A stretch of 37,045 bases of DNA, taken from Solidesulfovibrio fructosivorans JJ]. Its GTDB lineage: Bacteria > Desulfobacterota > Desulfovibrionia > Desulfovibrionales > Desulfovibrionaceae. This document shows positions 1-37,045 of the stretch, piece by piece. The notes under the pieces are model-generated. The model was not told the origin of the DNA, made no database searches, and was given only the letters and a program-made list of their open reading frames with translations. Numbering within the stretch: position 1 is the first letter of the stretch; each line of letters opens with the position of its first letter. The position numbers and the translations under genes were made by a program. The stretch spans positions 1 to 37,045 of the forward strand of contig NZ_AECZ01000039.1 in NCBI RefSeq assembly GCF_000179555.1, given 5' to 3'.

Positions 1-48
1 TGGGGGGCGGGAACCCCCTTTTTGCAAAAAGGGGGTTCCCGCCCCCCA
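1..48 (-). terminator. Perfect 48-bp palindrome after the FecR-like gene
   Basis: Bases 1-48 equal their own reverse complement, forming a 23-bp stem around a central GC. The centre reads TTTTTGCAAAAA and the outer arms are G/C runs. It lies 7 bases past the stop codon of the minus-strand gene at 55-711, so it probably acts as its transcription terminator. Being symmetric, it could also stop transcription arriving from the left. It resembles the other post-gene hairpins in this window. Confidence 0.65.
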
Positions 49-54
49 CATAGC

Positions 55-711
55 CTACTCCACTTCCCAGTGCGCCAAGGTCTGGTTGTCGGGGTGCGCT
101 TCGCGCAGGCGGCGCAGTTCTTCGGTCAGGCGGCGTTTCTGGCCCAGTCGGGCGAGTTCTTCGAGCAGCACGATATCGGGGCCCATGTCGCCAGGGGCGG
201 CGGTGGCACGCATTTGGGCCACTTGTTTTTCGACGGCGTCCAGGTCGGCGCGTTCGTCGTCGCTCAAGGTTTTGTCCTCGGGCACAGCGACGTCGCGGGT
301 GCGGACCTGGGCGGTGGCCTGTTCGCCGGCCTGGGTCAGGATGGACGAGGCTTGGCCGCCGGCGGGCTTGGCGCGCAGCGGCAGCTTGTCGATGACGGGC
401 GGGGTGTCGCTGTCGGCGCTTTGGCCCCCGTCGGCGGTGATGACCACCTGGGCCGGGCCGGTCCAGGTTTCGCGCACGCCTTTTTGCAGGAAGGCGAGCT
501 GGACGTCCGCGCCGCGCGGCAGGTCGAGCCGTTCGCCTTCGCGCAACCGGGTGAAGACCTCCAGGGGCTTTTTCGGTCCGTCGACGGGCGACAGGGTGGC
601 TTTGCCGTTTAGGGCGGAGACGAGGCACACGAGGCGCGGGGCTTCGGCCGAGACCGGCGTGCACAGGGCCGCCAGCAGCAATGCGGTGAGAAGGAGTGTA
701 CGGCGATGCAT
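55..711 (-). CDS. Secreted FecR-like protein (hypothetical)
   Basis: This 218-residue protein starts with a clear Sec signal peptide: Arg-Arg, a leucine/alanine-rich core, then a probable cleavage site after Ala at about residue 22. Residues 25-95 are beta-rich, with a Leu-Arg-x-Gly-x-Arg-Leu-Asp-Leu-Pro stretch like the FecR domain, a periplasmic fold often found beside CHASE2 cyclases. The C-terminal third (about 145-218) is charged and probably helical. The cyclase gene lies 11 bases upstream on the same strand, so the two are very likely co-transcribed. The protein may form the periplasmic sensing partner of the cyclase, which is inference from context. The FecR match is by eye and moderate. 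Confidence 0.7.
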   Translation of the reverse strand: MHRRTLLLTALLLAALCTPVSAEAPRLVCLVSALNGKATLSPVDGPKKPLEVFTRLREGERLDLPRGADVQLAFLQKGVRETWTGPAQVVITADGGQSADSDTPPVIDKLPLRAKPAGGQASSILTQAGEQATAQVRTRDVAVPEDKTLSDDERADLDAVEKQVAQMRATAAPGDMGPDIVLLEELARLGQKRRLTEELRRLREAHPDNQTLAHWEVE

Positions 712-722
712 GATCGCTCCTT

Positions 723-2567
723 TTATTGGTCGGCCAGCCCGAGGATTTCCAGGGCCGGCACGGGTTCGCTCTTGCCTTTCACTTGGGCTTGTTCGGCGCG
801 TCCCGTCAAGATGCCGGGACCGGCCAGATCGACGGTGGTCCGGCTGGCCACCACCGGGCAGCCCATGACCTTGGTGAAGCCTTCCAGGCGCGAGGCGGTG
901 TTGACGGTGTCGCCGATGACCGTGAAATCGAGACGCTGGCGCGAGCCGATGTTGCCGACGACGGCCGGGCCGCTATGGAGTCCCACGCCGATGCGGAATT
1001 CCCAGTCCCCGAGCTTGGGGAAGCGTTGCCGCATCCAGCCCTGGAATTCCCGGGCCGCGTCCACCATGCCGAGCGCCGTGGCCAGGGCCTGCCGGGCGTG
1101 GGTGGGATCGGCCAGGGGCGCGCCGAACACGGCCATGACCGCGTCGCCGATGAATTTGTCGATCATGCCGCCGTGGGCCAGGATGATGTCGCAGACCTTG
1201 GAGAAGTAGGCGTTTAGCAGCTCGACGACTTCCTGCGCCGAGAGCTTCTCGCTCAAGGTCGTGAAATTGCGGATGTCGGAAAAAAGGATGGTGACCGTGG
1301 CCAGCGATCCGCCCGGGGCCGGGGGCTGGCCGCTTTTGAGGATGCCGGCGATGGCCGCCTCGGACACGTATTTGCCGAAGGCGTGGCGGATGTGGGCCTT
1401 TTCGCGTTCGCCGCGCGTCAGCCGCATGGCATTGGCTCCGGCCCAGGTCAGCGTGAGCCCGATGTCGAGCCCGGCCAGGGGCATAAGCCAGCCCGTGCGA
1501 AAAAGGCCGTAGCCCAGCCCGAACGAGGCCAGGCCGCAACCCATGGTCGCCAGCACCGACCGGCCGGGGCCGAGCTTGGCGCAGGCCAGGGCGCAAAGAA
1601 CCAGAAACGGCAGCCATAGGGCGGCGGCGGGGATGCGGCCCATGGTCTTGAGGCTGCGACCGGTCAAAAGCGCTTCCACGATGTTGGCGTGGATTTCCGG
1701 GCCGGGCATGAACTCCTTGGGCGCGCCGAAAAGCGGCAGGGAGTAGGGCGAGGCCAGCCGGTCGTGGGCGCCGTGGATGTCGATGCCGAGGATGACCACC
1801 TTGCCGGCCAGCGCCTTCACTTCGGGATCGTCGGCCGCGTCCTTGGCCAGGAGCCTGGCAAAGCTTATGTGCTTGAAGGTTTCGGGCGGACCGGAAAAGG
1901 CAATGGGGCGCGGGGCCAGTGCCGCTGTCGTATCGATGCCGGCCAGTCCCGGGGCCTTGGGATCGGCTTTTTGGGCCAGGGCGGCGGCGAAGGACAGCCT
2001 GGGCTCCCCCTTGGAATAGAGCGCCGGGGCGAAGCGGCGCACCACGCCGTCGCGGTCGAGCGGCACGTTGGTGAGCCCAAGGTCCGCCTCGTGCCCGGGC
2101 AGGGCGATCAGGTAATCGGCCGCCGGCAGGCTGAAGGCCGGTTCGCCGGACTCGGTGGAGACGCTGGCGGCCAGGATGACCTTGCCCTTGGCCAGCTCCA
2201 GCATGAAGTCGCGGTCGAAGTCGCGGCTGGCATCGGACCCGATCATGTCCATCCAGGTGACCGGCGAAAGGGCCGGCTGGATGTCCAGGCCCACAGCCGC
2301 CACGCCCACCTTGCGCAGTGTGGCCAGGATCTTCGCGTACAGCGGTCCCCAAAAGACCAGCGGTCGGTCCGGTTCGGCGGCCAGCGCCTCGTCGTCGAGC
2401 AGGGCCACGGCCACGCGCGCGGGCTCGTGGCGCTTGCCGGCAATGACGTGCCACAGATCCGAGTTCCAGGCGTCGACGCGTTTGGCCGGCTCCAGCGAGG
2501 AAAAAAACAGCCCCGCCGTCACGGCGGCGAGGAGCAGGCAGACATAAAAAACTGGTTTGAAATGCAT
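723..2567 (-). CDS. Adenylate cyclase with CHASE2 sensor domain
   Basis: This 614-residue membrane protein should make cyclic AMP from ATP in response to a periplasmic signal. A transmembrane segment at about 6-24 is followed by a periplasmic CHASE2 domain (about 30-305), two or three membrane segments (about 314-378) and a cytoplasmic class III cyclase domain (about 420-610). Metal-binding aspartates are D431 (FSDIRNFT) and D475 (DKFIGD). K471 and D547 are the pair that selects adenine rather than guanine. N556 and R560 (VNTASRLE) stabilise the transition state. All catalytic positions are present, so it should be active. The reading frame stays open far upstream, but homology begins at the Met at 2567, just before the first membrane segment, so that start was chosen. 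It probably forms an operon with the FecR-like gene. Confidence 0.9.
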
Positions 2568-2717
2568 GGCGGTTCCGCGAGTTGCCGGCCCAAAGACCGG
2601 CGGGTGGGGATGGCCCGGACGGGCGACGGAGTCCTTTTCGCGCGAACGGCTGCCGGCGTCCACGAAAAAATGCGTCCTTGCCCGCTGTTGCGGCCAAACG
2701 TTTTTGCGGCGGACGGC

Positions 2718-2746
2718 TTGCTTAAGAAACCGGAGTGCTCCACAAT
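2718..2746 (+). promoter_or_regulatory. Possible cysK promoter
   Basis: TTGCTT at 2718-2723 and CACAAT at 2741-2746 are 17 bases apart and would start transcription about 45 bases before the cysK start codon. The match to the housekeeping sigma consensus is moderate, and nothing else in this divergent region between the cyclase and cysK fits better. No riboswitch or T-box-like structure was recognised. Confidence 0.3.
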
Positions 2747-2798
2747 CGCCATGACTTGCACCCGCCGCCTCGCGGCAGCGGTCGAAAAGGAGGAATTC

Positions 2799-3728
2799 AT
2801 GCGTATTGCCGACGAGATGACGCAACTGACGGGCCATACCCCCATGGTCTGGCTGACCCGGCTGGCCGAGGGCTGCGTGGCCCGGGTGGCGGCCAAGCTC
2901 GAATCGTTCAATCCTTGCTCCTCGGTCAAGGACCGCATCGGCGTGGCCATGATCCAGGCCGCCGAGCGCGACGGCCGCGTACGCCCCGGCACGGTCATCG
3001 TCGAACCCACCTCGGGCAACACCGGCGTCGGGCTGGCCTTTATGTGCGCCGTTCGCGGCTACAAGCTCGTCCTGACCATGCCGGAGTCCATGAGCGTGGA
3101 ACGCCGGGCGCTTTTGCGCGGCTTCGGGGCCGAACTGATCCTGACCCCGGCGGCCCAGGGCATGCGCGGGGCCGTGACCCGGGCCGAGGAACTCGTGGCC
3201 GAGCTGCCCGACGCCTTCATGCCCATGCAGTTTTCCAACCCGGCCAACCCCGAAGCCCATTACCGGACGACCGGCGTCGAAATCTGGGAAGACACCGACG
3301 GGCTGGTGGACATCTTCGTGGCCGGCGTGGGCACCGGCGGGACGCTGACGGGCGTGGCCAAGGCGCTCAAAGAGCGCAAGCCGGCGGTGCGGGCCGTGGC
3401 CGTGGAGCCCGCCACCTCGCCCGTGCTTTCCGGCGGCAAGCCGGGACTGCACGCCATCCAGGGCATCGGGGCCGGATTCGTGCCCGAAGTGCTGGACATG
3501 GGCGTGGTCGACGAGGTCTTTCCCGTGGAAAACGAGGCCGCCATCACCACGGCCAAATGCCTCATGCGCGAGGAAGGCATTTTGTGCGGCATCTCGTCGG
3601 GCGCCAACGCCCAGGCGGCGATCAGCATCGCCAGGCGCCCGGAAAACGCCGGCAAGATCGTCGTGTTCGTGGTGTGCGACACCGGCGAACGCTACCTGTC
3701 CACACCGCTTTTCGCCGAGGAGGCCTGA
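2799..3728 (+). CDS. cysK: Cysteine synthase A (O-acetylserine sulfhydrylase)
   Basis: This 309-residue PLP enzyme joins O-acetylserine and sulfide to make cysteine. The PLP lysine is K44 in SSVKDRIG. The substrate loop is PTSGNTG at 70-76, the phosphate-binding loop is GTGGTLTG at about 178-185, and the GISSGAN motif is at 264-270. The length is typical of CysK. The ATG at 2799 was chosen because AAGGAGG lies seven bases upstream; an in-frame ATG at 2752 has no such site. The serine acetyltransferase gene follows after 5 bases, so both steps from serine to cysteine come from one transcript. In a sulfide-producing organism the second substrate is plentiful. Confidence 0.95.
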
Positions 3729-3733
3729 TCGCC

Positions 3734-4675
3734 GTGAGCCCCATCCCCCAGCCGCCGCGCCGCAAGCCTTCGCCCGTGGAATGGGTGGCCGAGATGCTGT
3801 GCGAGGAATCTTCCTATCGCACGGTCTACCACCGGCCCCTGCACGACGAGCCCATGCCGGCCATCAAGACCCTGGCCGAACTCATGGAACGCCTGCGGGC
3901 CGTCATCTTTCCGGGTTATTTCGGCCATTCCGACATCACTCCGGAAAACATGCGCTTTCATATCGGAGCCAATCTCGACGCCATTTTTCGGTTGCTCACC
4001 GATCAGGTGCGCCGGGGATTCTGTTTCTTTTGCGACCTCGACGGCACGGGCGATTGCAAGGAATGCGAGGAAAAAGCCCGGCGACTGGCCGGGGAGTTCC
4101 TCATGCGCCTGCCCGATATCCGCGACGCCCTGGCCGAGGATGCCCAGGCCGCCTACGAAGGCGATCCGGCCTCCCGGTCGCCCGGCGAAACCATCTTCTG
4201 CTATCCGAGCCTCACCGCGCTCACCCACCACCGCGTTGCCCACGAGCTGCACCTGCTCGGCGTGGACCTCATTCCCCGCATCATCACCGAAATGGCCCAC
4301 TCCGCAACCGGTATCGACATCCATCCCGGAGCCACCATCGGCCGGCGGTTTTTCATCGACCACGGCACCGGTACCGTCATCGGGGAAACCTGCATCATCG
4401 GCGACAACGTGCGCTTGTACCAGGGCGTCACCCTCGGCGCCAAAAGTTTCCCCAAAGACGAGGACGGGATGCTCGTCAAAGGTATTCCGCGCCATCCGGT
4501 CGTGGAAGACGACGTGGTCATCTACTCCGGAGCCACCGTGCTCGGCCGCATCACCATCGGCAAAGGCTCGGTGGTCGGCGGCAACGTCTGGGTTACCCGT
4601 GACGTGCCGCCCTATTCGCGCCTCGTGCAACAAGGCCCGGGCGGCGGCGGCAGCTGCGACGGCGGCGGGATTTGA
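3734..4675 (+). CDS. cysE: Serine O-acetyltransferase
   Basis: This 313-residue enzyme acetylates serine with acetyl-CoA, the first step of cysteine synthesis. The N-terminal half (about 1-175) is helical. The C-terminal half is a left-handed beta helix of hexapeptide repeats (about 190-290), with the family signature running from IDIHPGATIG through IDHGTGTVIGET. The size fits the long SAT form seen in anaerobes. The start is the GTG at 3734, with GAGGAGG about 11 bases upstream inside the end of cysK. The chain ends in a glycine-rich tail, SCDGGGI, with isoleucine last. In known cysteine synthase complexes the SAT C-terminal isoleucine inserts into the CysK active site, so the tail suggests a regulatory complex with the neighbouring gene product. 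Confidence 0.93.
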   Translation: MSPIPQPPRRKPSPVEWVAEMLCEESSYRTVYHRPLHDEPMPAIKTLAELMERLRAVIFPGYFGHSDITPENMRFHIGANLDAIFRLLTDQVRRGFCFFCDLDGTGDCKECEEKARRLAGEFLMRLPDIRDALAEDAQAAYEGDPASRSPGETIFCYPSLTALTHHRVAHELHLLGVDLIPRIITEMAHSATGIDIHPGATIGRRFFIDHGTGTVIGETCIIGDNVRLYQGVTLGAKSFPKDEDGMLVKGIPRHPVVEDDVVIYSGATVLGRITIGKGSVVGGNVWVTRDVPPYSRLVQQGPGGGGSCDGGGI

Positions 4676-4728
4676 CGGCAGGGCCGGCCAGGGCCGGACA
4701 GGGCAGGGAAGGAGAGGGAAGGAGAGGG

Positions 4729-4795
4729 CAGGGGCTCCGCCCCTGGACCCCGCCGGGGGACTTGATGTCCCCCGGACCCCCTTTTACCGGGTTGG
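4729..4795 (+). repeat. Post-gene double-hairpin repeat after cysE
   Basis: Two hairpins stand side by side: CAGGGG/CCCCTG around a CTCCG loop (4729-4745), and CCGGGGGA/TCCCCCGG around 7 bases (4753-4775), followed by a C tract and TTTT. The plan and loop sequence match the copy after lon at 36953-37020. It starts about 50 bases beyond the cysE stop and probably serves as its terminator or as a mRNA 3' stabiliser. The bases in between are a purine-rich tract with GGGAAGGAGA repeated. Confidence 0.65.
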
Positions 4796-4827
4796 GATGG
4801 TGAGGCGGGAGTTCGGTTGGGGGGATC

Positions 4828-5009
4828 TTGTTGCCGCAATCGGCCCGGCGACACGAGGGGCTTTCGCCCCTCGACGCCGGACGCGATTGCGGCAACAACC
4901 GCGCCAGCGGCGAAGCGCCGCATTTAAGAAAAGATAAGTGCTTTAATTGTCGCCCCAAAGGGGCGACCGGCGTGGTGGAGGCGGCATCGTCCCGACAAAT
5001 GCCGCCTCC
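4828..5009. other. Run of four stable hairpins in a gene-free region
   Basis: No coding sequence was recognised between cysE and the acyltransferase (4676-5146). Within it lie four consecutive inverted repeats. The first spans 4828-4898: a perfect 15-bp outer stem (TTGTTGCCGCAATCG), a 6-bp middle stem and an 8-bp inner stem (CGAGGGGC). The second is 4908-4920 (CGGCG/CGCCG), the third 4949-4967 (GTCGCCCC/GGGGCGAC) and the fourth 4977-5009 (an 11-bp stem starting GGAGGCGGCAT). It could be a structured small RNA, a composite repeat element or stacked terminators between convergent genes. The structures are certain from sequence; the role is unknown. Confidence 0.55.
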
Positions 5010-5070
5010 ATCTTCCCCAAGCCCGCCTGACCGTTTCTCCGTCAAAGTCCCGCCCAGCCAAAGCCGAGAA

Positions 5071-5123
5071 GGGGGGCCCGGGGGGCCCGTGGCCTCCCGG
5101 CGGGGGGGCGGGGCAGAGCCCCC
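5071..5123 (-). repeat. Post-gene GC-rich repeat after the acyltransferase gene
   Basis: Read on the minus strand, this begins with a GGGGCTCTGCCCC hairpin (5110-5122), then a C-rich spacer, then runs of GGGCCCCCCGGGCCCCCC. The layout resembles the repeats after cysE and lon, in the opposite orientation. It starts 24 bases beyond the stop of the minus-strand gene at 5147-6247. The position suggests transcription termination. Confidence 0.5.
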
Positions 5124-5146
5124 GCTGCCTTCGCCTTCGCTTTTGC

Positions 5147-6247
5147 CTACCCCCTGCCGCGTCCGCGCGCGTCGAAGGCGGCCACGAGTTTGTCCTGGTA
5201 ACGGGCGAGGAAGGCGGCCAGGGGCAGGCTTATGGCTGTGAGCAGGCACATGGCGACAAAGGGGCGCATATGGGGGCGCAGGAGGTCCGCGCCGTAGCCG
5301 AGGATGGGCTGGTGGAGCAGGTAGAAGCTGTAGGAGGCGGCGGCCGCGGCGGCGATGCGGGGCTTGGCCCCGAGTCGGGCCATGGCGGGCCAGGCGAAGA
5401 GCGATCCGGCCACGCCGATGCAGGCGGCGACGAGGAGGATATGGGCCAGGGGCATGGGCAGGGCGGTTTTGAAGAGAATGGCCAGGGGCAGGCAGACGTA
5501 GGCCAGGGCGGCGAATCCCATGCGCCAGGAGGCGGGCACGCCGGTGGGGTCGTCGCTGGCGAGCCGGGCGGCCCGGGGCTTCCAGGCCAGGGCGAAGGCC
5601 ATGCCCAGGGCGAATTCCGGCAGGCGGTAGGGCAGGTTGAAGTAGAGCATGTAGTCGAGCAGGGCGGCGGTGCCGTTTATTTTGGCCAGAAGCGACAGCA
5701 GCAGCCACAGGCCCCAGCCGAAGGCCAGGCAGGAGATGAGGGCGCGTTTGGTGCCGAGCTTGCGGAAAAGAAGCAGGACCAAGGGGTAGGTCAGGTAGAA
5801 CTGGGCAAGCAGGCTCATCCACCACAGGGCGGGTTCCAGGCAGAAAAAGCGGGCCGGGTCGAAGGTCTGGACGAAGATGATTTTTTCGCCCACGCAGGCG
5901 GCCAGGGCGGCGAAGGGCATGGTCCCGGCGACGAGGGCGACGAGGCTCCACAGGGCCAGGGACAGGTAGTATTGGGGCACGATGCGGCCGAAGCGTCGCA
6001 GGAAGAAGTCGCGGTAGCGCATGGGCGGCTTGCCGCCTGGATCGGCGTGGGGCAGGGTGAGGACGAAGCCGGTGATGGCGTTAAACACCACGACGCCGAG
6101 GTAGCCTTGGCTCAGGATGTCGCCGAGGATGGGGCCGAGCGGGTTTTGCGCGCCGGCGTCGGGCAGCACGGTCCACAGGTGGTAGAAGAAGATGCCGGCC
6201 ATGGCCAGGACCCGGATGCTTTCGATCTGGGTGACGCGCCGCTGCAT
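5147..6247 (-). CDS. Acyltransferase family 3 membrane protein
   Basis: This 366-residue integral membrane protein belongs to the acyltransferase 3 (OafA/NodX-type) family, which transfers acetyl or other acyl groups to surface sugars and other envelope molecules. The N-terminus shows the family pattern: an IESIRVLAMAGIFFYH segment whose histidine (about residue 24) is the likely catalytic residue, followed later by RYRDFFLRRFGRIVPQYY, the conserved arginine-rich loop. About ten hydrophobic segments span the rest. The Met at 6247 was chosen because AAGGAGCT lies just upstream. No polysaccharide cluster adjoins it, so its substrate cannot be read from context. The gene diverges from the hydrolase gene at 6349. 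Confidence 0.85.
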   Translation of the reverse strand: MQRRVTQIESIRVLAMAGIFFYHLWTVLPDAGAQNPLGPILGDILSQGYLGVVVFNAITGFVLTLPHADPGGKPPMRYRDFFLRRFGRIVPQYYLSLALWSLVALVAGTMPFAALAACVGEKIIFVQTFDPARFFCLEPALWWMSLLAQFYLTYPLVLLLFRKLGTKRALISCLAFGWGLWLLLSLLAKINGTAALLDYMLYFNLPYRLPEFALGMAFALAWKPRAARLASDDPTGVPASWRMGFAALAYVCLPLAILFKTALPMPLAHILLVAACIGVAGSLFAWPAMARLGAKPRIAAAAAASYSFYLLHQPILGYGADLLRPHMRPFVAMCLLTAISLPLAAFLARYQDKLVAAFDARGRGRG

Positions 6248-6348
6248 GGGAGCTCCTTTCACGGTCGTGGATGCGTGTGGCGGGAAAACGGGCCGCCAAG
6301 CCCGGAACTTGGCGGAAATGCGGTCTTTTCGCAAGAAGGGAGTCGGGC

Positions 6349-7143
6349 ATGCGGGTGACGTTTGTCGGCGTGGGCGAGGCTTTTGACGAGCGGCTGCCCA
6401 ATACGAGCCTGCTGGTGGAAGGCGTGGGCGCGGATGGGCCGCGCACGATCCTTTTGGATTGCGGGTTTACGGCCGGGGCGGCCTTTTTCGGCTGCGGGGC
6501 GCTGCCGGCGGCGCTTCGGGAGCGGGGACCGGACGCGATCTGGATATCCCATTTCCACGGCGACCATTATTTCGGCCTGCCGTATGCGCTGACGCGTTGG
6601 CACGAGCAGGGCCGCCGCGAACCGCTGACGGTGTACGGCGGCGAGGGCATGGCCGGGAAACTCGCGGCGCTTGTGGACATGGCTTATCCCAATGTGCGGG
6701 GAAAGCTCACGTATCCTTTGAAGGGCGTTTCCGTGGCCGATGGCGAGGCGTTTTCGTTGGCCGGCCTGCCGGCCCGGACGGCGTTGACCGGGCATGGCGC
6801 GCCGTGTCTGGCCTTGCGCCTGGAGACGGCGGACGGTGGGCTTTATTACAGCGGCGACGGCGCGCCGAAGGCGGCTTGCGTGGAGCTGGCCCGGGGCTGC
6901 GGGCTTGTCGTGCAGGAAGCGTATGGGCTTGCGGCCGGCATTCCCGGGCACGGGTCCGTCGCGCAGGCGATCGAATTGGCGCGTGAGGCCGGGGCCGGGG
7001 CGTTGGCCGTGGTCCATGTGCGCCGCGAAGTCCGCCGGGAGCAAAGCGGGGATATCCGGCGGATGTTGGAGGAAAGCGGCATACGGGCCTTTTTGCCGGA
7101 GCCCGGTGACGTCTTTGCGCCGGCTCAGCGCGAGGCGCTGTAA
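6349..7143 (+). CDS. Metallo-beta-lactamase-fold hydrolase, RNase Z-like
   Basis: This 264-residue protein has the RNase Z/ElaC-type metallo-beta-lactamase fold. Metal ligands are visible as HFHGDH at 68-73, then a TGHG stretch, SGDG with the bridging aspartate at about residue 167, and a late VHVRRE histidine at about 224. The start is the ATG at 6349, with AAGAAGGGA upstream. It is shorter than typical tRNase Z (about 300 residues), and no clear exosite arm is visible, so it may act on another phosphodiester or small molecule. It overlaps the opposing L,D-transpeptidase gene by 19 bases at the 3' end. The fold is clear; the exact substrate is not. Confidence 0.82.
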   Translation: MRVTFVGVGEAFDERLPNTSLLVEGVGADGPRTILLDCGFTAGAAFFGCGALPAALRERGPDAIWISHFHGDHYFGLPYALTRWHEQGRREPLTVYGGEGMAGKLAALVDMAYPNVRGKLTYPLKGVSVADGEAFSLAGLPARTALTGHGAPCLALRLETADGGLYYSGDGAPKAACVELARGCGLVVQEAYGLAAGIPGHGSVAQAIELAREAGAGALAVVHVRREVRREQSGDIRRMLEESGIRAFLPEPGDVFAPAQREAL

Positions 7144-8156
7144 TTCGCGGAGTCCCCGACCACGAGGTAGCTGCCGGGATTGGCCACGGGCGTGCGCCCG
7201 GTCCGCAGTATCCACATGTCCTTGTCCGGTTCGCTGACGGCCATCTCCTCGTAGCGGCGGTCCAGGATCGAATACCTGTCGAAAAAGGCGTTGGACGCGG
7301 CGGAAATCCGCACGCAGCCCTTGGAATCCGTGCCGCCCAGGCGCGGTTCGCCCTGGTCCGGGTCGGTGGCGTGCATTAAAAGCCGCATTTGGCTGTCGTA
7401 GACGCCCTGGCGGAACTTGCGGGGGGCCTGCTGGAAGCCGAAGTCCCACACCCGGCTTCCCCGTGCCCCAAGGCCACGCCATCCCTTGCTGTTTTTCGTG
7501 CCCTGGGCGCGGTAGCTCCAGTTCTCGGGAGTATTTTCGAAGACGCCGACCGGCGTGAGGAACGAATCCTTGCCGGCGCGCAGTTTGCCTGTGGAAATGA
7601 AGTCCACGCCAAGCAGCAGCACCTTCTTCGCCCCGGCGTCGTAAAAGGCCAAAAACGCCAGCTGGGTGGCGGGATTGCGGTCGGCGTAGACGAAGAACTG
7701 GCTGGCGGAGAGGTCGGCTCCGGCGGCCGAAAGGCGGCTTAGGGCGTCGAGGCGGATGTCGTCGCGGTATTGCCGGCTTGGCGCGGTGAGCATGTCCAGC
7801 CGGTGCAGGCGCGGAGAGCGGCCGACGCGGGCCAGGGTCTTGGCCGTGACCGTGGCGGCGTAATCCACGGCGATGCGGGCGAGTTCCTGACGCAGGGCCG
7901 GCGTGGAGGCTTCGCCGGCCTCGACGACGCCGAAGTCCGAAGGCGCGGTGCGGGGCTTTTTTTTCTGGGCGGCCTGGGCGGGAAGGAGCAGGGCCAGAAA
8001 CAGGACGGCCAGAAAAAAGGTTTCGGCGAAAAGCCCGGGGCCCCGCCTTGCCGGGAGAACAAAAAGCGGGCTCCCCGTTCGAGGGAAACCCGCTTGTTTG
8101 GCAAGGAGGAGATCCGGGACGCCCGAGGGTCTAGAAGACCCGGCGACCTCCGGCAT
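7125..8156 (-). CDS. L,D-transpeptidase (YkuD family), start uncertain
   Basis: The enzyme cross-links peptidoglycan or attaches proteins to it. The YkuD motif is present: H262 in LMHATD and SKGCVR at 278-283 with catalytic C281. A hydrophobic segment (about 45-60) ending in PAQA looks like a signal peptide or membrane anchor. From the ATG at 8156 the protein has 343 residues and an unusually long 40-residue lead before that segment. This ATG overlaps the end of the NlpC/P60 gene by 26 bases and has GGAG about 9 bases upstream, which suggests translational coupling. No ATG, GTG or TTG in frame was found nearer the signal sequence. A terminator-like hairpin lies inside the first codons. A later unusual start or a sequencing frameshift is possible. 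Confidence 0.82.
   Translation of the reverse strand: MPEVAGSSRPSGVPDLLLAKQAGFPRTGSPLFVLPARRGPGLFAETFFLAVLFLALLLPAQAAQKKKPRTAPSDFGVVEAGEASTPALRQELARIAVDYAATVTAKTLARVGRSPRLHRLDMLTAPSRQYRDDIRLDALSRLSAAGADLSASQFFVYADRNPATQLAFLAFYDAGAKKVLLLGVDFISTGKLRAGKDSFLTPVGVFENTPENWSYRAQGTKNSKGWRGLGARGSRVWDFGFQQAPRKFRQGVYDSQMRLLMHATDPDQGEPRLGGTDSKGCVRISAASNAFFDRYSILDRRYEEMAVSEPDKDMWILRTGRTPVANPGSYLVVGDSANYSASR
8064..8095 (-). terminator. Intrinsic terminator-like hairpin inside the L,D-transpeptidase frame
   Basis: On the minus strand AAGCGGGTTTCCC pairs with GGGGAGCCCGCTT through a 6-base loop, giving 13 pairs including two G-U pairs. TTTGTT follows. The G-U pairs form only in minus-strand RNA, so the hairpin is directional. 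It lies 36 bases past the stop of the NlpC/P60 gene and may terminate or attenuate that transcript before the L,D-transpeptidase. Confidence 0.6.
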
Positions 8157-8817
8157 AATGCGTTCTCCAGTAATCTTCTTCGAGGTTGCTTATGGTCACG
8201 GTCTTGCCGTGGCTGGCGCTGTGGATGAACTTGCCGTTTTCCAGGTAGATGCCGACGTGGCTGATGCCGCGCTTGGAGCGGAAGAAGACCAGATCGCCCT
8301 TGCGCAGCTTGTTTTTGGCCACCATCTTGCCGACATGGTACTGCTCGCGCGACGAGCGGGGCAGATGGATGCCGTAGCGGTTGAAGACCCAGGTGGTGAA
8401 TCCCGAGCAGTCGAAGCCGCTGTTGGGATTGCAGCCTCCGGAGCGATAGGGGGTGCCGATCTGGGTGTTGGCGGTGCGGAGCATGCGGTCGTAGACGCTG
8501 CCCTTGCGCTGCACGGCGGCCAGTTCGAAAAGATTTTCGCTCAGGAGTTGTTGGGGGCCGGACGCGACCTTGGGCGTGGAGCCCTGGTCGAAAAGGTTGC
8601 CGGAGAGGAGATTGTGCTCGGCGTCGGCCTTGAGGCGTTCTACGGGTGCGGTGTCGTGGGTGATAAAATCGTTTCTGGCGTTAAAACCCTGATACTCTTC
8701 GAATTTATACGAGTAGGTCTTTTGTTTCGAGGAGCAGCCGGCAGCCAATAGGGCGAGCAGGGCTACGCAGATGACCGGTTTGAGTTTGTGTCTGACGTGT
8801 GCGTGCGCGTCGGTCAA
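8131..8817 (-). CDS. NlpC/P60 family peptidoglycan endopeptidase lipoprotein
   Basis: This 228-residue lipoprotein should cut peptide stems of peptidoglycan from an envelope-anchored position. The signal peptide ends in the lipobox LLAAGC with C28 as the lipidated residue. The NlpC/P60 domain occupies about 105-228, with catalytic C137 in FDCSGF, H187 in ISHVGIYL and H199 in KFIHSAS. Residues 30-100 are a linker of unknown fold containing two similar segments (LLSGNLF and LLSENLF). The start is a TTG at 8817, chosen because AAGGAGG lies seven bases upstream and the next residues lead directly into the signal peptide. The L,D-transpeptidase follows on the same strand with a 26-base overlap, so two wall enzymes may be made together. 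Confidence 0.88.
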   Translation of the reverse strand: MTDAHAHVRHKLKPVICVALLALLAAGCSSKQKTYSYKFEEYQGFNARNDFITHDTAPVERLKADAEHNLLSGNLFDQGSTPKVASGPQQLLSENLFELAAVQRKGSVYDRMLRTANTQIGTPYRSGGCNPNSGFDCSGFTTWVFNRYGIHLPRSSREQYHVGKMVAKNKLRKGDLVFFRSKRGISHVGIYLENGKFIHSASHGKTVTISNLEEDYWRTHYAGGRRVF

Positions 8818-8920
8818 AACCGTTCCTCCTTGCTGGAGTTTCTGGCCGGGGCAGCTTTTGGGCTGTGGTAACGACAACCTTCCGCATTGCAAGAGCACAT
8901 TAGTAACAGTTCGTCCGATT

Positions 8921-8936
8921 CGCGTGACATCACGCG
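8921..8936. promoter_or_regulatory. Inverted repeat in the NlpC/P60 leader, possible operator
   Basis: CGCGTGA and TCACGCG face each other across 2 bases, about 104 bases upstream of the NlpC/P60 start and downstream of its predicted promoter. It could be a protein-binding site or a small RNA hairpin. The 2-base spacing does not fit CRP/FNR-type sites, which have 6 bases between half-sites. Confidence 0.3.
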
Positions 8937-8981
8937 GGACACGCTCTCAGGTCGCCAGATTCTCTACGAAAGGTTAGGCGA

Positions 8982-9010
8982 TTTCTAAAAGAGTCGCATT
9001 TTTTCGTCAA
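8982..9010 (-). promoter_or_regulatory. Probable promoter of the NlpC/P60 gene
   Basis: On the minus strand TTGACG (9010-9005) and TAGAAA (8987-8982) are separated by 17 bases, a good sigma-70-type pair in an AT-rich stretch. Transcription would begin near 8975, leaving a leader of about 160 bases before the TTG start at 8817. Confidence 0.5.
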
Positions 9011-9062
9011 GATCATTTTGACAATTTAATAAATTGAAACCAAAAACGTTGTTGGATAAACC

Positions 9063-9091
9063 TTGTCGACCAGCTATGTATAACGTATAAT
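9063..9091 (+). promoter_or_regulatory. Promoter of the ferredoxin/ASKHA gene, near-leaderless
   Basis: TTGTCG at 9063-9068 and a perfect TATAAT at 9086-9091 are 17 bases apart. With the usual 6-8 base gap, transcription would start at about 9098-9099, one or two bases before the ATG at 9100. There is no Shine-Dalgarno sequence before that ATG, which fits a leaderless mRNA. Confidence 0.65.
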
Positions 9092-9099
9092 TTACTGAA

Positions 9100-10674
9100 A
9101 TGAAAAAATATTTTACCGTAATAACCGCCTCTGGCGAACAGGCGGTCCCGGTCGGCGCCGGCGACGTCATGGCCCGGTCCCTGTTTCGGGCCGGATACTT
9201 CGTGGGCGCGCCCCTTTGCGCCGGGTTGGGGCGTTGCGGCCGGTGCCGGGTGCGCTACCTCACGCCGCCGCCAACGCCGCTGCCGGCCGAAGTCCGCCGG
9301 CTTGGCGAGGCGGCCTTGGCCGAGGGCTGGCGGCTGGCCTGCCTGCGTCCGGCCCAGGGCGGCGAACGGCTGACCCTGGACGCGACCGGCCCCGCGCCGA
9401 CCTACGATCCGGCTGCGGTGACGGGGAGCCTTGGCGGCGACGGCCCCCTCGGGCTGGCCGTGGATATCGGCACCACCGGCTTGGCCTGGCGGCTTGTGGA
9501 CCTTGCCGACGGCAGCGTTGCCGCCGAGGGGCGCGGCGTCAATCCCCAGCTCGGGGCCGGCGGCGAGGTCGTCTCCCGCCTGGCCTTCGCCCTGGAACCC
9601 GGCGGCGGGGCCTATCTGCGCGATCTTGTCCTCGACGTCATCGCGCAAAAAGCCGCCCTGGCCGGGGACCGGCTCGCCGGGCTGTGCGTGGCCGGCAATT
9701 CGGCCATGGTGTCCATCCTGTGCGGCAAGGAGCTGTCCGGGCTGGCCCATGCCCCGTATGGCCTCGTCTGGCGGGCCGGGGAGGAGGTGGCGCTCGGCCG
9801 GGCCCTGCCGCCGGCCTATATCCCGCCGCTTTTGGGCCCGTTCGTGGGCGCGGACCTCAGCGCCGGGCTCACCGCGCTGCTGCGGCAAGCGCCGACCTAT
9901 CCCTTTTTGCTGGCCGATCTCGGCACCAACGCCGAGATGATCGTCGGGCTCGCCCCGGACCGGTTCCTGGCCGCAAGCGCCCCGCTGGGGCCGGCCCTCG
10001 AGGGCGTGGGCTTGAGCCAGGGGGCGCTGGCCGGGCCGGGCGTGGCCGTTTCCTTCGAACTGACCCCGACCGGCGTCGTGCCGGTGCTTTTCCCGGGGAG
10101 CGACGCGCCCGGAGCCGCCCACGGCATCGCCGGGCCGGGTTATTTGTCCCTGGCCGCGCTGCTTAGGGAGCAGGGCGTGCTTGACACCGACGGCCGTTTC
10201 GCCCAAACCCCTGCGCCGACCCCTCTTGGGCAGCGCCTGCGCCGGCTGGTCGCGACCGAGCACGGCGAACCCGTGTTCGAGACCGCCGGCTACCGCCTGT
10301 TCGCTTCCGATGTGGAAGAGCTGCTCAAGGTCAAGGCGGCCTGCAACCTGGCCGTGGCCTCGCTTTTGGGCGCGGCCGGGCTGTCCACGGCCGATCTGGC
10401 CGGCGTGCATCTGGCCGGGGCGTTCGGGGCCAAGGTCGCTCCGGACGATCTGGAAAGCCTCGGCTTTTTTCCGCCGGGACTGGCCGGCCGGGTCCATGTG
10501 GCCGGCAACCTGTCCCTGGCCGGGGCGACGCTTTTTCTGACCGCGCCGCTGGCGCGGGCCACGGCCGAGGCGCTGCCCGCCGTGACCACGATCGTGCCCC
10601 TTGTCGACGCATCCGGTACTTCCGACGCTTCCGATGCCTTTATCCGCAGGATGGTTTTCGCCTATGTCCCCTGA
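9100..10674 (+). CDS. Ferredoxin-ASKHA (DUF4445/RACo-type) ATP-dependent activator
   Basis: This 524-residue protein joins an N-terminal plant-type 2Fe-2S ferredoxin domain (about 1-90) to a large ASKHA ATPase domain of the DUF4445 family. Cluster ligands are C40, C46, C49 and C81, in the spacing Cys-x5-Cys-x2-Cys followed later by Cys. ATPase motifs include AVDIGTTGLAW near residue 120, DLGTNAE near 275 and HLAGAFG near 437. Proteins of this plan (RACo and relatives) use ATP to drive reductive reactivation of corrinoid methyl-transfer proteins. No corrinoid or methyltransferase gene adjoins, so the partner is unknown. It leads an overlapping operon with Rsm22-like and lipA genes. The start ATG has no ribosome-binding site, in line with a leaderless transcript. 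Confidence 0.88.
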   Translation: MKKYFTVITASGEQAVPVGAGDVMARSLFRAGYFVGAPLCAGLGRCGRCRVRYLTPPPTPLPAEVRRLGEAALAEGWRLACLRPAQGGERLTLDATGPAPTYDPAAVTGSLGGDGPLGLAVDIGTTGLAWRLVDLADGSVAAEGRGVNPQLGAGGEVVSRLAFALEPGGGAYLRDLVLDVIAQKAALAGDRLAGLCVAGNSAMVSILCGKELSGLAHAPYGLVWRAGEEVALGRALPPAYIPPLLGPFVGADLSAGLTALLRQAPTYPFLLADLGTNAEMIVGLAPDRFLAASAPLGPALEGVGLSQGALAGPGVAVSFELTPTGVVPVLFPGSDAPGAAHGIAGPGYLSLAALLREQGVLDTDGRFAQTPAPTPLGQRLRRLVATEHGEPVFETAGYRLFASDVEELLKVKAACNLAVASLLGAAGLSTADLAGVHLAGAFGAKVAPDDLESLGFFPPGLAGRVHVAGNLSLAGATLFLTAPLARATAEALPAVTTIVPLVDASGTSDASDAFIRRMVFAYVP

Positions 10675-12067
10675 CGCCGCACCCGCGACCGCGCCCATAC
10701 GCCACCTCTTCCGCCCCCTGCTCCCGGAGGCGACCACGGCCCTGGCCGGCTATCCCGCCCTGTTGCGCCGGGCCCTCGGGTTGACTCCCGGCCGGGAGCG
10801 CGAACTGCCGTGGCGCATCCGCGACCTGTCCCTGTCCCTGACCGCCGAACGCGACGGCGGCCCCAAGCCCGGCTACCTGAGCGAACCGCGCACCCTGGCC
10901 GCCTATGCCTGGTATTTTTTGCCCTGGAACCTGCTGCGCCTCTCAAGGCTGTTGCCGGGGCTCGACCTCGATCTTCCCGACGGCGGGCTCGTGTGCGACC
11001 TGGGCTCGGGGCCGCTGACCTTTGTCCAGGCCCTTTGGCTGTCGCGGCCCGACCTGCGCCGCAAGCGGCTGCGGTTCACCTGCGTGGACCGTTCCCGGCG
11101 CGCCCTGGACCTGGGGCAGGCCCTTTTTACCGGGCTGGCCGGCTTCGATCCGACGACGGCGGACGCGCCCTGGCGCATCCGGACCGTGCGCGGCGAATAT
11201 TGGCAGGGCCTTGCCGACGGGGCGCAACTTACGACCATGGTCAACGTGGCCAACGAGCTGGCCGAATCGGGCCGGGAGCCTCTCGATCTCCGCATGGAGC
11301 GGCTTGCCGGGCAATTGGCCGATTCCCTGGCCCCTGGCGGACGGGCGCTGGTGGTCGAGCCGGGCACGCGCCTGGGCTGGCGCTGTCTGGCCGCCATGCG
11401 CACGGCCCTGGTCGAGATGGGGCTGGGGCTTGCCGCCCCCTGTCCCCACGGCGAGGAGTGTCCCTTTTCCGCGAGCAAGGTGCGGGCCTGGTGCCATTTC
11501 AATATCTCGCTCGCCGGCGCGCCGGCCTGGCTCACCACGCTTTCCGACAAGGCCGAGCTCGGCAAGCAGCGCCTGAGCCTGTCTTTTCTGATGGCCCGGG
11601 CCGCGCCTCCCGAATACGCGGCACAGGCCGTCCGCATCGTGTCCGGTCCCTTTTCCCTGAACGACGCGCCCGGGGCGGCCGTGTACGGTTGCACCGAAAA
11701 GGGGCTGGCCGTGGTGGTCGCGCCGGACGGCCGGGCGCCGCGCCCGGGTGATCTGCTCATTCGCGACATCCCCCAGGATGCCCCCCGCGACGCCAAATCC
11801 GGCGCGCCCCGGATTATTCTCGACGCGCAGGCCGTTCCCGCGCCCAAGGCCGCGCCGGATACGGCCGCAGTGGAGCGTTCCGGGGCAAAGCCGCCGCGCC
11901 GCCGGCCGCAACCCGGGACGGGGAGCGGGGTGGACAGGCCGGCAATGCCGAAGCGGTCGGCCAGACCGGCCAAATCGCATTCCGGGACGATGCCCGGGGC
12001 CAAATCCACCCGCCGGTCCGGAGGGGGAAAATATCCCGGAAGCGGGAAAAGGAGCGGCAAGGCATGA
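10664..12067 (+). CDS. Rsm22/METTL17-like ribosome-associated methyltransferase
   Basis: This 467-residue protein resembles the Rsm22 family, which acts in small ribosomal subunit assembly. The SAM-binding motif is VCDLGSGPLTF at 110-120. C260 and C266 in the CPHGEECP stretch, C277 in WCHF and C343 are spaced like the cysteines that hold a 4Fe-4S cluster in METTL17. From about residue 355 the chain is low-complexity, rich in Pro, Arg, Lys and Gly, and ends very basic, which suggests RNA binding. The ATG at 10664 overlaps the previous gene by 11 bases, and the end overlaps lipA by 4 bases (ATGA), so the three are translated as a unit. An earlier in-frame start at 10601 is possible but would overlap more deeply. 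Confidence 0.82.
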   Translation: MSPDAAPATAPIRHLFRPLLPEATTALAGYPALLRRALGLTPGRERELPWRIRDLSLSLTAERDGGPKPGYLSEPRTLAAYAWYFLPWNLLRLSRLLPGLDLDLPDGGLVCDLGSGPLTFVQALWLSRPDLRRKRLRFTCVDRSRRALDLGQALFTGLAGFDPTTADAPWRIRTVRGEYWQGLADGAQLTTMVNVANELAESGREPLDLRMERLAGQLADSLAPGGRALVVEPGTRLGWRCLAAMRTALVEMGLGLAAPCPHGEECPFSASKVRAWCHFNISLAGAPAWLTTLSDKAELGKQRLSLSFLMARAAPPEYAAQAVRIVSGPFSLNDAPGAAVYGCTEKGLAVVVAPDGRAPRPGDLLIRDIPQDAPRDAKSGAPRIILDAQAVPAPKAAPDTAAVERSGAKPPRRRPQPGTGSGVDRPAMPKRSARPAKSHSGTMPGAKSTRRSGGGKYPGSGKRSGKA

Positions 12068-12975
12068 GCCAAGGCGAACAAGCGGAGGGACAGGCCGGCT
12101 CGGCCGGCCGCCTGCCCTCCTGGCTGCGGGTCAGACTGCCCAAGGACGCCGCCTTCGGCGAAACGGCCCATACCGTGGCCGCCGGCGGACTGCGCACGGT
12201 CTGCCGGGGAGCGCGTTGCCCCAATATCTTCGAGTGCTTTTCCCGGGGCACGGCAACTTTTTTGATCCTTGGCGGCGTGTGCACGCGCGGCTGCGCCTTT
12301 TGCAACATCACCGCCGGCCGGCCCGATCCCGTGGATCCGGGCGAACCCGCGCGCCTGGCCGCTGCCGTGGCCGAGCTGAAGCTTACCCACGCCGTGGTCA
12401 CCTCGGTCACCCGGGACGACCTGCCGGACGGCGGCGCGGCCCATTTCGCTGCCACCATCGCCGCCCTGCGACAGGCCTGCCCGGACACCACCGTGGAGGT
12501 GCTCACCCCGGATTTCGGCGGGGATCCGGTCGCCTTGGATATCGTGCTCGCGGCCCGGCCCGACGTCTTCAACCACAATGTCGAGACCGTGCCCCGTCTG
12601 TATCCCACGGCCCGGGCCGGGGCCGATTACGCCAGGAGCCTGGCCGTGCTCGCCCGGGCGGCGGCCGCCGGCGCGTCGGTCGTCAAAAGCGGGCTCATGG
12701 TGGGGCTCGGCGAGACCCGCGAAGAGCTGACGGCGGTTTTTGACGATCTGGCCCGGGCCGGCTGCCGGGTGGTCACGGTGGGCCAGTATCTGCGGCCGTC
12801 GCGACGCAACCTGCCGGTGGCGCGCTACGTGCCCCCGGACGAATTCGACGCCCTGGCCGCTCTGGGCCGCGATCACGGTATTGCGGAAATGGTGTGCGCG
12901 CCCCTCGTGCGCAGCTCCTACAAGGCCGGCAATACGGCCGCGGTCGCCTCCCTTCGTTGTTGTCCGCACCCCTGA
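12064..12975 (+). CDS. lipA: Lipoyl synthase
   Basis: This 303-residue radical SAM enzyme inserts two sulfur atoms into octanoyl groups bound to proteins such as the H protein of glycine cleavage. The auxiliary-cluster cysteines are C47, C52 and C58 (CRGARCPNIFEC). The radical SAM cysteines are C73, C77 and C80 (CTRGCAFC). The C-terminal RSSYKAG motif, whose serine ligates the auxiliary cluster, is intact near residue 282. The start codon overlaps the stop of the Rsm22-like gene (ATGA). No lipB or ligase gene adjoins. All catalytic features are present, so activity is expected. Confidence 0.95.
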   Translation: MSQGEQAEGQAGSAGRLPSWLRVRLPKDAAFGETAHTVAAGGLRTVCRGARCPNIFECFSRGTATFLILGGVCTRGCAFCNITAGRPDPVDPGEPARLAAAVAELKLTHAVVTSVTRDDLPDGGAAHFAATIAALRQACPDTTVEVLTPDFGGDPVALDIVLAARPDVFNHNVETVPRLYPTARAGADYARSLAVLARAAAAGASVVKSGLMVGLGETREELTAVFDDLARAGCRVVTVGQYLRPSRRNLPVARYVPPDEFDALAALGRDHGIAEMVCAPLVRSSYKAGNTAAVASLRCCPHP

Positions 12976-13041
12976 AATGGGGTAGGGACTGCGGCATCCA
13001 CGTTTCCGAGCAGAAAACCGACAGCACATGGGAGGTCCCGC

Positions 13042-13623
13042 GTGGAGGTGTCACAAACCGGCATCCCCGGCCTTGTCACGATCAAACCGAAAGTGTTTGG
13101 CGACAACCGGGGATTTTTTCTTGAAACCTACAGCCGCGCCGCCTTTGCCGCAGCCGGCCTCGATTACGATTTCGTCCAGGACAACCATGCCCGTTCGGGC
13201 CCCAAGGGCGTGCTGCGGGGACTGCACTTCCAGCGGCCGCCATCGACCCAGGCCAAGCTCGTCTGGGTGGTGCGCGGGGCGGTCCTCGACGTGGTCGTGG
13301 ATTTGCGCGTGGGGTCGCCGACGTACAAGAAATGGTTCGGCATCGAGCTGACCGAGGACAACTTCATGCGGCTGATGGTGCCGCGCGGCTTTGCCCACGG
13401 CTACGTGACCCTGACCGAGAACGCGGAGTTCATGTACAAGGTCGACGCGCCCTATGTCCCGGCCGACGACGCCGGCATCGCCTGGAACGATCCGGAAATC
13501 GGCATCGACTGGCCGGTGGCCGAACCCATATTGTCCGAAAAGGACGCCCGGCAGCCGACCTTGGCCGCCTTGGGGTCGCCTTTTATTTATCAGGGGCACG
13601 ATACGAGCGGGGAGGACTCATGA
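13042..13623 (+). CDS. rfbC: dTDP-4-dehydrorhamnose 3,5-epimerase
   Basis: This 193-residue cupin-fold enzyme inverts C3 and C5 of dTDP-4-keto-6-deoxyglucose on the way to dTDP-rhamnose. The RGLHFQ motif holds the catalytic histidine H62, K72 follows in QAKLVWVVRG, and VPRGFAHGY is typical of the family. The length is normal. The start is a GTG at 13042 with GGGAGG six bases upstream. The stop overlaps the next start (ATGA), coupling it to manC. The other rhamnose genes (rfbA, rfbB, rfbD) are not in the window. Confidence 0.94.
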   Translation: MEVSQTGIPGLVTIKPKVFGDNRGFFLETYSRAAFAAAGLDYDFVQDNHARSGPKGVLRGLHFQRPPSTQAKLVWVVRGAVLDVVVDLRVGSPTYKKWFGIELTEDNFMRLMVPRGFAHGYVTLTENAEFMYKVDAPYVPADDAGIAWNDPEIGIDWPVAEPILSEKDARQPTLAALGSPFIYQGHDTSGEDS

Positions 13624-15089
13624 CGGAATCTGCCTGTTGCGCCGGGGGAAAGGGCCGCTACGCCCTTATTTTGGCCGGCGGATCGGGGACGCGGCTGTGG
13701 CCGTTGTCCCGGACATTGCTGCCCAAGCAATTGCTGGATCTCGGCGAGGGCGAGACGCTTTTGCAGTCCACCGCCCTGCGGGTGTGCGAGTCTTTCGCCC
13801 CGGACCATGTGTTCGTCATCACCAATGAAGAGCACCGGTTCGAGGTCCGCACCCAGCTCCAAGCCGTCTTGCCGGATGCGGGCACAAGGGTTCTGGCCGA
13901 GCCCATGGGGAAAAACACCCTGCCCGCCATCATGCTTGGCCTCGAACCCATCGTGGCCGCCGATCCGAAGGCCGTGGTCGGCGTTTTTCCGGCCGACCAC
14001 CGCATCCGGGACCACGCCTCGCTCCAGGCGGCCATGGACCGGGCCGCGGCCCTGGCCGGGGAAGGCTGGTTCGTCACCTTCGGCATTCCGCCCCACGCGC
14101 CGGAAACCGGCTACGGCTACATCCACCGGGGCGAACCGCTGGGGCAGGGCGCGCACAAGGTGGCCGGGTTCACCGAAAAGCCCGATCTCCCCACGGCCGA
14201 AAAGCTCGTGGCCGGCGGCGAGCATTTCTGGAACAGCGGCATGTTCGTCTTTCGGGCCGACGTGTTCCTGGCGGCCGTGGCCGCCCATGCGCCGGAGATT
14301 TACGCCTGGTGGGAGGGCCGCGACGACAGCCCCCTGACGGCGGGCTACGCCGGGCTCCCGGACATTTCCGTGGATTACGGCGTGGTGGAGAAGATGGACA
14401 ACATCGCCATGGTCGAGGCGCCGTTCGACTGGGACGACCTCGGCAGTTGGGAGGCGCTGTACCGTCTGGGCAAAAAGGACGGTACGGGCTGCGTCACGAA
14501 GGGCCAGGTGCTGGCGCTCGACTGCTCGGACTCGCTGTTTTTCTCCCAGGGCAGCTCCCTGGCCGTGGCCGGGGTCAAGGACATGATCGTCATCCAGACC
14601 CGCGACGCGACCCTCGTCTGTCCGGTGTCCGAGGCCCAGCGGGTCAAGGACGTGGTGGGGCGGCTCAAGTCCCAGGGCAGCAAGCTTATCGAGGCCCACG
14701 TCACGGTGCGCCGTCCCTGGGGCAGCTACACCGTGCTCGAGGGCGGACCCGGCTACAAGATCAAGCGCATCGAGGTGCCGCCGGCTGGGCGGCTGTCGCT
14801 GCAGATGCATCACCACCGGGCCGAGCATTGGGTGGTGGTGTCGGGTACGGCGCTGGTCCAGCTCGGCGACGAGGAACGGCTTCTCATCGAGAACCAGTCC
14901 GTGGACATCCCCAAGGGCACGGTGCACCGGCTGTCCAACCCGGGCAAGATCCCGGTGGAAATCATCGAGATCCAGTCCGGGCCGTATCTCGAGGAGGACG
15001 ACATCGTCCGTTTCGACGATGTTTACGGACGCAAGGTCGGCGAGGGCGGCGCGCAATCCTCGGCGTCGGAAGATAGCGGGGATTCGTGA
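13620..15089 (+). CDS. manC: Mannose-1-phosphate guanylyltransferase / mannose-6-phosphate isomerase
   Basis: This 489-residue bifunctional enzyme has an N-terminal nucleotidyltransferase domain that makes GDP-mannose from mannose-1-phosphate and GTP, and a C-terminal cupin domain for mannose-6-phosphate isomerase activity. The GTP-binding loop GGSGTRLWP is at 20-28, FTEKP lies near residue 184, and the metal-binding cupin histidines are in QMHHHRAEHW at about 396-405. The length matches full two-domain ManC/AlgA proteins. The ATG at 13620 has GGGGAGG upstream and overlaps rfbC by 4 bases. GDP-mannose and dTDP-rhamnose are both precursors for surface polysaccharides. Confidence 0.94.
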   Translation: MTESACCAGGKGRYALILAGGSGTRLWPLSRTLLPKQLLDLGEGETLLQSTALRVCESFAPDHVFVITNEEHRFEVRTQLQAVLPDAGTRVLAEPMGKNTLPAIMLGLEPIVAADPKAVVGVFPADHRIRDHASLQAAMDRAAALAGEGWFVTFGIPPHAPETGYGYIHRGEPLGQGAHKVAGFTEKPDLPTAEKLVAGGEHFWNSGMFVFRADVFLAAVAAHAPEIYAWWEGRDDSPLTAGYAGLPDISVDYGVVEKMDNIAMVEAPFDWDDLGSWEALYRLGKKDGTGCVTKGQVLALDCSDSLFFSQGSSLAVAGVKDMIVIQTRDATLVCPVSEAQRVKDVVGRLKSQGSKLIEAHVTVRRPWGSYTVLEGGPGYKIKRIEVPPAGRLSLQMHHHRAEHWVVVSGTALVQLGDEERLLIENQSVDIPKGTVHRLSNPGKIPVEIIEIQSGPYLEEDDIVRFDDVYGRKVGEGGAQSSASEDSGDS

Positions 15090-15105
15090 ATTTTTTCATT
15101 AGACC

Positions 15106-15182
15106 TTGACACGGAAGTTGTGGCCTGGGTAAAAAGCGCGGTGCGGCGCTCCATGCCGGGGTGAGGGGACAGCCCCCGGCAT
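15106..15182 (+). promoter_or_regulatory. Possible qrc promoter and leader hairpin
   Basis: The 204-base gap before qrcA has a perfect TTGACA at 15106-15111, followed 16-17 bases later by a weak -10 (GGTAAAA). A hairpin with arms ATGCCGGGG and CCCCGGCAT lies at 15153-15182 and lacks a T tract. Together they may form the promoter and leader of the operon. The -10 match is poor, so the promoter call is tentative. Confidence 0.35.
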
Positions 15183-15293
15183 ATGCCGCATCCGCAACCG
15201 CTTCATTTTTTCCGACCGCGCCCCGGGGGCGGCGGGCGTCGCGCGGCATCGCCCGCGGCGATAAACCAGCAACGGCACATGGGCAGGGGAAGT

Positions 15294-15863
15294 ATGGAGG
15301 AGAAAAGATCGAATTCGGCCGGCGGCGTTGGCGGCATGGTGCTTTGTGCCCTGATCGGCTTCGTCGGCGCCCTTGTGGTAGGGTGGGTCATCTTTCCGAA
15401 ACTGCTTTACAGTGAAAAGACACAACCCATTCGTTTCAGTCACACGGTCCATGCGCAGCTGGGCATAGAGTGCGAGCAGTGCCACCATCTCGGCCCCGAC
15501 GGCCGGTTTGCCGGCCTGCCCACGACCGAGTCCTGCGCCGAGTGCCATGGCGACGAAACCGGGGACAAATCGCCTAACGGCAAGGAAATCGACAAGTTCG
15601 TCAAGGACTACGTCAAGACCGGCGCCCAGGTCCCCTGGCTCGTCTACCAGTATCAGCCCGACAACGTGTTCTTCTCCCATGCCGCCCACAAGGGGTTCGA
15701 GTGCACCAAGTGCCATCCCGATGTGGCCAAGATGGACAATCCTCCGGCGTACTACGAGAACCGGCTCAGCGGCTACAGCAAAGACACGATGAAGATGTGG
15801 CAGTGCGAACGTTGTCATGCCTCCATGGGCACGAGCAACGCCTGCTACGTCTGTCATAAATAA
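15294..15863 (+). CDS. qrcA: Qrc complex multihaem cytochrome c subunit
   Basis: This 189-residue subunit takes electrons from periplasmic type I cytochrome c3 and passes them into the quinone reductase complex. One N-terminal transmembrane segment (about 12-34) anchors it, with the haem domain in the periplasm. Five CXXCH haem motifs are visible: CEQCH, CAECH, CTKCH, CERCH and CYVCH. The ATG at 15294 was chosen because it follows AGGGGA and sits just before the membrane anchor; the frame is open upstream. It is the first of four closely spaced genes. I recall six haems c being reported for the D. vulgaris complex, so a missing or non-standard site here deserves a check. Confidence 0.92.
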   Translation: MEEKRSNSAGGVGGMVLCALIGFVGALVVGWVIFPKLLYSEKTQPIRFSHTVHAQLGIECEQCHHLGPDGRFAGLPTTESCAECHGDETGDKSPNGKEIDKFVKDYVKTGAQVPWLVYQYQPDNVFFSHAAHKGFECTKCHPDVAKMDNPPAYYENRLSGYSKDTMKMWQCERCHASMGTSNACYVCHK

Positions 15864-15873
15864 GGGGGGAGAA

Positions 15874-18027
15874 ATGGGAGTTGATCGCAGAGCTTTCCTC
15901 GGGCTTGTGGCGGGTGGCGCCGTGGGCACCATGTTCACCCCCATCCCGTGGAAATTGTTGGATGATGTTTCCATCTGGACGCAGAACTGGCCGTGGATTC
16001 CCAAGGTGCCCAAGGGCCAGATCGACTATGTGACCACCACGAGCAAGTTGTGTCCGGCCGGTGAGGGCCTGAAAATCATGCGCGTGGCCGGCAATCCGAT
16101 CACGGCCGCCGGCAACCCTGCCCACCCCCTGTCCTGTGGCGGCGTCTCGGCCCTGGCCCGGTCCGAAGTCTACATGCTGTACAGCCCGGCGCGGGTCAAA
16201 TCGCCCATGAAGAAGTCGGGCAAGGCCTTCGTGCCCATCACCTGGGAACAGGCGCTCATTGAAATGGCCGACAAGCTCGGCGCGGCCAAGGGCTCGGTCG
16301 CCTGCGTCTCGGGCGACCAGACCGGCACCGTCAACGAAGTGCTTTCGGCCTTCGTCGGCAAGCTCGGCGCGGCCGGCTACTTCATGATGCCCTCCGAAGC
16401 CACCACCGCCGCCAAGGGCATGCAGCTCATGGGCGGCAAGGGGCAGCCCGGCTACGACTTCGAAAACGCCGACACCGTGCTGGTCCTTGGCGCGGACATC
16501 TTCGAAACCTGGGGCACCTCCACCCGCAACCGCAAGGCCTTTGGCGCCAAGCGGCCGGTCGGGGCCAAGCCCGCTTCCCAATACATCTACGTCGGGCCGA
16601 CCAAGAACAACACCGCCGCCGTGTGCGACCAGTGGATTCCGGCTTCGGCGGCCGACCTCGGCGTGGTGGCCCTCGGCATCGCCTGGCACCTGATCAAGGC
16701 CGGGGCGACCAGCAGCGCGCCCGGCTTCGACACCCTGCGCGCCGTGGTCAACGGCGGTTTCGGTCCGGACGACGTGAAGCGCGCCACGGGCATCGAGCCC
16801 GCCGTGCTCGCCGGCGTGGCCAAGGCCCTGGCGTCCTCCAAGGCCGCCATGGTGGTCACGGGATCGCCTTTCGGCCAGGGACTGGGCGCTGGCGCCTTCA
16901 TGGCCGGCATGGCGCTCAACATCCTGCTCGGCCGCATCAACAAGCCCGGCGGCGTCTACGCCCTGCCGGAGCTGGCCACGGTGGTGCCTGGAGCCATGAC
17001 CCGCGAGGCCATGCTCAAGGCCGACCTTCCCGGCTTCCTCAAGGCCGTGGCCGACGGCAAGAAACCGGCCCCCAAGGCCTTGCTGGTCTACGACGCCAAC
17101 CCGGCCTACGGCCTGCCCGAAGCGGCGACCATGGCCAAGGCCCTGGAAAAAATCCCGTACAAGGTCAGCTTCTCTTCCTTCATGGACGAGACGGCGGCCA
17201 TGTGCGACCTCGTGTTGCCCAATTCCCTGACTCTGGAACGCTACGACGATGTGGTCACGCCCTATGGCTCGGGGTTTTGCATCTACAGCCTGGTCACGCC
17301 CTACCAGAAACCGGTGCACGACACCCGGACGACCGGCGACGTGATCCTGGCGCTGGCCCGCAAGCTGAGCATCGATCTGAAGTTCGACAACTTCCAGCAG
17401 GTGCTCAAGGAAAAGGTGGCCACCCTGGCCAAGGCCTCCGGCGGCTTTGTCGCCAAGGACGTCATGCCCTGGCAGGTGGCGGCGGGCAAGCCCGCGCCCG
17501 CGCTCGCCGGCGGCGACCTGTGGAAGGCCCTTTCCGCCGGTTACGCCTGGACCATGGTCGGCTCCGTGACCCAGACCGGACTCGGCTTCGCCCCCGAGGT
17601 GCTGGCCAAGGCGGTGAAGCCCGGCAAGACTTCCGGCAAGACCGTGACCCTGGCCCCCTACGCCCAGCTGCGTACCGGCACCCCGACCACCGGCATCCCC
17701 TGTCAGGACCTGACCATGGTGCCCGACACGGAGCTTCTCGGCGAAACCACCATGGTGCGCATGGGCAGCGCCACGGCCAAGGCGCTCGGCGTCAAGCCCG
17801 GCGCGATGGTCAAGCTCACCGGCGCCGGAACGCACTGCAAGGCCCAGGTCCACATCTTCGAGAGCGTCATGACCGGCGTTGTGTCGGCTCCCTTGGGCTT
17901 CGGCCATACCGCCTTCGACATCTTCAGCAAGGGCAAGGGCGCCAATTACCTGGCGCTTCTACCCGTGACCGAGGAGCCGGGCACCGGCATGTCCATGTGG
18001 GCCGCCGCTGAAGTCAAAATCGCCTAA
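15874..18027 (+). CDS. qrcB: Qrc complex molybdopterin-oxidoreductase-like subunit
   Basis: This 717-residue protein has the fold of the molybdopterin oxidoreductase family. In the Qrc complex it is known to lack the molybdenum cofactor and serves as a structural or electron-transfer subunit. The N-terminus carries a twin-arginine signal (DRRAFLGLVAGGAVG), so it is exported folded, as usual for the family. The usual N-terminal Cys-x2-Cys cluster motif is absent; only isolated cysteines occur near residues 50-90. It starts at the ATG at 15874 after GGGGGGAG, 10 bases past qrcA. The reduced cofactor set agrees with QrcB rather than with an active formate dehydrogenase or polysulfide reductase. 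Confidence 0.92.
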   Translation: MGVDRRAFLGLVAGGAVGTMFTPIPWKLLDDVSIWTQNWPWIPKVPKGQIDYVTTTSKLCPAGEGLKIMRVAGNPITAAGNPAHPLSCGGVSALARSEVYMLYSPARVKSPMKKSGKAFVPITWEQALIEMADKLGAAKGSVACVSGDQTGTVNEVLSAFVGKLGAAGYFMMPSEATTAAKGMQLMGGKGQPGYDFENADTVLVLGADIFETWGTSTRNRKAFGAKRPVGAKPASQYIYVGPTKNNTAAVCDQWIPASAADLGVVALGIAWHLIKAGATSSAPGFDTLRAVVNGGFGPDDVKRATGIEPAVLAGVAKALASSKAAMVVTGSPFGQGLGAGAFMAGMALNILLGRINKPGGVYALPELATVVPGAMTREAMLKADLPGFLKAVADGKKPAPKALLVYDANPAYGLPEAATMAKALEKIPYKVSFSSFMDETAAMCDLVLPNSLTLERYDDVVTPYGSGFCIYSLVTPYQKPVHDTRTTGDVILALARKLSIDLKFDNFQQVLKEKVATLAKASGGFVAKDVMPWQVAAGKPAPALAGGDLWKALSAGYAWTMVGSVTQTGLGFAPEVLAKAVKPGKTSGKTVTLAPYAQLRTGTPTTGIPCQDLTMVPDTELLGETTMVRMGSATAKALGVKPGAMVKLTGAGTHCKAQVHIFESVMTGVVSAPLGFGHTAFDIFSKGKGANYLALLPVTEEPGTGMSMWAAAEVKIA

Positions 18028-18050
18028 CCACGAGTCAAAGGGAAGCCGTT

Positions 18051-18821
18051 ATGTCCGGACACAGTTTCAAAGAATTCCCGATCACCTGGGGCATGGTGAT
18101 CGATATCGACAAGTGCACCGGCTGCGGGGCCTGCATGGCCTCCTGCCAGACGGAGAACAACGTCAATCCCCAGCCCGAGGCCTCCAACAAGCTGCGTTCC
18201 ACCTCGTGGATGCTGGTTTACGAGCTGACCAACGACAAGGCCTTTCCCGACCATGACGTGGCCTTTCTGCCCCGTCCCTGCCAGCAGTGCGGCAACCCGC
18301 CCTGCGTGTCCGTGTGCCCGGTCGTGGCCACGGACAAAAACGAGGACGGCGGCATCGTCAGCCAGATCTACCCCCGCTGCATCGGCTGCCGGTACTGCGT
18401 GGCCGCCTGCCCCTACCATGTCCGTTACTTCGGCTGGTACGACCCGATCTGGCCCGAAGGCATGACCAAGACCCTCTCGCCCCTGACCTCGGTGCGGCCG
18501 CGCGGCGTGGTGGAAAAGTGCACCTTTTGCCACCACCGCTGGAACCTGGCCAAGGACGCCGCCCGGGCCGCCGGCAAGGACCCCGAGGACCTGCCGGATG
18601 GCGCTTATGTCACCGCCTGCGTCCAGAACTGCCCCTCCGGGGCCCTGACCTTCGGGGACCTCAAAAACCCCAAGCATAAAGTGCACGAGCTCATCAAGAG
18701 CCCCTACGCCTTCCGGTTGCTCGAACGCCTGGGCACCAAACCCCAGGTCTACTACATCAGCCGGCGGGAGTGGGTGCGCAAACTCGGCGATAACTACCTC
18801 AAGAGCGAAAAAACCGAGTAA
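18051..18821 (+). CDS. qrcC: Qrc complex iron-sulfur subunit
   Basis: This 256-residue ferredoxin-like subunit wires electrons from QrcA/QrcB to the membrane subunit. Sixteen cysteines form four cluster-binding sets: C22/C25/C28/C32, C77/C80/C85/C89, C110/C113/C116/C120 and C157/C160/C190/C194. No signal peptide is seen, so it probably crosses the membrane with the Tat-exported QrcB. It starts 23 bases after qrcB, with AAAGGGAAG upstream. It is related to the iron-sulfur subunits of polysulfide reductase-type enzymes (PsrB/DmsB). Confidence 0.93.
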   Translation: MSGHSFKEFPITWGMVIDIDKCTGCGACMASCQTENNVNPQPEASNKLRSTSWMLVYELTNDKAFPDHDVAFLPRPCQQCGNPPCVSVCPVVATDKNEDGGIVSQIYPRCIGCRYCVAACPYHVRYFGWYDPIWPEGMTKTLSPLTSVRPRGVVEKCTFCHHRWNLAKDAARAAGKDPEDLPDGAYVTACVQNCPSGALTFGDLKNPKHKVHELIKSPYAFRLLERLGTKPQVYYISRREWVRKLGDNYLKSEKTE

Positions 18822-18835
18822 TTCCGGGGGATGCA

Positions 18836-20080
18836 ATGAGCTTTATCGATATCGAAAAAAACTGGTATCCCGAGGGTGTGACGCGTTGCGGCCTGGGGAA
18901 ATTCATGGGGTGGCTGGGTTTTCTTGGCGTGTTCGCCCTGTTCGGCCTCATCGCCATGCTCGTCTGCTTCTATTACGGCCTGGGCGTCACCGGGCTCGAC
19001 AACTACTTCGGGTTCGGCCTGTGGATCACCTTCGACCTGGCCGTCATCGCCCTGGGCGCGGGAGCCTTTTTCACCGGGCTCATCCGCTACATCATCGGCG
19101 TGGATGAACTCAAGAACATCATCAACCTGACGGTGATCAAAGGGTTCATCTGCTACTCCGGGGCCATGCTCATCCTGTCCCTGGACGTCGGCCAGCCGCT
19201 GCGGTCGTGGTTCGGGTACTGGCACCCCAACGTCCACTCCATGCTCACCGAAGTTATCTTCTGCATCACCTGCTACCTGATGGTGCTCATCATCGAGTAC
19301 GTCCCGCTGATCCTCGAGCAGAAGCAGATCAACAAGATCCCGTTCCTGCACAACCTGGCCCACCAGATGCACGTGGTCATGCCGCTTTTCGCCGGCATCG
19401 GCGCGTTTCTGTCCACCTTCCACCAGGGCTCGCTCGGCGGCATGTACGGCGTCATGTTCGCCCGTCCCTACGCCTTCCGCGAAGGGTTCTTCATCTGGCC
19501 GTGGACGTTCTTCCTGTTCGTCCTGTCGGCCATCTCCTCTGGCCCGTGCCTCACGGTGCTGATCTGCGGCTTTATGGAGAAGCTCTCCGGCCGCAAGCTC
19601 ACCACCTACCGGGTTAAATCGCTCATGGCCAAGATCGGCGGCACCATGCTGCTGATCTACATGGTCTTCAAGTACCTGGATACCTGGGCCTGGATCAACG
19701 GCGTGCTGCCCCGGGCCGGCCTGACCTTCGACCAGATGTTCTACGGACTGGTCTACGGCAAGTGGCTGTTCTTCACGGAAATCGTCCTGTGCCTGCCGGT
19801 GCCGGTCATCTTCCTGCTCACGCCGCTGCGCAAGAAGCCCGCGTTCATGTACTCCGGCGCCATTCTGGCCTGCCTTGGCGTCATCATCAACCGCTACGTC
19901 TTCACCGTCCAGGCCCTGGCCCAGCCGGTCCTGCCGTTCACCAAGTGGGTGGTCTACTCCCCCAACTGGGCCGAATGGGCGACCTCCGGCATGGTCATTG
20001 CCTACGGTTTCATCATCATGAGCCTTTCCTACCGCTACCTGCCGATTTTTCCGCAGGAAGTGGGGCTCAACAAGAAATAG
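18836..20080 (+). CDS. qrcD: Qrc complex NrfD/PsrC-like membrane subunit
   Basis: This 414-residue protein has about ten hydrophobic segments spread over the whole chain and belongs to the NrfD/PsrC family. It should hold the menaquinone-binding site where electrons from periplasmic hydrogen or formate oxidation reduce the quinone pool. That pool then feeds the membrane complexes that support sulfate reduction. The start at 18836 lies 14 bases after qrcC behind GGGGGA. A strong terminator follows 23 bases after the stop, so it closes the operon. Confidence 0.93.
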   Translation: MSFIDIEKNWYPEGVTRCGLGKFMGWLGFLGVFALFGLIAMLVCFYYGLGVTGLDNYFGFGLWITFDLAVIALGAGAFFTGLIRYIIGVDELKNIINLTVIKGFICYSGAMLILSLDVGQPLRSWFGYWHPNVHSMLTEVIFCITCYLMVLIIEYVPLILEQKQINKIPFLHNLAHQMHVVMPLFAGIGAFLSTFHQGSLGGMYGVMFARPYAFREGFFIWPWTFFLFVLSAISSGPCLTVLICGFMEKLSGRKLTTYRVKSLMAKIGGTMLLIYMVFKYLDTWAWINGVLPRAGLTFDQMFYGLVYGKWLFFTEIVLCLPVPVIFLLTPLRKKPAFMYSGAILACLGVIINRYVFTVQALAQPVLPFTKWVVYSPNWAEWATSGMVIAYGFIIMSLSYRYLPIFPQEVGLNKK

Positions 20081-20103
20081 CCTTCGGCGGGGTTGCCTGC
20101 CTC

Positions 20104-20136
20104 AGCCCGGTCGCGTCGCGCGACCGGGCTTTTTTT
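20104..20136 (+). terminator. Intrinsic terminator of the qrc operon
   Basis: A perfect 12-bp stem (AGCCCGGTCGCG with CGCGACCGGGCT) around a 3-base loop is followed by seven T residues. It lies 23 bases after the qrcD stop codon. Confidence 0.92.
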
Positions 20137-20222
20137 GTCTTTGTCGTCGGACGCGCCTGGGCTGCCTAAGACTGTGGGCGGGGAGTGTTATCAAAAGTAC
20201 GATGTCAAAAATGGCATGTCGG

Positions 20223-20251
20223 TTGCAAAACTCCCCGTATATGCTTACAAT
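20223..20251 (+). promoter_or_regulatory. Promoter of the glycosylphosphotransferase gene
   Basis: TTGCAA at 20223-20228 and TACAAT at 20246-20251 are 17 bases apart. Transcription would begin near 20258, downstream of the in-frame ATG codons at 20202 and 20241, so those cannot be the start on this transcript. This supports the TTG at 20355. Confidence 0.55.
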
Positions 20252-20354
20252 CAGACTGCCGATTTTTCCCGGGCGGGTGTTCGGGCTGCGGGAACGACCC
20301 CATGAAGGCCTCTTGTCGTTTGAAGCGGCCCCAACCTCCGAACGGGGGGAGAGC

Positions 20355-21779
20355 TTGGCTTTTAAAACCAGAAAAGGCGCCATCACGTGGCTGCGTGTCG
20401 TGGACTTGGCCGTGGCCGCCGTGGCCTTGCTCATTGCCGGCGGCGTGGCCGCCGCCGAATCGCCTGAAGCGTCCCTGCGTCTCGATTTCCCCACCCTGGC
20501 GCTTTTCGCCTGGCTGCTTATGGCCACGGCCTGCGTGTTCCCGCTTTTCGCGCTCTATACCGAGGTGGCTCTTTTCCAGTGGCGCGAGTCGGTCAAGGCC
20601 ACGGTCAAGGCCGTCACGGGCGTGCTGCTGATTTTGGTGGCGGGCGCGGCGGTGCTCGATCCGCCGCTCATCACGGCGGCTTTTTTGATCCTCTATTGGT
20701 TTTCGGCCTGCGCCGGGGGCATTGCCGCCCGGCTGGCCACCCGGCGGCTGCTTTTTCTCACCGAGGCCCAGGGCATTGCCGCCCGCCGCACCCTCATTGT
20801 CGGCACCGGGGCCCGGGCCCAGGAAATCGCCCTGCGCATGCTCGCCCAGCCCGGCCATGGCTACCGCTTTTGCGGTTTCGTCGGCGATGGCTGGAACAAG
20901 CCCCCGCCGCCATCGTTGCCGGGGCGCTTCGAGCTGGTCTCCGACATGGGCGGTTTCGCCGACTACTTGCGGGAGCATGTGGTGGACGAGGTCCTGGTCT
21001 GCCTGCCGCTGGCCGAGCTCAGCGAAAAGGCCACGGCGCTCGTATCGGAGTGCGAGGAGCAGGGCGTGTCCGTGACCGTGATCACGCGCCTTTTCGAGCT
21101 CAAAAATCCGCGCCATCGTCCGGGCAGCCATGGCGGGGAGATGGTGGTGACCATCTCCAACACCCTGGCCGACGAGCGCGAGCTGATCCTCAAGCGTTTT
21201 CTCGACGTGTCCGTGGCCCTGGCCATGCTTTTGGCGCTTTCCCCCCTTTTGCTCGCGGTCTGGGCCCTGATCCGGCTGACTTCGCCCGGGCCGGCCTTCT
21301 TCGTCCAGGAGCGGGTAGGGCTTAATAAGCGGGTGTTCAAATTCTACAAATTCCGCACCATGGTCCAAAACGCCGAGGCCCTGCAAGCCGACCTCGAATC
21401 CCGCAACGAGACCAACGGCGCGACCTTTAAGATCAAAAACGATCCGCGCATCACGAGGCTCGGCCGTATCCTGCGCAAGACCAGCGTCGACGAGTTGCCC
21501 CAGCTCTTCAATGTGCTGCGGGGCGAGATGAGCCTCGTCGGCCCGAGGCCGCTTCCCGTGCGCGATGTCGAGCGTATCGAAAAGGACTGGCCGCGCCGGC
21601 GGTTCGGGGTCAAGCCCGGCATCACCTGCCTGTGGCAGATCTGCGGCCGCAACAGCCTGCCGTTCGAGCGGATGATGCAGCTCGACATCGAGTACGTCGA
21701 CACCTGGTCCGTGCTGCTCGACATCAAGATATTGCTGCGCACCGTGCCGGTGGTGTGCAGCATGCGCGGGGCGTATTGA
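20355..21779 (+). CDS. Polyprenyl glycosylphosphotransferase for exopolysaccharide synthesis
   Basis: This 474-residue inner-membrane enzyme attaches the first sugar phosphate to undecaprenyl phosphate, starting a surface polysaccharide unit. Four hydrophobic segments (to about residue 130) precede a nucleotide-binding-like region with IVGTGARAQE. A further membrane segment (about 285-305) leads into the catalytic WbaP/bacterial sugar transferase domain, with KFRTM, DELPQLFNVLRGEMSLVGPRP and GITCLWQICGRN. The start is a TTG at 20355 with GGGGGGA four bases upstream, and a promoter at 20223-20251 excludes the upstream ATG codons. The sugar is not evident from sequence. No flippase or polymerase gene follows. 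rfbC and manC, upstream of qrc, would supply precursors for the same process. Confidence 0.9.
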   Translation: MAFKTRKGAITWLRVVDLAVAAVALLIAGGVAAAESPEASLRLDFPTLALFAWLLMATACVFPLFALYTEVALFQWRESVKATVKAVTGVLLILVAGAAVLDPPLITAAFLILYWFSACAGGIAARLATRRLLFLTEAQGIAARRTLIVGTGARAQEIALRMLAQPGHGYRFCGFVGDGWNKPPPPSLPGRFELVSDMGGFADYLREHVVDEVLVCLPLAELSEKATALVSECEEQGVSVTVITRLFELKNPRHRPGSHGGEMVVTISNTLADERELILKRFLDVSVALAMLLALSPLLLAVWALIRLTSPGPAFFVQERVGLNKRVFKFYKFRTMVQNAEALQADLESRNETNGATFKIKNDPRITRLGRILRKTSVDELPQLFNVLRGEMSLVGPRPLPVRDVERIEKDWPRRRFGVKPGITCLWQICGRNSLPFERMMQLDIEYVDTWSVLLDIKILLRTVPVVCSMRGAY

Positions 21780-21798
21780 GCCGCGCCGGCCGGTTCGC

Positions 21799-21827
21799 TT
21801 GCCCGCAAGCGCCCCCTGGCCTATAGT
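21799..21827 (+). promoter_or_regulatory. Promoter of the M23-like gene
   Basis: TTGCCC at 21799-21804 and TATAGT at 21822-21827 are 17 bases apart, and the next start codon follows 33 bases later. The -35 overlaps a small hairpin (CGCTTG/CAAGCG). Confidence 0.45.
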
Positions 21828-21860
21828 ATCGCAACAAGAAAGCCGGGGGACACGCGACGG

Positions 21861-23267
21861 ATGCGCATCATAAAGCCTTTCAAGGGACGCCGGGGTTTCG
21901 GTCCGGTTTTCTTTCTGCTGGCCGCGGCCCTCGTTTTGGCGCCTGTGGCCGCGGCCGGATTCGCCGGCTACTACCTCTTTCTCAAGGACGCCCACAAACC
22001 CGAACTCGTCTTGTTGCCCGAGGCCAACGCCTCGTCGCTGAGGCGCCCCTTCACCGTGACCGCCGCCGACCCGCAATCGGGCATCCGCTCGATCACCGTC
22101 ACCGTCACCCAGGGCCAGCGGCGCAACACGATACTGCACAAATCCTACGATCCGCCCAGGGACAAGGTGTCCGAAAGCTTCAATCTGGAAAATTCGGAAC
22201 TTCGCGGCGGGGCCTTCGAGCTCCAGGCCGCGGCCTACGACGGGTCCTACGCCAATCTTGGCGCGGGCAACACGGCCCGCGTCTCCCGGCGCATGCTCCT
22301 CGATCTCGTGGCCCCCTCGGTCAAGGCGCTGACCCCGGCCCATTACGTGCGCCAGGGCGGCGTGGGGCTGGTCGTCTACGAGGTCAACAAGGATGCCGTC
22401 AGAAGCGGGGTGGTGGTCGGGGACAGGTTCTACCCCGGCTTCAGGCAGCCGGGCGGCCAGTACGCCTGCCTGTTCGCCTTTCCCAGCGATATGGACGCGA
22501 ACGCCTTCAAGCCGCGTCTGTTCGTGGAGGACGCCGCCGGCAACGAGCGTACCGGATTTTTCGTCAATATGGCCATAAAACGGCGTTTTCGCGATGAGCG
22601 CGTCGACGTCTCCGACGCCTATCTGGCCGCGCATCTGCCGGCCTTTGCCGCGCTGTATCCGGAAATCCGCGATCCCGTGGCCCGGTTTCAAAAGATCAAT
22701 GACGATCTGCGCCGCCAAAACGAGGCCGTGCCGGCCGCCTTGTCCAAGGAGAGCCCGCACGAGCCGCTCTGGGACGGGGCGTTTATCTACATGCCGCGCT
22801 CCATCGTGCGCGGCTCCTTCGGCGCGGACCGCGTCTACGTCCACGACGGCCGGGAGATCGGCCGGGAAAAAAGCGCGGGCATCGACCTCGCCTCGGTTCC
22901 CCATGCCCCGGTGCCGGCGGCCAACAACGGCAAGGTGGTTTATGCCGGGCCGCTCGGCGTCTTCGGCGACACCGTCATTATCGACCACGGCATGGGACTT
23001 TTGAGCCTCTACGGCAACCTGTCCTCCATCGCCGTGCGCAAGGGCGAGTCCGTCAAGAAGGGGGCCGTTATCGGGGCCACTGGCACGACCGGCCTCGCGG
23101 CGAACGATCAGGTCCACTTCGCCATGTATCTCGACGGCCAGCCGGTCATCCCCATCGAGTGGTGGGACGGCCATTGGCTGGAGGACAACGTCACGGCCAA
23201 GCTCAGGCGTTATGCCCCGGCCCCGGAGGGCGCCTCCGGCAAAACCGCTTCGGCCCCGCGGTCGTAG
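21861..23267 (+). CDS. M23 peptidase-fold protein with degenerate active site
   Basis: This 468-residue envelope protein has a single N-terminal membrane segment (about 15-41), beta-rich domains (about 45-240) and a C-terminal LytM/M23 domain (about 325-440). Of the key M23 positions, the first zinc histidine is S338 (SAGID, aspartate D342 kept), the YGH histidine is N386 (YGNLS), and the first histidine of the usual HxH pair is Q417 (QVHF, H419 kept). It therefore probably does not cut peptidoglycan itself. Degenerate LytM proteins such as EnvC and NlpD work by activating amidases, a plausible role here. The ATG at 21861 has a CCGGGGGAC sequence upstream. It follows the glycosylphosphotransferase but has its own likely promoter. 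Confidence 0.88.
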   Translation: MRIIKPFKGRRGFGPVFFLLAAALVLAPVAAAGFAGYYLFLKDAHKPELVLLPEANASSLRRPFTVTAADPQSGIRSITVTVTQGQRRNTILHKSYDPPRDKVSESFNLENSELRGGAFELQAAAYDGSYANLGAGNTARVSRRMLLDLVAPSVKALTPAHYVRQGGVGLVVYEVNKDAVRSGVVVGDRFYPGFRQPGGQYACLFAFPSDMDANAFKPRLFVEDAAGNERTGFFVNMAIKRRFRDERVDVSDAYLAAHLPAFAALYPEIRDPVARFQKINDDLRRQNEAVPAALSKESPHEPLWDGAFIYMPRSIVRGSFGADRVYVHDGREIGREKSAGIDLASVPHAPVPAANNGKVVYAGPLGVFGDTVIIDHGMGLLSLYGNLSSIAVRKGESVKKGAVIGATGTTGLAANDQVHFAMYLDGQPVIPIEWWDGHWLEDNVTAKLRRYAPAPEGASGKTASAPRS

Positions 23268-23312
23268 CAAGGCCGCAAGCCGGCTTTGGGCGGGGCTTTC
23301 CCGAGGCCTTGG

Positions 23313-23340
23313 TTGACAAAGTCCGCTCTCCCTTTTTAAC
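23313..23340 (+). promoter_or_regulatory. Promoter of icd
   Basis: A perfect TTGACA at 23313-23318 is followed after 16 bases by TTTAAC at 23335-23340. The start codon is 43 bases further on. An inverted repeat (CAAGGCC at 23268-23274 with GGCCTTG at 23305-23311) lies just upstream and may end the previous transcript, although it lacks a T tract. Confidence 0.5.
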
Positions 23341-23383
23341 GTCGCAAGTTGTTCAAAATTTCCCATTCGAGGAGCAAAGGCGC

Positions 23384-24535
23384 ATGGAAAAGACGGTATA
23401 TTGGATCGAGGGCGACGGTATCGGCCCGGATGTCTGGAAGGCCGGTCGACCGGTCCTCGACGCCGCCGTGGAAAAAGCCTATGGCGGCAGCCGCAAGCTG
23501 GTGTGGAAGGAGCTGCTGGCCGGCGGCAAGGCGTACAAGGAAACCGGCGATTATCTGCCCGAGGCGACCCTGACCGCGCTCAAAGGCGCGGAGCTGGCCT
23601 TCAAGGGCCCGCTGGCCACCCCGGTCGGCGGCGGTTTCCGCAGCCTCAACGTCACCCTGCGTCAGGTTCTCGACCTCTACGCCTGCATCCGCCCCATCCG
23701 TTACTTCAAGGGCATCGAATCCCCGGTCAAGCGTCCCGATCTCGTGGACATGGTCATCTACCGCGAGAACACCGAGGACGTGTACGCCGGCATCGAATAT
23801 GCCACAGGCACGCCCGAGGCCAAAAAGCTCATCGCCTTCCTGCGCGACGAACTTGGGGCCAAAGTGGACGACAGCGCCGGCGTCGGCGTCAAGCCCATCA
23901 CCCCGGCCGGCTCCAAGCGTCTCGTGCGCAAGGCCATCCAGTTCGCCGTGGACACCGGACGCAAAAGCGTCACCCTGGTGCACAAGGGCAATATCATGAA
24001 ATACACCGAGGGCCTGTTTCGGGCCTGCGGGTACGAAGTGGCGGCCGGCGAATTCGCCGATACGGTCATGACCGAGGAGGACGCGGCGGCCGGCGGCAAC
24101 AAGCCCGTGGTCATCAAGGACCGCATCGCGGACAACATGTTCCAGGTGGCGCTCATGCGGCCCCAGGACTATTCGGTCATCGCCACGACGAACCTCAACG
24201 GCGACTACATCTCCGACGCCCTGGCCGCCCAGGTCGGCGGCCTCGGCCTGGCTCCGGGCGTCAACATGAGCGAAAAGCTGGCCTTTTTCGAGCCCACTCA
24301 TGGCATCGCCCCGGCCCTTGCCGGCAAGGACAAGGCCAACCCCGGCAGCCTGATTTTAAGCGGCGCCATGATGCTCGAGCACATCGGCTGGAACGAAGCG
24401 GCGGGGCTCATCCATGATTCCATGGACAAGACCATCTCCGAAAAGAAGGTCACGGTCGACCTGGCCGACCAGATTCCGGGCGCGACCACCATCGGCTGCG
24501 CCGCCTTCGGCGAGGCCTTGGCCAAGAATCTGTAA
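23384..24535 (+). CDS. icd: Isocitrate dehydrogenase
   Basis: This 383-residue enzyme oxidises and decarboxylates isocitrate to 2-oxoglutarate. Substrate residues match the E. coli enzyme: S87, N89, R93, R103, R127, catalytic Y134 (EDVYAG) and K201 (VHKGNIMK). The chain is about 30 residues shorter than E. coli Icd. Aligned by eye, the four residues that hold the 2'-phosphate of NADP in E. coli (K344, Y345, Y391, R395) are A311, L312, V358 and D362 here, so NAD may be the coenzyme. The start at 23384 follows GAGGAG and a good promoter. In a sulfate reducer the likely role is glutamate synthesis through a partial oxidative branch. Confidence 0.92.
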   Translation: MEKTVYWIEGDGIGPDVWKAGRPVLDAAVEKAYGGSRKLVWKELLAGGKAYKETGDYLPEATLTALKGAELAFKGPLATPVGGGFRSLNVTLRQVLDLYACIRPIRYFKGIESPVKRPDLVDMVIYRENTEDVYAGIEYATGTPEAKKLIAFLRDELGAKVDDSAGVGVKPITPAGSKRLVRKAIQFAVDTGRKSVTLVHKGNIMKYTEGLFRACGYEVAAGEFADTVMTEEDAAAGGNKPVVIKDRIADNMFQVALMRPQDYSVIATTNLNGDYISDALAAQVGGLGLAPGVNMSEKLAFFEPTHGIAPALAGKDKANPGSLILSGAMMLEHIGWNEAAGLIHDSMDKTISEKKVTVDLADQIPGATTIGCAAFGEALAKNL

Positions 24536-24552
24536 CGATTGCCGAGTGAAAG

Positions 24553-24603
24553 GCGGGGGCGATGTCGTCCGGGACCGCTCGGCCCGCATTCCCCCGCTTG
24601 TTT
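24553..24603 (+). terminator. Possible icd terminator
   Basis: GCGGGGG (24553-24559) pairs with CCCCCGC (24591-24597), followed by TTGTTTT. The loop is long and holds a smaller CGGG/CCCG hairpin. It lies 18 bases after icd. Confidence 0.35.
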
Positions 24604-24726
24604 TCCGCCGCCTGGATGTCTCCGCGCGCGTTGGCGGAACGGACTGCCGCGCCGGACGACGTGACGTTGTACCCGCTTGGAAACAAGATGACACCCGCTT
24701 CGTGGCGAAGGGGAAAAGGGGGCGAA

Positions 24727-26706
24727 ATGGCCGTTGTCGGCGTGGATACCGGTGGCACGTTCACGGACGTTATCTGTTGGCGCGATGGGGCGTTTGCGGT
24801 GGTCAAGCTGCCTTCGACCCCGGACAATCCCGCCCGCGCCGTGCTTGCGGGGCTTGAGCGGTTGGGTTTCGCCGGGGGCCGCGTGCTGCACGGTTCGACC
24901 GTGGCCACCAATGCGATTTTGGAACGCAAGGGCGCGCCCACGGCTTTCATCGCCAACGCGGGCTTTGAGGACATCATCGCCATCGGCCGCCAGAACCGGC
25001 CCGAGCTTTACGACCTGGCCAGCCGCAAGGAACCCTGCCTCGTGCCCGGGGAACTGCGCTTCGGCGCGCCGGGACGCGTTTCGGCCGAGGGCAAGGTGCT
25101 CGAGGAGCTGACTCCCGAGCGGGCGTCCGAACTGGCCCGGGCCGTGGCCGATGCCGGCGCCACCTCGGCCGCCATATGTCTGCTTTTCTCCTTTCTCAAG
25201 CCCGAGCACGAACGCCTCCTTGGCGAGGCGCTGGCCGCATGCGGCCTGTCCGTCTCCCTTTCCAGCGACATCCTGGCCGAATTTCGGGAATACGAGCGCG
25301 CGGCCACCACGGTGGCCAATGCCTACGTGGCCCCGGTCATGGACGCCTATATCGGCGACCTGGAAGCCGGGCTGGGCCGGGAAGCGGCGCTTTCGGTCAT
25401 GCAGTCGAGCGGCGGGCTCATCACCGCCCAAACGGCCCGCCACGAGCCGGTGCGCACGATCCTTTCCGGCCCGGCCGGCGGGGTCGTTGCCGCCTTGGCC
25501 GTGGGCAAGGCCGCCGGTTTCGACAGCCTCATCACCTTCGACATGGGCGGCACCTCCACCGACGTTTCGCTTCTCGACGGCGGTCTGTCCGTGGCCATGG
25601 AAACGCGCCTTGCCGGCCTGCCGATCAAGACGCCCATGATCGACATCCACACCGTGGGCGCGGGCGGCGGCTCGTTGGCCGCCCTCGACGTCGGCGGGGC
25701 GCTGACCGTCGGGCCTCAAAGCGCCGGGGCCGATCCCGGGCCGGCCTGCTACGGCAGGGGCGAGGGGCTGACCGTCACCGACGCCAACCTTTTTCTCGGC
25801 CGGCTTGCCCCGGATCATTTCCTTGGCGGCGGAATGGCGCTTGCCTCCGATCGCCTGCCGCCGTTGTTCAAGCGCCTGGGCGCGGCGGCCGGCCTGACGC
25901 CGGTCGAAGCGGCCGAGGGCATCGTGGCCGTGGCCGAGGCGGCCATGGAGCGGGCCATCCGGGTCATCTCCGTGGAGCGCGGCCATGATCCGGCGGATTT
26001 CGCGCTGCTTTCCTACGGCGGCGCGGGCGGGCTCCACGCCGTGTCCCTGGCCCGGCTGCTCGGCGTCCAAACGGTTGTCGTGCCGCGCCATCCGGGTCTC
26101 TTTTCTGCCCTTGGCATGCTTCACGCCGATATCGTCAAGGATTTTTCCGAAACCGTCATGCTGTCTTCGGACAAGATCGACGTGTTCGAGCTGGCCGGGC
26201 TTTTCGGCTCCCTGGAGGAAAAAGCCCGCCAGGGCATGGCGGCCGAAGGTCTGGACGGCGGCGACATCGTGCTCGAGCGCCAGCTCGACATGCGCTACAA
26301 AGGCCAGTCCCACGAATTGCCCATTCGTTTCGTGGCCGACCCCTTCACCGCCTTTCACAACCGCCACGAGGACATTTTCGGCTTCAAGGACCGCAAGGCC
26401 GTCATCGAAGTCGTCACGCTTCGCATCCGGGCGCGCGCCGTTCAGGAGAAGCCGCCGTTCAAGGAGGCCGATCACCTTGTCGCGGCGGTGTCCGAGGAGG
26501 CCAAGCTCGGCGAACGCCCCCTCGTTTGGCGCACCCGCGAGATCGCGGCCCAGTGGTACGACCGGGAAAAGCTCGCCCCCGGCAACCGCATCCTCGGTCC
26601 GGCGCTCATCGCCGAAATTTCGGCCACCACCTTCGTTCCGCCCAAGGCCGAGGCACGCGTGGACGGCTTCGGCAACATCGTCATCGACACGCATGCCGAA
26701 GGATGA
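24727..26706 (+). CDS. hyuA: Hydantoinase/oxoprolinase family, subunit A (HyuA-like)
   Basis: This 659-residue protein has the HyuA plan, an ATP-binding actin-like fold that works with a HyuB subunit to open or carboxylate small ring or keto substrates (5-oxoproline, N-methylhydantoin, acetone-type). VGVDTGGTFTDV at 4-15 and FDMGGTSTDVSLL near residue 275 are the phosphate-binding loops. VGAGGGS and SYGGAGGLHA are further family motifs. The ATG at 24727 follows AAAAGGGGGCGA; the frame is open to 24562 but no homology begins there. Its normal partner hyuB lies 2.3 kb downstream, behind an inserted region. The substrate cannot be told from sequence. Confidence 0.88.
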   Translation: MAVVGVDTGGTFTDVICWRDGAFAVVKLPSTPDNPARAVLAGLERLGFAGGRVLHGSTVATNAILERKGAPTAFIANAGFEDIIAIGRQNRPELYDLASRKEPCLVPGELRFGAPGRVSAEGKVLEELTPERASELARAVADAGATSAAICLLFSFLKPEHERLLGEALAACGLSVSLSSDILAEFREYERAATTVANAYVAPVMDAYIGDLEAGLGREAALSVMQSSGGLITAQTARHEPVRTILSGPAGGVVAALAVGKAAGFDSLITFDMGGTSTDVSLLDGGLSVAMETRLAGLPIKTPMIDIHTVGAGGGSLAALDVGGALTVGPQSAGADPGPACYGRGEGLTVTDANLFLGRLAPDHFLGGGMALASDRLPPLFKRLGAAAGLTPVEAAEGIVAVAEAAMERAIRVISVERGHDPADFALLSYGGAGGLHAVSLARLLGVQTVVVPRHPGLFSALGMLHADIVKDFSETVMLSSDKIDVFELAGLFGSLEEKARQGMAAEGLDGGDIVLERQLDMRYKGQSHELPIRFVADPFTAFHNRHEDIFGFKDRKAVIEVVTLRIRARAVQEKPPFKEADHLVAAVSEEAKLGERPLVWRTREIAAQWYDREKLAPGNRILGPALIAEISATTFVPPKAEARVDGFGNIVIDTHAEG

Positions 26707-26728
26707 GGGCGGAGAGGTGAGAGAGGAA

Positions 26729-26793
26729 GCCTCCGGCGGCCAGGGGGAAACTTTTTGGAAAAAGTTTCCCCCTGGACCCTCTTCAAAAACTTT
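26729..26793 (+). repeat. Post-gene hairpin repeat after hyuA
   Basis: The 18 bases at 26729-26746 (GCCTCCGGCGGCCAGGGG) are identical to 36944-36961 after lon. Here they run into a perfect 17-bp stem with a GG loop (26740-26775; arm CCAGGGGGAAACTTTTT). A tail with CTTCAAAAACTTT follows, which recurs in nearly the same form after hyuB at 30611-30623. It starts 22 bases after the hyuA stop and probably terminates transcription. Confidence 0.7.
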
Positions 26794-27124
26794 CCATGGG
26801 GGGGAGGGGGGAATGGCTTTTTCGTCCCTTGACGGGGTAGGCTCTATCCCCAGGCCCTTCCAGCGTTCGGCCATGGAGTTGCGGCAGGATTGCTCCCGGG
26901 CATGGCGCGTGGTCAGGGCCATGGCTTGCTGCCGGTGATGGGGCGTTGTGACTGGGGCCGGCGGGGGCAGGGCGGACGCGAAGGCGTATTCTTCAAATAT
27001 GCGCCGCGCGCGGCTGTCCCGCCCCCGCCGGCCCGCCAAAGAAACCAGACCCGGCAGGCCGGGCAGGGTGGCGGAAAATTAGGCAACAGCGCCTTGAAAC
27101 CGGGTGGCTGACGGGGGCGTCGGG
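26794..27124. other. Gene-free stretch between hyuA and the glycosyltransferase gene
   Basis: No protein or RNA gene was recognised in these 331 bases. They are GC-rich like the surrounding genome and include G-rich tracts (26800-26812) and a possible small inverted repeat of GGCCATGG/CCATGGCC type near 26868 and 26919. A short open frame on the minus strand reads through the hairpin repeat and shows no recognisable domain. The stretch may be the remnant of a decayed gene at the edge of the inserted region. Confidence 0.35.
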
Positions 27125-27871
27125 ATGCTTGTTATCGGCACGCCATGTTATGGCGGGGTGGTCACGCTGCCCTACATGCTCTCCATGTTGGCGCTCAAGG
27201 ATGTGCTCAACGCCGCGAAGGTTCCGTTTCGCCTGCTGACGCCCGCCAACGACAGTCTCATCACCCGGGTCCGCAATTCCATCGCCAACACCTTCCTGCG
27301 CGACGAGCGGGCCACGCATCTGCTTTTCATCGACGCGGACATCGAGTTCGTTCCGGCCATGGTGCCCCGGCTGCTCGGCAGCGGCAAGGACGTGGTCTGC
27401 GGCGTCTATCCGGTCAAGGGTCTGCGTCTGGACCGCGTCATGGCGCAACCGGCGGGGGCCACGCCCCAGGCGGCCGAGGCGGCCAGCCTGGATTACGCGG
27501 TCAAGCTCAAGCCCGGCTGCCACATGGACGCCCAGGGATTTCTGGAAGTGGAGTACGCGGCCACGGGGTTCATGATGGTGAGCCGCCGGGCGCTGACGCG
27601 CCTGATGGACGCCTATCCGGACTTGCGCTATCGCTATAGTTGCACCAATGAGGAGCCGGCGGACAATTTCGCCTTTTTCGATACGGCCATTGATCCGCAA
27701 ACGCGCGACTATCTGCCCGAGGATTATGCCTTTTGCAAACGCTGGCGCGACATCGGCGGACAGGTGTTCGTCAGCGTGCCCGGCCGCTTCGCCCACCATG
27801 GCGGTAAGGCGTATATTGGAGATTTTGCAATGTATTTGCGAGATGTTACGAAGAAACATACGCATAAATAA
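27125..27871 (+). CDS. Glycosyltransferase-like protein (GT-A fold)
   Basis: This 248-residue soluble protein looks like a small family 2/Anp1-like glycosyltransferase. The N-terminus VIGTPCYGG begins a Rossmann-like half, and FIDADIEF (D70, D72) is the DxD metal/nucleotide-sugar motif. RVRNSIANTFL and GVYPVK are typical of a poorly described group also met in phages and islands. The ATG at 27125 was chosen; a GTG at 27104 would add seven residues. Most of the gene is GC-rich, but the last 20 or so codons (from about 27808) are AT-rich and lead into the low-GC gene that follows. There is no signal peptide. The acceptor is unknown. Confidence 0.72.
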   Translation: MLVIGTPCYGGVVTLPYMLSMLALKDVLNAAKVPFRLLTPANDSLITRVRNSIANTFLRDERATHLLFIDADIEFVPAMVPRLLGSGKDVVCGVYPVKGLRLDRVMAQPAGATPQAAEAASLDYAVKLKPGCHMDAQGFLEVEYAATGFMMVSRRALTRLMDAYPDLRYRYSCTNEEPADNFAFFDTAIDPQTRDYLPEDYAFCKRWRDIGGQVFVSVPGRFAHHGGKAYIGDFAMYLRDVTKKHTHK

Positions 27872-27893
27872 TTGTTTATTAGGTGAGGATACT

Positions 27894-28931
27894 GTGGATA
27901 CTGCGATTCTACTTTCTGTTGTTAAAGTATTGCAAAATGACTATGTAACATTTGATATCGGAGGTAGGCTTAATGCTTTAATTGAAATGCTTAGTGAATT
28001 TGAGCGTAATTCAGCAACCGTCGATAATAGTAAGTTTGAAGAATCGACTACAAACTTATTGGAAGCGCTTGATGATTTAAAATTGAACAAGCCATGCCTT
28101 TATCAGGAAGTTGTTCTGAATGAAATAAAAGCTTTTGAGTGGCTTGGTGATGAATTAAAAGAGAAAATAAAATCTATCATTAAAAATTATGCAAACAACA
28201 GAAAATTAATGATACAAGTGTTGTTGGATTTGAAAGCCAAATTCAACATGTATTTGGCTTCTCTTAACTCTTTGATCAGTGGATTTGCAAGGGTTGGCAT
28301 TGAGGAGTATGTCCTCTTAGACAATGATGCAAAGATAGTCGTTGTATTTCAGGAAGATATATCGCATTTTTCGCTTGATGCTTTAGAAAAGGAATTTCGT
28401 GAACTAAAGAAGACTCTTAACTTTATGTCTGAAATAGTTGGAGATCAAAAAAAAGCTTTTACAGTGTCTTCGATTGGGTCAACTGATTTTACACTTATTA
28501 TTGATTCTGGATTTAAGACGGCAGCGTTTTTTGCTGCTACAGTAACTTTTTGTTTAAAGATATATAAAGATTACTTGGATATTTTGTTGAAAAGAAAAGA
28601 GTTGAAAAAGATGGATTTTCCTGTCGAAGTTATTGAAAAAATAGTATCGGTTAGTGAAGAGATGAAAAATAAAAGAAAAAATGATTTTGTTGAAAATATT
28701 ATTGCAAAGTATCTGGATAATAATTCTGGTATTGATAGCGGGAGAAAGAGTGAGTTGGTGAATGCAGTTGCTGGTGTTTTGGATGATGTATCTAAAAAAA
28801 TTGAATCCGGAGTTAGTTTTGATGTAGTGAGTCGTGCTGCTGAGGATGGTATCAAGGGGGCTGGGGATGGAAGTGCTTCGTTTGATGATGCTGTGGCTGC
28901 TTTAAAATCTGCTCAAAATGAAATAAAATAA
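27894..28931 (+). CDS. Low-GC gene of unknown function
   Basis: I do not recognise this 345-residue protein. Two rows counted gave 38% and 27% GC, against a strongly GC-rich background, and Lys/Asn/Ile codons ending in A or T dominate. It begins with a GTG at 27894 behind AGGTGAGG, 22 bases after the glycosyltransferase gene. Residues 1-140 are predicted helical. Residues 145-235 combine a strand (AKIVVVFQ), a charged helix, a second strand pair (FTVSSIGSTDFTLII) and a hydrophobic helix (about 208-225) that could span or lie on the membrane. Residues 240-345 are helical and charged. Similar strand-plus-hydrophobic-helix blocks occur in uncharacterised accessory proteins, a comparison from memory only. 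It sits between hyuA and hyuB and looks horizontally acquired. Confidence 0.8.
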   Translation: MDTAILLSVVKVLQNDYVTFDIGGRLNALIEMLSEFERNSATVDNSKFEESTTNLLEALDDLKLNKPCLYQEVVLNEIKAFEWLGDELKEKIKSIIKNYANNRKLMIQVLLDLKAKFNMYLASLNSLISGFARVGIEEYVLLDNDAKIVVVFQEDISHFSLDALEKEFRELKKTLNFMSEIVGDQKKAFTVSSIGSTDFTLIIDSGFKTAAFFAATVTFCLKIYKDYLDILLKRKELKKMDFPVEVIEKIVSVSEEMKNKRKNDFVENIIAKYLDNNSGIDSGRKSELVNAVAGVLDDVSKKIESGVSFDVVSRAAEDGIKGAGDGSASFDDAVAALKSAQNEIK

Positions 28932-28938
28932 CTTAAAC

Positions 28939-28966
28939 TTGATAAGAATATTCTTTTGGCAATAAG
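28939..28966 (+). promoter_or_regulatory. Possible hyuB promoter in the AT-rich leader
   Basis: TTGATA at 28939-28944 and AATAAG at 28961-28966 are 16 bases apart, ahead of the hyuB ATG at 28989. AAGAATATTCTT, a 12-bp palindrome at 28944-28955, lies between them and could bind a regulator. The foreign DNA may thus have given hyuB its own promoter. Confidence 0.35.
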
Positions 28967-28988
28967 CGAATCTAAATAAAGGTTGATC

Positions 28989-30554
28989 ATGAACATCACT
29001 CCGATTACCCTGGAAGTCTTCAAGAACAAGTTCGCTTCGGTGGCCGAGGAAATGGGCATGGCGCTGACCCGCGCCGCCTTTTCCCCGAACATCAAGGAAC
29101 GTCGCGACTTCTCCTGCGCCGTGTTCGACGCCAAGGGCGACATGGTGGCCCAGGCCGCCCATATTCCCGTTCATCTCGGCTCCATGCCGCTTTCCGTGGC
29201 CTCCATCATCGAAGCGCTGGAACTGGCCCCGGGCGAAATGGCCATGCTCAACGATCCGTTTCGGGGCGGCACCCACCTGCCCGACATCACGCTTGTCGCC
29301 CCGGTCTACGCCGGCACCGACGCCCCGGTCTTCTACGTCGCCAACCGCGCCCACCACGCCGACGTCGGCGGCATGGCCCCCGGCTCCATGCCCCTTTCCA
29401 CCTCCATATTCCAGGAAGGCCTCGTCATACCGCCGGTGAAAATCGTCGTGGGCGGCGAAATCGTCCCGGACGTCATGAACCTCTTCCTGGCCAACGTGCG
29501 CACCCCGGCCGAGCGGCAGGGAGATTTCGCCGCCCAGATCATGGCCAACCGCACCGGCGTCGCCCGCATGGAAGCCCTGGTCAAGGCCCACAGCCTGGAG
29601 ACCGTGACCGCCATGGCCGAGGCGCTCATGGACTACGCCGAGCGGCTCATGATCGCGACCATCGCCGCCATGCCCGACGGCTCCTACGAAGCCGAGGACA
29701 GCCTGGACGACGACGGTGTCGGCGGCCAGGACGTCGCCGTGCGCCTGACGCTTTCCATCGGCGGCGAGGAGGCGGAACTCGATTTCACGGACAGCGATCC
29801 CCAAACGGCGGGCTGCGTCAACGCGGTGGGCGCCATCGCCGTCTCGGCCGCGCTCTACGTGTTCCGCTGCCTGGCCGGCGGCAACGCCCCGACCAACGCC
29901 GGCTGCCTGCGCCCCATCATCGTGCGCACGGCAGCCGGCACCTTGGTCGATGCCCGCTTTCCGGCGGCCGTGGCCGGCGGCAACGTCGAAACCTCCCAGC
30001 GCATTGTGGACGTGATCCTGGCCGCTCTGGCCAAGGCGCTGCCCGGGCGCATTCCCGCCGCCTCGCAAGGCACCATGAACAACGTGGCCATGGGCGGCTT
30101 CGACCCGCGCGTCAAAAAATCTTTCACCTACTACGAGACCCTTGCCGGCGGGGCCGGGGCCGATGCGAAGGGCCCGGGACAGTCTGCCGTGCACTCCCAC
30201 ATGACCAATACCCTCAATACGCCCGTCGAGGCGCTGGAATATGCCTACCCGCTGCGCGTCACGCGCTATGCGATCCGCCAGGGTTCCGGCGGTCCGGGCC
30301 AACATCCCGGCGGCGACGGGCTGGTGCGCGAGATCGAAGCCCTCGCCCCCATGGAGGTGACCGTGCTCTCCGACCGGCGTTTTCGCGGCCCCTGGGGCCT
30401 GGACGGGGGCGGGGAGGGCGCTTCCGGCGTCAATACCGTGACGCGGCGAAACGGCGAGATGGTCATGCCCGGCAAGTTTCACGTGCGCCTGCGCAAAGGC
30501 GACCGGCTGCGCATCGAAACCCCCGGCGGCGGGGGCTACGGCGTGATGGGGTAG
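28989..30554 (+). CDS. hyuB: Hydantoinase/oxoprolinase family, subunit B (HyuB-like)
   Basis: This 521-residue protein is the usual partner of HyuA and should form the catalytic core of the amidohydrolase or carboxylase. Family motifs include RRDFSCAVFDAKGDMV (about 38-53), the probable metal-binding HIPVHLGSM and RAHHADVGG, and the C-terminal TPGGGGYG. Composition returns to the GC-rich type exactly at the ATG, while the 57 bases before it are AT-rich. The ribosome-binding site (AAAGG) is weak. hyuA lies 2.3 kb upstream rather than adjacent, which is unusual. The reading frame is intact, so function is probably kept. Confidence 0.88.
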   Translation: MNITPITLEVFKNKFASVAEEMGMALTRAAFSPNIKERRDFSCAVFDAKGDMVAQAAHIPVHLGSMPLSVASIIEALELAPGEMAMLNDPFRGGTHLPDITLVAPVYAGTDAPVFYVANRAHHADVGGMAPGSMPLSTSIFQEGLVIPPVKIVVGGEIVPDVMNLFLANVRTPAERQGDFAAQIMANRTGVARMEALVKAHSLETVTAMAEALMDYAERLMIATIAAMPDGSYEAEDSLDDDGVGGQDVAVRLTLSIGGEEAELDFTDSDPQTAGCVNAVGAIAVSAALYVFRCLAGGNAPTNAGCLRPIIVRTAAGTLVDARFPAAVAGGNVETSQRIVDVILAALAKALPGRIPAASQGTMNNVAMGGFDPRVKKSFTYYETLAGGAGADAKGPGQSAVHSHMTNTLNTPVEALEYAYPLRVTRYAIRQGSGGPGQHPGGDGLVREIEALAPMEVTVLSDRRFRGPWGLDGGGEGASGVNTVTRRNGEMVMPGKFHVRLRKGDRLRIETPGGGGYGVMG

Positions 30555-30570
30555 GGCGAAGAGATGAACC

Positions 30571-30623
30571 GGGGGCAACTTTTCTGAAGAAAAGTTTCCC
30601 CCCGCCCCCCTTCAAAAGACTTT
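30571..30623 (+). repeat. Post-gene hairpin repeat after hyuB
   Basis: GGGGGCAACTTTTC pairs with GAAAAGTTTCCCCC (one mismatch, TGAA loop), followed by a C tract and TTCAAAAGACTTT. The second half matches the repeat after hyuA (AAAGTTTCCCCC, C-rich spacer, CTTCAAAAACTTT). It starts 17 bases after the stop and is a likely terminator. Confidence 0.65.
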
Positions 30624-30689
30624 AATAGTAAAAAAAGCATATTATCCGGCACATGCTTTCACCGTTATAAAATTTCGGAAGGGGAGAGC

Positions 30690-30729
30690 GCGAGAGGGGG
30701 AACCCTTTTTAAAGGGTTCCCCCTCTCGC
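30690..30729. terminator. Perfect 19-bp hairpin upstream of tig
   Basis: GCGAGAGGGGGAACCCTTT and its reverse complement flank a 2-base loop (TT). The following AAAATCTTTCC and the GGGGGAACCC core resemble the other hairpin repeats in the window. It lies between hyuB and trigger factor and may end transcription from hyuB or mark an older gene end. The region 30624-30689 between the two hairpins is AT-rich and holds no gene. Confidence 0.55.
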
Positions 30730-30901
30730 AAAATCTTTCCATCCTTTCTCCCTCTTCCGATCGCGATGTCTCGGGTTTTTGTTCTTTCCTTTCTTTCTTT
30801 CTTCGTGTAGTATTGCCTATTTCGTATTCGCAACATCACGCCCCGATCGATCCGAAATCCGCCCGCCGGACCCGGCAAGGGCGATAATCCTGGAGGAAGC
30901 C

Positions 30902-32236
30902 TTGGAATATAACGTCAATCAGATTTCGCCTGTCAAAACACAGGTCAACGTCACCGTCCCCGCCGAGGAGGCGGATGCCGCCCTGGCTACTGCCGTCGCC
31001 CTGTACCGCTCCAAGGCCGACATCAAGGGCTTCCGCAAGGGCAAGGTGCCCGCCAGCGTCATCGAGTCGCGCTTCAAGAAGGAAATCACCGCCGAGGCCA
31101 CCACCGACCTCATAAACGTCCATATCAACGAGATCATGGGCGAGCTCAAGCTCTCGCCGCTTTCCGGCCTGGACGTGAGCGACGCCGCGCTCCAGAAGGG
31201 CGAGTCCCTGGAATACACCTTCACCTTCGAGCACGCTCCGGCCTTCGATCTGCCCGAGTACAAGGGCCAGGCCATCGAGGAAGAGGAAGTCGTAATCGGC
31301 GACGCCGAAATCGACGCCGTGGTCGAGCGCGTGCGCAAGAATCTGGCCGAGGTCAAGCCCATTGCCGACGCCCGTCCGGCAATGGATGGCGAGGTCGTTT
31401 CCGTCACCTTCGAGGCCTTTGAAAACGGCGAGCCCATTCCCGGCGTGCGCGCCGAGAATTTCGAGCTGAGCCTTGGCGAAGGCCAGGCCCTGCCCGAGTT
31501 CGAGGCCCTCATCAAGACCATTCCGGCCGGCGAGGAGGGCTCTTCCGAGATGACCTTCCCGGCCGACTTCATCAATACCGATCTGGCCGGCCGCACCGTG
31601 CTCATGAAAGTGGCCGTGCACGTGATCAAGGAACGCCTTTTGCCCGAGGTGGACGACGAGCTGGCGAAAAAAGCCGGCAACTTCGAAAACCTGGACAAGA
31701 TGCGCGAAGCCATTACCATGTCCTACAAGAAATCCCGCGAGGACCTGCACCGCTCCTCGGCCCAGAAAAAGCTGCTGGACAACCTCCTGGCCCAGGTGGA
31801 GTTTCCCCTGCCGGAGTCCGTGGTGGAGCAGCAGCTTTCCAGCATGGCCGACGATTTCGTGCAGAAGCTGGAGCGGCAGGGCAAGAGCCTCGCCGGCGTG
31901 GGAAAGACCATGGAGGACCTGGAAGCCGAGCTCAAGCCCAAGGCCGAGGAGCTGGTCAAAACCCAGATTTTCCTCGCCGCCGTGGCCGCCAAAGAGGAGC
32001 TCTCCGTCAGCCCGCAGGAGATGGACGCGTTTTTCTACCGCCTGTCCACCCAGACCGGGCAGGACGTGGTGCTGCTCAAGCGCTACTACGAGGATAACGG
32101 GCTTATGATCCTGGTGCGCGACAAGCTGCTGGCGGACAAGGCCGCCGACTTCATTTACGCCAATGCCCTTGTGACCAAGGTGCCGGCCACTGAAAAGCCG
32201 GAGGAAGACGACAAGGGGTATGGCGTGCGCGAGTAG
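30902..32236 (+). CDS. tig: Trigger factor, ribosome-bound chaperone
   Basis: This 444-residue chaperone and peptidyl-prolyl isomerase meets new proteins at the ribosome exit. The ribosome-binding signature GFRKGKVP is at 43-50, the FKBP-like domain covers about 150-245, and the helical C-terminal chaperone domain follows. The start is a TTG at 30902, with TGGAGGA five bases upstream; the protein from this point matches the family N-terminus, while the longer upstream frame encodes no homology. A pyrimidine tract of TTTC repeats (30781-30803) and a TAGTAT -10-like sequence (30808-30813) precede it. clpP follows after 173 bases, the usual tig-clpP-clpX-lon order. Confidence 0.94.
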   Translation: MEYNVNQISPVKTQVNVTVPAEEADAALATAVALYRSKADIKGFRKGKVPASVIESRFKKEITAEATTDLINVHINEIMGELKLSPLSGLDVSDAALQKGESLEYTFTFEHAPAFDLPEYKGQAIEEEEVVIGDAEIDAVVERVRKNLAEVKPIADARPAMDGEVVSVTFEAFENGEPIPGVRAENFELSLGEGQALPEFEALIKTIPAGEEGSSEMTFPADFINTDLAGRTVLMKVAVHVIKERLLPEVDDELAKKAGNFENLDKMREAITMSYKKSREDLHRSSAQKKLLDNLLAQVEFPLPESVVEQQLSSMADDFVQKLERQGKSLAGVGKTMEDLEAELKPKAEELVKTQIFLAAVAAKEELSVSPQEMDAFFYRLSTQTGQDVVLLKRYYEDNGLMILVRDKLLADKAADFIYANALVTKVPATEKPEEDDKGYGVRE

Positions 32237-32259
32237 CGCGTCACAAGCTGGCTTCTTTT

Positions 32260-32375
32260 TTGCATGACCTGTAATGCGGTCATGGTGGGCGAAACGGCGG
32301 CAGCCCGTCGTTTCGCCCGGAACCCCAACCCCTGCGGTCGCGGCGAAGGCGGCTGGCGACAAACATAATTGTCGC
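32260..32375 (+). promoter_or_regulatory. Three hairpins between tig and clpP
   Basis: CATGACC/GGTCATG (about 32261-32286), GGGCGAAACG/CGTTTCGCCC (32287-32318) and GCGACAA/TTGTCGC (32356-32375) lie one after another in the 173-base gap. The first follows a CTTTTTT run, and none has a T tract behind it. They may regulate clpP through mRNA structure or mark an operator. No convincing promoter was found. Confidence 0.35.
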
Positions 32376-32409
32376 ACCGTGTCGCCCTCCGGCGCAAAAA
32401 GGGAGCACA

Positions 32410-33024
32410 ATGACTACCGTCCCTATTGTCATAGAAACCACGGGCCGTTCCGAACGGGCCTACGACATCTATTCGCGTCTGTTAAAAGACCGCATCATCC
32501 TGCTCGGCAGCGCGGTGGACGATTACGTCGCCAACCTGATTTGCGCCCAGCTGCTCTTTCTCGAGTCCGAGGACCCGGAAAAGGAAATTTCCCTGTACAT
32601 CAATTCCCCGGGCGGCGTCGTTTCGGCCGGGCTGGCCATCTACGACACCATGCAGTACGTCATGCCGCCGGTTTCCACGTTGTGCATGGGCCAGGCCGCC
32701 AGCATGGGCGCGCTGCTCCTTTGCGCCGGCGCCACCGGCACGCGTTACGCCCTGCCCCACAGCCGCATCATGATCCACCAGCCTTCGGGCGGCTTCCAGG
32801 GGCAGGCCACGGATATCGAGATCCACGCCAGGGAGACCAGACGCACCCGCGAGGCGCTCAACGAGATCATGGCCAAGCACACCGGCCAGCCCATTGAGAA
32901 GATCCAGGTCGACACCGAGCGCGACAATTTCATGAGCGCCGAGGAAGCCGTGGCCTACGGCCTCGTCGATAAGGTGTTTGCCTCCAGGGAACCTGTTGCG
33001 AAAACGGAATCCGGGGACGCCTAA
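32410..33024 (+). CDS. clpP: ATP-dependent Clp protease proteolytic subunit
   Basis: This 204-residue serine peptidase forms the two-ring degradation chamber used with ClpX. The triad is S98 (GQAASMGA), H123 (MIHQP) and D172 (TERDNFMSA). Unlike the E. coli protein it has no long propeptide ahead of PIVIE. The ATG at 32410 follows AAAAGGGAG. clpX begins 58 bases after its stop and encodes the unfolding partner. Confidence 0.97.
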
Positions 33025-33082
33025 CCGCGCCTTGGGTTTCGCTTAAATGGCCCGGAGGCCCGGGCAAAGTGGGTTTTCCCAT

Positions 33083-34336
<1,254 letters not shown>

Positions 34337-34356
34337 TTGACGTTGCCGCCTCCCGT

Positions 34357-34384
34357 TTGACAACGGTCTTTTCGGCATTACCTT
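34357..34384 (+). promoter_or_regulatory. Possible lon promoter
   Basis: TTGACA at 34357-34362 and TACCTT at 34379-34384 are 16 bases apart in the 135-base gap after clpX. A CGGACC/GGTCCG hairpin follows near 34414-34432, in the presumed leader. lon may thus be transcribed separately from clpX. No heat-shock operator (CIRCE) was seen. Confidence 0.4.
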
Positions 34385-34471
34385 GAGCATTCGCAGCATC
34401 CGACCGCCGGGCCGGACCTCCTCCGGTCCGACGGTCCAAAGCCGATGCCAACCCCGAAAACGGGAGGTTTC

Positions 34472-36931
34472 ATGACGGGTTTTACCTTCGACAACGACCG
34501 GTTTGCCGCCGAATCCATACGCCTGCCCATGATGAGCCTGCGGGAAGTGGTCATGTTCCCGCGTTCCATCGCGCCGCTTTTCGTCGGCCGCGAAGCTTCC
34601 ATCAAAGCCATCGAACAGGCCGTTGCCGCCCACGATAAGAAGATCTTCCTCGTTGCCCAGCGCTCGCCGGAAACGGAAAAGCCGAGCGCCGAGGACCTGT
34701 TCGAGATGGGCACGGTCAGCAAGATTCTCCAGATGCTGCGCCTGCCCGACGGCACGATCAAGGTCCTTTTCGAGGGCCTCTACCGGGCCGAGTGGGAGCC
34801 GCAGTCCCTGGGTGTCGGCGAGGATGCCGACTACCCCATGGTCACCGTGACCCGGGTTCCGGAAGAGGAATCCCACGGTCCGGAATCCGACGCGCTCATC
34901 CGGGCCACCCAGGAGGCCCTGGAGCATTACGGCCGCATCAACAAGAAGCTGGCCCCCGAGACCATTCTGGCGATCAATTCCATCAGCTCGCCGGGCCGCC
35001 TCGCCGACGCCGTCATGCCCCACCTCAAGGTGGACTACATCAAGAAGCAAAGCGTCCTGGAAGAGCTCGAGCCGGTCAAACGCCTGGAAGAGACGTATGC
35101 CTTCCTCCAGGGCGAGATCGAAATCTCCTCCATCGAGAAGCGGATAAAAAACCGCGTCAAGCAGCAGATGGAGAAGAACCAGAAGGAATATTACCTTAAC
35201 GAGCAGATCAAGGCGATCAACAAGGAGATGGGCCGCGAGGACGATCCCGGGGCCGAGGCCGCCGAATTCGAGACGCGCCTGGGCGAGAAGAACATGTCCG
35301 AGGAGGCCCGGGAGAAGACCCTTCGCGAGATCAAGAAGCTGCGCCAGATTCCGCCGTCGTCCGCCGAATACACGGTGGTGCGCAACTACGTGGAATGGAT
35401 TCTGGACCTGCCGTGGAACGTCTACAAGGAGACGGACCTCGACATCGCCGCCGCGGAAAACGTGCTCAACGAAGACCACTTCGGCCTGGAAAAGCCCAAG
35501 GAGCGCATCCTGGAGTATCTGGCCGTGCAAAAGCTGGTCGAGCGCATCAAGGGCCCCATCCTGTGCCTGGTCGGCCCGCCGGGCGTCGGCAAGACGTCGC
35601 TGGCCAAGTCCATCGCCCGGGCCATGGACCGGGAATTCGTGCGGCTGTCCCTTGGCGGCGTACGCGACGAGGCCGAGATTCGCGGCCACAGGCGCACCTA
35701 CGTCGGGGCGCTTCCTGGCAAGATCATTCAGTCGCTCAAGCGGGTGAAGTTCAACAACCCCGTCTTCTGTCTGGACGAGGTGGACAAGATGAGCACGGAT
35801 TTCCGGGGCGATCCCTCGGCCGCGCTGCTGGAAGTCCTCGATCCCGAGCAGAACTACGCCTACAGCGACCATTACCTGGACATGGACTACGACCTGTCCA
35901 AGATCTTTTTCATCACCACGGCCAACTCCTTGCACTCCATTCCGCTGCCGCTTCAGGACCGCATGGAGATCATCCGCATCCCCGGCTACCTGGAAACGGA
36001 GAAGATGGAGATCGGCCGCCGGTTCCTCATGCCCAAAAACATCGAGCAGCACGGGCTCAAGCCTGAGAATCTGGACCTTGCCGACGATGCGCTGCTCGAG
36101 GTCATCCGGCGCTATACCCGCGAGGCCGGGGTGCGCAACCTTGAGCGTGAGCTGGCTTCGGTATGCCGCAAGGTGGCCCGCAAGCTGGTCGAGGGCAAGG
36201 ACGAGGACGAGGCCTTTCCCGTCACCAAGGAAAACCTCGAATCCTACCTCGGCGTGCCCAAGCATCGTCATGGCGAGATGGAGGCCGCGCCGCGCGTGGG
36301 CCTTTGCACCGGCATGGCCTACACCGAGGTCGGCGGCGAGATCCTCATGGTCGAGGCCGCCATCATGCCCGGCACGGGCAAGGTGGAGATCACGGGCAAG
36401 CTCGGCGACGTGATGCAGGAATCGGCGCGGGCGGCGCTGTCCTATCTGCGCTCCCGCTCGGGGCTCTACGGCCTCAAGACCGATTTTCACAAGGAGATCG
36501 ACATCCACATCCACGTGCCCGAGGGCGCCATCCCCAAGGACGGCCCGTCGGCAGGCATTACGCTGGCCACGACCATCATCTCGGCGCTGCTCAATATCCC
36601 GGTGCGAAACGACCTGGCCATGACCGGCGAGATTACGTTGCGCGGCCGGGTGCTGCCCATCGGCGGCCTGCGCGAAAAGCTCCTTGCCGCCCACCGTGGC
36701 CTTATCCGTACGGCGATCATTCCGGCGGAAAACGAGAAGGACCTGAAGGACGTGCCCGAGGCCATCCTCAAGGACATGACGATCATCACGGTCGAGAGCA
36801 TGGACGAGGTGCTGTCCAAGGCGCTGGTCTGCCAGGAGCCGGAAAAGGTGTTTTGTCGCAGCGTTGAAAACGACGTGCCCCTGGCCGACTCGTTGCTCAA
36901 AGAAGAGTTCCGCCCCGAGCCCCGGCATTAG
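34472..36931 (+). CDS. lon: ATP-dependent protease Lon
   Basis: This 819-residue protease unfolds and degrades damaged and regulatory proteins in the cytoplasm. The N-terminal substrate domain (about 15-210) and a coiled-coil region (about 215-285) lead into the AAA+ module, with Walker A GPPGVGKT at about 368-375. The protease domain carries S693 (PKDGPSAG) and K736 (REKLLAA), 43 residues apart as in E. coli Lon. The ATG at 34472 follows GGGAGG; an in-frame start 27 bases earlier lacks such a site. All key residues are present. A hairpin repeat ends the transcript. It completes the tig-clpP-clpX-lon quality-control cluster. Confidence 0.97.
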
Positions 36932-36943
36932 CCGGTTGGATAT

Positions 36944-37020
36944 GCCTCCGGCGGCCAGGGGAGGCTCCGCCTCCCCTGGACCCCACCGCCGGGGGGCGTC
37001 AAGCCCCCCGGTCCCCCCTT
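36944..37020 (+). repeat. Post-gene double-hairpin repeat after lon
   Basis: GCCTCCGGCGGCCAGGGG (identical to the copy after hyuA) runs into CCAGGGGAGG/CCTCCCCTGG around CTCCG (36955-36979) and CCGGGGGGC/GCCCCCCGG around GTCAA (36989-37011), then a C tract and TTT. It begins 12 bases after the lon stop. It is the clearest copy of the family and probably a terminator. Confidence 0.7.
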
Positions 37021-37045
37021 TCCCGTCATAAAAAACGCGAGGGCT

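Follow-up and report, generated by a model that had tools for sequence, protein, structure and literature searches.

Chromosomal hotspots, where accessory genes change between conserved core genes, can lack recognisable mobile elements, and in the account by Oliveira et al. (2017, PMC5635113) such hotspots go together with frequent recombination in the flanking core genes. For the hotspots of P. aeruginosa, it has been proposed that homologous recombination can carry over entire core-flanked regions (PMC10250203). Bacterial TRADD-N modules are described as adaptor modules of predicted conflict systems, with an RRM-like fold in which the turn from strand 2 to strand 3 holds a tiny residue and a serine (PMC8195603).

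We analysed a stretch of 37,045 nucleotides, here called the window, from Solidesulfovibrio fructosivorans JJ (contig NZ_AECZ01000039.1; the genome, G000, has 4.67 Mb in 75 contigs), in which an AT-rich gene, P0001, stands between a GT-like gene and hyuB. A search of the open-access literature found no paper on this genus or locus. Our main reading, to which we give a probability of about 0.5, is that the segment is an acquired single-gene islet in a recurrent GT-hyuB cargo spot, and that it probably acts against phages or competing elements.

The AT-rich segment and its gene

The genes are ordered hyuA, GT-like gene, P0001 and hyuB, with the following features in the window:

24562 to 26706, forward strand: hyuA (hydantoinase/oxoprolinase A), the left flank; PF01968, 323 bits.
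27104 to 27871, forward strand: GT-like gene, 255 aa; phrog_1574, E 4.8e-28.
27829 to 28987, no strand assigned: foreign AT-rich islet, with edges set by eye against G004, the closest relative.
27881 to 27888, forward strand: likely ribosome-binding site of P0001, AGGTGAGG, 5 nt before the GTG, by direct reading.
27894 to 28931, forward strand: P0001, 345 aa, GTG start, of a family without description in the searched libraries; relative P0003 in G704, E 3.6e-24.
28311 to 28613, forward strand: central alpha/beta module of P0001 (strand-helix-strand-IGS-strand) and hydrophobic/coiled helix, as predicted in low-confidence models; the IGS is common to P0003.
28978 to 28982, forward strand: likely ribosome-binding site of hyuB, AAAGG, by direct reading, within the foreign DNA.
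28989 to 30554, forward strand: hyuB (hydantoinase B/oxoprolinase), the right flank; PF02538, 683 bits.

The Pfam matches uphold the identities of HyuA and HyuB given in the earlier note on this DNA, and the drop in composition that it had seen is real. The stretch 27808-28988 has 33.2% GC and the part absent from the closest relative (27829-28987, 1159 bp) 33.0%, against a mean of 65.4% (sd 3.4, minimum 55.7%) in stretches of this length from the rest of the window; GC by codon position is 45/28/27, versus 69/49/87 in hyuB. Where the 1159 bp stand, G004 holds 54 bp, and common to both, as read by eye, are TTGGAGATTTTGC up to 27828 and CATGAA from 28988. The same note had placed the segment between hyuA and hyuB, and it does reach the start of hyuB as AT-rich DNA, but the 255-aa GT-like gene intervenes after hyuA. 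The fall in GC occurs inside the last GT-like codons, and the last ten residues of the window's GT-like protein are encoded by foreign DNA.

The segment was also said to carry one intact gene of 345 codons, and this is borne out by a longest stop-free run of 366 codons, much longer than expected by chance, since 1000 first-order Markov resamplings of the segment gave at most 186. The frame is open further upstream, with an ATG at 27648, and the GTG at 27894 is taken as the start because of its ribosome-binding site. P0001 begins 22 bp past the stop codon of the GT-like gene and ends 57 bp before hyuB, and, judged from the sequence, it is probably co-transcribed with both.

We found no recombinase, terminal repeats or target-site duplication in the segment, which holds one gene only, and there is no tRNA gene in the window. 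The longest word common to the two edges is of chance length, as 136 of 300 resamplings reach it. A 7-base TAAATAA had been reported at both ends without a clear target duplication; it is there, at 27865 and 28973, but a third copy lies at 15857. As a target-site duplication it is ruled out, because G004 lacks it at the empty site and the edge words are at chance length.

The GT-hyuB spot and its occupants

HyuB is present in all 14 genomes of the genus, and 13 of them, the window's included, can be scored for the spot, since the contig of G002 ends inside hyuB. The GT-like gene precedes hyuB in all 12 other scorable genomes and is itself preceded by hyuA in 11 of these; in the remaining metagenome assembly, G010, hyuA is on another contig, which ends with a partial second GT. 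The two GT copies of G010 are about 87% alike and lie on two contigs (L079, L087), one of which ends inside the gene, and they may reflect duplication or mixed strains.

A comparison of the locus in relatives shows both empty sites and other cargo. The spot is empty in 8 of the 13 genomes, where hyuB starts 23-47 bp past the GT match; G004, whose HyuB is 95% identical to that of the window, is one of these genomes. It is filled in five: the window, G010 (1660 bp), G011 (744), G003 (710) and G006 (698), and the cargo of the four relatives is AT-rich as well (30-37% GC). Each GT protein of the filled genomes has its own short C-terminal tail, and the foreign DNA reaches the start of hyuB. Three cargo families occupy the spot, namely P0001 (one genome), an ORC-CDC6-like ATPase (one) and a divergent membrane/coiled-coil family (three). 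The same flanks hold differing accessory genes, which is what characterises a core-gene hotspot. On the HyuB tree the pattern needs at least three gains or losses on well-supported branches, and most simply four, and the filled state is not clustered (315 of 500 label shuffles score as low).

The cargo of G010 is a 534-aa protein of PF24389 (45.5 bits, cut-off 27), with 34% identity over 96% of its length to Burkholderia plasmid proteins. Its relatives are found on 23 plasmid records (22 Burkholderia, 1 Acetobacter), of which 21 are typed conjugative; there was no phage match, and the gene is absent from the window's genome. In the one plasmid record examined, its neighbours encode hypothetical proteins and transposases, and none is a named defence gene.

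The proteins of G011, G003 and G006 are hydrophobic in stretches near either end and charged in between. Each of the first two shares 23-26% identity with that of G006 (E 6e-14 and 1e-7), and the direct match between G003 and G011 is weak (E 0.04). The frame in G006 (L023:5597-6169) is open only downstream of nine consecutive T, so this cargo may be frame-broken; the start may come from a sequencing error, a frameshift or switching. At E 0.01 the family matches in 8 of 247 genomes, which are these three, G335 (3e-17), G018 (1e-11) and three weak ones. In G335 and G018 the member is a lone gene of 35-38% GC among GC-rich genes. These lone genes (L282:5154-5891 and L283:4515-5198) adjoin, by eye, a PEP-synthase-like and a UmuC-like gene. 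At the cargo edges of G011, G003 and G006 the shared words are likewise of chance length, and those of G010 share 9 bases, a length that 7 of 200 resamplings reach.

The GT-like gene itself belongs to phrog_1574, a family with no assigned function, and 65 phage records match its protein at less than 60% identity, one of them annotated as a putative glycosyltransferase. No Pfam family passes the cut-off, so the name glycosyltransferase rests on this one phage annotation and on a DAD motif, which we take to be of glycosyltransferase type. A gene of a phage-associated family thus sits within the hyuA-hyuB operon of the genus. Most members of the genus have a second GT copy elsewhere, about 50% identical, and neither hyuA nor hyuB was found in 14 stretches around these second copies and more distant homologues. 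We also surveyed the composition of GT loci, with 195 relatives, of which 80 were kept and 72 measured. In 4 of the 72, GC drops to 45% or lower directly behind GT while the upstream side is GC-rich, and the GT family is for this reason ruled out as a general cargo marker; three of the four are hyu loci of filled genus members, and the fourth, L103, is in another genus, where the drop stands before another gene that is FkbM-like by eye. Among the 14 stretches around GT homologues, the drop is found only in L062, from the same genome as L103. The gap between hyuA and GT holds a dispersed repeat, GTTTTTGAAGRGGGTCCAGGGGGAAACTTTTT, at 26759-26790, which has 45 copies in its own genome at up to 3 mismatches and none in a reversed control.

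Relatives and structure of P0001

We searched 348 genomes of the class for relatives of P0001, with the single protein (E 0.1) and then with a two-sequence profile. The single protein matches in 5 of the 348, its own genome included, and the only convincing other match is P0003 in G704, with 25% identity over 313 aa. The profile matches in 7 of the 348 and adds a relative in G653 (E 5e-18) and four weak ones. The G653 copy is broken by stops and a frame change; a tRNA-Ser lies 332 bp away, and no ends of an element were seen there. Not used were matches in G057 (E 2.4e-5, 21%, six internal stops, gone at E 0.1 with the two-sequence profile), G564 (E 0.008, six stops), G044 (E 0.06), and G709, G692, G712 and G706 (E 0.0012 to 0.066; among these four, the reading frames of G709 alone were inspected). 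The earlier note had held that the same gene at this place in all relatives, with drifting composition, would speak against acquisition, and P0001 is found in none of the 13 other genomes of the genus. Within the phylum, one of 395 genomes has a match by single protein and by profile, and that is the window's own. Phage records (50,697), plasmid records (72,556) and viral contigs yielded no relative, and there is none among the 52 stretches from a pattern scan of genome contigs, a scan that detects close relatives only.

An analysis of the neighbours of these homologues leads to a mobile element:

L260:2476-10291: integrative element of G704, 7.8 kb at tRNA-Asp, with integrase, resolvase, RNase H, a TM/SH3 protein and the P0001 relative.

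P0003 is its last gene. About 100 bp lie between the end of P0003 and a 46-bp sequence that repeats the tRNA-Asp end exactly; at a distance of 7.8 kb, the tRNA-Asp itself forms the second copy, and after it come a tyrosine integrase (PF00589, E 7.3e-19), RNase H and a resolvase (PF00239, E 2.3e-29). The position of P0003 inside these att repeats places the P0001 family in an integrated element. Next to P0003 is a divergent TM/SH3 protein; it was considered as a partner gene and set aside, with no relative of it in 49 genomes. Two relatives of P0001 are known, one intact within att repeats and one broken near a tRNA-Ser, and the family is thus small and otherwise found as cargo of, or as remnants beside, tRNA-integrated elements. 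The empty site in G004, the other cargo at the same place and P0003 in an element bear out the view of an acquired segment with intact cargo, and acquisition by horizontal transfer is well supported.

The protein has no convincing family in Pfam, NCBIfam, PHROG or PADLOC, and the match to a well-known housekeeping family that would have argued against an accessory role did not turn up. The best E value in NCBIfam is 0.067, and PADLOC gives no family for either P0001 or P0003. Matches to Lipase_GDSL (E 0.042), phrog_14271 (E 0.0053, 28 residues) and a colicin A sequence (E 0.08) were left unused, as below the cut-off or confined to a short helical stretch.

Structure prediction was run twice and was poor both times (pLDDT 47.7 and 47.3), and of 236 matches in a fold search none had an E value of 0.001 or below. 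Both low-confidence models have a helical N-terminus, a strand at about 147, a long helix at 161-182, a strand at about 200 and another long helix, and the second (pLDDT about 47) adds a strand at 188-194; in all, three strands and two helices are modelled. With the extra strand, the IGS conserved in P0001 and P0003 would fall in a turn between two strands. A strand block followed by a hydrophobic helix had been proposed from the sequence, and both are present, but the hydropathy peaks at only 1.30 over 19 residues, so that a membrane helix is possible but not clear. A defence or membrane function, as first suggested, is plausible, though no defence model matches and the hydrophobic helix is weak.

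Function and origin, in comparison with known systems

The flanks of the segment are 84-100% identical to those of G004; the two blocks of 120 bp that adjoin the junction have 92% and 96%. A long donor tract was not seen, the flanks being as G004-like here as elsewhere, and the arrival would be compatible with illegitimate joining as well as with a short double crossover within GT and hyuB. Single AT-rich genes have entered the same 50-bp spacer repeatedly without an integrase or target duplication, and this raises the question of how they do so.

As for its role, P0001 belongs to a family carried by mobile elements, shares its spot with an ATPase and membrane proteins, and is patchily present, and on these grounds a role against phages or other elements appears the most likely. 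The helical N-terminal part could sense a trigger or hold the protein off, and the central strand-helix-strand-IGS-strand module could serve as an adaptor between proteins. Upon a trigger P0001 would assemble, and its hydrophobic helix might then act at the membrane and stop the infected cell; every one of these steps is inferred.

The alternative that survives best, which we consider possible but rather doubtful, is that P0001 is a neutral or decaying leftover of a parent element that lost its integrase and ends, and that it has no selected role here. The family is otherwise found at the edge of tRNA elements with one copy broken, the closest relative lacks the gene with no apparent harm, and the G006 cargo is possibly frame-broken, all of which would suit such decay. 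The frame of P0001 is however intact over 345 codons behind a good ribosome-binding site, a spot of 54 bp has been refilled with other genes in four more genomes, and there is no att-like or integrase remnant beside the gene. It is unlikely that P0001 serves a phage satellite, as its toxin or as its lysogeny or superinfection-control protein, and not the defence of the host: the small integrative element that holds the intact relative does encode an integrase and a resolvase, and a divergent TM/SH3 protein adjoins the relative there, but the phage collections gave no match and P0001 is alone in the window. Such a satellite protein would overlap in function with the anti-phage or anti-element role. 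That the cargo serves the operon, for example as a membrane anchor or regulator of the GT-like protein or the hydantoinase, is improbable, since a shared orientation and close spacing across the five filled genomes, and a cargo that provides the GT C-terminus and the hyuB ribosome-binding site, are set against three unrelated families in the spot, 8 of 13 genomes without any, a membrane family that stands alone elsewhere in G335 and G018, and an element of the P0001 relative far from any hyu gene (19 kb viewed).

If the anti-phage or anti-element reading is true, conserved pairs like GT-hyuB would mark sites where uncharacterised single-gene systems can be harvested without the clutter of islands. 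In its boldest form, which we hold to be speculative, P0001 and its relative would be a new single-gene defence family with a TRADD-N-like adaptor, and the GT-hyuB spacer a core defence spot in miniature, in which AT-rich genes are exchanged singly and which has no recombinase of its own.

P0001 and its spot can be compared with several systems. Bacterial TRADD-N modules, as presented in PMC8195603, would resemble P0001, as modelled at low confidence, in a strand-helix-strand-strand module whose second strand is followed by a turn with glycine-serine, and in that the module is set in a multidomain protein. They are RRM-like with four strands and two helices, whereas P0001 has no sequence match to any such model, its fourth strand is not seen in the low-confidence models, and a profile search of PDB sequences found no TRADD; we regard the likeness as a lead and not as membership. 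The tRNA-Asp element of G704 carries the only intact relative found, as the last gene before its end repeat, and differs from the window segment in its integrase, resolvase and att repeats, of which the segment has none. The ORC-CDC6-like ATPase (PF24389) of G010 occupies the same spot but is unrelated to P0001. A further likeness is to the core-flanked chromosomal hotspots, which in the accounts cited (PMC5635113, PMC10250203) have changing accessory genes, often no recognisable mobile element and a departure in GC, although the spot here takes one gene of about 0.7-1.6 kb, is mostly empty and has no known defence system among its occupants. The protein family of its cargo is undescribed in the libraries searched, and the GT-hyuB spot itself is a small example of a known phenomenon, the core-gene hotspot.
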